Part shown: one piece after another, positions 1 through 64,000 of the stretch
Layout of the letters: each line of letters begins with the position of its first letter
How positions within the stretch are numbered: position 1 is the first letter of the stretch
Source: Marinicella meishanensis
Lineage (GTDB): Bacteria > Pseudomonadota > Gammaproteobacteria > Xanthomonadales > Marinicellaceae
Assembly (NCBI RefSeq): GCF_019931145.1
Contig: NZ_JAIOUV010000001.1
Location: 1 to 64,000, forward strand
Length of the DNA: 64,000 nt
Direction: 5' to 3'
Position numbers and translations under genes: made by a program
Notes under the pieces: generated by a model
The model's input: the letters and a program-made list of their open reading frames with translations, nothing else
What the model was told of the DNA's origin: nothing
The model's database searches: none

Positions 1-43
1 CGTTCTTTCACCTCGGGGGCGTAACGGATTCGTGTATTCATAG

Positions 44-862
44 ACTAATTCTCTCAAACTATTTAGTCTCCGACAAACCCGGGGCGATTCAAACTTTATT
101 AAACCAAATGTCATTAACAAAAAGGTATTAACTGATTTCGAAAAAGAAGGAATCATAAGGTATTTAAATTACAAACTAATTAACGCCGTTTCTGGAGTAT
201 ATGTTTTTTACAATAACGTAATTGGAATTTGTGAAAAACACTTTGACGAAAATCTGAAAGAAGAGATTGATGAAACTTTCTCTAACATCTATGACAATCA
301 TTTTGCATATCGGTTTTGCTATCAATTTAGAGGCTTTGTTAACCACAAGAATTTACCTATCACTTACATTTATACTGATATTTCAAGTAACGAACTTCAA
401 CTGACTCTAAATTCCCAAAAGTTATTAGATTCAGATAATAAATTTAAATGGAACTCAGTTGTTAAAAAAGAAATTTTAGAGAAAGAAGAAATATCGATAA
501 TTAATCTTATATATGACCTGTTTTGTGGATACTTAGAAGCATATAAGTCTCTTAAGCAAAAAATTAAATCACCCATAAATGAATATACTGAAATCATAAA
601 TAAACTGGGCATAGCGTATGAATCAGATAAAGTTTATTTGATGAGAGCTTCTTGGAATTCAAATAAGATTCCTTCAGAACTAATAGATATTTTAGATAAA
701 GATATAGTTAAATCTATTTCTAATAAAACCTTTATTAGGTTTTTTGAGACAAATGTAAATTTAGTTACATTTGAAGTATTCAATGATAGGCTGGGATATA
801 CATTATCTCCTGATGATTTTTCTGAATATTTACAAAGACTCAAAATTATATTTGGCATTTAA
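44..862 (+). CDS. Orphan protein, 5' end incomplete
   Basis: This strand is open in one frame from just after an in-frame stop at 41-43 to the stop at 860-862, about 272 codons, with AT-rich codon use throughout. No ATG occurs before 641, so a start at 641 would leave only the last third. More likely the gene is broken near base 100 or uses a rare start: an overlapping frame is also open over 3-126, which fits a frameshift. The predicted protein is soluble and rich in Lys, Asn, Ile and Phe, with no signal peptide or recognised motif. It converges on the helicase gene downstream. Function unknown; it could be an accessory gene of the same island. Confidence 0.45.
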   Translation, partial: TNSLKLFSLRQTRGDSNFIKPNVINKKVLTDFEKEGIIRYLNYKLINAVSGVYVFYNNVIGICEKHFDENLKEEIDETFSNIYDNHFAYRFCYQFRGFVNHKNLPITYIYTDISSNELQLTLNSQKLLDSDNKFKWNSVVKKEILEKEEISIINLIYDLFCGYLEAYKSLKQKIKSPINEYTEIINKLGIAYESDKVYLMRASWNSNKIPSELIDILDKDIVKSISNKTFIRFFETNVNLVTFEVFNDRLGYTLSPDDFSEYLQRLKIIFGI

Positions 863-998
863 TAAACAATAATCATATTAAACCAAATCTAAAAATTTCC
901 TCAATGCAAATCTAAATGTAAAAAATTAAATTAATAAACTTTGTGACTTCAGCCTACTTGTTTTCACCGAAATATTAGATCTTTTGCCCGACTAATAT

Positions 999-1241
999 TT
1001 AATATTTCGGTGGCTTCAATCCTAATGATTCATAGACCTTTTTTAATTTATTCCAAGCTTGATCCAACATTGGACGAGCGTTCTCACAACTATAACTCTT
1101 GGGAGAATTCATTGACCCAGTTTTCACAACCAAACATTTTTCACCTTTAGGGATAGTAATTTTTTTATTCCTGCTACACTTTCTTGTTCTCATTGCCTCT
1201 TCAACATGAACATGAATTAATATATCTCGAATTTTGGACAT
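999..1241 (-). CDS. Small basic hypothetical protein coupled to helicase
   Basis: 80-aa basic protein with four Cys-containing or Lys-rich patches (ending in a KPPKY tail). Its ATG overlaps the TAA of the helicase gene (TAATG), and an AGGAG ribosome site lies inside the end of that gene, so the two are translationally coupled and very probably work together. No signal peptide, membrane segment or known family recognised. It may be an accessory subunit of the helicase; this is inferred only from the coupling. Confidence 0.6.
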   Translation of the reverse strand: MSKIRDILIHVHVEEAMRTRKCSRNKKITIPKGEKCLVVKTGSMNSPKSYSCENARPMLDQAWNKLKKVYESLGLKPPKY

Positions 1242-3262
1242 TATGAGCTTTCTCCTTTATCCATTATTGAATTACGTACCTGATCTCCTATTTTGTCAAG
1301 ATTCCTTAATGCTTCTTCAGCCTGTTCATAAGAAATCGTATCTCTTTGACCTGATCCAATATTTAAGTATTTATTAACTGCCTGCGCCATCAAGCCAGCA
1401 ATTGCTCGCGTGTTAGGCTGCATTTTATCTATGTTATGACCTACATGCGAATAACCCAAATCTGAAAGAACCCGATTTCCAACAGATTTACTACGTTCAT
1501 TAAGCCTTTTTCTAGCCTCTATTCTTCTTCTTTGTGGTGAAACCGGGACTGCGACAAGTTCTTTCTGTTTATCGCTTTGTACCATCCTTAACTTTTGACG
1601 TAATTGACTCTTGCTTAGCAAACTCCCTAAAGTTATTCCACCAGCTATTTCTTTACTCAAAATCTCATCTAACACACGATCATCTTCTGGATCTAGGAAG
1701 GATTTTTCGAGAAATTCACCAATTACTTCATTTTCAACTAGTGTGGTTTGATCAAACCGGCGGGCCACCCCTTTTCCTTGAATACTCTCATCATTAGATT
1801 TCTTTGATAACCACATTCGAATCATTTCTTGGTCGTCCAAGTCTATTTCTCTAAAGTCCTCCCAGTGTTCATCATTGTTTAGCCCAACATGTGAGACTAT
1901 GTAAGCATTATTATCTGGATGATCAACCTTTCCTTCTTGTACTGACCGCATCGCTCTACCAACAAATTGGATATAAGGAGATAATGACCTAAAAGGTCGA
2001 AAAATTGCTGCAATGCTCAAAGGTGGATGATCAAAACCTTCACCTAACATTTGTACTTGAACAATACAATCAAGCTTACCAATTCGTAGTTTTTCGAGTA
2101 CGACATCCTGCTTTTCTCTCTCCATTTTGCTGTGTATCTCAGCTGCTTTGATCCCCCTTTCCTCATAAAGAGACCTTACTTGCCTTGCATGATCTACAGA
2201 ACACGCTACAGCAATAATTTGATGATTAAATCCAGTACGCTCTCTCAATTCAATCAAATATTTTAGGCTTGCATCAACAATGTGCCTGTTACATTCTGGT
2301 GATAGAGCCACACTTTTTCTAAACCATGCTTCTTCACGGAGTTCAAGTACTTCATCAAGCGTATGCTTTTTAGCATCTTCATTAAATGTAAAGTACAACT
2401 CGGAGGGCGCAAAGTTTCGAGAATGAATTTGTTTTATATACCCATTGAGCATTGCTTTAGTAAATGAGTATCGATAAATGACATCTCCAGCTGGTCTAGC
2501 ACCATCACTCCGAAAAGGTGTGGCTGTCAAGCTTACAACTTTTGCATTCGGAAATTTTTCAAATACACGAGTCCAACTATTAGCAACATTGTGATGTCCT
2601 TCATCAACTAGAATCATGTCGAAATAGTTTGGTGGAAACTGTGGAAGCCACCTGTCAGCTGAACTAGCTAGCTGTTGAATATTTGCAATAACAAAGTGGC
2701 TATCATTACAATCATGCAAGTTAGCATCTAACCCGTCCAATACTGCACAAAATGGACCCTTATCAAATGAAGAAAGAACTCCTGTTTTACGCCAAAAATT
2801 GTTTGGATTAGCAATATCTAACGCATTTGCAATTCCTTTTCGAATTTCAAGATTAGGTGCAATTACTAAAACTCGACCTTTTGCTATTCCAAATGGCAAT
2901 GTAGCTATCACACCAGTTTTGCCACAACCAACAGGAATTTGCAATATTGCATGACCATCTGTATTTGATGAGAAATACTCTCTAACTTTACGATGAGAGT
3001 CTTTTTGTGGATCCCGCAATAGACTGTTGCCTTCAACATCTGCAATTGATGATTGAAAGAAATCTAAATGACTTAATCGATCTGTTTGTGCTGCTTGATA
3101 ATCAATTCTGTAGGGATCCAGATCTGATCTGCTGTAATAACGATACCCGTTAGAATTATTCCGGATAGACTTTAGTTTTCCAGCCTTATCCCAACGACGA
3201 AGAGTTTGTGTTGACACACCAATATAATCAGAAGCTTCTTTAATAGTAAGGTAATCTTTCAT
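1241..3262 (-). CDS. MerR-type HTH / superfamily-2 DEAD-like helicase
   Basis: About 673 aa. Residues 1-50 form an excisionase/MerR-type winged helix (TIKEASDYIGVSTQTLRRWD). A superfamily-2 helicase of the ResIII type follows: Walker A PVGCGKTG, DEGH Walker B, motif III SLTATPF, and motif VI QFVGRAMR. The C-terminal 150 residues are charged and helical, without a recognised nuclease motif. An upstream TTG at 3277 would add five residues; ATG 3262 is preferred although neither has a strong ribosome site. The DNA-binding head suggests sequence-specific loading on DNA. With its coupled small partner and AT-rich setting, a role in phage or plasmid defence is plausible but not shown. Confidence 0.85.
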   Translation of the reverse strand: MKDYLTIKEASDYIGVSTQTLRRWDKAGKLKSIRNNSNGYRYYSRSDLDPYRIDYQAAQTDRLSHLDFFQSSIADVEGNSLLRDPQKDSHRKVREYFSSNTDGHAILQIPVGCGKTGVIATLPFGIAKGRVLVIAPNLEIRKGIANALDIANPNNFWRKTGVLSSFDKGPFCAVLDGLDANLHDCNDSHFVIANIQQLASSADRWLPQFPPNYFDMILVDEGHHNVANSWTRVFEKFPNAKVVSLTATPFRSDGARPAGDVIYRYSFTKAMLNGYIKQIHSRNFAPSELYFTFNEDAKKHTLDEVLELREEAWFRKSVALSPECNRHIVDASLKYLIELRERTGFNHQIIAVACSVDHARQVRSLYEERGIKAAEIHSKMEREKQDVVLEKLRIGKLDCIVQVQMLGEGFDHPPLSIAAIFRPFRSLSPYIQFVGRAMRSVQEGKVDHPDNNAYIVSHVGLNNDEHWEDFREIDLDDQEMIRMWLSKKSNDESIQGKGVARRFDQTTLVENEVIGEFLEKSFLDPEDDRVLDEILSKEIAGGITLGSLLSKSQLRQKLRMVQSDKQKELVAVPVSPQRRRIEARKRLNERSKSVGNRVLSDLGYSHVGHNIDKMQPNTRAIAGLMAQAVNKYLNIGSGQRDTISYEQAEEALRNLDKIGDQVRNSIMDKGESS

Positions 3263-3277
3263 TTTTATATTAATCAA

Positions 3278-3567
3278 CTTTATTCAACATTGGCCAAGTA
3301 TAACACATTAAATCTAAGAAAAGTATTCCTTCTCTACAGAAACTCAATCACCTTGGTCAGAGACGTTGAATTTTATTGACTTTCAACGACTCTGATCCTT
3401 GATTTGCATTTCCGCCTAATGAGGTGCATGTCCTTGCCTTCTTCCAGAAAGGCACCAAGGAATAGGCGCCCAACAGCAAGAACGGCTTAAGAAATTGAGC
3501 TGGTTTTTACTTTTCAATGAGCATTAATGCGCTCATAATAAATTGATTAGTTTAATGAGGAGTTGCC
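3278..3567. other. Intergenic, inverted copy of dispersed repeat
   Basis: No gene seen. GGTCAGAGACGTTGAA (3355-3370) and TTCAACGACTCTGATCC (3382-3398) form an imperfect hairpin whose arms resemble the GGGGTCAGAGTCA repeat found at 4138 and 4380. It marks the boundary between the helicase island and the truncated hydrolase. Confidence 0.5.
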
Positions 3568-4155
3568 TTGAAAACGAAGATGATCATCAGTGTATCAATG
3601 GTATTCATGCTTATTTCTATAGAAATTTACAGCAACCCATTAAGCAATGATATAAAACATGAAACTCCACTCCAGGCAGTAATTAATGAATTTGACCGCC
3701 AGCTTCAAAAGGATTTGTCTGATGACCACATCAATGGGAGCATCTCTGCTGTTATTGTCAAAGGAAATCAAATCATATGGTCAAAAGCTTATGTGCCTTC
3801 AGATAAAGCCAAGAACATCGCGGCTGACTCTGAAACCATTTATCGAACTGGTTCAATATCAAAATCATTCACTGCATTTCTCATGATGCAATTGGTTCAA
3901 GATGGAATCATTGATCTCAATGACCCCATTGAGAAATACTTACCAGAAATACGACAGCTGGACGGATATTCAGATTCGACAAAAATAACCTTCAAACAGT
4001 TGGCCAGCCACACATCTGGCTTGGCCAGAGAACCCAAGTTAAAAGACGCCGCCAAGGGTCCCATTGAAGGGTGGCAAGATAAAATTTTGTTATCCATACC
4101 AAAGACATCATTCAATTCAAAACCAGGAGTAAATCAATGGGGTCAGAGTCACTGA
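3568..4155 (+). pseudogene. Truncated serine hydrolase (beta-lactamase/class C family)
   Basis: 195 codons from a TTG start preceded by GAGGAG. A signal peptide is followed by the N-terminal half of a class-C beta-lactamase-like serine hydrolase: the SxxK nucleophile motif is present as SISK, and then LASHTSGL. Family members normally run 350-500 aa and carry a YxN motif soon after the point where this one stops. The reading frame passes from FNSKPG straight into a dispersed repeat (4138-4155) that supplies the stop codon, and the remainder of the domain is not found downstream. The protein therefore lacks the YxN and KTG regions and should be inactive. Confidence 0.75.
4138..4155 (+). repeat. 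GGGGTCAGAGTCAYTGA repeat
   Basis: TGGGGTCAGAGTCACTGA breaks the serine hydrolase gene. Close relatives occur at 4178-4191, 4380-4396, 10124-10141, 13981-13998 and 20371-20390, with decayed forms at 3355-3398 and 6544-6634. This is a short dispersed repeat of unknown mobility. Confidence 0.6.
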
Positions 4156-4540
4156 TTGGTTCCAATTTTCGAATTGAGGGATCAGAATCATGTGGGACGG
4201 GCTCAGCCCTTTTTTGAAGACTGATACTTCATTTAAACTTGGACCAAAGACACTGGATGTATCTGTTGACATCCATGTCAACATCCCTACGGGTGCTGCG
4301 CATGGTTCAATGGAAATCCTGCCATTTAATCCGGCCTACGCCGGTATGACGTGTACGGGCAGAATCGGCATAAATCAGCGGGATCAGAGTCACTGACATG
4401 ATTTCCATACACCAACCGAAGAACATACTGGCAGCAGGGGCAATCCTTTGCCCAATGGTGGGGACAGGAAGTTTAATGATTTTAAAAATCAGTTTCTTTA
4501 AAAATCAACTTCTCTGGCCCCATTTTTGGTTAATCTCAAA
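4156..4540. other. Intergenic, two more repeat copies
   Basis: No supportable gene. The stretch between the repeat copies at 4138 and 4380 carries a 68-codon open frame that also ends in the repeat sequence and has no protein-like character. It includes a fragment CCGGCCTACGCCGGTATGAC (4333-4352) that resembles common GTCATxCC-type intergenic repeats. Confidence 0.4.
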
Positions 4541-6481
4541 TCATTGGTAGGTGATCGCCCGCCACTTGGCCCGGCCTGACGCTTGGCTGGCCCATGACAT
4601 GCTGCCTACCCTCAGTGGCCAGTAGTTGGTGTATATATCCGTTCCATGATCAAGGATTCCGTTGATGCCGTTGGCATCTGTTGAAAGGATAAAGGTTTGG
4701 TAGGAACCATCGGCGCTGTCGCCATTCATGTGGGTGACCAATATGTCACTGTATCCAATCAGATTGAAACTACCTGGTCCAATGGGGCCAATCGAATCAT
4801 AACCGCGGGTGGCTGAACCAATGTCGCCAAAACTGTTCACATACTCCGCACTATCATTAAAAATCAACTGCGGAAAATCCCATATGGGCTCTTCTTCATT
4901 CAACTGAAAACACATGTGATTGGTTTGTTGTCCTGAGACAGGTAACGGACCAATTTGACCCTGGATGAATTGTAGGTGCGGACCCTCATTGGACAGGTCG
5001 CTGATCGGGATGGTGCATTGGGTGCTGTGACTGCTGTTGTAATAGTCGCAGCTCATGTCGCCAATCTTGTATGGGTGAATGCCGGTCAAGGAGTCCAAAA
5101 CCGTTAAGCAGCTTTTCTCGCCACTCCAGGCATTGATGGTTTGGATGTATACATGCATGTCTTCTGCGTTGTTGGAATCTTTGTTATCCAGGTAGGCCAA
5201 AATAAATCGATCAGTGGAAGGGTCATAAGCCGTACTCAAGTTGGTGTAATGGGTTTTTTCGCTGGATTGGCTGCTTAACCAGGAGTCGCCTTTTTGCACA
5301 CGCCAACGCATACGCACCTGATGTTCATCCGTTTGTTCGGTTGCTGTGTTGATACCGCCCACCCAGGCAAACAGTTTTCGTTCCGTACCGGCATAGGATC
5401 TCGGTGAACCATAAGCCACCGCAACCGGTTGAAAGGATTTCACTTTATCTCCAATGTCTGAAGGTACTTTGTAACCATTGCCTTCAGGTCCGATATCCCA
5501 GCCATACCAATGCCCGCTGAAAAAACGGAATCGATCACTTTTTCCCCTGGTATAACCAGCCAGCAGGTAAGGTGAACTGTTGTCTGCGGTGCTGGACAGC
5601 GCCACAGGGGTATTGGTGATCAATTTCTCTCCCAAGGGCAGCGCATCAGTCCAGGCTTCTCGTTGAGGTGACGCAGCAGAGAACATGGTATCCAGATTGC
5701 GTGCATGGATGGTGCGATTGGGTTTTCCATGAATCGCTCGCAGCCCCTCAATGTCATCTCGACGCAAAGCGTGCCGCCAGTCTTTTTTATAAGCCGTGTT
5801 CATGACAGATGCAGCCACTTCGCCGGGATAGGGGTTTTCACAGTGTAAATTCCATGTGTTTTCAGGCTCGTTGCTGTGGCCAAGGCCCAGTGAATGGACC
5901 AATTCATGCACCAAAACACCCAAAAAATCGTGCTCAGTTCCCAGAGAAACCCGCTGATCAGGATCGACATACCAGCTGTCGTGGCAGCCGTGTGGGTCGT
6001 TATCCCAGTCACAAGTGGCAGAACAACTTTTGGATCCGCCTCGATTGAAACGGATCAGTGACTTATTGCCATTGGGAGTTTGTCCAGCAATGCTGTTCCC
6101 AGGTTGGGTCGCGCAGCTCCAGCTGGCTATGGTAATACCTGGTTCTAAATCATTAAAAGAATAGTTAGGTGCCAATTGATTGGTCAGCCCTGCATAATAC
6201 AAGGGCGGGGCGCCAGAGCCAGAACTGTTGATCACTTCGATGGCCGCTTGTACCCAACGCCTTTCTATCTCGTAGTTGTTGCTGTCATCATTGTCCACAT
6301 TGGCATCAAAATCATACTGCAAACCAATGTTCCTGACACCCGTAGAAATGCCACTGCTGATATAAACTGGAATGGGGCCTGGGTCAAATTCAGCCCTGTC
6401 AGGGTCGACGCAATAGGAACTGACGTCCTGTGCCATCAACAGGGTACCTAAAAAAACCATATTCTTGCGAAACTTAAACAT
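4541..6481 (-). CDS. Secreted matrixin-like zinc metalloprotease
   Basis: 646 aa, ribosome site GAGGAG just upstream. An N-terminal signal peptide precedes a metzincin catalytic domain. The zinc motif HELVHSLGLGH lies near residue 195 and gives the full HExxHxxGxxH signature; a Met-turn follows (SVMN), as in matrixins (family M10). The remaining 400 residues are beta-rich with repeated Trp/Asp positions and may form a propeller-like or lectin-like C-terminal region. Unlike several neighbouring secreted proteins it does not end in the IFxxGF tail. Probably digests extracellular protein; substrate unknown. Confidence 0.82.
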   Translation of the reverse strand: MFKFRKNMVFLGTLLMAQDVSSYCVDPDRAEFDPGPIPVYISSGISTGVRNIGLQYDFDANVDNDDSNNYEIERRWVQAAIEVINSSGSGAPPLYYAGLTNQLAPNYSFNDLEPGITIASWSCATQPGNSIAGQTPNGNKSLIRFNRGGSKSCSATCDWDNDPHGCHDSWYVDPDQRVSLGTEHDFLGVLVHELVHSLGLGHSNEPENTWNLHCENPYPGEVAASVMNTAYKKDWRHALRRDDIEGLRAIHGKPNRTIHARNLDTMFSAASPQREAWTDALPLGEKLITNTPVALSSTADNSSPYLLAGYTRGKSDRFRFFSGHWYGWDIGPEGNGYKVPSDIGDKVKSFQPVAVAYGSPRSYAGTERKLFAWVGGINTATEQTDEHQVRMRWRVQKGDSWLSSQSSEKTHYTNLSTAYDPSTDRFILAYLDNKDSNNAEDMHVYIQTINAWSGEKSCLTVLDSLTGIHPYKIGDMSCDYYNSSHSTQCTIPISDLSNEGPHLQFIQGQIGPLPVSGQQTNHMCFQLNEEEPIWDFPQLIFNDSAEYVNSFGDIGSATRGYDSIGPIGPGSFNLIGYSDILVTHMNGDSADGSYQTFILSTDANGINGILDHGTDIYTNYWPLRVGSMSWASQASGRAKWRAITYQ

Positions 6482-6680
6482 AAAAACTCCTCATTAAAAG
6501 TATTTGCTAAACAGTGTTACGACATAACGCCCATTTTTTTTCTTCAATGACAACCACATGGGATCAATCAATGGGGGCAAGTTCAAAGATTCAGGGTCAT
6601 AGATCCAGGGTCATTGTTTCAGGGTCATTGACTCCATCGCAGCATGGCCACCAATGAATACACCCAAAGCTGCGCCCGGT
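6482..6680. repeat. CAGGGTCATTG direct repeats
   Basis: Between two secreted-protein genes lies a cluster of short direct repeats, CAGGGTCAT occurring at about 6593, 6606-6616 and 6620-6632, related to the GGGGTCAGAGTCA family. No gene is seen here. Confidence 0.45.
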
Positions 6681-7916
6681 TCACTCAAAATCATCTTCGA
6701 AAATCAGGTCTGACAAATCGGCCACGCCATGGAGGCGAAAGGCGTTGTCTGAGTCGGCGCCCAAGACATACACGTCCCGACCCCCAACCGCCAGTTCGCG
6801 GGCACCGGATAGCATGGCGCTGCCATCACCCGTCGCATCAATCAGGCTGGTGATTTGGCACGGATCGGTGAGGGCATTGCAATCCTCAGGCCGGTCTATG
6901 CGGAAGGCGTTGTCCCCATTGCCGCCAGCCAGATAGACGTTGTCGGCGGCATCAATGGCCAAGGCAAAGACTTGTTGTGGACTGGTGCTGCTGAAGATTT
7001 CTGTGATGGCACAACCGGCACCCGACGTACCACAGCTTTGTGACACATCGATTTGATACACTTTCGGCCCAACGCCCGAGCCCAGCGAACTGACATACAC
7101 ATGACCCAGGCTGTCGGCAACCAGGCCGTTACCCAGGTCCAACGTGCCAAAATCATCCTCATTCATGATTTCGGTCACCACACAGTCACCGGCGGTGGTG
7201 TTGCAATCGCCAGGCAGTTCGATTTTGAACACGTTGTCACCGAAATTGCTGCTGTAAACATGACCCATGGGGTCGATGGCCAAAGCGCCGGGTTGAAAAA
7301 AGTTGTTGCTGCCATCGCCCGTGCCGTCAACGATCTCGGTGATGTCACAAGGTGTGCCACCGGTGCTGCAGCTGTCAGATGCGGCCAAGCGGAACACATT
7401 GTTGGATGAGGTGCCAGCCACATACACGTGGTTCATGGGATCCACCACCACATCAAAAGGACCGTCCATTTCATGGGTCCCATCCCCATCGATGTTGATG
7501 ATTTCGTGGATGTCACAAGGTGTGCTGCTGGTGCTGCAATTTTGTGGGTTGTTGATGCGCCACACATTGTCACTGAACCGTCCAGCCACATACAGGTTGT
7601 CCAGGTCGTCCACGGCCAACGCGTGGGGCGCCAACAGGCTTTGGCCGGGCACCCCGGCGGCGCTGCTGTCCATGATTTCTGTCCATTGACACGGTTGGCT
7701 GCTGGTGTTGCAGGGGCTTGCGGTGTCCAATCGAAACACGTTGTTCGAATCCATGCCAGCCACGTAAACACGGCCCTGACTGTCAACCACCACAGCACGC
7801 GGAAATTCCAGCGCTTGTCCCATGCCATCACCAGCGGCATCCATGATTTCATTGATTTGTGCCCATGCCGAACCACTGGCCATGGCAAAAATCATCACAT
7901 AGGTTAATTTGGTCAC
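6681..7916 (-). CDS. Secreted beta-propeller (NHL/SBBP-like) protein with IFxxxF tail
   Basis: 411 aa from a GTG start with AAGGTGG upstream. After a signal peptide ending near AWA, six or seven copies of a roughly 50-residue unit follow. Each carries a VDSxGxVYVAG-type strand and an NNVFR(I/L)D strand, then a Cys pair (C-T-S-x-x-C), which is typical of NHL/SBBP propeller blades; the Cys pairs suggest one disulfide per blade. The protein ends in DLIFEDDFE, a tail shared with four other secreted proteins here. Likely an exported binding or scaffold protein. Confidence 0.8.
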   Translation of the reverse strand: MTKLTYVMIFAMASGSAWAQINEIMDAAGDGMGQALEFPRAVVVDSQGRVYVAGMDSNNVFRLDTASPCNTSSQPCQWTEIMDSSAAGVPGQSLLAPHALAVDDLDNLYVAGRFSDNVWRINNPQNCSTSSTPCDIHEIINIDGDGTHEMDGPFDVVVDPMNHVYVAGTSSNNVFRLAASDSCSTGGTPCDITEIVDGTGDGSNNFFQPGALAIDPMGHVYSSNFGDNVFKIELPGDCNTTAGDCVVTEIMNEDDFGTLDLGNGLVADSLGHVYVSSLGSGVGPKVYQIDVSQSCGTSGAGCAITEIFSSTSPQQVFALAIDAADNVYLAGGNGDNAFRIDRPEDCNALTDPCQITSLIDATGDGSAMLSGARELAVGGRDVYVLGADSDNAFRLHGVADLSDLIFEDDFE

Positions 7917-8108
7917 TTGCCCACCTTGTTAATAACAAAGAGGCTCAGTGTACCCACAGGTGGTTTTTTTTGATTGATGACTGAATGATGATTGGCTGAT
8001 GACGCAAAAAATCAACAGGCTCAGACATGACCCTGCTGATTTTCTCTGGCTGGAATTTAAGGGTAAACCGGATGAAACAAATTACCAGCCATGACTGCCC
8101 CGTTGGCT

Positions 8109-9224
8109 TCAGTCAAACCCATCTTCAAAAATGGGGGTTTCAGCAACCGATTCCCGAGCGCCGATATCGACCCGGCCGTCTTGTACCCGATTGGTGCCAA
8201 TCAGGTCTTCAAGGCCATAACTCCATTCAGAAAGGAACACCCCGGGCACCACAAACTGAGGACTGACCAAGCCTGCGTTGTACATCGGCGATGAAAAGTC
8301 TGGAACATAGGCAAAAATGGCACTGCCGGTCAATTGCGGGTCCACGCTCAGGTTACCGAATTCATCATCCACCTCACCCGTCCCCGTGACATAGTTGTTG
8401 TGGTATAAATAAATCAAACCGGTGGTGTTGTTGCTGGTGCGGCGAACCAAGAAATCGGCATCGACATGACCCCAAAAAATGTTGTTGGCCAGCAGACCTG
8501 ACGCCTCATCTTGTAAGATCACTTCCACGCCGGAAAATGCCTGTGGCAACGTGCTGTCAACGCTGTTGTTGATGACGGTGTTGTTGACAAAATAAACGCC
8601 TTGACCATAACTGTTCAATCGGATGTTCCCGGTTGAAGTCACACTGTTGTTTCCTTCAAACACATTGTTGCGGACCCGCACCGAATCGTGGCCTCTCAAC
8701 ACCTCCAAGGCCGCAACGGCTTGGGCCGTGTTGTTTTGAAAGAGGTTGCGTTCGATCACCACATCACCAGACAATGAACTCAACGCATTGACATACAGTC
8801 CCACTCCACTGCTACCCAAACCACTGGTCACTTGGGCCTGTCCATTCACAAAGCCCAAATCAGATACAGTCAATTGGCCACCTTGCTGCATGTCAATGCT
8901 CAAATTGGGACCTTGGAAATTGGCATCAAACACAGTGTTGTATACACCGGTTGACTGGGTATTGCAGCTGCTGGCATTGATGCCTTGCCAACCACCCGAT
9001 ATGGACAGGTTTTTGTCATCGAGGTTGAAATAGATGAAACCGGTGCTGCCATTGCTGTAAATGTTTGGCTTTAACCTGATTTCATCATTTTGGCCATTGT
9101 TTTTGGCTTGATCCAAAGCATCCAAAAATTCGGTGCTGTTGGTCACACAAAAAATGGCGGCTGGCGCCGGGGCTGCTTGTAGCAAAACCAAACCCATACC
9201 AAGCCATCGAAATATCGACTTCAT
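8109..9224 (-). CDS. Secreted parallel beta-helix protein with IFEDGFD tail
   Basis: 371 aa. The ATG at 9224 is chosen over the upstream in-frame one because it has AGGAG at good spacing and begins a clean signal peptide (MKSIFRWLGMGLVLLQ, cut after APA). The body has repeated N-N-x-F/V-x-x-N turns (VRNNVFEGNN, FVNNTVINN, LANNIFWG), characteristic of right-handed parallel beta-helix proteins of the pectate-lyase-like fold. No catalytic residues can be assigned. It ends in PIFEDGFD, like the neighbouring propeller protein. Probably a cell-surface or secreted polysaccharide-associated protein. Confidence 0.8.
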   Translation of the reverse strand: MKSIFRWLGMGLVLLQAAPAPAAIFCVTNSTEFLDALDQAKNNGQNDEIRLKPNIYSNGSTGFIYFNLDDKNLSISGGWQGINASSCNTQSTGVYNTVFDANFQGPNLSIDMQQGGQLTVSDLGFVNGQAQVTSGLGSSGVGLYVNALSSLSGDVVIERNLFQNNTAQAVAALEVLRGHDSVRVRNNVFEGNNSVTSTGNIRLNSYGQGVYFVNNTVINNSVDSTLPQAFSGVEVILQDEASGLLANNIFWGHVDADFLVRRTSNNTTGLIYLYHNNYVTGTGEVDDEFGNLSVDPQLTGSAIFAYVPDFSSPMYNAGLVSPQFVVPGVFLSEWSYGLEDLIGTNRVQDGRVDIGARESVAETPIFEDGFD

Positions 9225-9367
9225 GACTGTTCTCCTGACTGTTTTACCACTAAAACGAATCACAGGCGGTGAAACGAACAATCTTTTTGCCGAAACTTGC
9301 TGCCAGTCCCGAAGAGACTGACCGCATCATGACAGCTTTATTTTAGCGGTGCCTGTCCGCAGGTTGG

Positions 9368-9976
9368 TCAATTGATCTTCCAGACCCCGCTGTTGATCCA
9401 TTGGCATAACGATCTTTCCAGTTCTGTTGCCGTGTGAGACAGCTGCAGCATTTTCAGGTTGATGTGTACATTTTCTTGACCGTTTTTATGCAGTATCAAG
9501 AGCAGTTCCAGCGGATCACCCCGCCCTTTGTGAACCACATGGAGCCGGCGGATGCGTGACTTATCAATCAGGCAGATCTGTGACATCGAATGCAGTAACA
9601 AGCCATCCTCTAGCACAAACAGCCCGTGCCGATAACGGCCAGCTTTGAACAGTCTGCGACGAAACAGTTTCCAATAAAAGGAACGCCATGTCTTGTAGGC
9701 CCCAAATAAACAGGCCGCCACCAACAAGGCATTGAAGGCGATGATTGATCCTTGCATTAACTGGGCATGATCAGCAGTCAGCCACTGATCAATCAGCCCA
9801 TATGAAATACCCAACACACCTGTTGCAAACACCAGCACCCAAAACACCACCCAAATCAGTTCGATGACAGAAAAATCCACGCTGGGAAGAAACACATCGT
9901 TTTCAAGCAATGGTTGTTCAGGATCAATGAACCGATACAGTGCTTGGTCAATTTTTTTCGCGGACTGCCATTCCAT
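9368..9976 (-). CDS. Two-TM membrane protein, unknown
   Basis: 202 aa. Two hydrophobic segments around residues 37-60 and 76-98 are followed by a basic stretch (FRRRLFKAGRYRHG) and a beta-rich cytoplasmic tail of about 90 residues that alternates hydrophobic strands, reminiscent of a bacterial PH-like domain. No catalytic motif. Orphan between secreted protein genes. The start has no strong ribosome site. Confidence 0.6.
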   Translation of the reverse strand: MEWQSAKKIDQALYRFIDPEQPLLENDVFLPSVDFSVIELIWVVFWVLVFATGVLGISYGLIDQWLTADHAQLMQGSIIAFNALLVAACLFGAYKTWRSFYWKLFRRRLFKAGRYRHGLFVLEDGLLLHSMSQICLIDKSRIRRLHVVHKGRGDPLELLLILHKNGQENVHINLKMLQLSHTATELERSLCQWINSGVWKIN

Positions 9977-10466
9977 CGATGATCATGTTGTTTTTTTTAC
10001 CTGTGGAAAGTTTTATCACGTTTCTGGGCTTGATTAAGAAAAAGGTTTTTATCTGCGGGGTTATTTCTGCGGGGTCATATATGAACACCTCGACAGATTC
10101 AATTGAAAACTAGCTTTAAACCAATGGGGTCAGAAACATTGATTTTCGATGAATCAATCCAAACTTCCCCAATTGCCCCCCCCTTCCAATCAATCTCCCC
10201 ACACTCCCTTGTAAGAAATCATTGACAGGCGTTTAAGAAATTTGCCATATCTGTGAATCCATATTTAGTACACGATGGTACAGATCAAGGGAATAAAGGG
10301 TTTGTGTTAATGAATTGCTGAGTGGGTTGAAGTTTTTCTTATATAACCATTAATTCCATACTTTGGCTCCTTTCTTTGACCGCATCGACAGGCGGCAGCG
10401 GTATCGAAACCCCAATGGTTGCCTTGATTGATGTTCAATTATTTGGCAATTATTGGGAGAATTCAC
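9977..10466. other. Intergenic region upstream of the CLCA-like gene
   Basis: No gene is seen. The region carries one dispersed repeat copy (ATGGGGTCAGAAACATTGA near 10124) and a TTGACA box at 10224-10229 with a weak CCATAT at 17-bp spacing, a possible promoter for the gene at 10467. TTGATTAAGAAAA at about 10029 recurs near 13602. Confidence 0.35.
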
Positions 10467-13400
10467 ATGAAAAACTTACATTTAACCTGGATGGCTTGGG
10501 GCCTCAGTCTGATTGCTTGTCTGAGCCAATTGGCTTATGCCGGGGGCGGGTCGATTGATGAAACAACGGGGATCATGGATTTTGAGCTCCACTACCGGTA
10601 CGTCCCCACGCAGGCACAAATCGACAGCTTAAAAGAGCAAACGCGCTTGGCCGCGGATCAAATTTGTGATGTGACTGACGGTCAGATCCGCTTTGGCGAA
10701 GTCAAGATCACCGGGGGCGCAATGAGTGAAGCCAAAGGGGACATTTGGCTGTTGCCTCAAACCGGCCGCAGCGCGGTGTCTTTTTATCTCAACGGCGACA
10801 ATTTAGGGGCGGATGGACGCCATGTGAATTTGTATTCAGATGACGTGATCGGTCGCATCATTGCCCATGAACTGGGGCACCATGCGTTTGGCATTGGCGA
10901 TGAGTATGCCGAAGAAGACCGTTGTATTGGCAAGAATTTCAAAACCACTGCGGATCCGGCTGACACGTCATTCCTTAAAGATGAAGCCGGTAACAGTTCA
11001 ATCATGCATGGTTCCAGCTGGACCGAACTGTCGGTCGATGACAACCACGATCTCAATCGAGGGGTTTTGCCCTATTACATGTGCGGCCGCATGACCACCA
11101 ATGACGACGGTGATTTGGTTTACAAAGCCACGGTGGATCCGGACCTGGCTGTGGGCGCTTTTGATGACAGCAGTTTTGCCACGGCGAAAGCAAGCAGTGT
11201 GGTGGTGACCAAATTCAACGTGATGGACAGCTTGTCGACCAATCACCTCATTTACGCCTATGTGGTGAAGACCGACGATCATGAATGGGATGTCCACTTT
11301 GCCATCGATGATGGTGCGTTTGATGGGGGCACGGCTGGCGATTACCGAGACCTGGGTACCGCCCAAATTGTGATGAGCGGCACCGAGGATGACAAAGACC
11401 GCTTTCCATTGGCGTCGGTAACACCGGCTGATTTCACCCTGGAGCTGGCAAACTTGGCCAATGGGGCCGATGACCTGTCAGTGCCCATCGCCTTTGGTGA
11501 TGTGGATGAGGTGAATGGTTTTCATGAAAACCCCAAAATCTGTATCGATGACGGTGCGGGTAACTGCATTCCCCGTTGGGATCCCGTGACGGAGCGTTAT
11601 GAACTGACCCAACAAACAGCGATACACAACAAGTCTGATTGGGCGACCTTGAAAGCCAATTACCCCTTTGTGACGGTGCCAGCCGGTACCCCGGTGGAAG
11701 CCCAACCCGGTAACTGTCGGGCCGAGTTGACCTTCGACGAAAAGATCGTTGGCTCAGATCAGGTGATCTTGTTCATAGATCGATCAGGCAGCATGGATGC
11801 GCCCATCCGCGAAGATGCCGAAGAAACCCGCTTGGATTTTGCCAAAGCAGCGGCCAGGGCCTTCATTGATTTGCAGGCCGGCATGGGCGTGGATGTGGGG
11901 CTGATTTCTTTCAATGAAACCTCTGAACTGGAACGGCCCATGCTGTTGTTGGAAGCCGCTGATGCGGATCCATTCAAAACCAAAGTGGATGACTTGGTGC
12001 ATGGCGGCAACACCGGCATTGGTACGGCCTTACAAAGCTCGGTCACTGAATTCCAGAGGGCGGCTTTGATCGCTGAAGAAAACGGTCTTGATGTGCGTTC
12101 AAGAACTGCTTTCTTGCTGTCTGACGGTGAAAACAATCGCGGTGAAGACCCCGAGGTGGTCGCCGACAGGCTGCGTGATATGGGCGTGCAAATTTTTTCC
12201 ATCCCGGTCGGTGATGGCGCGGATCGCGAGCTGTTAAGTGGCTTGGCCCAAGAAACCGATGGCGAAATGCTGGATGCGCCTGACGGCGATGAACTGCCCC
12301 CGATCTATGCCGAATTGTTTGCGCGGTATCGCGGAGAAAGCTTGACCCTGTCTCGTCAGGAATCTTTTGTCGAGCCGTTCAAGCGCGACAAACAAACCAC
12401 CCATTCGGTGGCCGCCTTTGGGGACAACGCGTTTGTCACTTCGGGCACCACAGCCACCAATGGGGCCACCAATCCGCCTAACAACAGTCCCTATGTTGAT
12501 TCATTTGATTTTCTGGTGGAAACGTCGGCAGAACGACTGAACATTTTTCTGTCGGGTCGCAATGATGACATGGACACCTGGGACATCATCTTCCGGCTGA
12601 CCTCACCCAGCGGACAGACTTATTCCAGTGACAACAGCACCCTCATCACCACCGACAAGTATTACTCGATCGTGCGCTTACCCACCCCTGAGGCGGGCCT
12701 TTGGCGCATTGAAGTGGCCTCAGGCAACAACCTGCCGCAGTGGTCTTTTGTCCAAGCCCATGTGGAGAATTTTGCCCCCGATCTGTATGTGGATGCCTTA
12801 CCCAACGTCACAACGGACACCAGCCAGCCGACCCTGATCACCCTGGAAACCAGCTATTTCACCACACTGGATGAAAACGTTGATTACCAAGGCTATGTGC
12901 TGCGTCCAGATGGCATCAAGAGCCCGCTGACATTCACCACCCACTTCATCACCGGCACCGTCTCAGCCCACTTCGATGACTATGCCGGACGCGGTATTTA
13001 TGAAGCGGTGGTGACCGCCACGGTTGATGAGGATGTTCGCAAACTGGATGGCGAGTCCATATTTGGCGATCCCGCCGCTGACTTGGACGATGTGGCTGAA
13101 TTTACACGAACCGATCGCTCGGCCTTCTTTGTCGATGTCGCTGAGTTGCCCCCTTGTTACAGCGCAGATTGCGATGGCGATGGCATTCCAAACCACATAG
13201 AGGGCGGTGACCACGTGGATACCGACGGGGATGGTTTACCGGATTATCGCGATGACGATGCCGACGGTGATGACGTGCCCGATGCCAGAGAAGGGGTTGT
13301 TGACACCGACAACGACGGCAAACCCAACTTCCAGGATGTCGATTCAGACAACGACGGCATTCTCGATGGCGATGACAAAGAGCTCAATGACCCCCATGGT

Positions 13401-13487
13401 TGTTGCATCAAACAACTGTGGGTGTTGATCATCATCGCCCTGTTGCTGTTCTTAATCCTGATCATCCTGTTGCGGCGCAGGAAGTAG
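10467..13487 (+). CDS. CLCA-like zincin/vWA surface protein with TSP3 repeats and C-terminal anchor
   Basis: 1006 aa. ATG 10467 is preferred to 10428: it has GGGAG upstream and starts a signal peptide (LSLIACLSQLAYA). Order of parts: a zincin-like domain with HELGHHAFGIGDEYAEE near residue 134; a von Willebrand A domain with a complete MIDAS start (DRSGS near 438) and SDGENN; beta-sandwich regions; a calcium-binding thrombospondin type-3 segment (about 900-975, DxDxDG repeats); then a membrane helix and RRRK. HExxH followed by GxxDEY ahead of a vWA domain is the layout of animal CLCA proteins, which are self-cleaving metalloproteases. Likely exported and anchored by its C-terminus. A strong hairpin follows. 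Confidence 0.85.
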   Translation: MKNLHLTWMAWGLSLIACLSQLAYAGGGSIDETTGIMDFELHYRYVPTQAQIDSLKEQTRLAADQICDVTDGQIRFGEVKITGGAMSEAKGDIWLLPQTGRSAVSFYLNGDNLGADGRHVNLYSDDVIGRIIAHELGHHAFGIGDEYAEEDRCIGKNFKTTADPADTSFLKDEAGNSSIMHGSSWTELSVDDNHDLNRGVLPYYMCGRMTTNDDGDLVYKATVDPDLAVGAFDDSSFATAKASSVVVTKFNVMDSLSTNHLIYAYVVKTDDHEWDVHFAIDDGAFDGGTAGDYRDLGTAQIVMSGTEDDKDRFPLASVTPADFTLELANLANGADDLSVPIAFGDVDEVNGFHENPKICIDDGAGNCIPRWDPVTERYELTQQTAIHNKSDWATLKANYPFVTVPAGTPVEAQPGNCRAELTFDEKIVGSDQVILFIDRSGSMDAPIREDAEETRLDFAKAAARAFIDLQAGMGVDVGLISFNETSELERPMLLLEAADADPFKTKVDDLVHGGNTGIGTALQSSVTEFQRAALIAEENGLDVRSRTAFLLSDGENNRGEDPEVVADRLRDMGVQIFSIPVGDGADRELLSGLAQETDGEMLDAPDGDELPPIYAELFARYRGESLTLSRQESFVEPFKRDKQTTHSVAAFGDNAFVTSGTTATNGATNPPNNSPYVDSFDFLVETSAERLNIFLSGRNDDMDTWDIIFRLTSPSGQTYSSDNSTLITTDKYYSIVRLPTPEAGLWRIEVASGNNLPQWSFVQAHVENFAPDLYVDALPNVTTDTSQPTLITLETSYFTTLDENVDYQGYVLRPDGIKSPLTFTTHFITGTVSAHFDDYAGRGIYEAVVTATVDEDVRKLDGESIFGDPAADLDDVAEFTRTDRSAFFVDVAELPPCYSADCDGDGIPNHIEGGDHVDTDGDGLPDYRDDDADGDDVPDAREGVVDTDNDGKPNFQDVDSDNDGILDGDDKELNDPHGCCIKQLWVLIIIALLLFLILIILLRRRK

Positions 13488-13507
13488 GATTGGTCTTGTT
13501 TAATGAC

Positions 13508-13540
13508 GGCAGAAGTTCAGCACCGCGCTGAACTTCTGCC
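13508..13540 (+). terminator. Strong hairpin after the CLCA-like gene
   Basis: A perfect 14-bp stem, 13508-13521 with 13527-13540, around a 5-nt loop, 20 bp after the stop codon. There is no long U-run, so it may stabilise the mRNA end or terminate weakly. Confidence 0.6.
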
Positions 13541-13655
13541 TGAATATCAAGGGGCCAGAATTGATTTTTGAGTCGTGAGTTTTGCCCGTCCTTGAGCGAC
13601 TTGATTAAGAAAACAGAACCATCCCAGAGAAAGGGGTGGAAATGACTTGCGGGGT

Positions 13656-13880
13656 TTAATCCTTGCTTTTTTCTTGATCCAAACTGCCTATGATTCGTTC
13701 AACTCGATTCATTCGGTCTTTTTTTGCCTTTTGAACGGCCATGTGATTGATCACGCCAGCTGCGCCAAAACCCAATATGGCAGGCCAGCCATGATCAATT
13801 TTGAATGATAATCCAATACCCATCAGAACCAGGAAGATGGGTAAAACGATGTTGAAAAAGAGCATTGTGATGGTCTTCAT
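13656..13880 (-). CDS. Small membrane protein
   Basis: 74 aa from ATG 13880 (AAGGA upstream). A TTG eight codons earlier lacks a ribosome site. Two hydrophobic segments (LFFNIVLPIFLVLMGIGLSF, and a Gly/Ala-rich one) precede a basic, charged C-terminal tail that should face the cytoplasm. No family recognised. Confidence 0.55.
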   Translation of the reverse strand: MKTITMLFFNIVLPIFLVLMGIGLSFKIDHGWPAILGFGAAGVINHMAVQKAKKDRMNRVERIIGSLDQEKSKD

Positions 13881-14041
13881 GTGACTGAATTCCTTGATTT
13901 TCAAAGCCTGAGTTTTTGGACATGCTTTGGGCTCTCAATCACGCTCTGTGCAAAACCCGTTGGTGCCACTGCATCATCATTGGGGTCAGCGTCATTGATA
14001 GAAAATGATGTTTCCAGTTACTTTGACCCGTTTGATTAAAA

Positions 14042-14140
14042 TTGTATCATCACTTTGATCGTCACAATATAGATGCAATTGGTATGGTGAACATTTATCA
14101 ATTAATAGGGCAATTTTACTGCCATAAAGTGATGATACAA
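14042..14140 (-). ncRNA. Paired-end 3' element of TonB receptor gene 1
   Basis: A perfect 15-bp inverted repeat, TTGTATCATCACTTT (14042-14056) and AAAGTGATGATACAA (14126-14140), encloses ATATAGATGCAATT (14067-14080) and CAATTAATAG (14099-14108). The same arrangement lies at 48953-49053 behind the paralogous receptor gene, at the same distance from its stop codon and with compensatory changes in the arms. Probably a structured 3' UTR or small RNA read on the minus strand. Confidence 0.6.
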
Positions 14141-14153
14141 ACCGGGTTTCAGG

Positions 14154-14185
14154 ACGCTGCTGCCTCGTTCATTTAGCAGCAGCGT
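14154..14185 (-). terminator. Hairpin after TonB receptor gene 1
   Basis: ACGCTGCTGC (14154-14163) pairs with GCAGCAGCGT (14176-14185), 10 bp, 27 bp beyond the stop codon. There is no U-run; it sits between the gene and the paired-end element, as in copy 2. Confidence 0.55.
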
Positions 14186-14212
14186 ACTGGTTGCTTATTT
14201 ACCTCACACCCA

Positions 14213-16804
14213 TCAGAAAGTCTGGGTGTAGCGGAAGTAAGTGATGCGACCATAACCATCATACAGGTTGAAGTCGTAGTCTCTGTTTCCTACGGCGCCG
14301 CGTCCAACTGGTGGGAATTTCTCACCGGCGTTACGCACACCGACGGTGAAACGACCATCCCATGGGGCGTGGTAATTCACTTGGACATCATGGGTGGTCC
14401 AAGAGGGTGCCGATGGATTGACGGCATCTGCATCCTGGGCGCCGATGTAATTGATGTTATAAGCGAATGACCAATCACCATAAGAATATTGATTGGACAA
14501 GATCGCACGCTGTTCAGGCAATCCTGGGGTTTTAACCAATTCTGGACCACCATCGACTGAGAAGTCCAGGATGTGCGACAACTGGAATTGAGTGGTCATG
14601 TTGCCGCCCAGAACTTCGTAGTTGAATCGCGCATTCAAATCCAAACCTGAAGTTTCCACTTCACCGTCATTACCGAAACCAGTGAAACACTGAATGATGC
14701 TGCCAGACGGTGCACGTTGACAGAACAGACCTGGAGGGTTCGGTAAATTATTGATTTCATTGTTAACAATGGTTTGGGCCGTGAATTGTCTGATCCGGTT
14801 AGAGATCTCGATGTTGTAGTAATCCAAGGTGAAGTTGAACCAATCAACTGGCTCGTATGCCATGCCAACGGACCACTGGTCTGAATCTTCAGGCTGGAGT
14901 AAAGCGTTGGCCTGTTGGAAGTCATTGATCTGTAAGGTACAGTTGGATGGCTGGCCTTGGGCCACACACGATTGCGGATCACGAACATTGGTGGCAGAAA
15001 ATGTGGTCTGCTGGGTCAAGATGTCCAAAGTGGGTGCGCGGAAACCTTGGCCGTAAGAAGCACGCAGCGTCAAGTTATCCATTGGTTGGTAACGAACAGA
15101 CAGCTTGGGTGCAAAGTTGTCACCGAAATCTGAGTAGTCATCGTAACGACCCGCCAAGTTCACTTCCAAGTTGTCCATGAATGGGAACAAAGCCTCGAAG
15201 TACACAGCGGTCACATCACGGGTACCCGCTGCAGAATTACCTGCTGATCCACCGACTTGACCTGCTGAAGACTGTGGGTCATAAATATCAGCATATTTCT
15301 CTTGTCTGTGCTCTGCACCCAAGTAAATTGAAGCTGGGCCACCGTCCATGTCAAACATGTCAAACGCCACCGAACCGAACAGCTCGTCTTGGTCGAAACG
15401 GGCATCTCGGAAGATGGTGATTCTCATTTGATTCAAAATATTGGCTGGATTGTTGTATGGATCAGCCAAATTGTAAGCACCTGATTCAATCAAGTTGGCC
15501 GCCGCTGAACGCAACAAATAGTTACGACCGACGATTGACGTTCTGTTGTCCGTGTGACGCAAACCCAATTCAACTTCAGCGTTGCCAATTTGACCGGTGG
15601 TACCGACCAAGAAATCAAGCACTTGATTGGTAACGGTGTCATCTCGATTACCCAAGGCATCGAATCGGTGCCACCAGTTAACCGCTTGTGGATCCAGACC
15701 CAAAGATGGGTCATACAACGGGCTGTTGGGGTTGGTTGGGTTATTCGGGCTGTTCGGTGTCAACGGTGTTGAGAAGAATGATGAGTCTGGCACTGGCGCG
15801 TATCGACCAAATGACTCTGCTTGAGAAAACGTGGTATTGGCCCAAATTTCCCAAGTGTCATTGACCTCATGGGTGGCTTTGGCATAGAACGATTTGTTCT
15901 CTGAAGACGCTTCGTCAGCAGACACCAAAGTGAAGTCATAGGCACAACGCGTTCCGTTGGGCGAGTTGACATTGGGGGTGGTGAAGAAACCGGTACCTGG
16001 GAAATCACAACCCGTGATGAATGAAGTCCAATCGTTGTTGTCGATACCATTGGTGATGGTGGTGAAGCTGTTACCGAAAACTGAAGCACCGGGAATTCTC
16101 CAAGGCACATCTCGTTGGAAGATGATTTCACGGTCATTCCATGATACACCGGCCAATAAGCTGGAACGGTCAGAAGAGGCACCAAAGACGATTGAACCTT
16201 CTTCACGCTCACCGCCGTTTGCTGGGATAGAAACCTCAGCAGCACCTAACATGATTTCAGCACCTTGGTAATCGTCACGGGTGATCACGTTGATCACACC
16301 ACCGATCGCATCAGAACCATAAATCGCAGAGGCGCCATCAGTCAATACCTCAATTCGCTCAATCGCGCCCATCGGTAAGGTGCTCAAGTTTTGTGATGAC
16401 CCGGTTGATGGTGAAACCGGCAGACGGCGGTTGTCGATCAGCACCAATGTACGACCAGCACCCAAAGCCCGCAAAGACACCGTTGAGTCACCTTGTGCTG
16501 AACTGCCAGACTGAGGTCTGAAAGAACCGGCACTGTTGAATGTTAAGTTACGAATAAAATCAGCGGCATTAGACTCACCACTGAGTTCAATTTGTTCACG
16601 GGTGATGACGGTGATGGGCAGTGCACCTTCGACGTCTGAGCGTTTAATGCGCGAACCTGTGACAGTGATTTTACCTTGTTCCTCGACAGAATCATCATCA
16701 CTGTCTTGTGCCAGTGCAACGGTTCCTAACGCAGAAGAAGCGATAAAACCTGTCAACAATGCTTTTTGCACAGCATCTGTAATGGGGTTACGTTTTATGT
16801 TCAT
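14213..16804 (-). CDS. TonB-dependent outer-membrane receptor, copy 1
   Basis: 863 aa with ribosome site GGAG. A signal peptide of about 32 residues ends in ALAQ and is followed by an acidic linker and the plug domain: the TonB-box-like ITVTGSRI, then LIDNRRLPVSP and ASAIYGSDAIGGVINVIT, all classical. The rest is a 22-strand-type barrel ending in the aromatic C-terminus YTQTF. The protein is very similar over its whole length to the receptor at 49125. No siderophore or sugar partner genes adjoin, so the substrate is unknown; the plug pattern is that of the large oar-like/catecholate-annotated group often tied to peptide or carbohydrate uptake. A membrane AraC regulator lies upstream on the same strand. 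Confidence 0.93.
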   Translation of the reverse strand: MNIKRNPITDAVQKALLTGFIASSALGTVALAQDSDDDSVEEQGKITVTGSRIKRSDVEGALPITVITREQIELSGESNAADFIRNLTFNSAGSFRPQSGSSAQGDSTVSLRALGAGRTLVLIDNRRLPVSPSTGSSQNLSTLPMGAIERIEVLTDGASAIYGSDAIGGVINVITRDDYQGAEIMLGAAEVSIPANGGEREEGSIVFGASSDRSSLLAGVSWNDREIIFQRDVPWRIPGASVFGNSFTTITNGIDNNDWTSFITGCDFPGTGFFTTPNVNSPNGTRCAYDFTLVSADEASSENKSFYAKATHEVNDTWEIWANTTFSQAESFGRYAPVPDSSFFSTPLTPNSPNNPTNPNSPLYDPSLGLDPQAVNWWHRFDALGNRDDTVTNQVLDFLVGTTGQIGNAEVELGLRHTDNRTSIVGRNYLLRSAAANLIESGAYNLADPYNNPANILNQMRITIFRDARFDQDELFGSVAFDMFDMDGGPASIYLGAEHRQEKYADIYDPQSSAGQVGGSAGNSAAGTRDVTAVYFEALFPFMDNLEVNLAGRYDDYSDFGDNFAPKLSVRYQPMDNLTLRASYGQGFRAPTLDILTQQTTFSATNVRDPQSCVAQGQPSNCTLQINDFQQANALLQPEDSDQWSVGMAYEPVDWFNFTLDYYNIEISNRIRQFTAQTIVNNEINNLPNPPGLFCQRAPSGSIIQCFTGFGNDGEVETSGLDLNARFNYEVLGGNMTTQFQLSHILDFSVDGGPELVKTPGLPEQRAILSNQYSYGDWSFAYNINYIGAQDADAVNPSAPSWTTHDVQVNYHAPWDGRFTVGVRNAGEKFPPVGRGAVGNRDYDFNLYDGYGRITYFRYTQTF

Positions 16805-17225
16805 TTATGTGTTCTCCAAATAAATATCATTCATCAACACCTGCCAATTAATTGCATTCAACATGATGGTGACAAAATCCAAAACTTCATCAGTAGCAGC
16901 CATTTTGAATGCGAGCCAAATTCGATTGGTGCTCAATCATTCAAAATACATCGCTACAGCATCTATATAGGTAAGCATGAATAGAATGGGTGCTTGGTAC
17001 TGACGAACCAATCAGGCTCAAAGTACTACACATTACATACTAAGATTTTCATACTATGCAAGGAATATTAAATCATTCGTAGATAATAATCCACTCAATT
17101 TGCTAATTTTGCGTTAATTTTTTATAAATATGCTGTTGATAAAAATACAATGCAGGTGTTGTGATGCCGCGTGGCGACTTATGAAACTGCCATTGAATGC
17201 TGTCTGCCTGATGTATCAAGTCAGA
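16805..17225. other. AT-rich intergenic region with receptor promoter
   Basis: No gene supported. It holds the 5' region of the receptor gene (GGAGAACACATAA before its ATG) and an AT-rich stretch at 17035-17130 suited to promoter or regulator binding. I cannot assign boxes with confidence. Confidence 0.4.
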
Positions 17226-18353
17226 TCATCGAGGGTGGTTATTCATAAAGGCTTTCGGCGTTTGACCGGTGCTGTTTTTGAAGACCCGATAAAAACTGGC
17301 TTCAGAATTAAAACCAGACTCCAATGCCAAGGACAAAATGGATGCTTTGTTTTCAGGGTTGGTGAGTTTGATTTTGATGTCTTCAATGCGGTAGTCATTA
17401 ATTAATTCTCGGAAGCTTTTGTTGAGTCGTTCATTGATCACATGTGACAAGACAGATGGGCTGACGGAAAGGCGTTTGGCCACTTGACGAATGTTCAAAC
17501 CAGGATCCAAATAGATTTTTTTCTCATTCAATAAAACCAGCAATTCAGTGGTCAACATTTGGGCCTTCTCAGCCGTGACTTTGAGGCTTTCTTGGGTATT
17601 TTGTGAATGATAAATTTGCTCCAGATCCGGCTGTTGTTGTCGGTAAGCCATGAATCCCAGATAGTAAGTCACTGCCGCCTGATAAATGAAATACAGCTTC
17701 CAATGAATTTGTGTTTCTTGGTCTATTAAACTCAATCGACTGAGGAACATGTTGACCACAAGCCAAATGATCAACACACCACTCAAAAACAAAATATTCC
17801 GCAACCAATGCAAGGTGGGATAGGCACTGTCAGCGGTGTTGTTTTTGACTTGCTGTTGGAAATGGCTGAATTTTTGGTAACCAAAATACAAATAGGTCAG
17901 GATGGATGCCACAATCAACCAATCCTCTATCTCCTTAATGGATCCATAGTGAAAACGATTGGCAAACAAGTCTTTGGCGTTGACTGTTGGTAACTCATAA
18001 GAACCAAAGAACAACCACAAAGCATACATTTCAGCCATGGCAAAAGGCACAAAATGCAGCAAGTATTTTGGCCGCCATTTGAAATCTTTTTCCGTCAGTG
18101 CCAACAAATACAAATAAAACAACGGCGCTGTGGCCAACTCAAAAGCATTGGGTAAATACCTGAAGGCCTGCATGTTAGACATGCCGTTGTAGTTCATGAT
18201 GATTTTCAGAAAAAGCAAACAAAAGGTCAAAATAGCCAGCGCCAAAAAGACATGACTGGGGCTTTCCTTGTGGGTGATCAGCAACAAAATGACAGCCACA
18301 ACGCCCTGCGTGATTCCAATAAGCAGCAATAAATCGAACAGCGAAAAAGTCAT
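17226..18353 (-). CDS. Membrane-anchored AraC-family regulator
   Basis: 375 aa. The first 230 residues contain six or seven hydrophobic segments (from LLLLIGITQGVVAVILLLI to VTYYLGFMAY). A linker leads to a C-terminal double helix-turn-helix of the AraC type, residues 275-372, with the hallmark second-HTH text ALESGFNSEASFYRVFKNSTG and QTPKAF. Regulators of this build sense something at the membrane and act on DNA directly. The gene points toward TonB receptor 1, suggesting that it controls the receptor; this is inferred from position only. Confidence 0.88.
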   Translation of the reverse strand: MTFSLFDLLLLIGITQGVVAVILLLITHKESPSHVFLALAILTFCLLFLKIIMNYNGMSNMQAFRYLPNAFELATAPLFYLYLLALTEKDFKWRPKYLLHFVPFAMAEMYALWLFFGSYELPTVNAKDLFANRFHYGSIKEIEDWLIVASILTYLYFGYQKFSHFQQQVKNNTADSAYPTLHWLRNILFLSGVLIIWLVVNMFLSRLSLIDQETQIHWKLYFIYQAAVTYYLGFMAYRQQQPDLEQIYHSQNTQESLKVTAEKAQMLTTELLVLLNEKKIYLDPGLNIRQVAKRLSVSPSVLSHVINERLNKSFRELINDYRIEDIKIKLTNPENKASILSLALESGFNSEASFYRVFKNSTGQTPKAFMNNHPR

Positions 18354-18529
18354 GACTCAAATTCTATTGGCATAGATGATGCAAAACAAGGTGGGTGATT
18401 ATGCGGCAACACGCCGCACAATCAACACCAGAGTCGATCATTTTAGGCAAAGAATACTCTCAAAAGAGCTTTTAAGAGGTTTTCTGATCATGAAATCATT
18501 ACATTGCGTTTATTTATCGGAACAAACTG

Positions 18530-19285
18530 ATGCTTAATTTGATTGCCAACAAAACCCTTTTAATCACAGCTGTTGGTGCCCTAGTGGCTACTTTTGTGCT
18601 GAATCAATTTTTTGATTTTCGACTGGTCAATGCCATGATTGTGATGCATGTGATTCTTGGCTCCCTGGCATTCATTGTGGGGGCACCTGCCTTGTTGGCC
18701 AAAAAAGGCAGTCCATTACATGTCATATCAGGCCAAATCTTTTTCTGGTTAATGACCTATTCTGCTGCATTCACCCTGGTGGTGTCGGTGATGCCGTTTC
18801 ACATCAGCCCATCGATGTTTCAAATCAGCGTGATGACTTTGTATTTCCTGATTGGTGGTGTTCGCAGCCTGTCATACAGAAACGGGAATCACAGTTTGAT
18901 GGTCGATAAGGGCATGGTTTACATGCTGATTGTTGTCAGTGTTTATTTGTTTTTACACCCTGTTTTTGTGTATGGGGAATTGAGCCCCTTACGAACGGTA
19001 TTTGGTGCGGTTGCCTTGTTGTTTGGCTTGATTGACTTATGGATTTTCCATCAACCCGAAAAACTCAAGAGGTTTTGGTTGTTCAGCCACCTGGCAAAAA
19101 TGCTGGCCGGTTACGCCACTGCTGTCACTGGATTTTTTGTCGCGCAGGACATATTGGGAGGTTATTACAACTGGTTCACACCCACCGTCATTTGCTTGGC
19201 ATACATTTATTTCTGGGCGCTTAAATTAAAAGTTTTTCAAGGCAAAACCCAAAGTCCAGCAAAAAAACACACCGTTTCTTATTAA
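18530..19285 (+). CDS. Multi-TM membrane protein (DUF2306-like)
   Basis: 251 aa with about seven hydrophobic segments. HVILGSLAFIVGAPALL, followed by a short basic loop and HVISGQIFFW, resembles the conserved His-containing helices of DUF2306-type membrane proteins; a relative is encoded at 41401-42234. Divergent from the AraC regulator, so it may be one of its targets. It ends 23 bp before the TPR protein gene and probably shares its transcript. Biochemical role unknown. Confidence 0.7.
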   Translation: MLNLIANKTLLITAVGALVATFVLNQFFDFRLVNAMIVMHVILGSLAFIVGAPALLAKKGSPLHVISGQIFFWLMTYSAAFTLVVSVMPFHISPSMFQISVMTLYFLIGGVRSLSYRNGNHSLMVDKGMVYMLIVVSVYLFLHPVFVYGELSPLRTVFGAVALLFGLIDLWIFHQPEKLKRFWLFSHLAKMLAGYATAVTGFFVAQDILGGYYNWFTPTVICLAYIYFWALKLKVFQGKTQSPAKKHTVSY

Positions 19286-19308
19286 CTTATATTCAAGGAA
19301 TCACCGTT

Positions 19309-20262
19309 ATGAATTCATGCCATGTCACATCAACGTTTGATCAAAAGCAGTGCTTTAAATACCGCATGTTCTGTCTTTTTATCCTGTTATCATCCCCCAT
19401 TCTCAACGCCAAGGATCAGACATCAGTCAATGATCTTTATAACCAAGCCAAGGCGGCACTTGTTGCGCACAAACTGGATCAGGCTGAGCAACTGATTGAA
19501 CAGCTGTTGGAGTCGCCTCAGAAAGAAGCTGAGTATCATTATTTGGCTGGTCGCATCGCAGCTCAACAGGCACAGGAAGCCAATTTATTCAGCCAACTGT
19601 CCTTTGCCAGGGCGGCAAAAAAACACTTCACCGAGGCCATTAACCTTGACCCCCAACACCAAGATGCCATCATTGGTTTGATTCGTTTTCATCAACAAGC
19701 ACCTGTGATGGCTGGATCAGACAAACACATGATCCCAGAACTGTTCAATCAATTGCGAGGTGTTGATGCCAGATCGGCCTTTTTGTTGCAAGCGCCCATG
19801 TTACTGGAAAAAAAGCCGTTCGAAATTGTTCAGCAATTGTATGTTGATGCATTGGATTTGCCTTCTAAACACAGTGTAGACCAATTTCAGTTTGACGCTG
19901 CGATGTGGTTTTCAGCTTATGGTCACCACAGAACAGCACTCGAAATCATGCAGGCAATTGATTCTGGCGATCACGAACTGAATCATGAATCAGCAGCCAT
20001 GCGCCTTTATCAATTGGCCAAATTAACCGCAGAAACCCAGTCTCAACTCGATGTTGGCCTCAAAAACATTCAGTTATATGCCGCACTGCCCACAAAAGAC
20101 CAAACCATTCCACAGGATTGGATTGATTTCAGAATGGCCCAGCTCAAATTTTTACAACATCAGCTACCAGCCGATCAAGAGCAGCTCATGGCATTGGAAT
20201 CAACCACTGAACTGGATGATCTGAGGGATAAAATTCAATCCTTTCTGAGTCAATACCGGTAA
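19309..20262 (+). CDS. Exported TPR protein
   Basis: 317 aa with AAGGA ten bases before the ATG. A hydrophobic segment at residues 20-34 (MFCLFILLSSPILNA) is an export signal with a long, Cys-containing n-region; an internal start at that Met is possible. The mature part is helical with TPR-like units (LAGRIAAQQAQEAN, AINLDPQHQDAIIGLIRF). Likely periplasmic, acting in protein-protein contacts. Probably co-transcribed with the membrane protein before it. Confidence 0.72.
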   Translation: MNSCHVTSTFDQKQCFKYRMFCLFILLSSPILNAKDQTSVNDLYNQAKAALVAHKLDQAEQLIEQLLESPQKEAEYHYLAGRIAAQQAQEANLFSQLSFARAAKKHFTEAINLDPQHQDAIIGLIRFHQQAPVMAGSDKHMIPELFNQLRGVDARSAFLLQAPMLLEKKPFEIVQQLYVDALDLPSKHSVDQFQFDAAMWFSAYGHHRTALEIMQAIDSGDHELNHESAAMRLYQLAKLTAETQSQLDVGLKNIQLYAALPTKDQTIPQDWIDFRMAQLKFLQHQLPADQEQLMALESTTELDDLRDKIQSFLSQYR

Positions 20263-20370
20263 CCACAGGAATTTCCTGGAGATGATTCTGGAACGGTCAC
20301 TCAGCCAAAAGACCCGCTTGAAAAATTGAGAGGGTTTTTACTCTTTTGGCAGAACATTTTTGCGCGAGCA

Positions 20371-20390
20371 TTGGGGTCAAAGACACGGAT
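20371..20390 (+). repeat. GGGGTCA-type dispersed repeat copy
   Basis: TTGGGGTCAAAGACACGGAT is a diverged member of the repeat family that truncates the hydrolase at 4138. Confidence 0.4.
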
Positions 20391-20509
20391 TCGAGTTACT
20401 TTTTAATCAATTCAATGGAAGGGGCAGAAACATGCAAATTGTTTGAACATCAACCCCCAATCAGGCATACTCATGACCATGCTGCCATTAACCACCCCAA
20501 ACCCAAATC

Positions 20510-20815
20510 ATGCTTGAATTCATCCCAGCGGCCGTGATTTTTCTGTTGGAAGTGGTGCTGTTGGTGCTGTGGTTCAGATCACGCCGATGCCAAGATGGCC
20601 AGGAGCGCTGGCTTTGTTTTTGGGGGTTCTTGGTGGGTCAAGTCTATTTGTTGTGGGAAGTGTGGCAAGTCAAACAAACGGGTAAGCCCTTACCCGGATC
20701 GGCCGAGCAGCAGATGTTGATGGGCCGGTTGGTGTTGGGCACGTCATTGGGTGGCTTGTTCACCATCATGGGGCTGTTTTATCTGAGCTTTGCGGTGTTT
20801 CGCAAGGGTCAGTGA
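20510..20815 (+). CDS. Small two-TM membrane protein
   Basis: 101 aa: an N-terminal helix (FIPAAVIFLLEVVLLVLWF), a basic loop, a Trp-rich segment and a C-terminal helix (LFTIMGLFYLSFAVF). The distribution of charge is convincing for a membrane protein, but the ATG has no clear ribosome site. Function unknown. Confidence 0.5.
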   Translation: MLEFIPAAVIFLLEVVLLVLWFRSRRCQDGQERWLCFWGFLVGQVYLLWEVWQVKQTGKPLPGSAEQQMLMGRLVLGTSLGGLFTIMGLFYLSFAVFRKGQ

Positions 20816-20845
20816 GACAATGCCATTCAATGGCACGAATATCTC

Positions 20846-20866
20846 GTAGGATGGGCTTGGCCCATC
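20846..20866 (+). repeat. REP element (GTAG + palindrome)
   Basis: GTAGGATGGGC followed by its complement GCCCATC: a GTAG tetranucleotide and an imperfect palindrome, matching the elements that flank the transposase gene at 34962. Confidence 0.65.
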
Positions 20867-20905
20867 AATGTACCATGTATAAGAGTCTCGCAGAAACTGA
20901 AACCA

Positions 20906-23413
20906 TCATTCATTCCTTGATATTTTATTTAAGAGATTGTTTGCGTATGATATTTGTGGATGACCCTTGGCCAAATTGTTGACTGCCAGTTGGTGGTTAT
21001 GCTTGATCAATTCCAATACGGATTCGGTCTGATTGCGTTGATACATGAAATCAATATACATATTGGTGGCATAGATAACATGCTCATTGGCACCACCAAA
21101 CAACTCGACCCATTGATCCTTGAGTTCCAGAATGTATTTGATGGCTTGCTCATGTTGGTTGTTGTGAAACATCAATTTAGCCAAGCCAATTTGACCATTG
21201 ATTGTGATGAAATGATGGACACCATAATTTTCCATAGACAGCTCAACCACTTGTTGCTGCGTCTTGATGGCAGGTCCCAATGCCCCTTTGTGCTCATAAA
21301 TAAAAACCCGGCCGTACATGGCATGCTGGGTTAATTTTGACCTGTCGCCATACATCTTGGCTGCCACATCATAGGCCTGTTGGGCTGTCATCAAGGCATG
21401 ATCGTACTGTTCCATTACTGACAGTGTCCTGGCCTTTTCTATGGCTGCCGTAATGAACAATGGGTGGTTCAGGCCCAGAAACCGCTCAATGTACAAAATG
21501 GCTTCATTGGCCACCTGTAAAGACAGTTGTAACTCACCTGATTTCCGGTAGAGCACAGACAGCAGCTCTTTGAGCTTGATATACCCTAAACTGTCCATGA
21601 TTTGTGTCTGCTCGATTTGGCCCGTGATTTTCAAAATGGTGTCAATGGCAGCTTGAGGCTGATTCAATGAAGACAATGCCGAACTCAAAATCTCGGTGCT
21701 TCTGACCATTCCCTGGGTATTGCCTGACAGGATGAATTGTTTTTGGGTGGCTTGTGCCAGGGCAATGGATTCAGAGAAATTTTCTTTGATCAAGTATGAA
21801 TAGGCTTTGAGTAAATCCAAATTCAGTTTTTCTATACTGTCTGTGGACAGCTTCAGCGCTTCCAATTGGTTGATGAGGACGGTTGATTCTTCCAGTTGGC
21901 TGGAATCAATGTAATGTTCTATTAATTTGAGCTGAGCATCGATGTTGTTGGGATTCACCTCCAGTGAATTCAAGAGCAATTGTTCACCATCATTCACAGA
22001 TCCCAGACTGATGAAGGCTGATCCGATGATGGTTAACAGTTCAGCTTTGGTTTCCGGGTTTTGCTGGTATCTGTTGGCGATTTGTTTGTTGGCCATGTGT
22101 AACAAATCAACGGCTTTTAATTTGCCGTTGCTGTTTTTTCCAGGGTCGGCAGAGGCAAACAAGTCGAGCATAAAATCATTGATTTCAACGGCTTTTTGTC
22201 TTTCATGGTTAACCAGACGATTTTGTCTGCTCAACACAAATAACATGAATATCAATGTGGCCATCGAGATCATTAAGGTGGTAAACAGTGCGCGCCTTCT
22301 TTTGGCAAATTTGGTCACCACATAGAACCAAGAATGGCCCGTCGCCCTAACAGGCTTGTGTGTTAACCAGGCACTTAAATCATCGGCAAAAGATTCCATG
22401 CTGGCATACCTATCCAACGGATTTTTCTGCAACGCTTTGTTGAGGATATTCCTTAAATCTTTGTTGGTGACATGCTTTTTCAACCCACGCGAAATAAATA
22501 TTTCATCAGTGGCACAAGATTTTAACAACCGGTCTTTGGGCAAAGGTTCTTGCCCAGAGATCAGCCCCAGACAAACCGCAGCCAAAGAGAACACATCCGT
22601 TGATACCGTAATGTGGTCAGAGTTGATTTGTTCAGGAGAGGCGTATGTGGGGGTCAGTGCCATGATGGTGCTGTGTTGTGTGGCATTGACTTTGCTCATG
22701 AGTTTGGCAATGCCAAAATCCACGATTTTAAGCTGCATGTTTTTATCAATCAGCAGATTAGATGGCTTGATGTCACGATGGATGACCAAATTGCTGTGTG
22801 CGTAGGCAATGGCTCTGGCAGCGTCCAACATCCACCTGACTATTTGTTGCAATGAAGTGGGGTTGGATCTGACATGTTCATCTATATCAGCACCCCCCTC
22901 AATCAACTCCATTACCGTATAAGGCACACCATGATCAGTGCGACCACTGTGGCGCATGTTTACGATGTGCGGGTGAGATAAGCTGGATAAGATTTTTTGT
23001 TCAACCCCAAATCGATCCAGCAAGACACCTGACAAGTAAGGGTGGTTAAAGATTTTGATGGCGACTGCTTTTTGTGATTTCGATTTGGTTTTTATGGCCT
23101 TATAGACCTTGGCCATTCCACCGGTTCCAATTTCCTCCAACAACACGTATCCACCAACCTGGTCGCCAATTTGGTACTCACGTTTGATGTGCTGACTGAA
23201 ATCAAAACCGGAGCTCACATGTTGATTGAAATATTGACTGGACTGATCGCCATTGATGATCAAAGTCAGCACTTTGCTTTTGACCTCATCATCCAAGTCG
23301 GTCATTTCATGCAATCGCTGAATGGCTTCTGACACCGTCAAGTCAATGAGCTGAGCATAAGCTTGATCGGCTAATTGCCATTGCTCCACATCAATCAGTT
23401 TCAGGTCTTTCAT
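20906..23413 (-). CDS. Membrane Ser/Thr protein kinase with TPR C-terminus
   Basis: 835 aa. Kinase domain about 88-355 with all key parts: Gly loop EIGTGGMAKVYK, Lys120 (VAIK), catalytic HRDIKPSN (212-219) and DFG (232-234), followed by SPEQI. A membrane helix lies near 375-395 (LMISMATLIFMLFVLS). The remaining 440 residues are TPR-like repeats and should be periplasmic. The gene overlaps the ECF sigma gene by 23 bp. Such sigma-kinase pairs are a common bacterial arrangement in which the kinase probably controls the sigma factor. Confidence 0.92.
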   Translation of the reverse strand: MKDLKLIDVEQWQLADQAYAQLIDLTVSEAIQRLHEMTDLDDEVKSKVLTLIINGDQSSQYFNQHVSSGFDFSQHIKREYQIGDQVGGYVLLEEIGTGGMAKVYKAIKTKSKSQKAVAIKIFNHPYLSGVLLDRFGVEQKILSSLSHPHIVNMRHSGRTDHGVPYTVMELIEGGADIDEHVRSNPTSLQQIVRWMLDAARAIAYAHSNLVIHRDIKPSNLLIDKNMQLKIVDFGIAKLMSKVNATQHSTIMALTPTYASPEQINSDHITVSTDVFSLAAVCLGLISGQEPLPKDRLLKSCATDEIFISRGLKKHVTNKDLRNILNKALQKNPLDRYASMESFADDLSAWLTHKPVRATGHSWFYVVTKFAKRRRALFTTLMISMATLIFMLFVLSRQNRLVNHERQKAVEINDFMLDLFASADPGKNSNGKLKAVDLLHMANKQIANRYQQNPETKAELLTIIGSAFISLGSVNDGEQLLLNSLEVNPNNIDAQLKLIEHYIDSSQLEESTVLINQLEALKLSTDSIEKLNLDLLKAYSYLIKENFSESIALAQATQKQFILSGNTQGMVRSTEILSSALSSLNQPQAAIDTILKITGQIEQTQIMDSLGYIKLKELLSVLYRKSGELQLSLQVANEAILYIERFLGLNHPLFITAAIEKARTLSVMEQYDHALMTAQQAYDVAAKMYGDRSKLTQHAMYGRVFIYEHKGALGPAIKTQQQVVELSMENYGVHHFITINGQIGLAKLMFHNNQHEQAIKYILELKDQWVELFGGANEHVIYATNMYIDFMYQRNQTESVLELIKHNHQLAVNNLAKGHPQISYANNLLNKISRNE

Positions 23414-24008
23414 GTGATTGATCTTCCAGCAATGACAGCAGCAATGCCTTGCCTTGTTTCCAGCGACGTTTCACTTGTCTTTCTGAAATTTGTAAGGCAT
23501 CAGCCATTTCTGCAAATGTTAAACCAAAAAGTAATTTAATCTGAATGACTTCAGTCAACTGGGCATTGATCGCTTGCATTTTTTCCAGCACCAGGTTGAT
23601 GTCCATTAACCTGAAAGCAACGTCTTGATCTCCGATGATTTCTGTCACACCCATGTTGACACTTTGTGCCCTTCGTTTTGCACTGTTTTGGGCCCTTAAT
23701 TGATCAATCAGATAACCCCGCATACTGAGTGATAAGCAATTCAGAAAATGTTGCTTGTTGGCCGAGCTGAAATTTTTATTGTTACTGATTTTCAAATAAC
23801 ACTCATTGGCCAACACAGTGGGTGTAATGGTTTGGCCAGTTTTCAATTGTTTTAACTGATGGCCGGCAATCAACCTGATTTCAGCATAAAGTAATTCATA
23901 AACTTTATCCAACACCTGTTTATTGCCCATGTGTGCCTGTTCCAAAAGGGTTGTGATTTGACCATTGCCCATTAAAACTGATGCCAAGAAAATAAACCAT
24001 TTTAACAT
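23391..24008 (-). CDS. ECF-type sigma-70 factor
   Basis: 205 aa. Region 2 is present with the ANECYLKISN and MRGYLIDQLRAQNSAKRRA segments, and region 4 as FAEMADALQISERQVKRRWKQGKALL. This pattern belongs to the ECF subgroup that sits next to serine/threonine kinases. The upstream Met gives an odd hydrophobic start (MLKWFIFLASVLM); initiation at the later Met (23972, MGNGQ) would remove it and is likely. The downstream kinase gene overlaps it. Confidence 0.88.
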   Translation of the reverse strand: MLKWFIFLASVLMGNGQITTLLEQAHMGNKQVLDKVYELLYAEIRLIAGHQLKQLKTGQTITPTVLANECYLKISNNKNFSSANKQHFLNCLSLSMRGYLIDQLRAQNSAKRRAQSVNMGVTEIIGDQDVAFRLMDINLVLEKMQAINAQLTEVIQIKLLFGLTFAEMADALQISERQVKRRWKQGKALLLSLLEDQSHERPETD

Positions 24009-24257
24009 GAAGGCATGAAACCACGCTGTTAAGTGCTCTTAAATCATTTTGATATCAATGAGATAAGTGTCAAACAGACGATCAATGAGGTGGCTGTGCC
24101 ATCAACATGAAACCATACAAATGGCGGTTGGTCACTTGGGCTTGTTGCCCCAGGTGGGTCATCCTGATCAGCCGTTTTTGCAATGCCACTGTGGCCTCAT
24201 GAATCGGGACCAGTTTTCACCAACTCAGTGACCACAGTTGCCGGTTTTACAAACAGT

Positions 24258-26258
24258 TCAATCAAACCCATCTTTAAAAATCAAATCACTGCATTGAGCA
24301 ATTTGGTCAGGATTTATCATGACATGAAATGCCGAATCAAGCGGCATGGGGTTGCCGTTTTGATTAAAGACCCGCCATCGGTTGGCAAAAAAACTGACGC
24401 CTATGGGGCTGTCATTAAACACGCCTTGTGAAGCGCTTTGTGTGACTTGGACCTGAGCACAAGGCACGCCATTCAGTAATGGATGATCTAATTCAGTCAC
24501 GCCACCAGAGCTGTTGCCTGCAGTGGCTATATGTTCCCAGGCACTTTTGCTTTTGGGTTGATAATACACATTGAAATTGGCCCCCACTGGCATATTGGCC
24601 AAATCTGTATTGACGATTCTCCATTTGCCTGAAAAATAGATGACCCCCACTGGATGTGGGTTATAGACGCCAGTCCAGTTCTGGGCCACTTGCAGAATTA
24701 AATCATTGTTGCCATTCAATCCCGGTTGGTCTAACTCCGTGCTGTTTAAACCAGCAGTGGTGTTCTCATGCTCAAATGTTCTGGAAACAGACCCTTGTTT
24801 GGCGATGTTAAAGGCGGCACTGAAGTTGATATCGGTGCCTGTTTCCTGGTTAAAGATCACCCATTTATTCTGTATACCGTCATAGAATAGGCCCTCGTTG
24901 GCATCATTAAAAACCCCACCCGTTTGTTCGGGATTGAAAACCGATGTGAGCAATAATTTATCCAACGGGAAAAAGCCATTGGTTGCCACATTATCAATGA
25001 CACTCAAATGCGTGCCACTTTGGGTCTGGCGGTGCCAAAAATTAATATCACCAAACTCATAAGCACCGATATCAATCTGCTCCGGCCCAGCAACCGATTT
25101 AAGCCGGAAAGTCCCATCAGCATCCACCAACTCTGCATCAGCAACCAGCAACAGTGATAAAGCATCTCCGGCGTTGATGGCGGGGGAATTGGCCTTCAAC
25201 CGCGCATTTTTTCGGTCTTTTATCAGCGGATCAGTTTGCAGTGAATTGGGGCCGGGGACGTAGTTGTTATAAACGGCATTGGCATGGTACAAGTTATGAT
25301 CATTATCCACCTCCACACCAGCCCCGAAACTGAATCCAAAGTTGGCATAAGCCACAATGTTATTAAACACATTGATTGATGCGGAGCTGCCTGATGACTC
25401 CAATGCCAAAACTCCGTAATGACCATCAAGCATGGTGTTGTTAACCACATCCACATTGAGGGCGCCCGAATCGCTGATCACATGAATGCCTGAAGGTAGA
25501 TTCGAGTCATATTTGTAAAAGGCGTTGCTTGACACATCCACATTCATGACACCGGTGCCCGCAGAACTGTGTATCAACAGCCCGCCTTGTGCACCACCAA
25601 ATATTTCATTGCCGGTGACATTGAGATCAAATGAACCATCTGTTTCATCATGCAAGATGATTGCCACTGAATCGACACCAATAGAGGTGACTTGGTTGCC
25701 GTAAATCTGGCCAGTGACACTGCCGGCATCGCCATTGGTTTTGTTGACACGAATCACGCCAAACTCAGGGGGGATGCCACCTCCTTCCACTTCATTGCTG
25801 ATGATGTTGTAGTCAATCTGCAATGACAATTGTGCGTTTGAGGTTGAGAGGATGTTGACGCTGGGGTTGTTGCCTTGATTATCCAAAAACCTATTTTTGG
25901 CAATGATTGCCGTTGCGCTTGCGCCACTGTGTTGCACAACAATCCCACCGCGTTGGAAAGTGATTCCTTCTACCCTAAAAGTGTTGGGGGAGGCGGTGTT
26001 GGAATTGATTTGGATGCCATTTCCCACACTGAAGGTCGGCTGATATCCCGAACCGGCAACCAGCGAAACCACCTTGTTGGTAAAAATGTTTTCGTTGATC
26101 AAGGCATTGGTGCGAATTTCGATGAACTCGCCTGCTGGACCGCCATCGATGCACGCTTGTAAAGTGGTGCCACAAGGGCCCGATCCTCCCGGCCAAAAAT
26201 TAAAGCCCCAGGCATTGCCAGTGGCCATCATGAACAATATTATAATCATGTTTCGCAT
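24258..26258 (-). CDS. Secreted beta-helix protein with IFKDGFD tail
   Basis: 666 aa, ribosome site AGGAG. After a signal peptide (IIILFMMATGNAWG), residues 30-400 are rich in beta-helix turns (AKNRFLDNQGNN, VTGNEIFGG, VNNTMLDGH, VFNNIVAY), as in parallel beta-helix lyases and choice-of-anchor proteins. Residues 400-650 hold three similar units with a GVIYFSGKWRIVN / GVSFFANRWRVFNQN core, each ending in an AMP-like NxDxx turn; these resemble a DUF7452-type repeat. The last residues are CSDLIFKDGFD, matching four other exported proteins of the window. Surface or secreted; role unknown. Confidence 0.8.
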   Translation of the reverse strand: MRNMIIILFMMATGNAWGFNFWPGGSGPCGTTLQACIDGGPAGEFIEIRTNALINENIFTNKVVSLVAGSGYQPTFSVGNGIQINSNTASPNTFRVEGITFQRGGIVVQHSGASATAIIAKNRFLDNQGNNPSVNILSTSNAQLSLQIDYNIISNEVEGGGIPPEFGVIRVNKTNGDAGSVTGQIYGNQVTSIGVDSVAIILHDETDGSFDLNVTGNEIFGGAQGGLLIHSSAGTGVMNVDVSSNAFYKYDSNLPSGIHVISDSGALNVDVVNNTMLDGHYGVLALESSGSSASINVFNNIVAYANFGFSFGAGVEVDNDHNLYHANAVYNNYVPGPNSLQTDPLIKDRKNARLKANSPAINAGDALSLLLVADAELVDADGTFRLKSVAGPEQIDIGAYEFGDINFWHRQTQSGTHLSVIDNVATNGFFPLDKLLLTSVFNPEQTGGVFNDANEGLFYDGIQNKWVIFNQETGTDINFSAAFNIAKQGSVSRTFEHENTTAGLNSTELDQPGLNGNNDLILQVAQNWTGVYNPHPVGVIYFSGKWRIVNTDLANMPVGANFNVYYQPKSKSAWEHIATAGNSSGGVTELDHPLLNGVPCAQVQVTQSASQGVFNDSPIGVSFFANRWRVFNQNGNPMPLDSAFHVMINPDQIAQCSDLIFKDGFD

Positions 26259-26639
26259 GATTCATCTCCTATTAACTAAAACATGATCATTACTCCGTGA
26301 ATTGACAGAAAAAAGGGACGTTTGTAGCTGAAAAAAAATTTATGCTGCTGTCATTGTGGGGTTTATCTCTGAAGACTTCGCATCAATCAGGAATATTTTT
26401 AAAAAATAAGGGGGCGGCTGTGGTTCACCAAAAGTCATGTTGTTCACCCAAATCTGCTGTTCAATCATCCATCGGTATATGTCTGGGATTTTTGTAAATT
26501 AAGCCAATGACGCAGGATGGGCTTGGCCCATCATGAATCCAGGCTGCAGTTCGATGGGCGGAGCCCATCCTACTTGGCTAAGTTGAAGCCATGCAGCGCT
26601 TTATTATCTGATGATGGGCAGATTCCATCCTGCGTGGCT
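26259..26639. repeat. Intergenic with three REP-like palindromes
   Basis: No gene. Three GATGGGC/GCCCATC-type palindromes lie at 26512-26532, 26552-26573 (inverted) and 26610-26634 (degenerate). The first two face each other, as in REP doublets. Confidence 0.6.
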
Positions 26640-27017
26640 TTACGGTGCTTCAAAACCATTTGCAAAGATGAGGTCCGAGGCGCATGGGGGCAGTGCCAAG
26701 CGCACAATGGCTTCGACGTCACCGGCGCCGTAATCGAGGTCCAGCTCGACGTGGATTTGGCCATTTTCTCCCAATGAAAGCCCGGGCCCGAGTGAGCCCG
26801 ATGCATTGAAATCAGTCACCACGGCATCGGCCATGCCGTCATTGTCGAAGTCCAATTCATCACCGATGGCCAAAACCGGAAAGGTGGTGATGTCCACCGA
26901 ATCTGGTTCACAGGTGAGCAGCAACACCTCATTGCCTCCACCACCGACATTCCACAAATGGATGAATTGGTTGGAGCTGTTGATTGATAGGGCCGCCACT
27001 TGGGCCGCTGTGGTCAT
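26640..27017 (-). pseudogene. Fragment of a secreted protein with IFANGFEAP tail
   Basis: 125 codons from an ATG without a ribosome site. An in-frame stop lies only eight codons upstream, and there is no signal peptide although the C-terminus (CASDLIFANGFEAP) is the tail of exported proteins in this genome. The body is beta-rich with an acidic turn (DFDNDGMADAVVTDFN). I read it as the 3' remnant of a larger secreted-protein gene; expression as a small cytosolic protein is less likely. Confidence 0.5.
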
Positions 27018-27156
27018 GACTTCATTGTCTGCATTTACTCAGAATTAGCAACCATTCTCTGGTAACTCAAAGTGATCCGAGCCTGCATTTGAACATCCAG
27101 CTCAGATCATGCATACTCAACATCTATGAATGCCTTGAATCAAGCAGAGCCCAATC

Positions 27157-27534
27157 ATGACTGAACAACACCGCGGCCAATGCATGTGTGGTGCGCTGCA
27201 ATTTGCTTTTAACGGACAGCCCAAATTCGTCAGCGAGTGTGTCTGTCATTCCTGTCGGGTGGCTCATGGCGCCTCGGTGGTGGCTTGGGTGGGGGTGATT
27301 GATGCCCACTTTGAACTGTTGGCGGGGGCCTCGAAATTGGTTTGGTACCGCTCCAGTGAAGCCTCAGAGCGGGGCTTCTGTCGCGATTGTGGCACCCGGC
27401 TGTTTTTCCGCTCCAGTCAATGGCCCGGCGAAACGCACATGGCCTTGGCCTGTGTGACCGAACCCCATGACTTGGTTTGCAAGACCATCGCTTTCAAAGA
27501 GGAAAAGCCCGATTGGAGTATGGTGCATTTTTGA
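27157..27534 (+). CDS. GFA-family zinc protein (CENP-V/Mss4-like)
   Basis: 125 aa. Cys pairs in the GFA pattern: GQCMCGALQF, CVCHSCRVAHG and GFCRDCGTRLFF, which bind zinc in the Mss4-like fold. The family is named after glutathione-dependent formaldehyde-activating enzyme, but most members have no proven activity. Single gene; length is typical of the family. Confidence 0.88.
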   Translation: MTEQHRGQCMCGALQFAFNGQPKFVSECVCHSCRVAHGASVVAWVGVIDAHFELLAGASKLVWYRSSEASERGFCRDCGTRLFFRSSQWPGETHMALACVTEPHDLVCKTIAFKEEKPDWSMVHF

Positions 27535-27552
27535 TCCCACAATCCGCAATAC

Positions 27553-27580
27553 CCGTCATTCCTGCGAAGGCTGGAATCTA
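27553..27580 (+). repeat. CGTCATTCCTGCGAAGG-type repeat
   Basis: An imperfect palindrome of the widespread GTCATTCCxGCGAAxGC class of intergenic repeat. An inverted copy lies at 37986-38012. Confidence 0.5.
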
Positions 27581-27741
27581 ATTGGTGTCGCTTTTCAACC
27601 ACGTGAATCCTGCCCTTGTTTCCACAAAGGGCATGCTTTCGCAGAAGAGGTGGGTGGTTTCTTATTTGATGAGCCAAGTGGCATGGGGCCAGATGCCTTG
27701 AATTGTTTGCCTGGCACTGACCCCTGTATGGGCGGCGTTGC

Positions 27742-28521
27742 TTAAAAAGCCACTTGCAGGCTGGAGCCTGGGTTGGTGCCGCCGATGATGCGGAAGTAGC
27801 CACTGCCGATGGTGCGACCGGTCAATTGGCGGTTGCGGTTGGCGGCCCCTGGTTGCACCGTGAAGGTTTCCAAAATCCGGCCATTTTGGATCGAAATAAA
27901 GTCGATGGTGACTGCGGTATTGCCGTTGTTTTGGATGAAGCCAATGGTGCGGTTGTCCACACGCGCTGACGGATCATCATTGGGCCAGTTCGCTGGGCGC
28001 CGGCTGATCCACTGGGTTTGGAAGTCGATTTCATTGGGACCGCCCACTTGGGCCAGGCGCCAACGCAGGGTTTCCAGTTGGAACAATTGCAGTTCATATG
28101 GGCCAGTGGTGACCTGGCGCCCTTTGCTGTCCTTTGCCGAAGCCTTGATGGTCAGGCTTTCCCATTGATTCGCACCGATCCGAATGCCGCCATGGACTTC
28201 CGATTTGGCCGGGTTGATGGTGTCCACATGCGGTGGCCGGGTGGTCACGCCACCCGCACCGTTGGTCACCACATCGATGGTGACTTCGGTGATGTTGGCA
28301 TCCTTGGATTTGGCCAGGGTGTTGATGCGGATGTCTTGGGCTTCGGTCACCACCACTTGATGTTCAGCCCCTTTCGAGCCGGTGGAGGTGATGGCCTTGT
28401 GTTGGGTCCAGTTGTTGCCACTGGATAAAATTGGTTTGGTCTCCAACGACAAACGCACCGACGTGCAACCGGACAACACCGACAGCCAAATGCCGATGGT
28501 GATTAAGATTTTAATTTTCAT
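27742..28521 (-). CDS. Predicted lipoprotein
   Basis: 259 aa, AGGGGAA before the ATG. The signal peptide ends in a lipobox (LSVLSGC), so the protein should be lipid-anchored. The mature part is beta-rich and basic, with no recognised catalytic motif; LTGRTIGSGYFRIIGGTNPG is at the C-terminal end. Possibly an immunoglobulin-like fold. Function unknown. Confidence 0.75.
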   Translation of the reverse strand: MKIKILITIGIWLSVLSGCTSVRLSLETKPILSSGNNWTQHKAITSTGSKGAEHQVVVTEAQDIRINTLAKSKDANITEVTIDVVTNGAGGVTTRPPHVDTINPAKSEVHGGIRIGANQWESLTIKASAKDSKGRQVTTGPYELQLFQLETLRWRLAQVGGPNEIDFQTQWISRRPANWPNDDPSARVDNRTIGFIQNNGNTAVTIDFISIQNGRILETFTVQPGAANRNRQLTGRTIGSGYFRIIGGTNPGSSLQVAF

Positions 28522-28951
28522 TGTATTCCCCTATTTTGGTTAACTCACACACACAAGCCTGGTGGCTTGTTGAAAAAACGTCCTGTTCCCTTGGGATTCC
28601 TTTCAGGGCCATTGTTGTCCATTTATGTATGATTGTGATATCCAAATATTCTTACTTTTTTGTATATATTTTCTGAACGCTTTCGAGTGGGCTGGAATTT
28701 AAATCTGCCATGAATGATGGTCAGTACCTAACCACAAGACAAATTTGACACCTGTTCTGCGACGCGGGAATCAAGTTTTTTCTTGTGGTGCTTGGCAGAC
28801 AATGACAAGAATGAGCAAGATTCACTGTCCATATGCAGGGCTGTCATCAAGTGAAATGTTGGTTTGTCTCATCCAGCAATATTTTGATAGCCGATTCAAG
28901 CCGGCTTTGCTTTAATTGGTGTGGAAACCAAAGTTTGCTCCAGAGGGTAAG
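28522..28951. other. Intergenic with 45-bp dispersed repeat
   Basis: No gene. ACAAGCC/GGCTTGT forms a small hairpin at 28554-28571. A repeat at 28871-28915 (starting ATCCAGCAAT, containing TTTTGATAGCCG, ending GCTTTAAT) recurs at 43551-43595. Confidence 0.5.
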
Positions 28952-30223
28952 ATGAATATAAAAATTGTGCTCAACTTATGTATCGCCTCACTGCTGTTGG
29001 CTTTGCTGACGGCTTGCCACAGTGACCAAACAAGCATCCGCCCAAACCATGACTCCAACATGGCATTGATCATCAAGGAACCGACCATCATTGATGTGAA
29101 ATATGGTGTGGCCTATGCTGGCTCCATTTGGATTGAACGGGGTTTCATCAAACAGATTGGGCCACTGGCTGACATGTCCCAAGACCCATCCATTCGGGTC
29201 ATTGATGGCCGGGGCAAATTCATCATCCCGGGGTTGTTTGACATGCACTTGCATTTGGTCGAGGACCACAATGCGGTTCCGCAACTGGGGCATTTGTTGG
29301 CACGCGGCATCACCGGGGTCCGAGATTTGGGCGGGGTGGCCGAATCAGTGGCGCTGGCCAGGCAAGGCATTGCACGTGGCGAGATGACCGGTCCCGATGT
29401 TTATTTTTCTGGTTGGACCTTGGATGGCAACCAAGCGGCGGACCCGTTTCACCACAAAATACAAAGCCATGACGACATCAATGATGCGGTGCAAAAGCTC
29501 GGTGCAATGGGTGTTGATTTTTTCAAAATCCACAATTATTTTCCCAGGGAACAGCTGTACAACTTGAAACGCATCAGTGATCAACTGGGCTTAAAAATCA
29601 TCGGCCACATCCCCGTGGGCATTGGCCTGATGGAATTGGATGCGGTGGGGATTCAGGGCATTGAACACATCAATTCAGTGCTCAGTGGCATCGTGTTGGA
29701 CCCATCCAATGAGGTCAACACCCTGGCTGACGCCTTGACTGCTTTGAATGAGTCATATGTGGCCAGTTGGGCCGTTTATTTGCGGCAAAATGGCATCGCT
29801 TTGACCCCCACTTTGTATGCCATGGATGACATGTATTCGAATTTTGAGGGCGAGGCGGCCCAAGCCACCGGACGGCGCTTGATGGCCCTGTTTCACGACA
29901 TGATTCGATGGTTGAATGAGGCCGGTGTTGTGTTGTTGGCGGGGACGGATCGGGGCGTGCTCACAGCTGAGAACATGGATCAGCTGCATGAGGAATTGAA
30001 CCATTTGGTCAAAGCCGGTCTGTCGCCAGCTGATGCTTTGAAAACCGCCACCATCAACCCGGCCATGTTTCTCGAACTTGATCACCAACATGGCTCCATC
30101 GACATCAACAAGAAGGCCAACCTGGTCATCCTCCACAGCAACCCGCTGATCGACATTGCCAACACCAGGGACATTCATCTGGTGCTGAAAAACGGACAAG
30201 TTATCCAACCAACATCAGGCTGA
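28952..30223 (+). CDS. Lipoprotein amidohydrolase
   Basis: 423 aa from ATG 28952, which has GAGGG upstream and opens a signal peptide with lipobox LLTAC; the earlier start at 28916 would bury it. Amidohydrolase-superfamily signs: PGLFDMHLHLVEDH (metal-binding HxH), FKIHN, IGHIP, IEHIN and LLAGTDRG with the conserved metal-site Asp. The C-terminal TINPAMFLELDHQHGSID is the usual closing strand pair. Resembles imidazolonepropionase-like or Xaa-Pro dipeptidase-type amidohydrolases; substrate unknown. Periplasmic or outer-membrane. Confidence 0.88.
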   Translation: MNIKIVLNLCIASLLLALLTACHSDQTSIRPNHDSNMALIIKEPTIIDVKYGVAYAGSIWIERGFIKQIGPLADMSQDPSIRVIDGRGKFIIPGLFDMHLHLVEDHNAVPQLGHLLARGITGVRDLGGVAESVALARQGIARGEMTGPDVYFSGWTLDGNQAADPFHHKIQSHDDINDAVQKLGAMGVDFFKIHNYFPREQLYNLKRISDQLGLKIIGHIPVGIGLMELDAVGIQGIEHINSVLSGIVLDPSNEVNTLADALTALNESYVASWAVYLRQNGIALTPTLYAMDDMYSNFEGEAAQATGRRLMALFHDMIRWLNEAGVVLLAGTDRGVLTAENMDQLHEELNHLVKAGLSPADALKTATINPAMFLELDHQHGSIDINKKANLVILHSNPLIDIANTRDIHLVLKNGQVIQPTSG

Positions 30224-30271
30224 ACCGTGCTTTGATCAAGCTTTGTCAGATCAGCTTGGCCCACCATTGAG

Positions 30272-30291
30272 ATTCCTGTTGCCACAGGAAT
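30272..30291 (+). terminator. Hairpin after amidohydrolase gene
   Basis: ATTCCTGT (30272-30279) and ACAGGAAT (30284-30291) pair around TGCC, 49 bp after the stop. No U-run, so only a possible terminator. Confidence 0.35.
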
Positions 30292-30480
30292 TGCAAAAAA
30301 CATGATGAGCAAAGGCCTTAACACACACCCAGTCATCCCTCAATTATTGTGCTGATTTTTCCATTTTTTACCGGCTCGTTCCAATCTTTCCTGGGGTATC
30401 GCTGGCGCTGAATGTGGGCGCTTTTATACTGAAATCTCCGGTGGCATGGCCACGCTTATCAACCCAATTGGAGACATAAA

Positions 30481-31638
30481 ATGAACCCTTCTTCCACCCA
30501 TCCGAGTCAACAGCGACTCCAGAATCAGTTATTTCAATGCACCATCCTCATACCCCTGATCATGGCCCTGACGATGCTTTCCATGACGGCCCAGGCCGGT
30601 ATCGGTTCGGTGTGGGTTACCGGGGTGACCGATGACAGCATCAGCCTCAGTTGGACCCCTCCCAGCGGTGATTACCGTTTGTCCAATGACCTGGCCAACG
30701 ACTACATGATTTGTCATGAAGTGGGTGGCACCTGGGCCACCATATGTGGTGGCGGTACGGTGAATTACACCAGTGCCACCAGTTTCACCATCACCGGTTT
30801 GGCGGCCAGTACGGAGTACAAAATCAGGGTCAAATGTCATTGTGAACACCGCAATATTTTTGGCAATTGGAAGAACCCCAAATGGCGCACCATTGGCACC
30901 GTTTATGCCAACACCGATGCATCGAGCACGGTGCCAGACCCCATTTCCAGCTACTTGATCACCCCGGGCGTGACCGCCACCACCATCGATGTGGAGATGG
31001 ATCACACCCACATGATGTGGTTCAGCGGCACCCGTATTTGTTACAAGAAGCGCTGGAATCCGGTGTTTGACTTTGCTGGCAAGTGTCAGTCTGACCCTTT
31101 TGGCAATTGGTTGTATTCGGACAAAAACATCGGTTGGATTGATGACCTGCCGGCCTCACCGGCGCTGTTCACCATCAACCCACCCACGGCGGGCCTGAAG
31201 CCATGCACCCAATACAAAATCGTTGGCTTTGGTGACTTCATCCAGATCGGAGAAACCATCGTCAGAACCAGTGGCAGTTGTGGCTTTCACAACAAGTCCA
31301 TGTTGGTTTTGTTCGACCATGCCGACGTGCTGCTGGCATACGCCCATGCCTTGTCAGGATTCTACCGCCAGCCTTTGCTTGATCAACTGGCCAGCACCTA
31401 CGACGGCCACATATACGAGTTGCAACAAGCGCTTGCTCATGACACCACCGAAAACCTGCAGGACAACGCCACCCTGCTGGCCTACTTGATCGAAGAAAAC
31501 CAAGACCTCTTCGAACTGTGGCAACAAGACCAACGCTTGCGCATGGCTGGCTTGAGCCTGGAAACCTACCTGCAAAACCACCACCCCAAACTCAACCGCT
31601 CTTTGGATGAGGAAATCATGACCCAGCCACGCCGCTGA
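30481..31638 (+). CDS. Secreted fibronectin type III protein
   Basis: 385 aa, GGAGACATAAA before ATG. Long signal peptide cut after TAQA. Residues 38-115 form a fibronectin type III domain (VTDDSISLSWTPP, FTITGLAASTEYKIRV); a second, diverged one covers about 150-240 (TTIDVEMDHTH, GLKPCTQYKIVGFGD). The C-terminal 120 residues are helical and charged, with no motif recognised. Probably exported binding protein. Confidence 0.75.
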   Translation: MNPSSTHPSQQRLQNQLFQCTILIPLIMALTMLSMTAQAGIGSVWVTGVTDDSISLSWTPPSGDYRLSNDLANDYMICHEVGGTWATICGGGTVNYTSATSFTITGLAASTEYKIRVKCHCEHRNIFGNWKNPKWRTIGTVYANTDASSTVPDPISSYLITPGVTATTIDVEMDHTHMMWFSGTRICYKKRWNPVFDFAGKCQSDPFGNWLYSDKNIGWIDDLPASPALFTINPPTAGLKPCTQYKIVGFGDFIQIGETIVRTSGSCGFHNKSMLVLFDHADVLLAYAHALSGFYRQPLLDQLASTYDGHIYELQQALAHDTTENLQDNATLLAYLIEENQDLFELWQQDQRLRMAGLSLETYLQNHHPKLNRSLDEEIMTQPRR

Positions 31639-31817
31639 TCAAAACCCGCCTGGATCTGATCCTTTGATCAGGTTCAGGCTGATTGCCTGCCATCACCCTG
31701 ACCATGGCAAGCGCACTTCGAAACAATGGCCAAATTTGAACTTAAGCGATAATTACTATTTTTCCACCAGCCAAGTTTTTAGCATGGGTGTATTGAATCC
31801 TTTACGTCATTGCCACC

Positions 31818-33092
31818 ATGTCCATGAACAACCGTCACCGCATCGCCCCAATTTGCTTAATCATCCTGTGTTTCCAGCCGGCACTGGCCCAAAGCGACCT
31901 CCGTCAAATCTTCGCTGCCGGTGAATATGGGCAGTGCATTGAAACCGCACAGCAGTTGTTGGCCAAAGACCCCAAACAAGCCCAAGCCCATTTTTTTCGG
32001 GGGGCTTGTCTGATTCGCCTGGAACAATATGAGCAAGCGATCGAGCCATTGCAAGCCGCCATCAAGTATGGATTCCCAGTGAACCCGGCTCATGCCAACC
32101 TGTTGCGCGCTTACGCCGGCAGTCAGCAGGAGCAGGCATTCTTCACGTTACTGGGACAGCTGCCTGCATCGGGCTTTGCCAATTACGCCTTGCTCGACAA
32201 CCAAGCGGTGTTTGCGCCTTACCGCAACCACCCCGCCTTCAAAACCGCTTATGCCCAAGTGCATGACAATGCATTTCCTTGCCTGTCCCAAAAACAAACC
32301 CAAAAACTGGATTTCTGGCTGGGTGATTGGGACATCCTCAACCCCACCAACCAAGCCAAAGTGGCCACCAGCCGCATTTATAAAAGCCAAGACGGTTGCA
32401 CCTTGTATGAAGACTACGCCCACCAAAGTGGGTTTAAGGGGCGCAGCATGAATTATTATGATCCCAACGATGGGCTGTATAAGCAAGTCTGGGTGGATTT
32501 GCGCAACAATGTGGCCAACTACATCGAAACAGACGCCACTGAACACGCCATCACCATGCAGGCCCAATTGGCCAATGGCACGCTGACCAGAACCACCTGG
32601 GCCCACAACCCCAGCGATGACACCGTGTTGCAAGCGGCAGAAAACTCGACCGACAACGGCCAAACCTGGACCGCTGGATTCACCGGCTTGTATGTCAGGA
32701 CCACAAAAGCAAATCCTTCGACTGAGCCAAAACAGGCCTTGAATGCAGTGCTCAAGGAAATGGAGCAACAATTTGCAGCCAACCAAATGTCGGCCATTGC
32801 CATGCATTACACCACCGATGCACAAATGCTGGAACCAGGCGGCCGGATTCACCGCGGCCAAAAGGCCATTGAGGCCTATTGGCAGTCATTGGACGGTCAA
32901 GGAATTGCTTGGGAGTTGGAGCTGCTTGATGTTGCATCACATGGCCAGGTGGTTTCCAGCCTGGTCACATCCCACCTCACTTACCAGGACCAAGACCAAG
33001 CAGTCACTGCCAAAACCAGGGCCCTGATCATCTGGAGAAAAACCACGGACGGCTACCGAATCCACCGCGACTTTTTTCATTTCATCCAATAA
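31818..33092 (+). CDS. Secreted TPR / DUF1579-like / SnoaL-like fusion
   Basis: 424 aa with a signal peptide (IAPICLIILCFQPALA). Three parts: residues 25-120, TPR units; 150-280, a beta-barrel-like region opening with LDFWLGDWDIL, the hallmark of DUF1579-type domains; and 300-424, an NTF2/SnoaL-like domain (DUF4440 type) with MHYTTDAQMLEPGG and ALIIWRKTTDGYRIHRDFFH. Each part occurs separately in other proteins. The cone-shaped last domain often binds small ligands. Function unknown. Confidence 0.75.
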   Translation: MSMNNRHRIAPICLIILCFQPALAQSDLRQIFAAGEYGQCIETAQQLLAKDPKQAQAHFFRGACLIRLEQYEQAIEPLQAAIKYGFPVNPAHANLLRAYAGSQQEQAFFTLLGQLPASGFANYALLDNQAVFAPYRNHPAFKTAYAQVHDNAFPCLSQKQTQKLDFWLGDWDILNPTNQAKVATSRIYKSQDGCTLYEDYAHQSGFKGRSMNYYDPNDGLYKQVWVDLRNNVANYIETDATEHAITMQAQLANGTLTRTTWAHNPSDDTVLQAAENSTDNGQTWTAGFTGLYVRTTKANPSTEPKQALNAVLKEMEQQFAANQMSAIAMHYTTDAQMLEPGGRIHRGQKAIEAYWQSLDGQGIAWELELLDVASHGQVVSSLVTSHLTYQDQDQAVTAKTRALIIWRKTTDGYRIHRDFFHFIQ

Positions 33093-33131
33093 ACGATAAA
33101 ACATGATGGTGCCTGACTATGGCATCATTGA

Positions 33132-33701
33132 TCAGTGATTCTTCTCTTGCTGAACCCCATTGATGGTCATGGCAACCAGTGTGATCCGGGACTCAGTCTT
33201 TTTGTTGTTGGTTGAATCCCGATGGTCTTTGACTAGATGAATCGCAGAATAAAAACCTTTTTGGCCGATACTGGATTGCAACGCCTCAGAGATATTGGTC
33301 ATACCAGTAAATTCTCTTTTGAGGGTTTTGAATAATATCTGATCTTGTTGAAACAACTGGGCTTTGTTGTCAACAAAATCTTCCCGGATACTTTGGGTGA
33401 ATTCAATGAGGCTTCTGTTTTCCGGAAATCTATAGTTTCTTAAGGTGTGTTGAAAAACACCGGACCGATAGATCACGGCATCATTATTCAGCATACGGTC
33501 TGTGCCAGTAAACGCCGTTAATTGATAGATCTTATGAACCCACTTTTTTTCCTCTGGTCCTTTGTAATCATAATCACCAAACTTTGAGTCTTCAAACATC
33601 ACAACCCAACCGTTGCTGAACTCAAGTTTCACCTCAGCAGCCTGAACAGTTGTCAGCAACTGCAGGAAAACAGAAGTTATGCACATCAAAACCAATTTCA
33701 T
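33132..33701 (-). CDS. Secreted hypothetical protein
   Basis: 189 aa, GGAG before the ATG, signal peptide ending near VQAA. The mature protein has a beta-rich first half (VKLEFSNGWVVMFEDSKFGDYDYKG) separated from a charged helical half ending in Asn-His. No family recognised. Tail-to-tail with the fusion protein gene. Confidence 0.65.
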   Translation of the reverse strand: MKLVLMCITSVFLQLLTTVQAAEVKLEFSNGWVVMFEDSKFGDYDYKGPEEKKWVHKIYQLTAFTGTDRMLNNDAVIYRSGVFQHTLRNYRFPENRSLIEFTQSIREDFVDNKAQLFQQDQILFKTLKREFTGMTNISEALQSSIGQKGFYSAIHLVKDHRDSTNNKKTESRITLVAMTINGVQQEKNH

Positions 33702-33826
33702 TCAAAGTTGCTCCATAAAAACAGATCTGCATCGAAGATTGTTCATCCTCAGATTACGTGTGTCAAGTCTCCGATCAATTGACATCAAGACCAATGGCGT
33801 CAGTTGCTCATGAGGAATTTGGTTAA

Positions 33827-34789
33827 TCAAAACCCCAAGTCCACCACCAAAGGCCAATGATCCGAACCAAAGCCTGCACCGGTGCGGATGTCCAACACCT
33901 CAAAATGTCTGGACACCAAACAATGGTCAATCGGGATCAACAAAGGCAGTAAGTTGGTCGGCCAGGTGGGCATGAAGCCTTGGCTGGCATTGACCAGGCC
34001 GGTGTCGGTGGTGAGGATCGGGTAGTGTTTCGACCACATCGTGGTGTTGAGGTCACCGATGAGGATACTGGCTTGTTGTTTATTATTCAGCCGCTCTGCG
34101 ATGGCCTGGAATTGTTGCTGTGCGGCGTCGTAATAGATTCGATTCACCGGCGGTGGTGGGTGTGTGGTGATGAGGCGCAGCATCTGACCACCCTGCTCGA
34201 TCTCGAATTCGATGCTGGGAATGTCCAACAAAGTCCAGTCATGAATCTGCTGAGATTCGAAGGGCAATCGGCTGAACACGGCGATGCCAAAATTGTCTTC
34301 ACGGGGTATCTCAATGCGGTGGGGGTAGCTGGCTTTGATCACATCCAAGGCGGTCAGCCACCGGGCATTCACTTCTTGCAACAACACCACATCGGCGTTT
34401 TCATTCTGGACCTGTTGGATCAAAGGATCGTGTTGATGGTTGCCGGAGTAGACATTGGCATAAAACAGCTTCAGCCGATTGGCTGGGGCAGGCCCCGCCG
34501 CATGGGCCGATCCATTGATGGCATGGGAGTACAAGGGCAGCACCCAAACCGCGTTGACCAGCACAGCGACCAGTGCCATCGAGGCATAAACCCGTTGCTT
34601 TTTCAGCACAAAAACCACCGCGAAGACCAGCGACAACAACAGATACTGAACCCGAAAACTGGCCAACAAATCCACCGGCCAAAACCACGGCGCCAACAGC
34701 GGCGCCAAGCTGCCCAGCAAGACACCCAAGCAGCCGATCTGCAACAGGCCGATGAATGATATTCCGGTGATTTTGTTGTGCTGGTTCAT
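33827..34789 (-). CDS. Membrane-anchored endonuclease/exonuclease/phosphatase-family hydrolase
   Basis: 320 aa. Three hydrophobic segments in the first 90 residues are followed by an EEP-family domain: LKLFYANVYSGN, DVVLLQEVN (metal-binding Glu), ILIGDLNTTMWS (DxN) and GSDHWPLVVDLGF (catalytic Asp-His). Proteins of this build are usually annotated as DNase I-like or sphingomyelinase-like; the active domain should face the periplasm. The first 16 codons and the upstream sequence are duplicated at 37869-37959. Confidence 0.87.
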   Translation of the reverse strand: MNQHNKITGISFIGLLQIGCLGVLLGSLAPLLAPWFWPVDLLASFRVQYLLLSLVFAVVFVLKKQRVYASMALVAVLVNAVWVLPLYSHAINGSAHAAGPAPANRLKLFYANVYSGNHQHDPLIQQVQNENADVVLLQEVNARWLTALDVIKASYPHRIEIPREDNFGIAVFSRLPFESQQIHDWTLLDIPSIEFEIEQGGQMLRLITTHPPPPVNRIYYDAAQQQFQAIAERLNNKQQASILIGDLNTTMWSKHYPILTTDTGLVNASQGFMPTWPTNLLPLLIPIDHCLVSRHFEVLDIRTGAGFGSDHWPLVVDLGF

Positions 34790-34803
34790 TGTTACTTACT
34801 GTT

Positions 34804-34823
34804 TAGGATGGGCTCTGCCCGTC
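34804..34823 (+). repeat. REP element, left flank of transposase
   Basis: TAGGATGGGCTCTGCCCGTC upstream of the transposase gene, in the opposite orientation to the copy at 35503-35524. Confidence 0.7.
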
Positions 34824-34961
34824 ATTGCGTCCGGTTCAAAGCATACCATCATTTATGTTTGGACCCAGGCCATCTTTCAGACCCTTTAACCACCATTGTC
34901 ATCAAGAATCAGCGCTGACCATCATGATAGTAGCGGCTTGAAAATCTGCTAAAATCAATCC

Positions 34962-35498
34962 ATGCCAAACTTTAAAAGGATTTTCGTTGAAAACAGTTTT
35001 GTGTTTGTCACTGCTGTCATCAACAACCGTGATCGGACATTGCTGACGGATTTTTCAGATGAATTTAAACTGGTCATTCAATCTGCCAAAGAGTCTTGTG
35101 CATTTAAAATTCATGCCATCGCTCTGATGCCCGATCATTTCCACATAATCATCAGACCCAAAATCATCACTGAATATCCAAAAATCATTTCATTGATCAA
35201 AATATATTTCACCAAAAGTTTACCCACCACCCTGAGAGCAGAGCTTTCAAATGAAGTGTCAATCAGTAAAATCATCAAAAGAGAAAGTGGCGTGTGGCAA
35301 AGAAGATTTTTTGAGCGCACCATAAGAGACCAAACGGAGCTTAACCATTTAACTGACTACATTCACTACAACCCAGTCAAACATCAGTTGGTTGAAAAAC
35401 CAAGCGCATGGCGGCATTCATCATTTCAAAAATTTGTGAAAGAAGGTCACTATGAACCGGGTTGGTGTGATTTCACACAATTGAAAGATTATCATTAA
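34962..35498 (+). CDS. REP-associated tyrosine transposase (RAYT, Y1 family)
   Basis: 178 aa. HUH motif HFH at 59-61 (MPDHFHIII) and the conserved YIHYNPVKH with candidate catalytic Tyr133 or Tyr136; WRHSSF follows, as in TnpA-REP proteins. The gene is a single copy and is flanked by palindromes of the GTAG-plus-stem type in opposite orientation, the typical REP arrangement in which RAYTs recognise GTAG and the hairpin. No IS ends or target duplication are visible, so it is a domesticated or REP-mobilising enzyme, not a classical IS200 element. Confidence 0.92.
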   Translation: MPNFKRIFVENSFVFVTAVINNRDRTLLTDFSDEFKLVIQSAKESCAFKIHAIALMPDHFHIIIRPKIITEYPKIISLIKIYFTKSLPTTLRAELSNEVSISKIIKRESGVWQRRFFERTIRDQTELNHLTDYIHYNPVKHQLVEKPSAWRHSSFQKFVKEGHYEPGWCDFTQLKDYH

Positions 35499-35502
35499 TT
35501 AT

Positions 35503-35524
35503 TGATGGGCAGAGCCCATCCTAC
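35503..35524 (-). repeat. REP element, right flank of transposase
   Basis: GATGGGCAGAGCCCATCCTA immediately after the transposase gene, inverted relative to the left copy and ending in CTAC (GTAG on the other strand). Confidence 0.75.
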
Positions 35525-35561
35525 GAAAGTACAAAATTTTTTGTTAGATTTGAGATAAAAA

Positions 35562-36011
35562 ATGGCACATAACATTGAAGCAATGATTACCCAAGACCCC
35601 ATTGATGAAGCGGTTGCCAATTCTTTTGATTTACCGGTTTTCCGCAGAGGTAATAGTTCAATCATTGCCCTACATCCCAACCACTCAGATCATTGGTCAT
35701 CAAAGCTTGATATGCCTTATGTTGCAAGTGGTGATATCATTTGCGATTGCCCTGTAATACACCACATGGCCAATCAATTGGGGCTGAAATCGTATGCGAT
35801 TATCAGAACCGAGTATTTTGGTGGTATGGGAGAACAATATGCGACATTATATTCAAATGGCAATCAGCTGATTCCTGAAACAGAGAACGCCATCAATTTA
35901 ATTCTCGCAGCCTTAGGCGTGGTGAAAGATAAAGAAAAAGATGAATTCGATTCGATCGGCTTGGGTGATTTCAGAAATTTTGATGGCTGTTTTGAGTCTT
36001 ACAATTATTGA
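35562..36011 (+). CDS. Orphan acidic protein
   Basis: 149 aa, acidic, no signal peptide. Starts 37 bp after a REP palindrome and ends just before another. Conserved-looking segments: FRRGNSSIIALHPNHSDHW and GMGEQYATLYSNGNQLIPETENAIN. The length, acidity and position among unrelated small genes recall polymorphic-toxin immunity proteins, but no toxin gene is present in the window. Function unknown. Confidence 0.65.
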   Translation: MAHNIEAMITQDPIDEAVANSFDLPVFRRGNSSIIALHPNHSDHWSSKLDMPYVASGDIICDCPVIHHMANQLGLKSYAIIRTEYFGGMGEQYATLYSNGNQLIPETENAINLILAALGVVKDKEKDEFDSIGLGDFRNFDGCFESYNY

Positions 36012-36020
36012 TTAAGTGAA

Positions 36021-36038
36021 GGATGGGCCTTGCCCATC
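36021..36038 (+). repeat. REP element
   Basis: GGATGGGCCTTGCCCATC between two orphan genes. Confidence 0.65.
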
Positions 36039-36063
36039 ATAATAGATATTAGAAGGTAAGGAC

Positions 36064-36483
36064 ATGAAAGGAAAAAGGTTGATCAATGATTGCAGTTTTG
36101 CCTGCACTGATTTGGAAGGCATGGAAGTGGAAGCTTTCTATGGATTTTATGAGGCTGGCAACCCGCAATGCTTTGACATGATCATTTTCAAACTGAAGGA
36201 GCAACACCTGTGGCAACGGTTGTTTTTGGATGCCGGTATTGGTTTTTGGGAGGCGTTGGAAAAAGAAGCGGCCTTTGCAGATTACTCAGATCTAACCTGT
36301 GTTGATTTTGGCACAGAACTCAAACTAAAGGGTCAGCGTGTCAATAACATCGAATGCATCGGTGGTGAAAACAAATTTTCTTCGATGTTGTTTGAAATTG
36401 GCAATCATAGATTGATTTACCAATACGCTGACAAGGATGATATGGATTCAGACACCGTTTTTTACCGAGCCAATGAATCCTGA
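36064..36483 (+). CDS. Orphan acidic protein
   Basis: 139 aa, acidic, no signal peptide. Alternating beta strands with aromatic residues (VEAFYGFYEAGNPQCFDMIIF, MLFEIGNHRLIYQY). The next gene starts inside its last codons (36473), so the two are probably co-translated. No family recognised; similar in size and charge to the preceding orphan. Confidence 0.6.
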   Translation: MKGKRLINDCSFACTDLEGMEVEAFYGFYEAGNPQCFDMIIFKLKEQHLWQRLFLDAGIGFWEALEKEAAFADYSDLTCVDFGTELKLKGQRVNNIECIGGENKFSSMLFEIGNHRLIYQYADKDDMDSDTVFYRANES

Positions 36484-36841
36484 TAACTGTCCCAACTGTT
36501 ACACGCCCCTCGAAATTAGGGAGGTCACGCCCTGCTTTGTATGTGGCGCTTGGGAGGGGCAGGTTGAACGGCTCAATGACTCAATGCCATTCACTGAATA
36601 CCACATTGAATCTGGCCATCACATCATCCTCTGTGATGGCTGCTATCTGGAAGAGTTTTTGGCGTTGCAGGGCCATCTGGCGTCGGCATTGAACCTGCCC
36701 CAAACCGCAAACACCGTCAGTGGCTTCACCATCACCAACCTCGCCGTTGAAAACAAACCACTGAAAGACAAATATTGTCCAAATTGCATGACCAGATGGG
36801 CTTTGCTGAAAATAATTGGGCAAATTAAACAACCTTCTTGA
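36473..36841 (+). CDS. Small zinc-ribbon-like protein
   Basis: 122 aa from ATG 36473, overlapping the previous gene by 11 bp; a start at 36437 would give an unlikely leader. Four Cys pairs (CPNCYTP, CFVCGAW, CDGC, CPNCMTR) suggest two structural zinc sites. The middle has a His-containing strand (YHIESGHHIILCDGC). The end of the gene, 36806-36837, is copied at 37836-37867. Role unknown. Confidence 0.6.
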   Translation: MNPDNCPNCYTPLEIREVTPCFVCGAWEGQVERLNDSMPFTEYHIESGHHIILCDGCYLEEFLALQGHLASALNLPQTANTVSGFTITNLAVENKPLKDKYCPNCMTRWALLKIIGQIKQPS

Positions 36842-36860
36842 TGGGCAGAGCCCATCCTAC
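36840..36860 (-). repeat. REP element
   Basis: GATGGGCAGAGCCCATCCTAC, directly after the zinc-ribbon gene and overlapping its stop region. Confidence 0.7.
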
Positions 36861-36880
36861 GACTTGAATAGAATGAACAC

Positions 36881-37807
36881 ATGAGCAAGGAAAATCTTTT
36901 AAACACTCAACAGCTGACTCAGTGGCAAACTTATGTTGCCGCTGAGGAAAGTGGTATTCGCAGCGTTTATCTGACCGAACTGAACCAATTCATTGAGTTG
37001 ATACTCAATTCAGACTTGAGTACATATCAAAGCTGGGTGTATGAATTGAGTGAGGATGTCATTGACCGTGAGTCTGGTTTTCTCATTCGCATGCCTTTGT
37101 TTGAGCAGATCATATTCCCTGTTTTGCATGGAGGTTTCAAAAGTAAACATCCGGGCTGTGCCCGGTGGCTGGCTGGATTTTGTCAGCACATTTATCGATC
37201 CACATTGGCCAGAAACGAATTGGGTGAAGATTTCACAGACTGGTTTTTTCTCTATGCTGCCATTGAGCACAACCCCACTGATCAGTTGGCAAAGCAGAGG
37301 TTATTCCATAGGATTGCTGATTACCTTGAGTACACCATTCATGAGTTGCCTTCGGGTGTTCTTTGGGGCAATAACGGCGCATCGATTGAACAATGTTCTG
37401 AATTGATGGAATTGCTGGATGAATTCAAAGAATTGGCCAATGAAGTTAACGTGATGAAGGGCCATGAGCACCTCATGAAGGAATGTGAATTTCATTTTCA
37501 GGCTTATGCAGATTACCTCTCCAACAAATCTGACCATCAATCATATGTGCAATACCTCGAATTAAACGGAACATACCAAAATGAATACCACAGGTTGGGG
37601 CAGCCGGGTGGGCCAGGTTGCCAAATCAGTTCACTGGACATTGAGTTCAAGGATGCGGATGGAAACATTCAACAAGGCCACCTAATGAGCGCAGAAAAAC
37701 AGGCCACTGAAATTGAATTGTTGAGAACGATTGCTCATCACTTGGGTGTTCAATGGGGCCATGATGATCTGGGTTGGTGGGCTGCAGTGATAAAAGCCGA
37801 TAAGTGA
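36881..37807 (+). CDS. Orphan helical protein
   Basis: 308 aa, cytosolic, mainly helical, rich in Glu, His and Trp. It starts 21 bp after a REP element and ends 5 bp before another. The last third has GQPGGPGC, then HHLGVQWGHDDLGWWAAVIKAD. It has no catalytic pattern I recognise. Part of the four-gene orphan cluster punctuated by REP elements. Confidence 0.62.
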   Translation: MSKENLLNTQQLTQWQTYVAAEESGIRSVYLTELNQFIELILNSDLSTYQSWVYELSEDVIDRESGFLIRMPLFEQIIFPVLHGGFKSKHPGCARWLAGFCQHIYRSTLARNELGEDFTDWFFLYAAIEHNPTDQLAKQRLFHRIADYLEYTIHELPSGVLWGNNGASIEQCSELMELLDEFKELANEVNVMKGHEHLMKECEFHFQAYADYLSNKSDHQSYVQYLELNGTYQNEYHRLGQPGGPGCQISSLDIEFKDADGNIQQGHLMSAEKQATEIELLRTIAHHLGVQWGHDDLGWWAAVIKADK

Positions 37808-37811
37808 TTTT

Positions 37812-37832
37812 GATGGGCTAAGCCCATCCTAC
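37812..37832 (-). repeat. REP element
   Basis: GATGGGCTAAGCCCATCCTAC just after the orphan gene at 36881. Confidence 0.7.
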
Positions 37833-37835
37833 TTA

Positions 37836-37867
37836 CTGAAAATAATTGGGCAAATTAAACAACCTTC
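37836..37867 (+). repeat. Copy of the 3' end of the zinc-ribbon gene
   Basis: 32 bp identical to 36806-36837 (contains AATAATTGGGCAAATTAAAC). It abuts REP elements on both sides, as does the original. Confidence 0.85.
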
Positions 37868-37868
37868 G

Positions 37869-37959
37869 GCAACAGGCCGATGAATGATATTCCAGTGATT
37901 GTGTTGTGCTGGTTCATTGTTGCTTACTGTGTAGGATGGGCTCTGCCCATCATTGCGTC
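37869..37959 (-). repeat. Copy of the EEP-hydrolase gene start and upstream REP
   Basis: 91 bp matching 34741-34831 with about five substitutions. It includes the first codons of the hydrolase gene and a full REP (GTAGGATGGGC at 37931). Non-functional gene fragment. Confidence 0.85.
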
Positions 37960-37985
37960 TATCTTTTCAATTGGCTCCTCATACC

Positions 37986-38012
37986 CGGATTCCTGCCTTC
38001 GCAGGAATGACG
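37986..38012 (-). repeat. GTCATTCC-type repeat, inverted copy
   Basis: GGATTCCTGCCTTCGCAGG with GAATGACG after it: the inverse of the repeat at 27553-27580. Confidence 0.5.
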
Positions 38013-38173
38013 TGTTTTTTTTGGGCATGTATTGGGGGTATGACCCACCCTGCTGAGCTTTACACCTTTCAAAAATCACTGGGTGCCGGCCGCTGCCAGT
38101 AAGTCGATCATTTGGTTCATTGTATTCAGTCATAAGGAGTTGGCCCCATCCCATAAAATCCATCCTGCCACAA

Positions 38174-38206
38174 AAAACCCATCTTGATCGACTCAAGATG
38201 GGTTTT
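38174..38206 (-). terminator. Bidirectional intrinsic terminator
   Basis: A stem AAAACCCATCTTGA/TCAAGATGGGTTTT around TCGAC, with A- and T-runs on both sides. Serves the minus-strand gene at 38244 and can stop readthrough from the left. Confidence 0.8.
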
Positions 38207-38243
38207 GGTTTTTTTGCCATCGGCAGATGGCCTTGCTTTCAGG

Positions 38244-38816
38244 TCAGTTGTTGATGGTGTAGGTGGTGCATTGGATTTCATTGGTCATGCTGTTGGGGCA
38301 GTCTTTGTTCTGGCCACTGCCGCACAGACCAGTGAGCACCATGGCGTTGGGACAGGCCAATTGTTTGCCCCAGTCATTGGTGCTGTACCAGGTGGCCGTG
38401 TTGGTTTGCAGGCTGATGGAATCGACCGTGGCACAGGTGATGGAGTTGGTGTTGTCGTTGGCGCAGTCTTTGTTTTTACCAGATCCGCAGTAGTCCACCA
38501 CCACTTGTCCCGATGGACAAGCCAAGCGTTGGCCCCAGTTGTTGGTGGCATACAACTTTTCTGACGATGGGTTTCCCACTGTGGGTTCGCTGCAACAATA
38601 CAGCTGGGTTGACACCTTGCCTGTGGCGCCCGTACAGTCTTGGTTCTTGCCGCTGCCACAAATGCCAAAGGCGATGTTGGGCGACTGGCAAGCCAGGTTT
38701 TGTCCCCAACTGGATGAATCTTCCCAAGAACAGAATTCGCTGTACTGCCCGGCCATGACCGCTAAACATGGGGCCATCAACAACAGTGCGATGCTTTTTT
38801 TATGGATATTTTTCAT
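38244..38816 (-). CDS. Secreted Cys-rich protein with three CGSG repeats
   Basis: 190 aa with a signal peptide ending near VMAG. The mature protein is three copies of a 45-residue unit: SSWGQNLACxSPNxAF, GxCGSGKNQDC, a loop, and a closing Cys strand. Each repeat has WG(Q/K), LACP, and CGSGxNKDC, and five or six cysteines in register suggest internal disulfides. No enzyme signature. A strong terminator follows. Probably an extracellular binding or structural protein. Confidence 0.78.
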   Translation of the reverse strand: MKNIHKKSIALLLMAPCLAVMAGQYSEFCSWEDSSSWGQNLACQSPNIAFGICGSGKNQDCTGATGKVSTQLYCCSEPTVGNPSSEKLYATNNWGQRLACPSGQVVVDYCGSGKNKDCANDNTNSITCATVDSISLQTNTATWYSTNDWGKQLACPNAMVLTGLCGSGQNKDCPNSMTNEIQCTTYTINN

Positions 38817-39138
38817 GATACTTTTCTCTCTCTTTTTTCAAGCTGACAGATGCTGTCAGATCAAGCTCTGGATTGATGGGATCTGAAACTGTTGTCAGCC
38901 CATCAACACACCCATACATATTGTGTAAAAATATGTATATTTATATTATACACATTAATATTGTTCATTTTTGTTTATTTGCTTGTTTTGAAGCGAGCGC
39001 TCATGATGGTGGGCAGAGCCCACCCCAAAACATGGCCTTAAGCATGGATGGGATGGATGTTCAGAGAATCAAGGGATGACTGCCGGCGCAGGCATGACGG
39101 GGTGTCAGTCACCTCAGTTCTTGGATCAAAGATAAACA
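38817..39138. other. AT-rich intergenic region with degenerate REP
   Basis: No gene. It contains an AT-rich stretch (38920-38980) likely to carry the promoter of the Cys-rich protein gene, and a degenerate palindrome GGTGGGCAGAGCCCACC at 39008-39024. Confidence 0.45.
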
Positions 39139-39564
39139 TCACTGTGGTTCGATCAGTTTTCGGTCGAGCAACAATTGCTGGAATGCTTGCTGTTCATTGC
39201 GTTCAACCAGGCTGCCACAGAGGTACACCCTGCCGTTGTCTTTGACCATGAATGTGTGACGGGCGCCGATGGTCACCCGCACGCCACAAGACGCTTCGCT
39301 GATGTCGGTGTAAAGAAATTCCAATGATGTTGAATCATTTCTGTATTCACCTCTGGGACCCATCACAATTTTGAATGTGTCGTATGAATTATCGTATTCA
39401 GCATTCGGGTCTGCCACCATTTCAGCGGCAATGATTTCGGCTGAAAAAACATAATCAGCGTCGTCGAAGCGTTCACTGACCGTCGCGTGGGCGCAGGAGC
39501 AAGCCTTGCTTTGGGTGGAATATAAAAAACTTAAGAGGGCCATCATGGCGATTGATTTGGACAT
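39139..39564 (-). CDS. TIMP/NTR-like secreted protein
   Basis: 141 aa from ATG 39564 (AGGAG eight bases upstream; a start at 39624 would precede a proline-rich, non-signal stretch). The signal peptide is followed immediately by KACSCAHATVSERFDDADYVF. A mature N-terminus of Cys-x-Cys followed by a beta-barrel is the mark of TIMP/NTR domains: in animal TIMPs the first Cys chelates the zinc of the target metalloprotease. A conserved EASCGVRV and a late Cys could complete the disulfides. Given the two HExxH proteins in this window, a protease-inhibitor role is attractive but unproven. Confidence 0.72.
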   Translation of the reverse strand: MSKSIAMMALLSFLYSTQSKACSCAHATVSERFDDADYVFSAEIIAAEMVADPNAEYDNSYDTFKIVMGPRGEYRNDSTSLEFLYTDISEASCGVRVTIGARHTFMVKDNGRVYLCGSLVERNEQQAFQQLLLDRKLIEPQ

Positions 39565-39689
39565 CCTTTGACTCCTGTTTGGTGATTGACTGAATGACAA
39601 TGTAAGACCACGACCCGGGCTCATTGTTCCGCCGTTAGGTCGGTGGTGTCACCCCTGTGAGTATCATTCTGTGGCTTTCTGGATTATTC

Positions 39690-39719
39690 TTGACATCTAA
39701 TAGACTACATATGTAAACT
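39690..39719 (+). promoter_or_regulatory. Promoter and BlaI-type operator
   Basis: TTGACA at 39690-39695 is followed at 18 bp by TAAACT (39714-39719). Between and over the -10 lies the palindrome TACATATGTA (39706-39715), with the TACA/TGTA half-sites of BlaI/MecI operators. This suggests autorepression by the downstream BlaI-like protein. Confidence 0.6.
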
Positions 39720-39740
39720 ATGCCAAACCTTGGAGTTGTT

Positions 39741-40106
39741 ATGAACATTTCTGAAGCTGAATTCGTGATTCTGGACATTTTGTGGGACCACCCACCCTTG
39801 ACCATCGGGCAAATCATTGCGCGGGTGCCAGAGGCACAGCAATGGCATGAAAGCACCATCAAAACCATGGTGGCCCGCTTGACCAAGAAAGGCCACATCA
39901 GCCGGGCCAAAGACGGCAAGCAATATTTTTACCAAGCGGTGACCAAAAAATCGGCCGTGCTGGCCGATGAATCGAAATCATTCATTCACAAATTCTTTGC
40001 TGGCAATGTGGGGCCATTGATGGCTTATTTTGCCAAGCACAAGAACTTGACGGCAGCAGACATTGAACAGATTAATCAGATCATCAAGGAATTGAAAGAT
40101 GATTGA
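39741..40106 (+). CDS. BlaI/MecI-family repressor
   Basis: 121 aa from ATG 39741, GGAG upstream. Winged-helix repressor with the family segments SEAEFVILDILWDHPPLTIGQI and TIKTMVARLTKKGHISRAKDG, and a helical dimerisation and cleavage tail. Works in pair with the M56 peptidase whose ATG overlaps its end by 8 bp. Together they resemble the blaI/blaR1 sensor unit, but no beta-lactamase gene is adjacent. Confidence 0.92.
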   Translation: MNISEAEFVILDILWDHPPLTIGQIIARVPEAQQWHESTIKTMVARLTKKGHISRAKDGKQYFYQAVTKKSAVLADESKSFIHKFFAGNVGPLMAYFAKHKNLTAADIEQINQIIKELKDD

Positions 40107-41268
40107 TTGGTTGATCAAGTCGGCCATGCTGTCCTCAATCGCTTTGTTGTTGGTGGTGTTTTGCCGCCAATTCATTCGCCGGCGTTGGGGCGCGCAATCG
40201 GCCTATTGGTTTTGGGCCTTGGTGCCCTTGTCGGTGTTGGCCTACCTGTTCCGCGATTCATCGCAGGTGGTCACCCACAGCCAATTGATCCAAGGTTGGC
40301 TTGGACACCCGACCATCCCCACCTACGCTTCACCGGTGTTTGTGCAAAGCGCCCACATTCAATGGTTGACCGGCTGCTGGCTGCTGGGGTCTGGACTGAT
40401 GTTGGCGTACCAGATTGGCCGTTGGCGGGCCTTTAACAACCAACTCAAACAACACCGACAAGACGTCAAATTGAACACGGCCCTGTTGGCCACCTTTGAT
40501 GGTTTATCCCGACGCCCTGCGGTGTATGCATCCAATCGCATCACCACCCCGTTTGTCACTGGCTTGTGGCGGGCGGCGATTTATTTACCACATGATTTTA
40601 CGGACCGTTACTCCGCCGAAGAACAGCGCATGATTCTGACCCATGAAGTCATGCACCTGCGCCGCAAAGACCTGTACGTGCAGTTGTTGGCCGAAGGGTT
40701 TCGGGTGGTTTATTGGTGCAATCCGTTGGTCCACATTTTCTGGAATGAATTCATTCAGGACCAGGAAATCGCTTGTGATGGTTCGGTGGTTCAGTCACTC
40801 AATCAGACGGAAAAAAACCACTATGCAAGCGCCCTGAGGAATGTGGCTGTGGCCCAGCTGCTGCCGCATTCTTTGACTTTTTTAAACCACAAATATGTGA
40901 GGTATGAAATGCTGAAATATCATGATGTTGAACTGAATCACCCGCTCAAAGGCGGCCTGTTATTGGCCCTATCGGCGCTGTTCTTTTTGGGCAGCACGCA
41001 ATGGGTTTTTGCCGAGGCCAACCCCGCCGATCGCGGCCCCTTGGTCAGCTATGAATTCAACGCCACCCCAGCCAAAGACATCGTCCAATTGATTGCTTTG
41101 TCGGTCCCTGGTGAAGAAACTCTGGTCAATCTGGATGTGTTGGAAGGCGTGGTGGTGGATGCCAAGGCCGAGGAAGTGCATGCCTTTGATTTTCTCAAGC
41201 GCCTGTTACAAGACCACGGCATTCGCTTTGAGCGGCAAGGCCTTGAATGGGTGTTTGCCAAAATCTAA
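40099..41268 (+). CDS. BlaR1-like M56 peptidase with C-terminal STN-like domain
   Basis: 389 aa. Four hydrophobic helices, the zinc-peptidase motif HEVMH at about residue 182 and IACDGSV, as in BlaR1/MecR1. In place of the usual penicillin-binding sensor, the C-terminus (residues about 315-389) is a short periplasmic domain reading FNATPAKDIVQLIALSV...VDAKAEEVHAFDFLKRLL, the pattern of an STN/secretin-TonB N-terminal domain. The sensor ligand is therefore probably not a beta-lactam. Activation should cleave the upstream BlaI-like repressor. Confidence 0.9.
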   Translation: MIDWLIKSAMLSSIALLLVVFCRQFIRRRWGAQSAYWFWALVPLSVLAYLFRDSSQVVTHSQLIQGWLGHPTIPTYASPVFVQSAHIQWLTGCWLLGSGLMLAYQIGRWRAFNNQLKQHRQDVKLNTALLATFDGLSRRPAVYASNRITTPFVTGLWRAAIYLPHDFTDRYSAEEQRMILTHEVMHLRRKDLYVQLLAEGFRVVYWCNPLVHIFWNEFIQDQEIACDGSVVQSLNQTEKNHYASALRNVAVAQLLPHSLTFLNHKYVRYEMLKYHDVELNHPLKGGLLLALSALFFLGSTQWVFAEANPADRGPLVSYEFNATPAKDIVQLIALSVPGEETLVNLDVLEGVVVDAKAEEVHAFDFLKRLLQDHGIRFERQGLEWVFAKI

Positions 41269-41400
41269 AGACAAACACACTGTCATATCAGAACAGGTGG
41301 GGTTGCTGTTTGGTCACGGAAACCCCACTTCAAGGCCTCAGGTTCAATGATACCTTCCCGGCTCAATTCTTACCAGTGCCATCACCAGCAACCAGGCCCA

Positions 41401-42234
41401 TCAAATCCTGGGCAACCACATGCCCAAGGTGGCGCCGAACACACCGAATGCGAGGATCAAACTGATGACGATGACCAGGCCGGCGGTGAGCCATCGCTTG
41501 GCCACTGAAGGACTGCGTTGGGCGCGCAGATACACCTCCAACAGCAACAAAGGCAAGAGGTAAACCAGGCCGTACAGCGCGGTCAAAAATGGTCCGGTGA
41601 AGCTGACCGGATCAAAACCCACCGGTTGACCGTGCCAGGTCAGCCAGGCCATCAAGCCCACCCGAAACAACCACACCCCGCTGACGGCCAGAAACAAGCG
41701 CAAAGCCCAGACACGATGTTGGGCAAAACGTTGCTGGCGCGCCAAGCGCAAGGCCATGATCGCGCACACCAAAATGATGCAGGCATTGATGGTGATGGCG
41801 ATGTGCCCGGTGAGGCCACCCACCACTTTTTCTGATCGGGTGAGGATCATGTACATGCCGCTGAGGCTCATGAGCAGGGCGGTGGTGACATACAAACGGC
41901 CATTCCAACGGTGGATGGCTGGCCACCGATGGCGGATTTGGGGTAGCAGCTGCAACAAGCCGCCGACGGTGATGGAGGCTGCCAACATCACATGCACCAC
42001 CACCGCGATGTTGCCCCCCACATCCCCTTCGATGTGACCGCCGGGCATCACGGTATTGAATCGCTCCAGGTCTTGGTTGAAGGTGGCCACGTAATACAAC
42101 ATGACGATGTAATATGAAAACATGGCTTGGCCCAGCAAGACGGTGGCAAACCAGAATTGGGCCGATCTTTGCAAAGCCTTTTGCGCCCATGCAGCCGATT
42201 GCCACCAGGGCGTTGGTAATGAGTTTGTGGTCAT
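41401..42234 (-). CDS. DUF2306-type membrane protein
   Basis: 277 aa, TGAGGAA before the ATG. About seven hydrophobic segments with the paired His motifs of the DUF2306 family (HVMLAASITVGGLLQLLP, IHRWNGRLYVTTALLMSLSG). Family members are integral membrane proteins of unknown function. Divergent from the AraC regulator gene at 42456, which may control it. Distantly similar to the protein at 18530. Confidence 0.83.
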   Translation of the reverse strand: MTTNSLPTPWWQSAAWAQKALQRSAQFWFATVLLGQAMFSYYIVMLYYVATFNQDLERFNTVMPGGHIEGDVGGNIAVVVHVMLAASITVGGLLQLLPQIRHRWPAIHRWNGRLYVTTALLMSLSGMYMILTRSEKVVGGLTGHIAITINACIILVCAIMALRLARQQRFAQHRVWALRLFLAVSGVWLFRVGLMAWLTWHGQPVGFDPVSFTGPFLTALYGLVYLLPLLLLEVYLRAQRSPSVAKRWLTAGLVIVISLILAFGVFGATLGMWLPRI

Positions 42235-42455
42235 TTTTAATTCCTCAACAATGATGAAAGAACGCCAATCAAGTCAACGGCAGCAGAACCACAAGCCATG
42301 ACCATCGATACTGGCAGCCAGAGCCAACTGTGGTATCATGTTTTTCAGCCGTTTGAATTTGCTCGACAACTCAGTCCATTATCGGATTCTGGTCGAACAA
42401 ATCATGCCGATTTGGAAATCGACCAGTATTGGTCAACCCATTGCAAAGCCAGCCG

Positions 42456-43511
42456 ATGAACCCAGTGCACAGACAGTTTGTTGCCGATCATGAGTCCAAC
42501 ACCCCCTTCCTATTTTCATGGACCCGGGTGCTGGAACGCTGCAAGCAATTTGAACCCTTGAACTTGATTTGGTGGGGTTTGGCTGCGTGCATTTGTTGTG
42601 CCACAATGGCCCGCTATGCCAGCGATCAAACCGGTTTGCGCTACGCCTTGATGGTGGTTTTGGGTTCAGGCGGCTGTGCCTGGTTTTGGCTGTTGAGTCG
42701 CTTCCTGTTCCGCAGCAAGCACGCATTGAAATCAAAAATCTGGCTCTTGGCCCCATTGATCATGGTGCTTGAAGCCACCGAAGCGCTGATGCCGCAAACC
42801 GGCTTGAGCACTGGCAGCATTGAATTCCATCGGGTGTTCGAAAATGTGGCCGCTTTCATTTGCATTGCCGCCATTGTTTTGGTGTGGCATGAGGCCCTGG
42901 CTGGCTTTCACAGCATACGCGCCAGAGCAGAGCGTCGCTTCCGCCTGCTTTTTCTGAGCGGATTCAGCCTGCCCGTGGCGGTGGCTGTATTGTGGGTGAT
43001 GGGCGCCGACGCCAACACCTTTGCCGGCACATGGAATGATGCCCTGCTGACTGCTTGTGCTTTGTTTGGCTTGGCTGGCAGCCGCTTGGCGGTTGCATAC
43101 CGTTTAAGGACACTACAGACCACAGCCAAAAACGAACTGAATCAAGAACACGTCGACCAAAGATTGGCGGAACAGGTGCTGCAAGCGATGCAAAACGATG
43201 CATTGCTAACCCAACCCAATTTAAAAGTATCTGACTTGGCCGACCACTTGGCCACACAAGAATACAAAGTGACCCGTTGTATCACCAATCAATTGGCCTA
43301 CCGCAACTTCAATCAGTTGGTCAATCACCACCGCATTGAACGGGCCATCGGGCTGTTCAAAGATCCAACTCACAACCACCGCCAGGTGGCCACCATCGCC
43401 TATGACTGTGGCTTCAATTCGCTGGGCCCATTCAACCGGGCTTTCAAGCAACACACCGACATGACGCCACGTGAATTCAGGCAACAGCTGTTGACCCAAT
43501 CCACAAGCTGA
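42456..43511 (+). CDS. Membrane-anchored AraC-family regulator
   Basis: 351 aa from ATG 42456 (a TTG at 42429 is less likely). Six hydrophobic segments in residues 30-210, then an AraC-type DNA-binding domain: VSDLADHLATQEYKVTRCIT, and the second HTH IAYDCGFNSLGPFNRAFKQHT with MTPREFRQ. Same design as the regulator at 17226. Targets unknown; the divergent DUF2306 gene is a candidate. Confidence 0.87.
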   Translation: MNPVHRQFVADHESNTPFLFSWTRVLERCKQFEPLNLIWWGLAACICCATMARYASDQTGLRYALMVVLGSGGCAWFWLLSRFLFRSKHALKSKIWLLAPLIMVLEATEALMPQTGLSTGSIEFHRVFENVAAFICIAAIVLVWHEALAGFHSIRARAERRFRLLFLSGFSLPVAVAVLWVMGADANTFAGTWNDALLTACALFGLAGSRLAVAYRLRTLQTTAKNELNQEHVDQRLAEQVLQAMQNDALLTQPNLKVSDLADHLATQEYKVTRCITNQLAYRNFNQLVNHHRIERAIGLFKDPTHNHRQVATIAYDCGFNSLGPFNRAFKQHTDMTPREFRQQLLTQSTS

Positions 43512-43550
43512 ACCCCAGGCCAATCACCCGTGCCGCTGATATCGGGGCCA

Positions 43551-43595
43551 ATCCAGCAATTTTTTGATAGCCGCTCAAATTGGGCTCTGCTTTAA
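43551..43595 (+). repeat. 45-bp dispersed repeat, copy 2
   Basis: Starts ATCCAGCAAT, carries TTTTGATAGCCG and ends GCTCTGCTTTAAT. It matches 28871-28915. Confidence 0.75.
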
Positions 43596-43736
43596 TGAAG
43601 CAACGATCATGGGCGGTTGGCCTAAATACTGGCTGGCCTGGGTTCTGAGCACAAACCCGGGAACACAACAACCCATGATCGACCGGTGATTGGGGCTTTG
43701 CCTCAATTAAACGTTCATTCAAGTAAACCGAATATC

Positions 43737-44357
43737 ATGCAACAATTGATCCGTCACAGTGGCTTGGCCTTGATCTTGGCCGGCCTGTTTTTAGTCATCT
43801 CCAGTGTGGTTTTTACCCCCTTTGTGGACTTCCAAGCCGCCTATGCCGACACCCTCACATCTGCGGCCTTCATGTACCGCATGGCTTTTGCCACCTTGTC
43901 GGTGGCTTGTTTGTTGTTCGGTTCGGTGGGGTTGTTTTTGCAGCACGATGGGATAGTGCGCGCCCGGCGCTGGCGCACCGCCGCTTTTTTCTGGGTGTTT
44001 TTTGGCACCGCTTGTATGTTTGCCAATGAATTCCATCATTTGTTTGTGTTGCCTGATTTGGCCGGCATCATCCCCCAAGCGATGAATCAGTATGATGCCA
44101 GTGATCATTTTGGTCGATTCTTGGCCAGTGGGCTGCTGGCCATCTTGGGTTTTGGGGTGGGGTGGCTGGTCTACATGCTGGCTTTGTTGTTCTCTGGATA
44201 CCTGCAAAAAACTGGGCCGCTTTGGGTCATCAGCGGTATGTTGCTGGTACCCCTGCTTTCTGGCTTGCTGTCACCCATGTGGGGTGGTGCCATCGGCAGC
44301 CTGGCGATGGGCGTGGGTTTCTGTTGGCTGGGCGGTGAACTGCTGAAAGCGGACTGA
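43737..44357 (+). CDS. Six-TM membrane protein, unknown
   Basis: 206 aa from ATG 43737; the earlier ATG 43686 would add 17 polar residues. Six hydrophobic segments (SGLALILAGLFLVISSVVF, LSVACLLFGSVGLF and others), little else conserved. Resembles small DoxX/DUF998-like proteins only loosely. Confidence 0.7.
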   Translation: MQQLIRHSGLALILAGLFLVISSVVFTPFVDFQAAYADTLTSAAFMYRMAFATLSVACLLFGSVGLFLQHDGIVRARRWRTAAFFWVFFGTACMFANEFHHLFVLPDLAGIIPQAMNQYDASDHFGRFLASGLLAILGFGVGWLVYMLALLFSGYLQKTGPLWVISGMLLVPLLSGLLSPMWGGAIGSLAMGVGFCWLGGELLKAD

Positions 44358-44358
44358 T

Positions 44359-45726
44359 TCAATCACCACCAAAGCCATTGGCAAAAATCACGTCGTCGTC
44401 ATCGAGGATGGTGCCGGTGGCTGAGCCATCGGCGATGTTGGCATTGACTGGGTTGCTTAACTGGACCTGAAATGTTTCGTCGCCTTCATACAATTGATCA
44501 CCCAAGACATCGACGGTGATGGTTTTTTGCTGCTCGCCTGGGGCGAAAGTCAAGGCATCAGACACCGCGAAGTAATCTGTGCCGGCCAACGCACTGCCAT
44601 CGGCGGTGGCATAACTCACGTCAATTGGATCGAGACCCGGAAAACTCAAGTTCACAGTGAAGTCAAATGCCGTGGTCCCGGCATCACCCTCAAGCAAGGT
44701 CACATCATCAATCGACAAATCCAAAATGGGTGAAAAACCAAAATTCAGGTCATCGATGGTTTGGTTGCTGGCGAGGCTGACCAAGGTGGGATTCATGCCT
44801 GTTGTCAATAACACACCGCTGGGGATGGTGGGCGCATCCAAGGCCACCGCGTAATTGCCGCCGGCCAAACAATTAAACGCATACAGCCCTTGGGCGGTGG
44901 TTGATTCGGGCTCGCCGGGGTCTTTGATGTTGTTGCCGTTTTCATCGAGATAAACCACCAGGTCATCGATCGGCGTTTCATTGGCCGGCGGCGCTGGGTC
45001 ATTGACTCCGTTGCCATTGCGGTCCAGCCAGACCAAACCACCGATGTTGGCCGGTTCGATCAAGCGGGGGACGATGTTGATATCAAAATCGGCACCATAA
45101 ACAGTCAGTAAATTTTCATAACCAAAGCCTGTGGTAAAAATGTGATTGGACTCATCCGCTTCACCTTCGGCCACCGGGCAGCCAGGCGGCCCCAAACAAG
45201 AGGTGGTGACCACCAACACATCATCAGCCCCACCCGGAAAGATTTCCACCCCCACATGAAAGGCACCGGTGGTGGGTATTGGATTGGTGGGTAAATCAAT
45301 CCAGAATTCTGCAAATTCATTGGTGGTGGGGTCATTTTGTGGCACGCCTAAAACAGTCGGAGAGATGCTTGAAGTGCCACCAAGAAAAGCACCTGGGGCT
45401 CCAAAGCCATCATCATCGTAAACCATCACTTGAAAAGTCATGTCATCGTTGGCGTCGGTCAAGCCGCCCAAGCCAACCCGCACGGCATCAACGCCGGTGA
45501 CCCCAGGATTGGGTGAGAAATAACGTTCATAGACACCTTTGGGGTCGGTCGGCAAAACAGAATTCACCGGATCGGGCACGCCACTGATCCAACCGCCACC
45601 AAAACCATAATTGATCGGGGTGGGGCCGATGTTTTCCCACTGCGTGTCCAACTCACCACACTGCGACCAGGCCTGATCAGCCACCCACATCAACAGCAAA
45701 TTACACCACAATAATCCAGCCTTCAT
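44359..45726 (-). CDS. Secreted SdrD-B/Calx-beta protein with IFANGFGGD tail
   Basis: 455 aa from ATG 45726 (GAGGG upstream; a GTG at 45735 is possible). After the signal peptide come a beta-rich region with a CLGPPGCP motif, an SdrD-B-like domain (GGLVWLDRNGNGVNDP, YLDENGNNIKDPGEP) and a Calx-beta domain (ITLLEGD type, VSYATADGSALAGTDY, DQLYEGDETFQVQLSNPVNA) with acidic calcium sites. The last residues DDVIFANGFGGD belong to the tail shared by five exported proteins. Likely surface-exposed adhesin-like protein. Confidence 0.83.
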   Translation of the reverse strand: MKAGLLWCNLLLMWVADQAWSQCGELDTQWENIGPTPINYGFGGGWISGVPDPVNSVLPTDPKGVYERYFSPNPGVTGVDAVRVGLGGLTDANDDMTFQVMVYDDDGFGAPGAFLGGTSSISPTVLGVPQNDPTTNEFAEFWIDLPTNPIPTTGAFHVGVEIFPGGADDVLVVTTSCLGPPGCPVAEGEADESNHIFTTGFGYENLLTVYGADFDINIVPRLIEPANIGGLVWLDRNGNGVNDPAPPANETPIDDLVVYLDENGNNIKDPGEPESTTAQGLYAFNCLAGGNYAVALDAPTIPSGVLLTTGMNPTLVSLASNQTIDDLNFGFSPILDLSIDDVTLLEGDAGTTAFDFTVNLSFPGLDPIDVSYATADGSALAGTDYFAVSDALTFAPGEQQKTITVDVLGDQLYEGDETFQVQLSNPVNANIADGSATGTILDDDDVIFANGFGGD

Positions 45727-45799
45727 CTCCATCACCCTCAGTACAGACTCCAGTCATTGTAGCACCGAATGGACAGCCATGATCTGAATTGATTGCCAA

Positions 45800-45812
45800 T
45801 GGGCAAAGCCCA
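45800..45812 (+). repeat. Degenerate REP palindrome
   Basis: TGGGCAAAGCCCA, lacking the GTAG end. Confidence 0.45.
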
Positions 45813-45863
45813 GCCTGAAGTTACAAGATCAGTTAATTTTAAGGTGGCATCGATGCTGAGGGG

Positions 45864-47042
45864 TTAAGGTTTTGCTGCACAAAACCCTTTGGCACACAAC
45901 CACTGAGTCATCAACTCATAGTAGCCATCAACCAGTGGGTACTGCCAATAGTCTTCTTGTTGCGTCTCCAAAAAGTCGCCGGTGGGGCTGAGCCGCAGGT
46001 TGTGATCTGCGCCTTCAAACACCTTGATCACCAGGTCCTCACCCACATTCTTGCCGATGGTTTGCTCATACAGTTGTTTGGTGATGCGCCAATCCACTTG
46101 TCGGTCATTTTCACCAAAAATCGCCAGCACCGGAATGGACACTGCTTGCAACATGGGTTCAAAATCCTTGATCACGATTTCTAAACCATTTTTTGGATTG
46201 AATGAACTGCCTGATGCCATCCACTGGCTTTGGTTTTCTAGGTATTGTTTGCGGCCCGCTGCATATGCCAGGCTACCTGGTTCTGGTTCGTTATACGTTT
46301 GGCCGGTTAACTGTTGAACCAAGGCATCCTGCCAAAAGGGTTTGCTGGTAGCTAAATAAGTGGCATAGTCACCACCGGTCCAATAGACTTTGTTTTTATC
46401 AACCCAACCTTGATACACACTGTTGACTTTCGCCTCGTCATAACCAGCAATGGTCAACGTCGAGCGCAGCAGGTAGCCCCAGTTTTCATGGACCTCGGTA
46501 CCACTGACTGAAATCCAAAATCGAATGCTGGGTTCTTGGCTGATGGCCAATGGGGCAATCCAACCGGCGCGGCTGACACCCCACAAACCAATTTGATCGG
46601 ATCCTGGTTCTTCATTTTGATGCAGTTTTTTGACCGCGGCCAAAACCTCATCGGCACTGCTGGCAATCGGCTGATTGATGTCAAACTCACCTTCGCTGTC
46701 ACCACATCCGGGTTTGTCCCACACCACCACCGCAATGCCTTGCGCGGTCATGGCCGACCGCAAAGTCCGGTAGTGATCGCCTTGCACCACATTGGTGCGG
46801 CCATAGCCGTGGACGATGATGACTATGGATGTCGCCTCTGCGTGGCTCGGTCGACTGATGATGCCACTGAGTTTTTCCTGCTTGGGGGTGGTCAACCAAA
46901 ACGGTCCCGTGGTGAAGTCATCAGCCGCCAGGGTTTGGTTGGAAAAAGCAGCCAACAGCAGCCACCAAAAGCCCATCAAGAAACCACTCAATTGCATTTT
47001 TTTTTGCACCATCAATGTCCACTTGTTTTCAGTCCGAATCAT
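45864..47042 (-). CDS. Secreted alpha/beta hydrolase (acyl-CoA/peptidase-like)
   Basis: 392 aa. Signal peptide; then an alpha/beta hydrolase core: IIVHGYGRTN (oxyanion), GVSRAGW (nucleophile elbow GxSxxG), a helical cap with LTGQTYNEPEPG, VLAIFGENDRQVDW (acid Asp) and EGADHNLR (catalytic His). Related to the BAAT/dienelactone-hydrolase-like group found in secreted esterases. Possible alternative starts at Met11 or Met16. Substrate unknown. Confidence 0.86.
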   Translation of the reverse strand: MIRTENKWTLMVQKKMQLSGFLMGFWWLLLAAFSNQTLAADDFTTGPFWLTTPKQEKLSGIISRPSHAEATSIVIIVHGYGRTNVVQGDHYRTLRSAMTAQGIAVVVWDKPGCGDSEGEFDINQPIASSADEVLAAVKKLHQNEEPGSDQIGLWGVSRAGWIAPLAISQEPSIRFWISVSGTEVHENWGYLLRSTLTIAGYDEAKVNSVYQGWVDKNKVYWTGGDYATYLATSKPFWQDALVQQLTGQTYNEPEPGSLAYAAGRKQYLENQSQWMASGSSFNPKNGLEIVIKDFEPMLQAVSIPVLAIFGENDRQVDWRITKQLYEQTIGKNVGEDLVIKVFEGADHNLRLSPTGDFLETQQEDYWQYPLVDGYYELMTQWLCAKGFCAAKP

Positions 47043-47128
47043 TATGACAAATCAAGCCTGAAATAATCAGTGCCAGAATGTCTATTTACTGGCTAAACTC
47101 TGAACAAAGCAGCAGGGTAATCGATGAT

Positions 47129-47884
47129 CTATGGTTGTTGTATTGTTTGGAACGATAAAGAATAATCACTGATCAAGCTGATTGACATCGAACCATCGGC
47201 CATCGGATGGGTGACTTGCACCAAATAGGGAAAATCGCGTTGTACCCAGTAAGTCCAATGACTTTTGGGCTCAACGATTTTCCAAGTGGTAAATTGTTGA
47301 TCGCCAATGCGAATGACTTCTTGACCATGGTTTTCAAAAGTGACTTGAGTGTTAAGTGGATTGGTCCCCATGACATAGCCATCGAGGGTGATGTTGGTGG
47401 CTTCAGTGAATGGCAAAGAAGCAGCCAACAGGCCTTGCAAATGAACCTCAACGGGAACCGAGGCCAACTGTGTTGAACTTTGTTTCGCTGAGACATCCAC
47501 ATCCGACAAGTAAAACTGTTGCAGCTGCTTTGATTTGAATTCGGTGTAAAGCAAACCTTGCAAGTCTGGACCAAACCGTTGTTGTGAAAAAACCGGGGCC
47601 AATGTGTGTCGATTGGCCGCCACCGTACGGATCAAATCAACTTCCGCACCCAGTGGTTTTCTGGTCACGGTGCGAATGACCTGGTCTTGCTTAATGGTCA
47701 ACCGATCAATCCAGATTCCTGCTGGGGTCTGTTGTTGATTGTCATCCAGCAGATGGTATGTGTATTTGGCCTGGTAGGATTGCATGTGGGCCGCCGAAAG
47801 ATTGGTTTCATCGGCTTGTACATGGGATGCCAGTATGGTCAAGAAACCAACGATTATGGTTCGGCGGATTGATTTTTTTGTCAT
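47129..47884 (-). CDS. DUF3108-like secreted protein
   Basis: 251 aa from ATG 47884 (TGAGG nine bases upstream). Signal peptide ending near VQA. The mature protein follows the DUF3108 pattern, with a YQAKYTYHL opening strand, a middle beta sheet, and WTYWVQRDFPYLVQVTHP near the end. Such proteins are thought to be periplasmic lipid-carrier-like folds. The gene lies between the hydrolase and an AraC regulator read in the opposite direction. Confidence 0.75.
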   Translation of the reverse strand: MTKKSIRRTIIVGFLTILASHVQADETNLSAAHMQSYQAKYTYHLLDDNQQQTPAGIWIDRLTIKQDQVIRTVTRKPLGAEVDLIRTVAANRHTLAPVFSQQRFGPDLQGLLYTEFKSKQLQQFYLSDVDVSAKQSSTQLASVPVEVHLQGLLAASLPFTEATNITLDGYVMGTNPLNTQVTFENHGQEVIRIGDQQFTTWKIVEPKSHWTYWVQRDFPYLVQVTHPMADGSMSISLISDYSLSFQTIQQP

Positions 47885-47986
47885 GTGATGGATCCTCATT
47901 TGGGTGTTGTGAATTGAACTATAAAGCTGCTATGCTAGCAATGACCCATCAGATGCTTATAGTAAAAAAGCGACACCCAATAATCC

Positions 47987-48826
47987 ATGGCTAAGCCCAC
48001 CTATCAGGAATTCAGACCCACCAAAGCCCTCCAGCAGATGGTTGAGGCCTGCTGGTATTTCGAGCCCCAATTCAAACAAGCGCAACCCGACATACTGGTG
48101 CCTGAAGGCGTTGTCGATGTGATTTTTAATTTGGGCGAGCCATATTTTCGTCAAGCCATTGGGCCAGGTGATGCCGCGGGTCAATGGGTTGCTGAGGATG
48201 TCTTGGTGGGGCAAAGAAACTGTTTGTTCAAAATCATTTGGCCGCAACAAACCCGTCTGTTCGCCATCCGCTTGAATCCTGGCCATGCCCACCGCTGCAC
48301 CCAGCACCCTATGGCACCACTGACCAACCAAACCATTGCTCTGCAACAGACTCACTTGTCGGTGTTGTCAGCCCAGCTCAGATCAGCCGATGTGAAAGAC
48401 CCCAAAGCGCTGGTTCAGATCTGTCAACGCGTGTTACCTGAAGTGGTCGGTCCGCCGGCCTTGACCCATCCCAACATCCAAGCGGCTTTGAATCTGATCG
48501 ATCAACACCAAGGCAAGATCGACGTACAAAAACTGAGTGATGCCCTGCGCATCACCCGCCGCACTTTGGAGCGCCAATTCAAAAAACTGATCGGACTGAC
48601 CCCCAAATTTTACCTGCGTGCCAAGCGATTGCATTATTTTCTGTGCAGCCATAAAAGCCAGAACAATGTCTTGGATGCGGCTTTACAAGCCGACTATTAC
48701 GACCAATCACACTTCATCAAAGAATTCAAAACTTTCACCGGCGAAACCCCCCAAGCCTTTTTTGCCTCACCACCGGAAATCTACGAACCACTGATGCAAT
48801 CACTGATAACCAAGCTGCATGTGTAG
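47987..48826 (+). CDS. AraC-family regulator (soluble)
   Basis: 279 aa without membrane segments. The N-terminal 140 residues form the DUF6597-type sensor (ILVPEGVVDVIFNLGEPY, a cupin-like strand set); the C-terminal AraC domain has LSDALRITRRTLERQFKKL and a second HTH ADYYDQSHFIKEFKTFTG. Divergent from the DUF3108-like gene and the hydrolase, which may be its targets. Confidence 0.87.
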   Translation: MAKPTYQEFRPTKALQQMVEACWYFEPQFKQAQPDILVPEGVVDVIFNLGEPYFRQAIGPGDAAGQWVAEDVLVGQRNCLFKIIWPQQTRLFAIRLNPGHAHRCTQHPMAPLTNQTIALQQTHLSVLSAQLRSADVKDPKALVQICQRVLPEVVGPPALTHPNIQAALNLIDQHQGKIDVQKLSDALRITRRTLERQFKKLIGLTPKFYLRAKRLHYFLCSHKSQNNVLDAALQADYYDQSHFIKEFKTFTGETPQAFFASPPEIYEPLMQSLITKLHV

Positions 48827-48952
48827 CTCAAAACAACAATTTCTCTGAACAGCCTCAATACCTGAAAATCAACCTCCATCATCAGCGTTGATGTCTGGAG
48901 TGATACCCCAAAAACACCGCTGAAACCCAGGCCTCAACGGTGCGGTTTGGGG

Positions 48953-49053
48953 TTGTGCCACCACCCTTTTTATTCACCATATAGATGCAATTTTTGATAC
49001 GCGAATAAACAATTAATAGAAGAACTTATTAAATGATTCAGGTGGTGACACAA
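48953..49053 (-). ncRNA. Paired-end 3' element of TonB receptor gene 2
   Basis: TTGTGCCACCACC (48953-48965) pairs with GGTGGTGACACAA (49041-49053) with one mismatch. Inside are ATATAGATGCAATT (48979-48992) and CAATTAATAG (49010-49019), spaced as in copy 1. Relative to copy 1 an A-T pair became G-C and a T-A pair became C-G in the stem, i.e. compensatory change. Confidence 0.6.
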
Positions 49054-49062
49054 ACTCGGTTG

Positions 49063-49089
49063 GAGGGCATACCGACACGGCATGCCCTC
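49063..49089 (-). terminator. Hairpin after TonB receptor gene 2
   Basis: GAGGGCAT (49063-49070) pairs with ATGCCCTC (49082-49089) beyond the stop, in the same place as the hairpin of copy 1 but with different sequence. Confidence 0.55.
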
Positions 49090-49124
49090 GTTGATAACAA
49101 CCAAATGCTTCTGAGGTTTTGTCA

Positions 49125-51722
49125 TCAGAAGGTTTGGGTGTAACGGAAATAAGTGACCCGACCATAACCGTCATACAGGTTGAAGTCATAATCGCGATCA
49201 CCCACATTGCCGCGGTTCACTGGTGGGAATTTCTCGCCGGCATTGCGCACACCGACGGTGAAACGACCGTCCCAAGGCGCGTGGTAATTCAACTGCACAT
49301 CGTGTGTGGTCCAGGACGGTGCCGACAAATTGGCGGTGGAGGCGTTTTGGTCACTGATGTAATTGATGTTGTATGCCAGCGACCAATCACCATACGCATA
49401 TTGATTCGACAAGATCGCCCGTTGCTGCGGAAATCCGGGGGTTTTGATCAACTCAGGACCACCATCAACCGACAGATCCAAAATGTGCGACAACTGAAAC
49501 TGGGTGGTCATGTTGCCGCCCAGCACTTCATAGTTGAAGCGGGCATTCAAATCCAAACCCGAAGTCTCCACTTCGCCGTCGTTACCGAAACCGGTGCGGC
49601 AAGAAATGATCGAACCTGACGGGGCCCGCAGACAGGACAGCCCTGGGGGGTTCGGCAAACCATTCAGTTCATTGTTGATGATGGCTTGCGCGGTGAACTG
49701 CCGAATGCGGTTGGTGATTTCGATGTTGTAGTAGTCAAGGGTGAAGTTGAACCAATCAACAGGCTCATAGGCCAGACCCACCGACCACTGGTCGGAGTCT
49801 TCCGGTTGCAATGCCGCATTGGCCTGAATGAAATCATTGATTTGCAATGAACAGGTTGATGCCTGACCTTGGGCCAAGCATGACTGGGGATCGCGCACCG
49901 TGGTGGCTGAGAAAGTGGTTTGTTGGGTCAGGATGTCCAGTGTAGGTGCCCTGAACCCTTGCCCATATGACGCCCGCAAAGTCAGGTTGTCCAGGGGTTG
50001 ATAGCGCAATGACACTTTCGGGGCAAAGTTGTCACCAAAATCTGAGTAGTCATCATAGCGGCCGGCCACATTGACTTCCAGGTTGTCGGTGAATGGGAAC
50101 AAGGCTTCGAAAAACACCGCTGTGACGTCACGGTCGCCAGCAGCCGAGTTACCCGAAGAACCACCCACTTGACCCGCTGACGATTGGGGGTCATAGATGT
50201 CGGCGTATTTTTCTTGGCGATGCTCGGCACCGATGTACAAGGAAGCCGGCCCACCGTCCATATCAAACATGTCGAAAGCCACCGAACCAAACAGCTCGTC
50301 TTGGTCGTACTTCGAATCACGGAAAATGGTGATGCGCATGGTGTTCAACACCGTCGCTGGGTTGGCATAGGGATTGGCCAAGTTATAAGCACCCGACTCA
50401 ATCAGGTTGGCGGCGGCCGAGCGCAGCAGGTAGTTGCGACCCACATCTGAGGTGCGGTTGTCGGTGTGACGCAGACCAAATTCCACTTCGGCGTTGCCAA
50501 TTTGTCCAGTGGTCCCGACCAAGAAATCCAACACTTGGTTGGTCACGGTGTTGTCGCGGTTGCCCAGGGCATCAAAACGGTGCCACCAATTGACCGGCTG
50601 TGGGTCCAGGCCCAAAGACGGATCGTACAAGGGGCTGTTGGGGTTGGTCGGGTTGTTCGGGCTGTTGACCGTCAACGGGGTGGAGAAAAATGATGAGTCA
50701 GGCACCGGTGCATAACGACCGAATGATTCGGCCTGAGAAAAGGTGGCGTTGGCCCACAATTCCCATGAATCATTGATTTCATGGCTGGCTTTGGCATAAA
50801 ACGACTTGTTTTCTGTCGAGGCTTCATCGGCAGAAACCAAGGTGAAATCATAGGCACAACGGGTTTGTTGGGGATTGACGGCATTGGAATTTGGCGTGGT
50901 GAAAAAGCCGGTACCTGGAAAATCACAACCCGTGATGTACGAGGTCCAGTCGTTGTTGTCCACCCCCGCGGTCAAGGTGGTGAAGCTGTTACCGAACACC
51001 GAAGAACCGGGGTTGCGCCATGGCAAATCCCGGGCAAAGATGATTTCACGGTCGTTCCACGACACACCGGCCAACAGGCTGGAGCGATCCGATGACGCCC
51101 CAAACACGATGGAGCCTTCTTCGCGTTCGCCGCCATTGGCAGGGATCGACACTTCGGCACCACCCAACATGATTTCGGCGCCCTGGTAGTCATCGCGGGT
51201 GATGACATTGATCACCCCTCCAATGGCATCAGAACCATAGATCGCCGAGGCGCCATCGGTCAACACCTCGATGCGCTCAATCGCGCCCATCGGCAAGGTG
51301 CTCAAATTTTGTGAGGAGCCGGTGGATGGGGAAACCGGCAAGCGGCGGTTGTCGATCAGCACCAGGGTGCGACCGGAACCCAAAGCCCTGAGCGACACCG
51401 TGGAGTCACCTTGGGCTGAGCTGCCCGATTGGGGCCGGAAAGAACCGGCACTGTTGAAAGTCAAGTTGCGGATGAAATCAGCGGCATTCGACTCACCACT
51501 GAGTTCAATTTGTTCGCGGGTGATGACGGTGATGGGCAGTGCGCCCTCCACGTCGGAGCGTTTGATGCGCGAACCGGTAACGGTGATCTTGCCCTGCTCT
51601 TCGACCGACTCGTCGTCACTGTCTTGGGCCTGGGCCACAGGACCGAAGGCCGTGGCTGCCACCAAACCCGTCAACAAGGCTTTTTGGACCGCGCTGGTAA
51701 TGGGATTGCGTTTCAAATTCAT
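49125..51722 (-). CDS. TonB-dependent outer-membrane receptor, copy 2
   Basis: 865 aa from ATG 51722; GGAGAAC precedes it, and the TTG at 51737 is part of that ribosome site. Same domain order as copy 1 with very few differences in the plug; changes concentrate in barrel loops (for example around PNSNAVNPQQTR and the SDQNASTANL loop), which suggests altered ligand choice. Ends in YTQTF. Its 3' flank shares the paired-end element of copy 1. No AraC gene directly upstream, unlike copy 1. Confidence 0.93.
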   Translation of the reverse strand: MNLKRNPITSAVQKALLTGLVAATAFGPVAQAQDSDDESVEEQGKITVTGSRIKRSDVEGALPITVITREQIELSGESNAADFIRNLTFNSAGSFRPQSGSSAQGDSTVSLRALGSGRTLVLIDNRRLPVSPSTGSSQNLSTLPMGAIERIEVLTDGASAIYGSDAIGGVINVITRDDYQGAEIMLGGAEVSIPANGGEREEGSIVFGASSDRSSLLAGVSWNDREIIFARDLPWRNPGSSVFGNSFTTLTAGVDNNDWTSYITGCDFPGTGFFTTPNSNAVNPQQTRCAYDFTLVSADEASTENKSFYAKASHEINDSWELWANATFSQAESFGRYAPVPDSSFFSTPLTVNSPNNPTNPNSPLYDPSLGLDPQPVNWWHRFDALGNRDNTVTNQVLDFLVGTTGQIGNAEVEFGLRHTDNRTSDVGRNYLLRSAAANLIESGAYNLANPYANPATVLNTMRITIFRDSKYDQDELFGSVAFDMFDMDGGPASLYIGAEHRQEKYADIYDPQSSAGQVGGSSGNSAAGDRDVTAVFFEALFPFTDNLEVNVAGRYDDYSDFGDNFAPKVSLRYQPLDNLTLRASYGQGFRAPTLDILTQQTTFSATTVRDPQSCLAQGQASTCSLQINDFIQANAALQPEDSDQWSVGLAYEPVDWFNFTLDYYNIEITNRIRQFTAQAIINNELNGLPNPPGLSCLRAPSGSIISCRTGFGNDGEVETSGLDLNARFNYEVLGGNMTTQFQLSHILDLSVDGGPELIKTPGFPQQRAILSNQYAYGDWSLAYNINYISDQNASTANLSAPSWTTHDVQLNYHAPWDGRFTVGVRNAGEKFPPVNRGNVGDRDYDFNLYDGYGRVTYFRYTQTF

Positions 51723-52508
51723 TGGTTTGTTCTCCAAAGGGTTGTTAAATAATGGTCCCGATTGGCGTTGCTCGCCAATGGCACCTGCATCCGGCAGATG
51801 ACAACGCCCGCAGGACTCATGGAGCCAAAGCCACTGATTGGAATGTTTGTGTTGTGGCCACTTCGGGTGTTGTTCTGTACGCTTTGTTCACATCCTGGAT
51901 GTCCACCAGACAATGAGCCAGCGGTGTGGACCTTATTGACTTGTGTTGAGCCAGCCAACCGCTCCCATTCGTTGATTAATTGCATCCAGAAGGTCATTCC
52001 GTTATAAATTTTTCCACCGTCGCAGGAAAGTCAGACCCGGCCCAATGCAGCCGGTGAATGAGAATGTGCAGGGAAGTGCGATGACGGTATGTGGTCACTT
52101 GCAGTGAACGCACACATCTTTGCAGGGAACTCAAGTGGGCTTCGTACTAAGCTTGTTTTACAAGATGATGAAACCATGGGTCTTCCTGCATTCATCGATC
52201 ATCCAATACGGAGCCATAACGGGTGGTGGCTTTGCATTGACCACAAAGGCATTTTTTTAATTTGGGTGTCAAAATTTGACAGTTGATCAACCAGCGCGGT
52301 GAAAAAAACCTCGATCCCATCCCAAATTTGAAAATTTGACGGCCAAATGGGCGATTTTTTTCTGCAGTTTTCATTGTTTTTCAATTCCATATTGTCCCGT
52401 CAAATGTCTCTGATTATCATAAAAGTAAGTTGATTCTTCAGGTCCTCTGAGGAATTAAACCAAACGTTGAGAAAGCGGGAAATAAAAAGAAATATTCGGA
52501 GCAGTGTT
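51723..52508. other. Long intergenic region upstream of receptor 2
   Basis: No gene supported in 780 bp. It contains the receptor's 5' region and three related boxes: AAAATTTGACAG (52269-52280), AAAATTTGACGG (52330-52341) and the inverted CCGTCAAAT (52397-52405). Spaced about 60 bp apart, they could be regulator sites but their role is unknown. Confidence 0.35.
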
Positions 52509-52943
52509 GTGAGCCAAAATTTGGAAAATGATGTGTTTGTAGAGATGTTGAACTGGGGTTTTGTTGACCCCCAAAACCAGTTCAAGCAAGGTATGTTGAT
52601 GAATGATGACGGCAAGCGCCTGTTCATCAAACAAGTATATCCCAACAAATCGCCATCACACATTGACCTGTTCATGCAATACGCCCATGTGGTCTCGGTT
52701 GATGGCCAGTTGAAGTGTGATCCAGCCGTGGTCTTGGGTTTCGATTTAAAGAACCAAAGAATCTATCCCGTGCTGTACCGCAATGATCTGCTGGACCACA
52801 CCATTCACGTCTATGAAGACGGCGCCCTCAGTGATGACAATGCCGAGTGGTTGTTGAAATACTGGTCTGATTGGCTGAATGAACTCAGCGCCGATGACTA
52901 CGACTACCTCAACCCACCCCAAAAGGTGGCGATGGCTTATTGA
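52509..52943 (+). CDS. Orphan acidic protein, duplicated downstream
   Basis: 144 aa from GTG 52509 with CGGAG upstream; the TTG at 52467 has none. Soluble, with a patterned C-terminal half (PVLYRNDLLDHTIHVYEDGA, EWLLKYWSDWLNEL). A decayed partial copy of that half follows at 53110-53400. No family recognised. Confidence 0.65.
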   Translation: MSQNLENDVFVEMLNWGFVDPQNQFKQGMLMNDDGKRLFIKQVYPNKSPSHIDLFMQYAHVVSVDGQLKCDPAVVLGFDLKNQRIYPVLYRNDLLDHTIHVYEDGALSDDNAEWLLKYWSDWLNELSADDYDYLNPPQKVAMAY

Positions 52944-53109
52944 AGCAACCTGAGGTGTGACCTATCAAGACAGCCACCCGAAAAGAAGCGCGAGTTCCAG
53001 AACAATAATTCCACCATTAAAGCAGTCGTCTGGCTGCCGCATGGTAAGCGATTTGCGCAGTGCTTCAGATGCCAGCCTACAGACTGTTATTTTGATGGTG
53101 CACCGCTTC

Positions 53110-53400
53110 AGGTTTGATTTCTGCTGCTGTCAATCTCCATTTGTGCTGTACCGCAATGACTTATTCGATCACACCATCCAGATTTATGAAAACGACGCAT
53201 TCAAAGAAGCCAATGGTGAATGGTTACTGACTTTTTGGAGTGACTGGTTTAAAGAGCTGGCAACAGTTGATTATGATCATCTGGAGCTGGCACAGCAATT
53301 GGCCAGCTGGTCAAGCCTTACATTCTTGAAATCAAAACCAATCAGCTCTGATGAGTTGATTGGTTTTTTATTTCAATCGATCAAATCATCGTCCAGATGA
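53110..53400 (+). pseudogene. Decayed copy of the upstream orphan gene
   Basis: VLYRNDLFDHTIQIYENDAF and EWLLTFWSDWFKELA repeat the C-terminal half of the protein at 52509, but the upstream part has no recognisable homology, and the open frame (from GTG 52957) starts in unrelated sequence. It runs 15 bp into the 3' end of the peptidase gene on the other strand. Probably a degenerate tandem duplicate. Confidence 0.6.
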
Positions 53401-55536
53401 CATCAGGGCATAAATCCAGCCATCTACTTTCAGGTCAATGTAACTGTCCAAGCTGATACCAACACCATGCCCGTCTTTTGTGGAAACCCGCAGAAAAACG
53501 GGGTTCGTTTGTGCTTCACTGGCTTTTAACTTAGCCGCAAACTTACCGGTGTGCCATGGAGGCACACGGTTGTCATTCAACCCCAAAGAAAACATCATCG
53601 ACGGATAGTTTTTATCTGACTTCAAGTTTTGATAAGCATCTATTGCCAACAGGTGCTTAAAGTCATCGGGGTTTTTGGGATCACCCAATTCAGGAATTTG
53701 ATTCTCTCCATTGAATCCTTTATGAAATCGCGTTGAGTTGATAACCGCCACATTGATCATGGCACCGGCATAAAGCTCAGGCCGTTGAATCACTGCATTT
53801 GAAACCAAAATACCGCCCATACTGACGCCTTGGGCGATCAGGTTGTTATTGTCAGCATAACCCTTTTCGCTCAAATACTCCGCTGCCGCATTGAAATCAT
53901 TGATGCCATTCTGTTTATTTTTCCCTTTGCCATCCAAATACCACTGACGGCCTTTGGCACCGCTACCTCGCACATTAACAAAAGCATAAACTCCACCCTT
54001 TTCCAGCCAAGGTACATTACTTATCATGTAGTACGGCATGATGGTTGACCCATACCCACCATAACCATACAGAATCGTGGGATTGGTACCATCCATTTGT
54101 ATATCCTTATGATGAATCACCGTCATAGGAACCATCACACCTCCATCACTGGGGACTTCAACACTGTGGGCCACATAATCTACCATTTCAGTGTCGGCTG
54201 GAATGCCAAAGTCAATTGACAACATCTCTTTTGTGTCCGGCAAGTAACGAAACTCTTCTGATTTCCTGGTCCAAGAAATCAAGCGCAAATAAGCGCCATC
54301 TTGCTGATAGTCAGTGGCAATGTCCAACCGACCATCAAAAGGTAAGTTCAAAGATGATAAATGTTGATTGAGATAATCATATCGATACAGTCGGTGATAG
54401 CCACCATGCATGGACTTAATATACAAACCATCCTTAGCAGCTGCAATTGATTGAACCACTTGATCAGAATGCGGCACAATCACACGGCCCTTTGAAAGGA
54501 TTGGGTTGTCAAGAGGTAGCTGCAAGACCTCACCATTGGGTTTATCTTTAACAGATATCAGATATAAATTGTTTCTGTCAATACTGACCCTTGTGACCAA
54601 GTCACTATACTCCGCTATGGTCTGCCAAGGTTGATTCTGTGTTGTCAGTTTATCCAGGGTGCTGATGAACAACCTTCTTTCACTTCTGGCACCACCTGCA
54701 AAAGCCACAACATGACCTGACTTGCTGATGTATTGGATTCCTGGAAACTCCTGTCGTTCTATGATGATGCCATTGTCGATCTGACTGCCCAATATGTGTT
54801 TGTCATCAGACAGATCATCACCTAATTGATGGATGTATAGCTGCATGTTTTGAACCGGGTCCAATGAGTCATCAATCAGTAAGTTGGGGTCCATCTGGGA
54901 ATAAATCACTCCGCTGTTATCAGGCAACCACTGTGGGATCATCTCACCCCAAATACGCGGAATTTCATCGTCCAAAAGCTGACCGGTTTCAATGTTTAAA
55001 AATTTCAACGTGGTGATCTCAGCACCTGATTCTGACACCAAAAAAGCCAAGAAATGTCCATCAGGTGAAGCTGCATAACCATTTAAATTCTGTTCTTTTC
55101 CTGAGGCTTCGGAAAAGGCTTCCATGTCAAGCACCAATCGGTCAGCACCAGCTTCATCGCGCATCCTCAGTTTTAACTTGCTGGCACCCACATCACGACG
55201 GAAGTAAAACAACCGTTCCCCATACAGCCGCAGACCTGTTACTCCACTCCAGTTGCCTTCCGTTGCTGTGGCGCGAGACAACAGCTGCTCTCTGGATGGG
55301 TGCTGCATCAACACCTCATGAGTCAGGCGTCCCTCTGACAATAACCAATCGTTTAATTCATTTTGGTTGTCAGCCGCTTCCATCCATTGGTATGGGTCAA
55401 CCAGTTCATAACCATGCACCACTTGTTCAACAGGTTCAATTCTGGGTTGAATGGTAGATTTGGTTTTGTTTTGTGGGTGGCAACTGATCAACATCATCAG
55501 TCCCAGCATTGAAAAGCAACTTAAAGAAAATTTCAT
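53386..55536 (-). CDS. Prolyl oligopeptidase (S9A) lipoprotein
   Basis: 716 aa. Signal peptide with lipobox LMMLISC. An N-terminal seven-bladed propeller is followed by the peptidase domain: LYGYGGYGSTIMPYY, QGVSMGGILV (catalytic Ser in GxSxGG), then ENQIPELGDP and a C-terminal KDGHGVG carrying the catalytic His. Full length for the family. Cleaves short Pro-containing peptides in the periplasm or on the outer membrane. Confidence 0.93.
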   Translation of the reverse strand: MKFSLSCFSMLGLMMLISCHPQNKTKSTIQPRIEPVEQVVHGYELVDPYQWMEAADNQNELNDWLLSEGRLTHEVLMQHPSREQLLSRATATEGNWSGVTGLRLYGERLFYFRRDVGASKLKLRMRDEAGADRLVLDMEAFSEASGKEQNLNGYAASPDGHFLAFLVSESGAEITTLKFLNIETGQLLDDEIPRIWGEMIPQWLPDNSGVIYSQMDPNLLIDDSLDPVQNMQLYIHQLGDDLSDDKHILGSQIDNGIIIERQEFPGIQYISKSGHVVAFAGGARSERRLFISTLDKLTTQNQPWQTIAEYSDLVTRVSIDRNNLYLISVKDKPNGEVLQLPLDNPILSKGRVIVPHSDQVVQSIAAAKDGLYIKSMHGGYHRLYRYDYLNQHLSSLNLPFDGRLDIATDYQQDGAYLRLISWTRKSEEFRYLPDTKEMLSIDFGIPADTEMVDYVAHSVEVPSDGGVMVPMTVIHHKDIQMDGTNPTILYGYGGYGSTIMPYYMISNVPWLEKGGVYAFVNVRGSGAKGRQWYLDGKGKNKQNGINDFNAAAEYLSEKGYADNNNLIAQGVSMGGILVSNAVIQRPELYAGAMINVAVINSTRFHKGFNGENQIPELGDPKNPDDFKHLLAIDAYQNLKSDKNYPSMMFSLGLNDNRVPPWHTGKFAAKLKASEAQTNPVFLRVSTKDGHGVGISLDSYIDLKVDGWIYALMSSGR

Positions 55537-55680
55537 GGGTCAGTTTAGTGATAGATTAAAGTCGGACAATTTATCACAATACCAGATAGCAACCGGTTAG
55601 TTTTTTATCGTGTTTGGTACAACTACAGAATGGATTTATGCAACAGCGCTTTACACACCTTCTAAAACAACTAGGGTGCC

Positions 55681-56283
55681 ATGCGCTTGTTGACGGCAAC
55701 TGACGACAAAGAACTCGATGCCACCTACTCGCCGGACGGCCATTTGCGCTCCAGCCATCCCATTCAACGCCCCCCGGACATGGCGCCTTTTCGAATCATT
55801 CGCCCGAGTTTTGACCCATTGCATGATCGCTTGATTTTCAGCACCGGACGACAGCTGTTCACCCTGAGTTATACCGGGTAAGTAACCCAAAACAATGTGC
55901 CCCTGGCCGAGCGGGTGGGCCGACCTGTTTTTCACCCAGCAGGTAACCGTTTGTTGATGATCAAAGGGCCGCATGACAGTGATGTGGCCCACATGACTGT
56001 AGACGACCACGAAGCGGCACACAGCGCGACTTACCCAGCATGGGAGCGAACCAACTTGGGTGAGGATCATGCCCTATATCAACCCATTGGCTCGCTGATT
56101 GCATTTTGGTCCGAACGCTCAGGCACCGAACAAATTTGGCTCAGCGATGGCAATGTCCCACAACAACTGACCCAAATCCCCATCGACCAATATCCAGGAC
56201 AAACGCATGAACAGTGCACTGTATTTTTGTTCCGGACAAACCTGGCCCAGCGGGGACATGACCACTTCGTGGCGCCCCGGTGA
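55681..56283 (+). pseudogene. TolB-like propeller fragment with internal stop
   Basis: One frame, broken by TAA at 55879-55881, encodes blades such as DKELDATYSPDGHL, RPVFHPAGNRLLMIKG and LIAFWSERSGTEQIWLSDG. These belong to the C-terminal propeller of CadC-type or TolB-like proteins. There is no start region and the frame ends early, so this is a remnant. Confidence 0.65.
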
Positions 56284-56455
56284 TGATCAGGAAGAGATCG
56301 TGCGCCTGTTGCTGCAAGCCGGCGGCAATCCCAACGCCAAAAACGCCGCGGGTTTGAGTCCCTATGATTTGGCCAACGAACAACGTAAACAGGGTGCCTT
56401 GCCCATCATGGAATTTTTCATGATCTTGGCCCACCGGCTGAAACAAACGGATTGA
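56270..56455 (+). pseudogene. Ankyrin-repeat fragment
   Basis: EIVRLLLQAGGNPNAKNAAG and LSPYDLANEQRKQ are a near-perfect ankyrin repeat followed by a C-terminal cap. The frame joins directly onto the decayed propeller sequence. It is the 3' end of a lost ankyrin protein gene. Confidence 0.65.
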
Positions 56456-56527
56456 AGCCCCCAGTTTGGGGAACCCTGACTGGCCTGACGGGGTCCAATG
56501 CATTCTGCTATCGGATCGGAGTTACTC

Positions 56528-57301
56528 ATGCGCATGGTTTTCTGCTTTTTGTTATTCAGCTTTCACTCGTTGGCTGTGGCCGGTTCGCCCGCCGCCGCCC
56601 ACGCCACCCAATCACAAGAAGTGGAGACCACCGCCAACGATGGGGTGCGGGTTTTCGGTGAACAATACTTCGGGACATTGGATGCCAAAGCACCGTTGAT
56701 CCTGTTGTTCCACCAAGCCGGTTCCAATGGTCGTGGCGAATATGGCGACCTCATTCCCTGGTTACAGGCCGCTGGCTTCCGCGCCATTGCCTGGGACCTG
56801 AGATCAGGCAAAGCCCGCTTTGATCACGACAACCGCACAGCCAGTGCGCTGAACTCGACAGAAAAAATATCTTATTGTGATGTCAGCCCCGATTTGCAGG
56901 CTGCTTTGGATTATGTGGTTCAGCAAGATTTGGCCGAAAAAGTAGTCGTTTGGGGCAGTTCCTACACCGCTTCATTGGTCTTTAAATTGGCCGCAGACAA
57001 TCCCCAACGGATCGCTGGCGTGGCCGCTTTTTCACCGGCTGCCGGTGGCCCCATGGTGGATTGTCGGGCCCGGATGTGGGTTGACCAAGTGCAAGCCCCG
57101 GTGATTGTTTTTCGACCGGAAAAAGAAATGGAACTGGCCTCTTCCCAGGAACAGCGAGACATCCTGGTCGCTGCCGGCGCCGAGTTTCATGTCATCGCCA
57201 ATGCGGTGCATGGCTCATCGATGTTGGTGGATGCCCGCTCCAAGCATGACATGCAAGCCGCCCGAGACACCGTTGAACAGTGGCTCAAAGGACTGCAATG
57301 A
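56528..57301 (+). CDS. Secreted alpha/beta hydrolase (dienelactone-hydrolase-like)
   Basis: 257 aa from ATG 56528, CGGAG six bases upstream. Signal peptide cut after AVA. Core motifs: LILLFHQAGSNGRGEY (oxyanion region), VWGSSYTASL (nucleophile Ser), VIVFRPEKEME (acid) and ANAVHGSSM (catalytic His). Small, single-domain hydrolase; substrate unknown. It is the last gene before the tRNA-like locus and is read in the same direction. Confidence 0.83.
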   Translation: MRMVFCFLLFSFHSLAVAGSPAAAHATQSQEVETTANDGVRVFGEQYFGTLDAKAPLILLFHQAGSNGRGEYGDLIPWLQAAGFRAIAWDLRSGKARFDHDNRTASALNSTEKISYCDVSPDLQAALDYVVQQDLAEKVVVWGSSYTASLVFKLAADNPQRIAGVAAFSPAAGGPMVDCRARMWVDQVQAPVIVFRPEKEMELASSQEQRDILVAAGAEFHVIANAVHGSSMLVDARSKHDMQAARDTVEQWLKGLQ

Positions 57302-57379
57302 GCCCCCAATGACTTAAAGTCGGCTGAGTAAGGCCAGATCTGAGACCTGGCCATTTGTTAATATTTTGTTAATTTTTGA

Positions 57380-57408
57380 TTGACACGATTTGTGGCGGTT
57401 GTTAACAT
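57380..57408 (+). promoter_or_regulatory. Promoter of the tRNA-like RNA operon
   Basis: TTGACA (57380-57385) and TAACAT (57403-57408) with a 17-bp spacer: a perfect -35 and a 4/6 -10. No closer promoter is possible for the first tRNA-like RNA, because only 17 bp separate it from an upstream terminator. Confidence 0.7.
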
Positions 57409-57465
57409 CCCTCCCCCCTTGAATTTTCGGCTGATCAGGCCGCAACTGAAAACAACGGAACAAAA

Positions 57466-57561
57466 ATGCCCAATGTGATTTTTGACAATGCCAAACAAAC
57501 TGTTCAGCGGCGTGGAACCGACGCCCAGCTGCGCATGCATCCGTTGTGGAGCAAGCAGTAA
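57466..57561 (+). CDS. Possible 31-aa leader peptide
   Basis: An ATG-started 31-codon frame (MPNVIFDNAKQTVQRRGTDA at its start) with a weak GGA upstream, about 55 nt into the predicted transcript. Its TAA lies five bases before the first of two alternative hairpins. The position is that of an attenuation leader peptide, but codon content gives no obvious sensor run (there are two adjacent Arg codons). Might be chance. Confidence 0.3.
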   Translation: MPNVIFDNAKQTVQRRGTDAQLRMHPLWSKQ

Positions 57562-57565
57562 CAAC

Positions 57566-57604
57566 GCCTTTCAAAATTCTGAAAGGCCGTGGATGACCTT
57601 TCAG
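57566..57604 (+). promoter_or_regulatory. Two mutually exclusive leader hairpins
   Basis: GCCTTTCA (57566-57573) can pair with TGAAAGGC (57580-57587); the overlapping CTGAAAGG (57579-57586) can pair instead with CCTTTCAG (57597-57604). Only one can form at a time, as in attenuators or riboswitch expression platforms. Confidence 0.5.
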
Positions 57605-57619
57605 GAAACCAGATTTTAT

Positions 57620-57652
57620 AAGCCCTGAGGTTGTCCCCGAAGGGCTTTTTTT
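57620..57652 (+). terminator. Intrinsic terminator upstream of the tRNA-like array
   Basis: AAGCCCT (57620-57626) pairs with AGGGCTT (57641-57647), followed by a run of seven T (57646-57652). The tRNA-like RNAs start 17 bp later, so they depend on readthrough or on processing of a longer transcript. Confidence 0.75.
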
Positions 57653-57669
57653 ATGCCCGCAAAAAATGT

Positions 57670-57782
57670 GAGGAAGTAGCTCAGTGGTAGAGCAGTGATT
57701 ACCCTTCGCCAGGCGGCACATGGGGTTCCTGATTTCGCTTCGAACGCACAGGTCGCAGGTTCGAATCCTGCCTTCCTCGCCA
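57670..57782 (+). ncRNA. tRNA-like RNA 1 with structured anticodon-arm insert
   Basis: 113 nt. Perfect acceptor stem GAGGAAG/CTTCCTC, discriminator G, encoded CCA (57780-57782); D arm GCTC/GAGC with GG in the loop; T arm GCAGG/CCTGC with loop TTCGAAT. The anticodon arm is replaced by about 40 extra nt. The insert has the core CCC (57702-57704), TTC, hairpin GCC/GGC, ACATG, GGG (57723-57725), TTCC (57726-57729). The stem closing the insert is weak here (GTG/CAC). No conventional 7-nt anticodon loop exists, so it cannot decode as it stands. Confidence 0.85.
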
Positions 57783-57811
57783 AATGATAAAAGATGAATG
57801 AAGTAGCAAAT

Positions 57812-57933
57812 AGGGAAGTAGTTCAGTGGTAGAGCGCCGGATTATTTTTACCCTCCGCTGGGAAGCAAACAGGGTTCCTTTAAAATTTTCCAGATTCCGG
57901 ATGTCGCAGGTTCGAGTCCTGCCTTCCCTGCCA
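57812..57933 (+). ncRNA. tRNA-like RNA 2 with structured anticodon-loop insert
   Basis: 122 nt. Acceptor AGGGAAG/CTTCCCT (compensatory to RNA 1), G, CCA (57931-57933); D arm GTTC/GAGC; T arm GCAGG/CCTGC with TTCGAGT. A clear 5-bp anticodon stem CCGGA (57837-57841)/TCCGG (57896-57900) encloses a 54-nt loop. That loop contains an A/U stem (TTTTA 57846-57850 / TAAAA 57881-57885), then CCC, TCC, hairpin GCT/AGC with loop GGGA, AAACA, GGG and TTCC. Confidence 0.87.
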
Positions 57934-57951
57934 ATTCAACATCCAAATTAT

Positions 57952-58084
57952 GGGGAAGTAGCTCAGTGGTAGAGCCGTGAACTTTTTTACCCTTCGCCAT
58001 CAGTTGTTATAAACTGAAGCACCAAGGGTTCCTAAAAAATTCCTACTTCATGGGTCGCAGGTTCGAATCCTGCCTTCCCCGCCA
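57952..58084 (+). ncRNA. tRNA-like RNA 3 with structured anticodon-loop insert
   Basis: 133 nt. Acceptor GGGGAAG/CTTCCCC, G, CCA (58082-58084); D arm GCTC/GAGC; T arm GCAGG/CCTGC with TTCGAAT; anticodon stem GTGAA (57977-57981)/TTCAT (58047-58051). The 65-nt loop shows the same insert in its clearest form: TTTTTTA (57983-57989)/TAAAAAA (58033-58039), CCC/GGG, TTC, GC/GC with an extended hairpin TCAGTT/AACTGA, ACCAA, and a 3' TTCC bulge. It ends 21 nt before the ATG of the downstream protein gene. Confidence 0.88.
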
Positions 58085-58105
58085 TATTTAACAAGGAGAA
58101 TGACC

Positions 58106-59968
58106 ATGGAACAAGCCACATTAAGATTATTCAAAGCGGTTCAAGTTGACAACCAAACCAAGGGCGGCACACTACTGAATACCGAAGAACGATTCATCAA
58201 ACAGGGATACGTGTTGGATGGTGCGATCAATCCCACCCATCAATTGTTGGCCGCCATCGATGCGGTCATCGGTTTATCGGGTGAACAAGCCAATGCGGCA
58301 TTTCACAAGTCTTGGAAAACCATTGAAGCAGCTGATATGGCAGTGTTGGTGAAACAGCAAGTGCTGCACTACTTGACCACTTACGGTTTTCAGTATGATG
58401 GAATCTATGATGACCACACCATTTACATTCCCAATGAATTGTTGAACGTGCCTGTCCTGACCAAGGACTTGCCGATCACTGTGGTCAAGGCCATGACGGC
58501 GGATGAGATATTGGCTGGGATCATCAAACTGAGCTCAGGCATCGCTTTGTCGGCGCAATCATTGGCAGACATCATGAGCATCGTCGAAGGCAACGCGTAT
58601 GACAGTGACTTCATCAAGCAAATCAAGAACCGAGAACTGGTGGCCTTGTTGAATGACCATTATGACATCGTGCCGGATGAGCCAGTGGCATTCTTGCGTT
58701 ATGTGGTCAGCAAGTTAACCGATCAGTCATTGCTGATAAAAAATGAAGCCTTGATCAAGCAAATGGAACAAGCCAATGGCAAGTTTTTGGATTTGTTGAT
58801 GAAAGACGCGCCTGCCAACCTGGCGTCCATTTTCTTCCGTTTCAAACCCTTGTTTTTGGCCATGAAAAAAGCCAGTAAGAATAAATCGGTTTTTAATCAG
58901 TTGCGCAGGGATGCTGATGCCATGCACGTGCCCTTACCGGTTGACTACCTGGGTCAGGTCACTGCCATGATCAAAAATCAGCAATTGGATTTCAATGAAT
59001 TGGCGGCGCAATTAAAAACCGCCAATGTGTTCAAAAAAATCCGTTTGGCTTACGCCCTGAAATATCGATTGAACTACCAACAATCAATTCTGTATAAAGT
59101 GCGTAACGGCCGCGGCTGGGCCACTGATTTCAGTTGGTCATCGGCCCATGATCAAGTGACCCAAGGTGCTTATGACCGCGTCATTGCAGCCGTCATCGAG
59201 GACCTCAAAGCCCAAGTGAATGGCCAACAGTTTTTCATTCCGGACAATGTATTTTATGCCTTGCCAGCGACTGAAAAACAGTTCACCGGTCACTTGCCCA
59301 CAGGCAGTTATGTGGTGGTGCCGGAAGACATCATTGTCGGCATCCATTGGCAGAACACCCAAAAAACGGTGGATTTGGATTTGGCCGTGATTGGTGAATC
59401 CGGAAAAATCGGTTGGGATGCGGGTTACCGATCCGGTGACAACCAGGTGTTGTTTTCCGGTGATGTGACCAGTGCGCCGGCGCCGTTGGGAGCAACTGAG
59501 CTGTTTTACCTGAAACAAGGTCCTCAGGAACCCAGAATTTTGACCGTGAATTATTATAATTTCACGCAGTCAGATGAGGTCGATTGCAAAATATTGGTGG
59601 CCCAGGAACAGCCCAAAAACTTTGGCAAAAACCATGTGGTTGATGTCAATAACTTGGTGGCTTCGGCAACCATCAAAATTGACAAAAGACAAAATGTCAT
59701 TGGTTTGGTGACCCAAGTGGATGGCGAAAATCGAGTGTATTTCAGCAACAGCAGTGTCGGCAATGCCATCACTTCTCGCGCCAGCAGCAACGCCACACAC
59801 ATCAGGAAATACCTGGTGGGTGTGACCTTAAGCTCGATCGATTTTCGCGACATTTTGACCCAAGCTGGTGCCAAAGTCTTCTCTGAATTATCCGGTGAGG
59901 ACTGTGTGGATTTGTCCCCAGAAGCCTTGGACAAAACCACCTTTTTGAAGCTGTTGATGGGTGATTGA
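58106..59968 (+). CDS. TROVE-like (?) / TerD-like protein linked to tRNA-like RNAs
   Basis: 620 aa from ATG 58106, AAGGAG seven bases upstream; the ATG at 58100 is too close to that site. No signal peptide or membrane helix. Residues 1-370 are helical repeats; NQLRRDADAM (about 264) followed 40 residues later by VFKKIRLAYALKYRL resembles, by eye, the pairs of helices in the TROVE module of Ro60/Rsr, where KARIHPFHxLxAL is conserved. Residues about 400-490 look TerD-like (IIVGIHWQN, VDLDLAVIG, GWDAGYRSGDN, LTVNYYN). The last 130 residues are beta-rich and unassigned. Co-transcription with three tRNA-like RNAs suggests an RNA-binding role. Both domain calls need profile searches. Confidence 0.7.
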   Translation: MEQATLRLFKAVQVDNQTKGGTLLNTEERFIKQGYVLDGAINPTHQLLAAIDAVIGLSGEQANAAFHKSWKTIEAADMAVLVKQQVLHYLTTYGFQYDGIYDDHTIYIPNELLNVPVLTKDLPITVVKAMTADEILAGIIKLSSGIALSAQSLADIMSIVEGNAYDSDFIKQIKNRELVALLNDHYDIVPDEPVAFLRYVVSKLTDQSLLIKNEALIKQMEQANGKFLDLLMKDAPANLASIFFRFKPLFLAMKKASKNKSVFNQLRRDADAMHVPLPVDYLGQVTAMIKNQQLDFNELAAQLKTANVFKKIRLAYALKYRLNYQQSILYKVRNGRGWATDFSWSSAHDQVTQGAYDRVIAAVIEDLKAQVNGQQFFIPDNVFYALPATEKQFTGHLPTGSYVVVPEDIIVGIHWQNTQKTVDLDLAVIGESGKIGWDAGYRSGDNQVLFSGDVTSAPAPLGATELFYLKQGPQEPRILTVNYYNFTQSDEVDCKILVAQEQPKNFGKNHVVDVNNLVASATIKIDKRQNVIGLVTQVDGENRVYFSNSSVGNAITSRASSNATHIRKYLVGVTLSSIDFRDILTQAGAKVFSELSGEDCVDLSPEALDKTTFLKLLMGD

Positions 59969-59969
59969 G

Positions 59970-60005
59970 ACCAAGGTGCGGCATCTGTCGCACCTTGGTT
60001 TTTAT
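59970..60005 (+). terminator. Intrinsic terminator after the TerD-like gene
   Basis: A 10-bp stem CCAAGGTGCG (59971-59980)/CGCACCTTGG (59989-59998) followed by TTTTTAT. Strong terminator, placed between the two protein genes, so the HEAT protein would be made at a lower level or from its own promoter. Confidence 0.88.
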
Positions 60006-60035
60006 ATAAATTGTGACAAAACACAGAGGAATGAA

Positions 60036-61625
60036 ATGGATTTTTACCAACGATTCAAAACACAGGCAGAGATTTTGCAGCAAAACAAATGGTACATGTC
60101 TGACCAATTGGTGAAGGACAAAATCAAGGCCCTTGAGTACATTGGTTTACATGGCCAACCCACCGATGTGCCACATTTAATGAGGTATGTCTCTGACACC
60201 AAAAACAAGGCCATTCGGTCAGCCGCCGCACAGACCATCGCCACCTTATTGGATGACCAAACAAAACCGGTGGATTGGCTGAGGCTGTATCATGGCTGTC
60301 ACTTCAGTTATGAGTTTGATGCCAAACAATCGCTGCATAAATTGACGGGATTTCCAGCCGACCAAGCAGCCCATTTGTTTGGCCTGATGACTTTGCATCG
60401 CGACGGTTTCATTCGTGAAGCGGCCCTGCAGCGACTCAAGCAATGCCAGTCAGACAATGCCTTGCCATACATCTTGATGCGGCTGAATGATTGGGTGCCC
60501 CAAGTCCAAAAAATCGCCCGGGACATGTTCCTGCAATGCTTGCCTGCGCTGTCATTACAACAATTGACCAGACGACATGACTTATTTGCCTGGTTGGCCA
60601 GATCAACCCGACATGACCTGACGCACGTCACCCAACAGGTGACTGCACATATGGGCCGTACAGAACACAGGGGGGCGTTGTTGGACATCTTGATTGCCGG
60701 ACCATACCATGAACGGTTGTTTTGTCTGAAACACATGCCCCAAAACATCAATCGACTGAGTGAGTTGATTGGCGTCGCCTTGCAAGACCCGGCCCCAGAA
60801 ATCAGGCAATGGGGCGCTCGAAAATTACCCCAAGATGCCTTGTTTGTGCCCCGCATCAAAAAGCTGCTCAAGGACAAAGCCACGCGGGTCAGAATCGCTG
60901 CGCTCAGGCGGATACCTGAGAACCATTGGCCAGATTACACCGATGTGCTCAAACTGGCGGTTTTTGATGGGTGTCGTTCGATCAGAGAAAGCGCCCGGTT
61001 TGCTCTCAAACACATTGGCGTGTTTGCGGATAACAATGATCTTGCGGCCCTTTACCGCCAGCGGCTGCACAGTGAACAACCCATCACAGTTGGCATCATC
61101 GCCGGACTGGGAGAAACTGGGACCATTGATGACAGCAAATTGTTGACAGGATATTTGTCTGACAGCAGAAGTAAAATCAGGGCCGCCGCCTTGCTGGCTT
61201 TACAGCAAATCAATGCAACAGGCATGGAAGCCCGTTTGATCAATGGCTTGAAGGATGTGGGCAAAGTCAGAAAGCTGTGTTCAGCCATCTTGATTGAACA
61301 CCCACCCAAAGACCTGGATGCGTTGATTGCGGTCAGTGAACAAGGCTCATCAGGCAGCCGCAAAGAAGCCTTTAAAGTCTTGCACTCGCTGGGTGGGTTA
61401 GAAGCCTTGAAATACATATTGATATTCATCTTGGATGAAGACCCAGACCTCGCCGACTTTGCCGCCGTTTATTATGACCACTGGTTTGAGAAATTTGGCA
61501 CCATGCCATGGTTTATCCACAACAAGGAAACCTGGCAAGAGGTGATGGACGTTTGGGACAAACTCAACCACAAGATCCCTGATTATCATCCGGGTATGGA
61601 TCGCTTGTTGCGCTCATTGGGTTGA
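60036..61625 (+). CDS. HEAT-repeat protein of the tRNA-like RNA locus
   Basis: 529 aa from ATG 60036 with GAGGA five bases upstream. The whole protein is an alpha-solenoid of HEAT/Armadillo-type repeats: DVPHLMRYVSDTKNKAIRSA, DPAPEIRQWGARKLP, DKATRVRIAALRRIP, SDSRSKIRAAALLALQQI are typical units, spaced 30-40 residues. No enzyme motif. It follows the TerD-like gene by 67 bp across a terminator. A scaffold for RNA or for the partner protein is plausible, since HEAT solenoids recur in tRNA-binding and RNP proteins. Function unknown. Confidence 0.85.
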   Translation: MDFYQRFKTQAEILQQNKWYMSDQLVKDKIKALEYIGLHGQPTDVPHLMRYVSDTKNKAIRSAAAQTIATLLDDQTKPVDWLRLYHGCHFSYEFDAKQSLHKLTGFPADQAAHLFGLMTLHRDGFIREAALQRLKQCQSDNALPYILMRLNDWVPQVQKIARDMFLQCLPALSLQQLTRRHDLFAWLARSTRHDLTHVTQQVTAHMGRTEHRGALLDILIAGPYHERLFCLKHMPQNINRLSELIGVALQDPAPEIRQWGARKLPQDALFVPRIKKLLKDKATRVRIAALRRIPENHWPDYTDVLKLAVFDGCRSIRESARFALKHIGVFADNNDLAALYRQRLHSEQPITVGIIAGLGETGTIDDSKLLTGYLSDSRSKIRAAALLALQQINATGMEARLINGLKDVGKVRKLCSAILIEHPPKDLDALIAVSEQGSSGSRKEAFKVLHSLGGLEALKYILIFILDEDPDLADFAAVYYDHWFEKFGTMPWFIHNKETWQEVMDVWDKLNHKIPDYHPGMDRLLRSLG

Positions 61626-61707
61626 GTGGTCAGAGGCACTGCCATTCAAAACTGGCAATTGGCCAAACCCCCATGCCAAATCAGCGTGGGGGCTTGCCCT
61701 TTAGGGA

Positions 61708-61770
61708 TTACTCAACCATACAAAGGCCGTTGAGATTGTGGCCATCCAGATCACGGAAGTAAAACCCTGG
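61708..61770 (-). pseudogene. Remnant of a glyoxalase/VOC-family gene
   Basis: The minus strand encodes GFYFRDLDGHNLNG and then a stop, the characteristic C-terminal beta strand of vicinal-oxygen-chelate (glyoxalase/bleomycin-resistance) proteins. No further part of the gene is recognisable upstream. Only the last 20 codons survive. Confidence 0.6.
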
Positions 61771-61814
61771 TTCTATAGGCTGGCATGTGGTTCATGACCA
61801 TGGATTTGGCAAGC

Positions 61815-63524
61815 TCAATGCTTCATGGAAGATAAATGGTGTTGTATCCGCTGCATGGCTGGATCGATGTTGTTTTGAAAATCCAGAGCATTGGGCTCAG
61901 CACCCAGCTCCGGAGCGATCCATAAGCGGCTGTCTTGCGAATTGAATCCGCCTTGCCAGTAATTGTTGGAGACACTGGCCACCACCCCAGAATAAGGTAA
62001 CCTGAACATGTTGCCTTCGGCTATGAAATTCGGTCGGGTGCCAGTCGGCTCACCAACAAATATGGCATCAGACCATTTATCCAATGCTGCAATAGGCGGC
62101 ATGGTGGCAGAGAACGTATTTCTGCCGATGATGATGAATAAGCGGTTGGGCCGGTTGTATGGTGACTTCAACAGATTTTTGACCAAGTTTCTGGCCACAT
62201 TGGCATTACCGCCATTGTTGAGCCTGACATCAATGACCACAGCTTGGGCCTCGAGTTGTTGGGCATCGGCCAAAAACGCCTCGGTGAATTGTGCCAAAGT
62301 CTGATCGGCTTGATCACGCATGTTGTTGATTTGCATGTACATGATTTGGTCTTTATCTAAATGGGTTTTCCAAAAAGTTTGCTCGGGGTGTTTTAAAAAC
62401 AGTGGCTTGGGATTTTTGGCCTGAGCATTCATGTGCACCCAGTCGTCAGCTGCCACACTGGACATCAAATTCATCATGTCCAAGGGCTCCTGTGCTTCAA
62501 TCGTGACCTCTTTGATTTGGTTTGACTCATCCTCAACCGTCAAGGCCACCCGATCAACAGCAGGCGTCACACCCACCCCGTGCAGCACTTCCGGTACCCG
62601 CAAAAACCATGGCAATTGCCACTTAAACTGGAAGGCATTGTCCAGGCCAACCAATGGCTCTGACCGAAAAATTTCTGCCACAGCGGCCACATTCTTGTCA
62701 CCGACTTTCACCACTTTATGACCAACCAAATTATGGTACTTGGGGTGAGCAGCGCGAATAAATAAATCATCTCCAAAGAAATAAAACTCCAGTGGCAGCA
62801 TGTGATAAGGGTGTTCCAATTTCATACCGAACAAAGGGGTAGCATATGAATGACTGTCCATCGCCAGTGCACCGATTTTTTGGAATTCAAGCAAAACCTC
62901 AGACAACGACTTTCCAGGGATTTGGTCATACAAGGTTTTGATCTTTTGGTTCCATTCAGCTTCTGTGGTGTGGTGAAACAGATCGTGATGAGATCGCTCA
63001 AATCGATTTTTTAAAAACAACAGATCATTTCGCCAGCCACTGACTGGGTCTTTGGTTGTTGCTTGATCAATCCCCAACATTTCGGCGAACTGTTTTTGTG
63101 GGCGTAATTGGGCAAAGATGGGGTCTTGTAAAGCGATATTGATGTAATTGGGTGACAGATCGATGCCTTGGGACAAATGCAGATAGGCCATGCTTTTGTC
63201 ATCTTGTTTGGCGGCAATTTTGGCCAAGTAATAATGCGCGTGACCACTGTTGCTTGAGATGCCGTATTGCAATGCCCGTTGAAAATTGATTTGGGCGTTG
63301 GCCAAATCGTCACTATAAAAATAGGCTCGACCAAGCCTGTAGAAAAAGTCGCCATGATACGGACTGGCCTGTGTTAACACTTCATATGCATTGATCGCTG
63401 CTGGCCAGTTTTCATTGAAATAGGCCTGTTCGGCTGTTTCCAGCAGGGTGGCTTTGGCGAAACCAGTTCCGGACAGCCAGGCCAGCATGACGATCAACGC
63501 CAAGTCATTGAATGGTTTTTTCAT
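61815..63524 (-). CDS. Secreted TPR / S41-type peptidase
   Basis: 569 aa with a signal peptide cut after GFAKA. Residues 25-135 are TPR units (FYRLGRAYFYSDDLANAQIN, HYYLAKIAAKQDD). The C-terminal half has S41 tail-specific protease features: an N-terminal helical region, a PDZ-like segment (LVGHKVVKVGDKNVAAV), AVVIDVRLNNGGN, GRNTFSATMPPIAAL (expected nucleophile Ser in TFSA) and FVGEPTGTRPNF. Likely periplasmic protease or a related non-classical member. The AraC-type gene next to it may control it. Confidence 0.85.
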   Translation of the reverse strand: MKKPFNDLALIVMLAWLSGTGFAKATLLETAEQAYFNENWPAAINAYEVLTQASPYHGDFFYRLGRAYFYSDDLANAQINFQRALQYGISSNSGHAHYYLAKIAAKQDDKSMAYLHLSQGIDLSPNYINIALQDPIFAQLRPQKQFAEMLGIDQATTKDPVSGWRNDLLFLKNRFERSHHDLFHHTTEAEWNQKIKTLYDQIPGKSLSEVLLEFQKIGALAMDSHSYATPLFGMKLEHPYHMLPLEFYFFGDDLFIRAAHPKYHNLVGHKVVKVGDKNVAAVAEIFRSEPLVGLDNAFQFKWQLPWFLRVPEVLHGVGVTPAVDRVALTVEDESNQIKEVTIEAQEPLDMMNLMSSVAADDWVHMNAQAKNPKPLFLKHPEQTFWKTHLDKDQIMYMQINNMRDQADQTLAQFTEAFLADAQQLEAQAVVIDVRLNNGGNANVARNLVKNLLKSPYNRPNRLFIIIGRNTFSATMPPIAALDKWSDAIFVGEPTGTRPNFIAEGNMFRLPYSGVVASVSNNYWQGGFNSQDSRLWIAPELGAEPNALDFQNNIDPAMQRIQHHLSSMKH

Positions 63525-63593
63525 GGGTATTCCTCACTTGTTTGAAAACAACAAATTGAACACCATGCGGTAGAACAGATCGACTTCCTGGGT

Positions 63594-64000
63594 TTAGGAG
63601 GTCACTTTTTTTTGCGAATTTTTGAATTGGCTGGGTGACGAGCCCATGACTTTTCGAAAAGCCCGGTAAAAGGCTGACTTGCTGTTGAAACCACAATCCA
63701 TCGAGATTGACAACATTGACTTCTCAGAGGTCAACATCATCTGGCAGGCCTCTTTGATTCTCAATGCATTGATGAAATTGTAGAAATTGTCTCCTGATAT
63801 TTCATTGATCACTTGAGACAGCTGATTTGGTTTGACTTCCAATAAGGATGCCAATTTTTGCAGTGTGAGGTCGGGGTCTGTAAACAGTTTATTGTGATTG
63901 AGGGTCGCCTCAAATTTGGCAAATATTCGCTGTTTATCCGTTGCAGTCAGCCCAGAGGTGAGGTACTTTTGGGCCTTGAGCTGAGGCAACAGCACCTTGG
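63594..64000 (-). CDS. AraC-family regulator, cut by window edge
   Basis: The visible 135 codons are the C-terminal DNA-binding domain of an AraC regulator: LQKLASLLEVKPNQLSQVIN, then the second HTH SMDCGFNSKSAFYRAFRKVMG and SPSQFK. The reading frame is open to the end of the window, so the N-terminal sensor part, perhaps membrane-bound as in two other regulators here, lies outside. Confidence 0.85.
   Translation of the reverse strand, partial: KVLLPQLKAQKYLTSGLTATDKQRIFAKFEATLNHNKLFTDPDLTLQKLASLLEVKPNQLSQVINEISGDNFYNFINALRIKEACQMMLTSEKSMLSISMDCGFNSKSAFYRAFRKVMGSSPSQFKNSQKKVTS

What the first reader, a model, noticed from the sequence alone, without database searches (positions are those of the whole stretch)
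57380..61625. A tRNA-like RNA array fused to a Ro-like protein operon
One promoter appears to drive three tRNA-like RNAs, a 620-aa protein and a HEAT protein. Each RNA has a complete tRNA body but an expanded anticodon region. Bacterial Y RNAs (YrlA type) also join a tRNA-mimicking module to a stem bound by Ro60/Rsr, and they are encoded beside their Ro gene. Here the layout is similar but with tRNA ends intact and CCA encoded. I infer a ribonucleoprotein in which the protein uses tRNA-shaped RNAs as guides, decoys or substrates, possibly for RNA repair or quality control. The gene order and RNA form are seen; the function is not.
Basis: partly seen in the sequence, partly recalled or inferred. 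Interest (0 to 1): 0.92.

Follow-up and report, generated by a model that had tools for sequence, protein, structure and literature searches.

The report
tRNA-mimic RNAs with partner repair protein
The three tRNA-shaped RNAs and their neighbour gene belong to an apparently undescribed RNA-plus-protein system, found in phages, bacteria and archaea, in which a shared RNA handle carries pieces of tRNA beside a dedicated protein, sometimes near RNA-repair enzymes.

Summary
The RNAs are real: three tRNA bodies, each with a hairpin inserted in the anticodon loop, upstream of a 620-aa gene. The insert is one form of a new RNA motif: a covarying two-helix handle (P1, A-x-A, P2, UUCCU / UA, CG). I found the protein family in 76 viral and 80 cellular loci (phages, many bacterial groups, archaea). 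A covariance model of the handle matches within 1 kb of the gene in 67 of 76 and 69 of 80; every match listed (172 and 139) is on the gene's strand. A search of viral contigs with the motif alone led back to the protein in 18 of 22. The far end of the handle carries parts of tRNA in a significant minority of RNAs: anticodon arms, T arms, whole tRNAs, even circularly permuted ones. RtcB ligase lies within 5 kb in 16 of 156 loci; RlaP-type and PolyA_pol/CCA-type enzymes in fewer. The protein has a TerD-like C-terminal part and an unmatched helical N-terminus; TROVE/Ro membership was not met. Best reading: an RNP that displays tRNA parts for tRNA repair or protection. Binding and function are inferred.

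The parts
57670..57782 (+). tRNA-like RNA 1; insert motif 57699-57730 in the anticodon region; anticodon stem weak (3 of 5 pairs); GCCA at the end
   Evidence: Rfam tRNA 54.7 bits; ARAGORN -i; motif pattern
57812..57933 (+). tRNA-like RNA 2; insert motif 57848-57879, after U33 of the anticodon loop; 5-bp anticodon stem; GCCA at the end
   Evidence: Rfam tRNA 56.9 bits
57952..58084 (+). tRNA-like RNA 3; insert 57987-58033 (A-C-C in place of A-x-A); 5-bp anticodon stem; fold z -3.3; GCCA at the end
   Evidence: Rfam tRNA 58.0 bits; insert limits read
58106..59968 (+). 620-aa partner protein: helical N-terminal part (about 1-385) plus TerD-like beta-rich part (about 390-550)
60036..61625 (+). 529-aa HEAT-repeat protein; a 28.7% relative sits directly after the partner gene in Desulfobacterales locus L113, the only one found among 156 loci
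57620..57647 (+). terminator-like hairpin plus U run between the 57380 promoter-like site and the RNAs (z -1.7)
   Evidence: U run read
59967..60002 (+). terminator-like hairpin (-27.1 kcal/mol, z -7.7) between the partner gene and the HEAT gene
57380..57408 (+). sigma-70-like promoter match, 10 of 12; may serve the unit that ends at the first hairpin

Best explanation
A ribonucleoprotein for tRNA protection and repair that works like, but is not, a Ro-Y RNA particle. Each small RNA has a constant handle (helix P1, A-x-A/C internal loop, helix P2, UUCCU bulge) and a variable end that in many cases imitates part of a tRNA: an anticodon arm, a D-like arm plus anticodon arm, a T arm plus D-like arm, or a whole tRNA opened at its anticodon loop. 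The partner protein binds the handle, and the tRNA-shaped end docks or occupies tRNA-handling enzymes. It thereby brings RtcB-type ligases and end-healing enzymes to broken tRNAs, or absorbs enzymes that would cut tRNA, as during phage-host conflict. Shown: the RNA motif, its covariation, its tie to the gene, the enrichment of tRNA-like ends, and the repair neighbours in part of the loci. Inferred: that the protein binds the handle, and the docking or repair function.
For: Tie to the gene: covariance model matches at E<=0.01 in 68 of 76 viral and 70 of 80 cellular loci, within 1 kb of the gene in 67 and 69; all 172 matches listed at E<=0.1 and all 139 at E<=0.01 are on the gene's strand. Of 102 loci that gave no training sequence, 84 match (some loci are near-duplicates of each other). 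In reverse, a DNA-only pattern in viral contigs gave 22 contigs, 18 of which encode the protein. In 61 genomes of relatives, gene and insert pattern occur in the same two. Structure: with sequence-only selection, 148 of 183 candidates pair 5 of 5 in P2 against 38 after permutation; on 61 aligned hairpins 98.5% of cells pair, 188 double changes against 53 shuffled. tRNA mimicry: anticodon-like arms 18 of 152 against 4.75 in shuffles (max 11; two of the 18 are T arms); T-loop arms 6 against 0.06 (max 2). Repair: RtcB by BLAST within 5 kb in 16 of 156 loci, 15 on the gene's strand; representatives of two other clusters are RlaP (PF10127; 5 loci) and PolyA_pol (4 loci). The gene lies inside the tRNA arrays of cyanophages S-CRM01 and S-CBWM1.
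Against: No binding, expression or repair data. RtcB is linked in only 16 of 156 loci, 12 of them Bacteroidota, and no background rate was measured; in the window's own genome both RtcB genes lie on other contigs. Most apical segments (134 of 152) do not pass the anticodon-arm test at stem >=4. 18 of 102 non-training loci show no motif at E<=0.01, of which 7 start within 200 bases of a contig edge. The permutation control keeps base composition but not the relatedness of sequences. R2 matches neither the window nor its genome: the window holds only the tRNA-embedded order. No nuclease or known RNA-binding fold was recognised in the protein.
Confidence: 0.5

Rival explanations
1. Bait or sensor system against anticodon nucleases: the RNAs display tRNA parts as decoys, and cleavage or capture is read by the protein, without a direct repair role.
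For: Displayed anticodon-like arms include UUU, UUC, UUG and GUU, types cut by known anticodon nucleases (recalled). Genes lie in tRNA arrays of two cyanophages. Loci hold several different RNAs, e.g. 6 matches in Phass-1.
Against: T-arm and D-like displays are not anticodon baits. Repair ligases near the gene in 16 of 156 loci fit repair at least as well.
Confidence: 0.22
2. A tRNA splicing system: the handle is an intron-like element cut out of tRNA (or out of permuted pre-tRNA) and RtcB joins the halves.
For: In tRNA-type RNAs with at least 4 of 5 anticodon-stem pairs, the formal junction leaves U33 in 13 of 20 (14 if L010 is read by hand) and purine 37 in 20 of 20 (no shuffle control for this). 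RtcB neighbours. Permuted forms in L016, L024 and L130.
Against: Stand-alone hairpins with an intact anticodon-like arm have nothing to splice. U33 is missing in five of the six Flavobacteriia RNAs counted (L154, L164, L174, L177, L185; not L169). Permuted forms in L016 and L024 have acceptor stems closed by 2-7 nt (my reading). The distance from motif to loop varies.
Confidence: 0.13
3. Cis-acting leader: the hairpins are autoregulatory binding sites of the gene's own mRNA.
For: At E<=0.01, 122 of 168 viral and 134 of 139 cellular matches lie within 500 nt upstream on the same strand, some just before the start codon.
Against: Multi-copy arrays, copies downstream (19 of 168 viral matches; 6 in Phass-1 between gene and tmRNA), copies more than 1 kb away (14 of 168 viral, 2 of 139 cellular), and tRNA mimicry are not needed for a leader.
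Confidence: 0.09
4. Ordinary intron-bearing tRNAs or decayed tRNA genes beside an unrelated gene.
For: ARAGORN with introns and Rfam both call them tRNA.
Against: The same covarying motif occurs without any tRNA body next to the same gene family across bacteria, archaea and phages.
Confidence: 0.03

Closest known systems
Ro60/Rsr-Y RNA particles; Salmonella rsr-yrlBA-rtcBA operon
   Same: Small RNA with a tRNA-like domain encoded beside its protein partner, with RtcB in the operon (passages of PMC7790460; the constant protein-binding stem of Y RNAs is recalled).
   Different: Protein has no TROVE match by Pfam, fold or hhalign and no vWA match; no RNA matched a Y RNA family at Rfam's cut-offs in the window and 24 loci searched.
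MXAN_6230/SCO0854 family RING protein (NCBIfam NF041916)
   Same: Shares a C-terminal stretch: 22 of 61 members match at E<=0.01, below the family's own cut-off for P0001 (26 of 600 bits); hhalign of A5 against a G043 protein of this kind, probability 93, E 2.8e-7 over 126 columns.
   Different: Longer; the name implies a RING domain; no RNA motif at the one representative locus tested (G043, short flanks).
TerD family
   Same: Fold of the C-terminal part: best PDB match 9a6r chain B (SCP2; TerD identity recalled), E 3.8e-5; a TerD-like phage protein in BFVD, E 3.3e-4.
   Different: No Pfam TerD match in 61 members; fused to a large helical part.
Distant whole-length relatives among viral predicted structures (A0A8S5LVH0, H6SUA9 of Campylobacter virus IBB35, A0A291I9M6 of Lactobacillus phage LpeD)
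   Same: Foldseek E 4e-19 to 3e-14 over nearly the whole model, TM about 0.5.
   Different: Only 13-15% identity; whether they have the RNAs was not tested.
Archaeal and eukaryal tRNA introns; permuted tRNA genes
   Same: Insert in the anticodon loop, permuted order, RtcB ligase (recalled; PMC4090602 and PMC6379350 seen in a search listing only).
   Different: Insert between positions 33 and 34 rather than one nucleotide 3' of the anticodon; no bulge-helix-bulge that I could see; many RNAs have no tRNA to restore.
Jumbo-phage RNA repair sets (tRNAs, RtcB, Rnl, a few ROT/TROVE)
   Same: Same setting: phage tRNAs and RNA repair (PMC7824862, passages read).
   Different: Neither this protein nor this RNA is named in the passages read.

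Membership tests
TROVE/Ro60 protein | TROVE domain PF05731 | tested here: not met
   0 of 61 members match Pfam TROVE at E<=0.01; hhalign of the N-terminal profile against one true Rsr sequence (no alignment on that side), probability 0.3%
TROVE/Ro60 protein | Ro-like HEAT ring fold | tested here: inconclusive
   Full model: D. radiodurans Rsr 2nvo is 6th at E 0.13, probability 0.25. N-terminal part alone: no match at E<=0.001 and Rsr not in the 50 rows shown of 299
TROVE/Ro60 protein | C-terminal vWA domain | tested here: not met
   No Pfam vWA match at E<=0.01; the C-terminal part is TerD-like by fold
Y RNA / YrlA | Match to a curated Y RNA family | tested here: not met
   Rfam gathering searches of the window and 24 loci gave only tRNA, tmRNA, Flavo-1 and DUF805b
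Y RNA / YrlA | tRNA-like module on a constant stem, beside the partner gene | tested here: met
   tRNA-like modules in part of the RNAs and position by the gene; that the stem binds the protein is not tested
RNA repair operon | RtcB or other RNA-repair enzyme in the neighbourhood | tested here: met
   In a minority: RtcB 16 of 156 loci, RlaP cluster 5, PolyA_pol cluster 4; not in the window itself
TerD family | TerD fold | tested here: met
   Foldseek E 3.8e-5 to 9a6r chain B
TerD family | Pfam TerD sequence match | tested here: not met
   0 of 61 at E<=0.01
tRNA | Cloverleaf with acceptor, D and T arms | tested here: met
   Three window RNAs over the Rfam cut-off
tRNA | Intact 7-nt anticodon loop | tested here: not met
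   Interrupted by the hairpin
RNP with the partner protein | Protein binds the RNA | not testable with these tools
   Needs pull-down or a binding assay

The most novel reading that the evidence does not exclude
A new class of ribonucleoprotein shared by phages, bacteria and archaea: one protein family carries an exchangeable set of RNAs, all on the same handle, each showing a different part of a tRNA, so that tRNA damage is sensed, absorbed or repaired part by part. The arrays would be turned over by conflict between phages and hosts.
Probability: 0.45. Interest if true: 0.95.

Novelty: categorically new. Interest (0 to 1): 0.9.

Why it matters
It would be another design, besides Y RNAs and phage tRNA arrays, for using tRNA look-alikes in RNA quality control, and one not related to TROVE by the tests made here. 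It gives RtcB, whose bacterial substrates were called unknown in the abstract of PMC7790460, a candidate RNA partner. The set is compact (one gene plus RNAs of about 45-135 nt) and present in named phages (S-CRM01, S-CBWM1, Phass-1) and in cultured bacteria named, so it can be tested directly.

Tried and rejected
TROVE membership: rejected. Ordinary tRNA introns: rejected, because the motif occurs without tRNA. Single operon from the 57380 promoter: rejected. P0001 alone found no relative in genome contigs or plasmids and only a weak PHROG match (E 0.018); the two-sequence profile found none in viral contigs, single phage proteins only a copy of S-CRM01 or nothing; the wider profile found 76 loci. 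Three further phage-database searches with other members returned the same three phages. Class search: own, G135 and a weak G173 hit of 274; the G173 hit did not hold with the larger profile (E 0.042). R2 finds nothing in the window or its own genome. Covariance model R1 was built with a mistyped structure and not used. My first reading of some apical loops as anticodon loops was out of register; only the shuffle-controlled counts are relied on. BA-type motif counts partly bridge two neighbouring hairpins, so those totals are somewhat inflated; the covariance-model counts are the better ones, although R2 was trained on hairpins from 54 of the 156 loci. The 23 tRNA-type RNAs were picked by me (36 candidates, some of them chance bridges), not a census. 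Rows dropped: W1, one G010 RNA and L179 from the U33 count (fewer than 4 anticodon-stem pairs), apical segments over 62 nt, those over 45 nt that hold a second UUCCU, and those without 5 of 5 P2 pairs.
Full report
1. What is in the window. Three tRNA-like RNAs lie head to tail upstream of a 620-aa gene and a HEAT-repeat gene. Rfam's tRNA model matches each from first to last position (54.7-58.0 bits); ARAGORN finds them only if introns are allowed. Acceptor, D and T arms are regular and GCCA is encoded. The inserts share two strands, UUACCCU(U/C)CGC and GCAxA ... GGGUUCCU; in RNA 3 the A-x-A reads A-C-C. Free-energy folding alone beats shuffles only for RNA 3.

2. A relative in the same genus. 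Among 61 genomes of relatives only the window's own and one of the same genus (G010) have the protein (74% identity). G010 also has two RNAs over the Rfam cut-off and one degenerate copy upstream, and rtcB as the next gene (it clusters with an RtcB confirmed by Pfam). A pattern for the insert hits exactly the same two genomes of 61.

3. The protein family is wide. tblastn found full-length relatives in three named phages, Synechococcus S-CRM01 and S-CBWM1 and gut phage Phass-1; in the two cyanophages the gene lies inside the tRNA array, and in Phass-1 a tRNA-Ser is upstream. A profile search gave 76 IMG/VR loci and 99 relatives, 80 kept, in genome contigs: Gammaproteobacteria, Desulfobacterota, Chloroflexota, Bacteroidota, Selenomonadaceae, Clostridia, and archaea including Lokiarchaeota, Thermoplasmata and Pacearchaeota (record titles). 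Many are metagenome bins, so host assignment can be wrong, and some loci are near-duplicates. No plasmid matched with two queries.

4. The RNA family. Reading upstream of these genes showed the same two strands in another order: GGCAxA-P2-UUCCU ... UA-P2'-CGCC as a stand-alone hairpin. A strict structural scan found 109 motifs in the 76 viral loci, 107 on the gene's strand, 80 within 500 nt upstream, against 3 in block-shuffled sequence; in the 80 cellular loci 129, of which 124 on the gene's strand, against 2. Some of these bridge neighbouring hairpins. That scan asks for pairing, so I repeated it by sequence alone: of 183 candidates 148 pair in all five P2 positions and 167 in both outer P1 positions, against 38 and 103 after permuting partners. 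On 61 aligned hairpins 98.5% of pair cells form, with 188 double changes against 53 in shuffles; slid structures reach 36-55%. These 61 were chosen from hairpins that pair, so one search is the fairer test.

5. Tie between RNA and gene. A covariance model (R2) gives 172 matches in the viral loci at E<=0.1 (168 at E<=0.01) and 139 in the cellular ones at E<=0.01, all on the gene's strand. At E<=0.01 it hits 68 of 76 viral and 70 of 80 cellular loci, within 1 kb of the gene in 67 and 69. By position, 122 of 168 viral matches lie within 500 nt upstream and 19 within 600 nt downstream; 134 of 139 cellular matches lie within 500 nt upstream (distances are from the tblastn match, not an annotated start). 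Of 102 loci that gave no training sequence, 84 match. Of the cellular misses, L112 (the G010 locus) has the tRNA-embedded form only. All three named phages match, 3, 2 and 6 times. Starting from DNA alone, one exact pattern in IMG/VR gave 22 contigs, of which 15 carry the protein in the stretch fetched and 3 more elsewhere on the record; at least four of these contigs were already among the 76. The four without are records of 6 to 40 kb, possibly fragments.

6. What the RNAs carry. In 152 distinct apical segments from 96 loci, 7-nt loops with U at position 33 and purine at 37 on a stem of four or more occur 18 times against 4.75 (maximum 11 in 300 dinucleotide shuffles), and T-loop arms 6 times against 0.06 (maximum 2). 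Two of the 18 are T arms, which leaves 16. Examples: L013 CCGGG-CUGAAGA-CCCGG, L186 UUCGA-CUGUUAA-UCGAA, L176 GCUGG-UUCGAAU-CCAGC followed by a CUC-GAAA-GAG arm. Read by eye, L162, L167 and L051 show a D-like arm followed by an anticodon arm. The remaining 134 segments did not pass the anticodon-arm test, so what they carry is open. Other RNAs are whole tRNAs: with the handle in the anticodon loop (23 that I picked) or circularly permuted (L016 twice, L024, L130), with the acceptor stem closed by a short linker in those of L016 and L024. In the tRNA type, 20 of 23 have at least 4 of 5 anticodon-stem pairs; taken across the insert, position 37 is a purine in 20 of 20 and position 33 is U in 13 of 20 (no shuffle control; L010 was read one base off by the script and has U33 by hand; five of the seven exceptions are Flavobacteriia). 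No Rfam family other than tRNA matched these RNAs at its cut-off in the window and 24 loci searched.

7. The protein. AlphaFold with 61 sequences gives mean pLDDT 90 and pTM 0.89. The only PDB match below E 0.001 is 9a6r chain B, SCP2 (E 3.8e-5), whose TerD identity I recall. Among viral predicted structures 14 pass E 0.001; the best match nearly the whole model at 13-15% identity (A0A8S5LVH0 'tellurium resistant like', a Campylobacter virus IBB35 protein, a Lactobacillus phage LpeD protein), and one is a TerD-like phage protein; I did not look for RNAs beside these. 22 of 61 members match NF041916, and hhalign supports the shared C-terminal stretch. Rsr of Deinococcus appears sixth at E 0.13 for the whole model, but the N-terminal part alone (pLDDT 86) has no significant match and its profile does not align with a true Rsr. 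No Pfam family was found in the 61 beyond two single weak hits.

8. Neighbours. Within 5 kb in 156 loci the commonest recurring neighbour is RtcB: 16 loci, 15 on the gene's strand, 12 of them Bacteroidota, the rest the G010 relative, a Desulfobacterales and a Pacearchaeota bin, and one viral contig. Representatives of other clusters are RlaP, 'RNA repair pathway DNA polymerase beta family' (5 loci), PolyA_pol, a family that includes CCA-adding enzymes (recalled; 4 loci), and a WYL-domain protein (10 loci, representative on the opposite strand). The Desulfobacterales locus L113 has RtcB, then, after two small ORFs, RNAs, the partner gene and a relative of the window's HEAT protein. No background rate was measured. 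The window's own genome has two RtcB genes on other contigs.

9. Mechanism. The constant handle beside one protein family implies an RNA-protein partnership; the changing end is often tRNA-shaped; repair enzymes recur nearby in part of the loci. I therefore think the particle presents tRNA parts to enzymes that repair or cut tRNA (0.5). A pure bait or sensor (0.22), tRNA splicing (0.13) and a cis leader (0.09) remain. Purine 37 and U33 across the insert keep splicing alive; stand-alone anticodon arms speak against it as a general role.

10. Known or new. Closest in working is the Ro-Y RNA system with its rtcBA neighbours (PMC7790460, passages read). By the tests made neither RNA nor protein belongs to it. 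Nine paper searches of the open PMC set listed no paper that I recognised as describing this system; I judged from titles and abstract starts, and read passages of five papers. The review most likely to mention the protein (Burroughs and Aravind 2016) was not held, so prior notice of the protein cannot be excluded.

Noticed in passing
window 57380-57660: Promoter-like site, a 31-codon ORF (about 57467-57562, my reading) and a U-tailed hairpin may form a small unit of their own upstream of the RNAs.
   Followed up: no
window 55681-56455: Several short overlapping frames with TolB-like and ankyrin-like pieces (my reading of the translations) suggest a decayed gene upstream.
   Followed up: no
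L194 (G135), 1249-2982: The one class genome of 143 with a TROVE match also holds a member of the new protein family on another contig; the assembly is 7% contaminated.
   Followed up: partly
control genome Deinobacterium chartae: Of 14 control genomes, only this one rings for TROVE and only this one for the NF041916 family.
   Followed up: no
L173 2298-4046 (-) and nine similar loci: WYL domain joined to a PhyH-like domain on the strand opposite the gene in Flavobacteria; a possible regulator.
   Followed up: no
L130, about 1500-1660 nt upstream of the match: Ktedonobacter racemifer has a permuted tRNA-type RNA and a stand-alone hairpin far upstream of the gene.
   Followed up: no
L008 9174-9638: Phage Phass-1 has six handle RNAs in a row just before its tmRNA; an annotated 300-base CDS (9181-9480) overlaps four of them and may be spurious.
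   Followed up: no
L002 3527-3652 (-): Degenerate third copy between the two intact RNAs of G010, a sign of turnover of the array.
   Followed up: no
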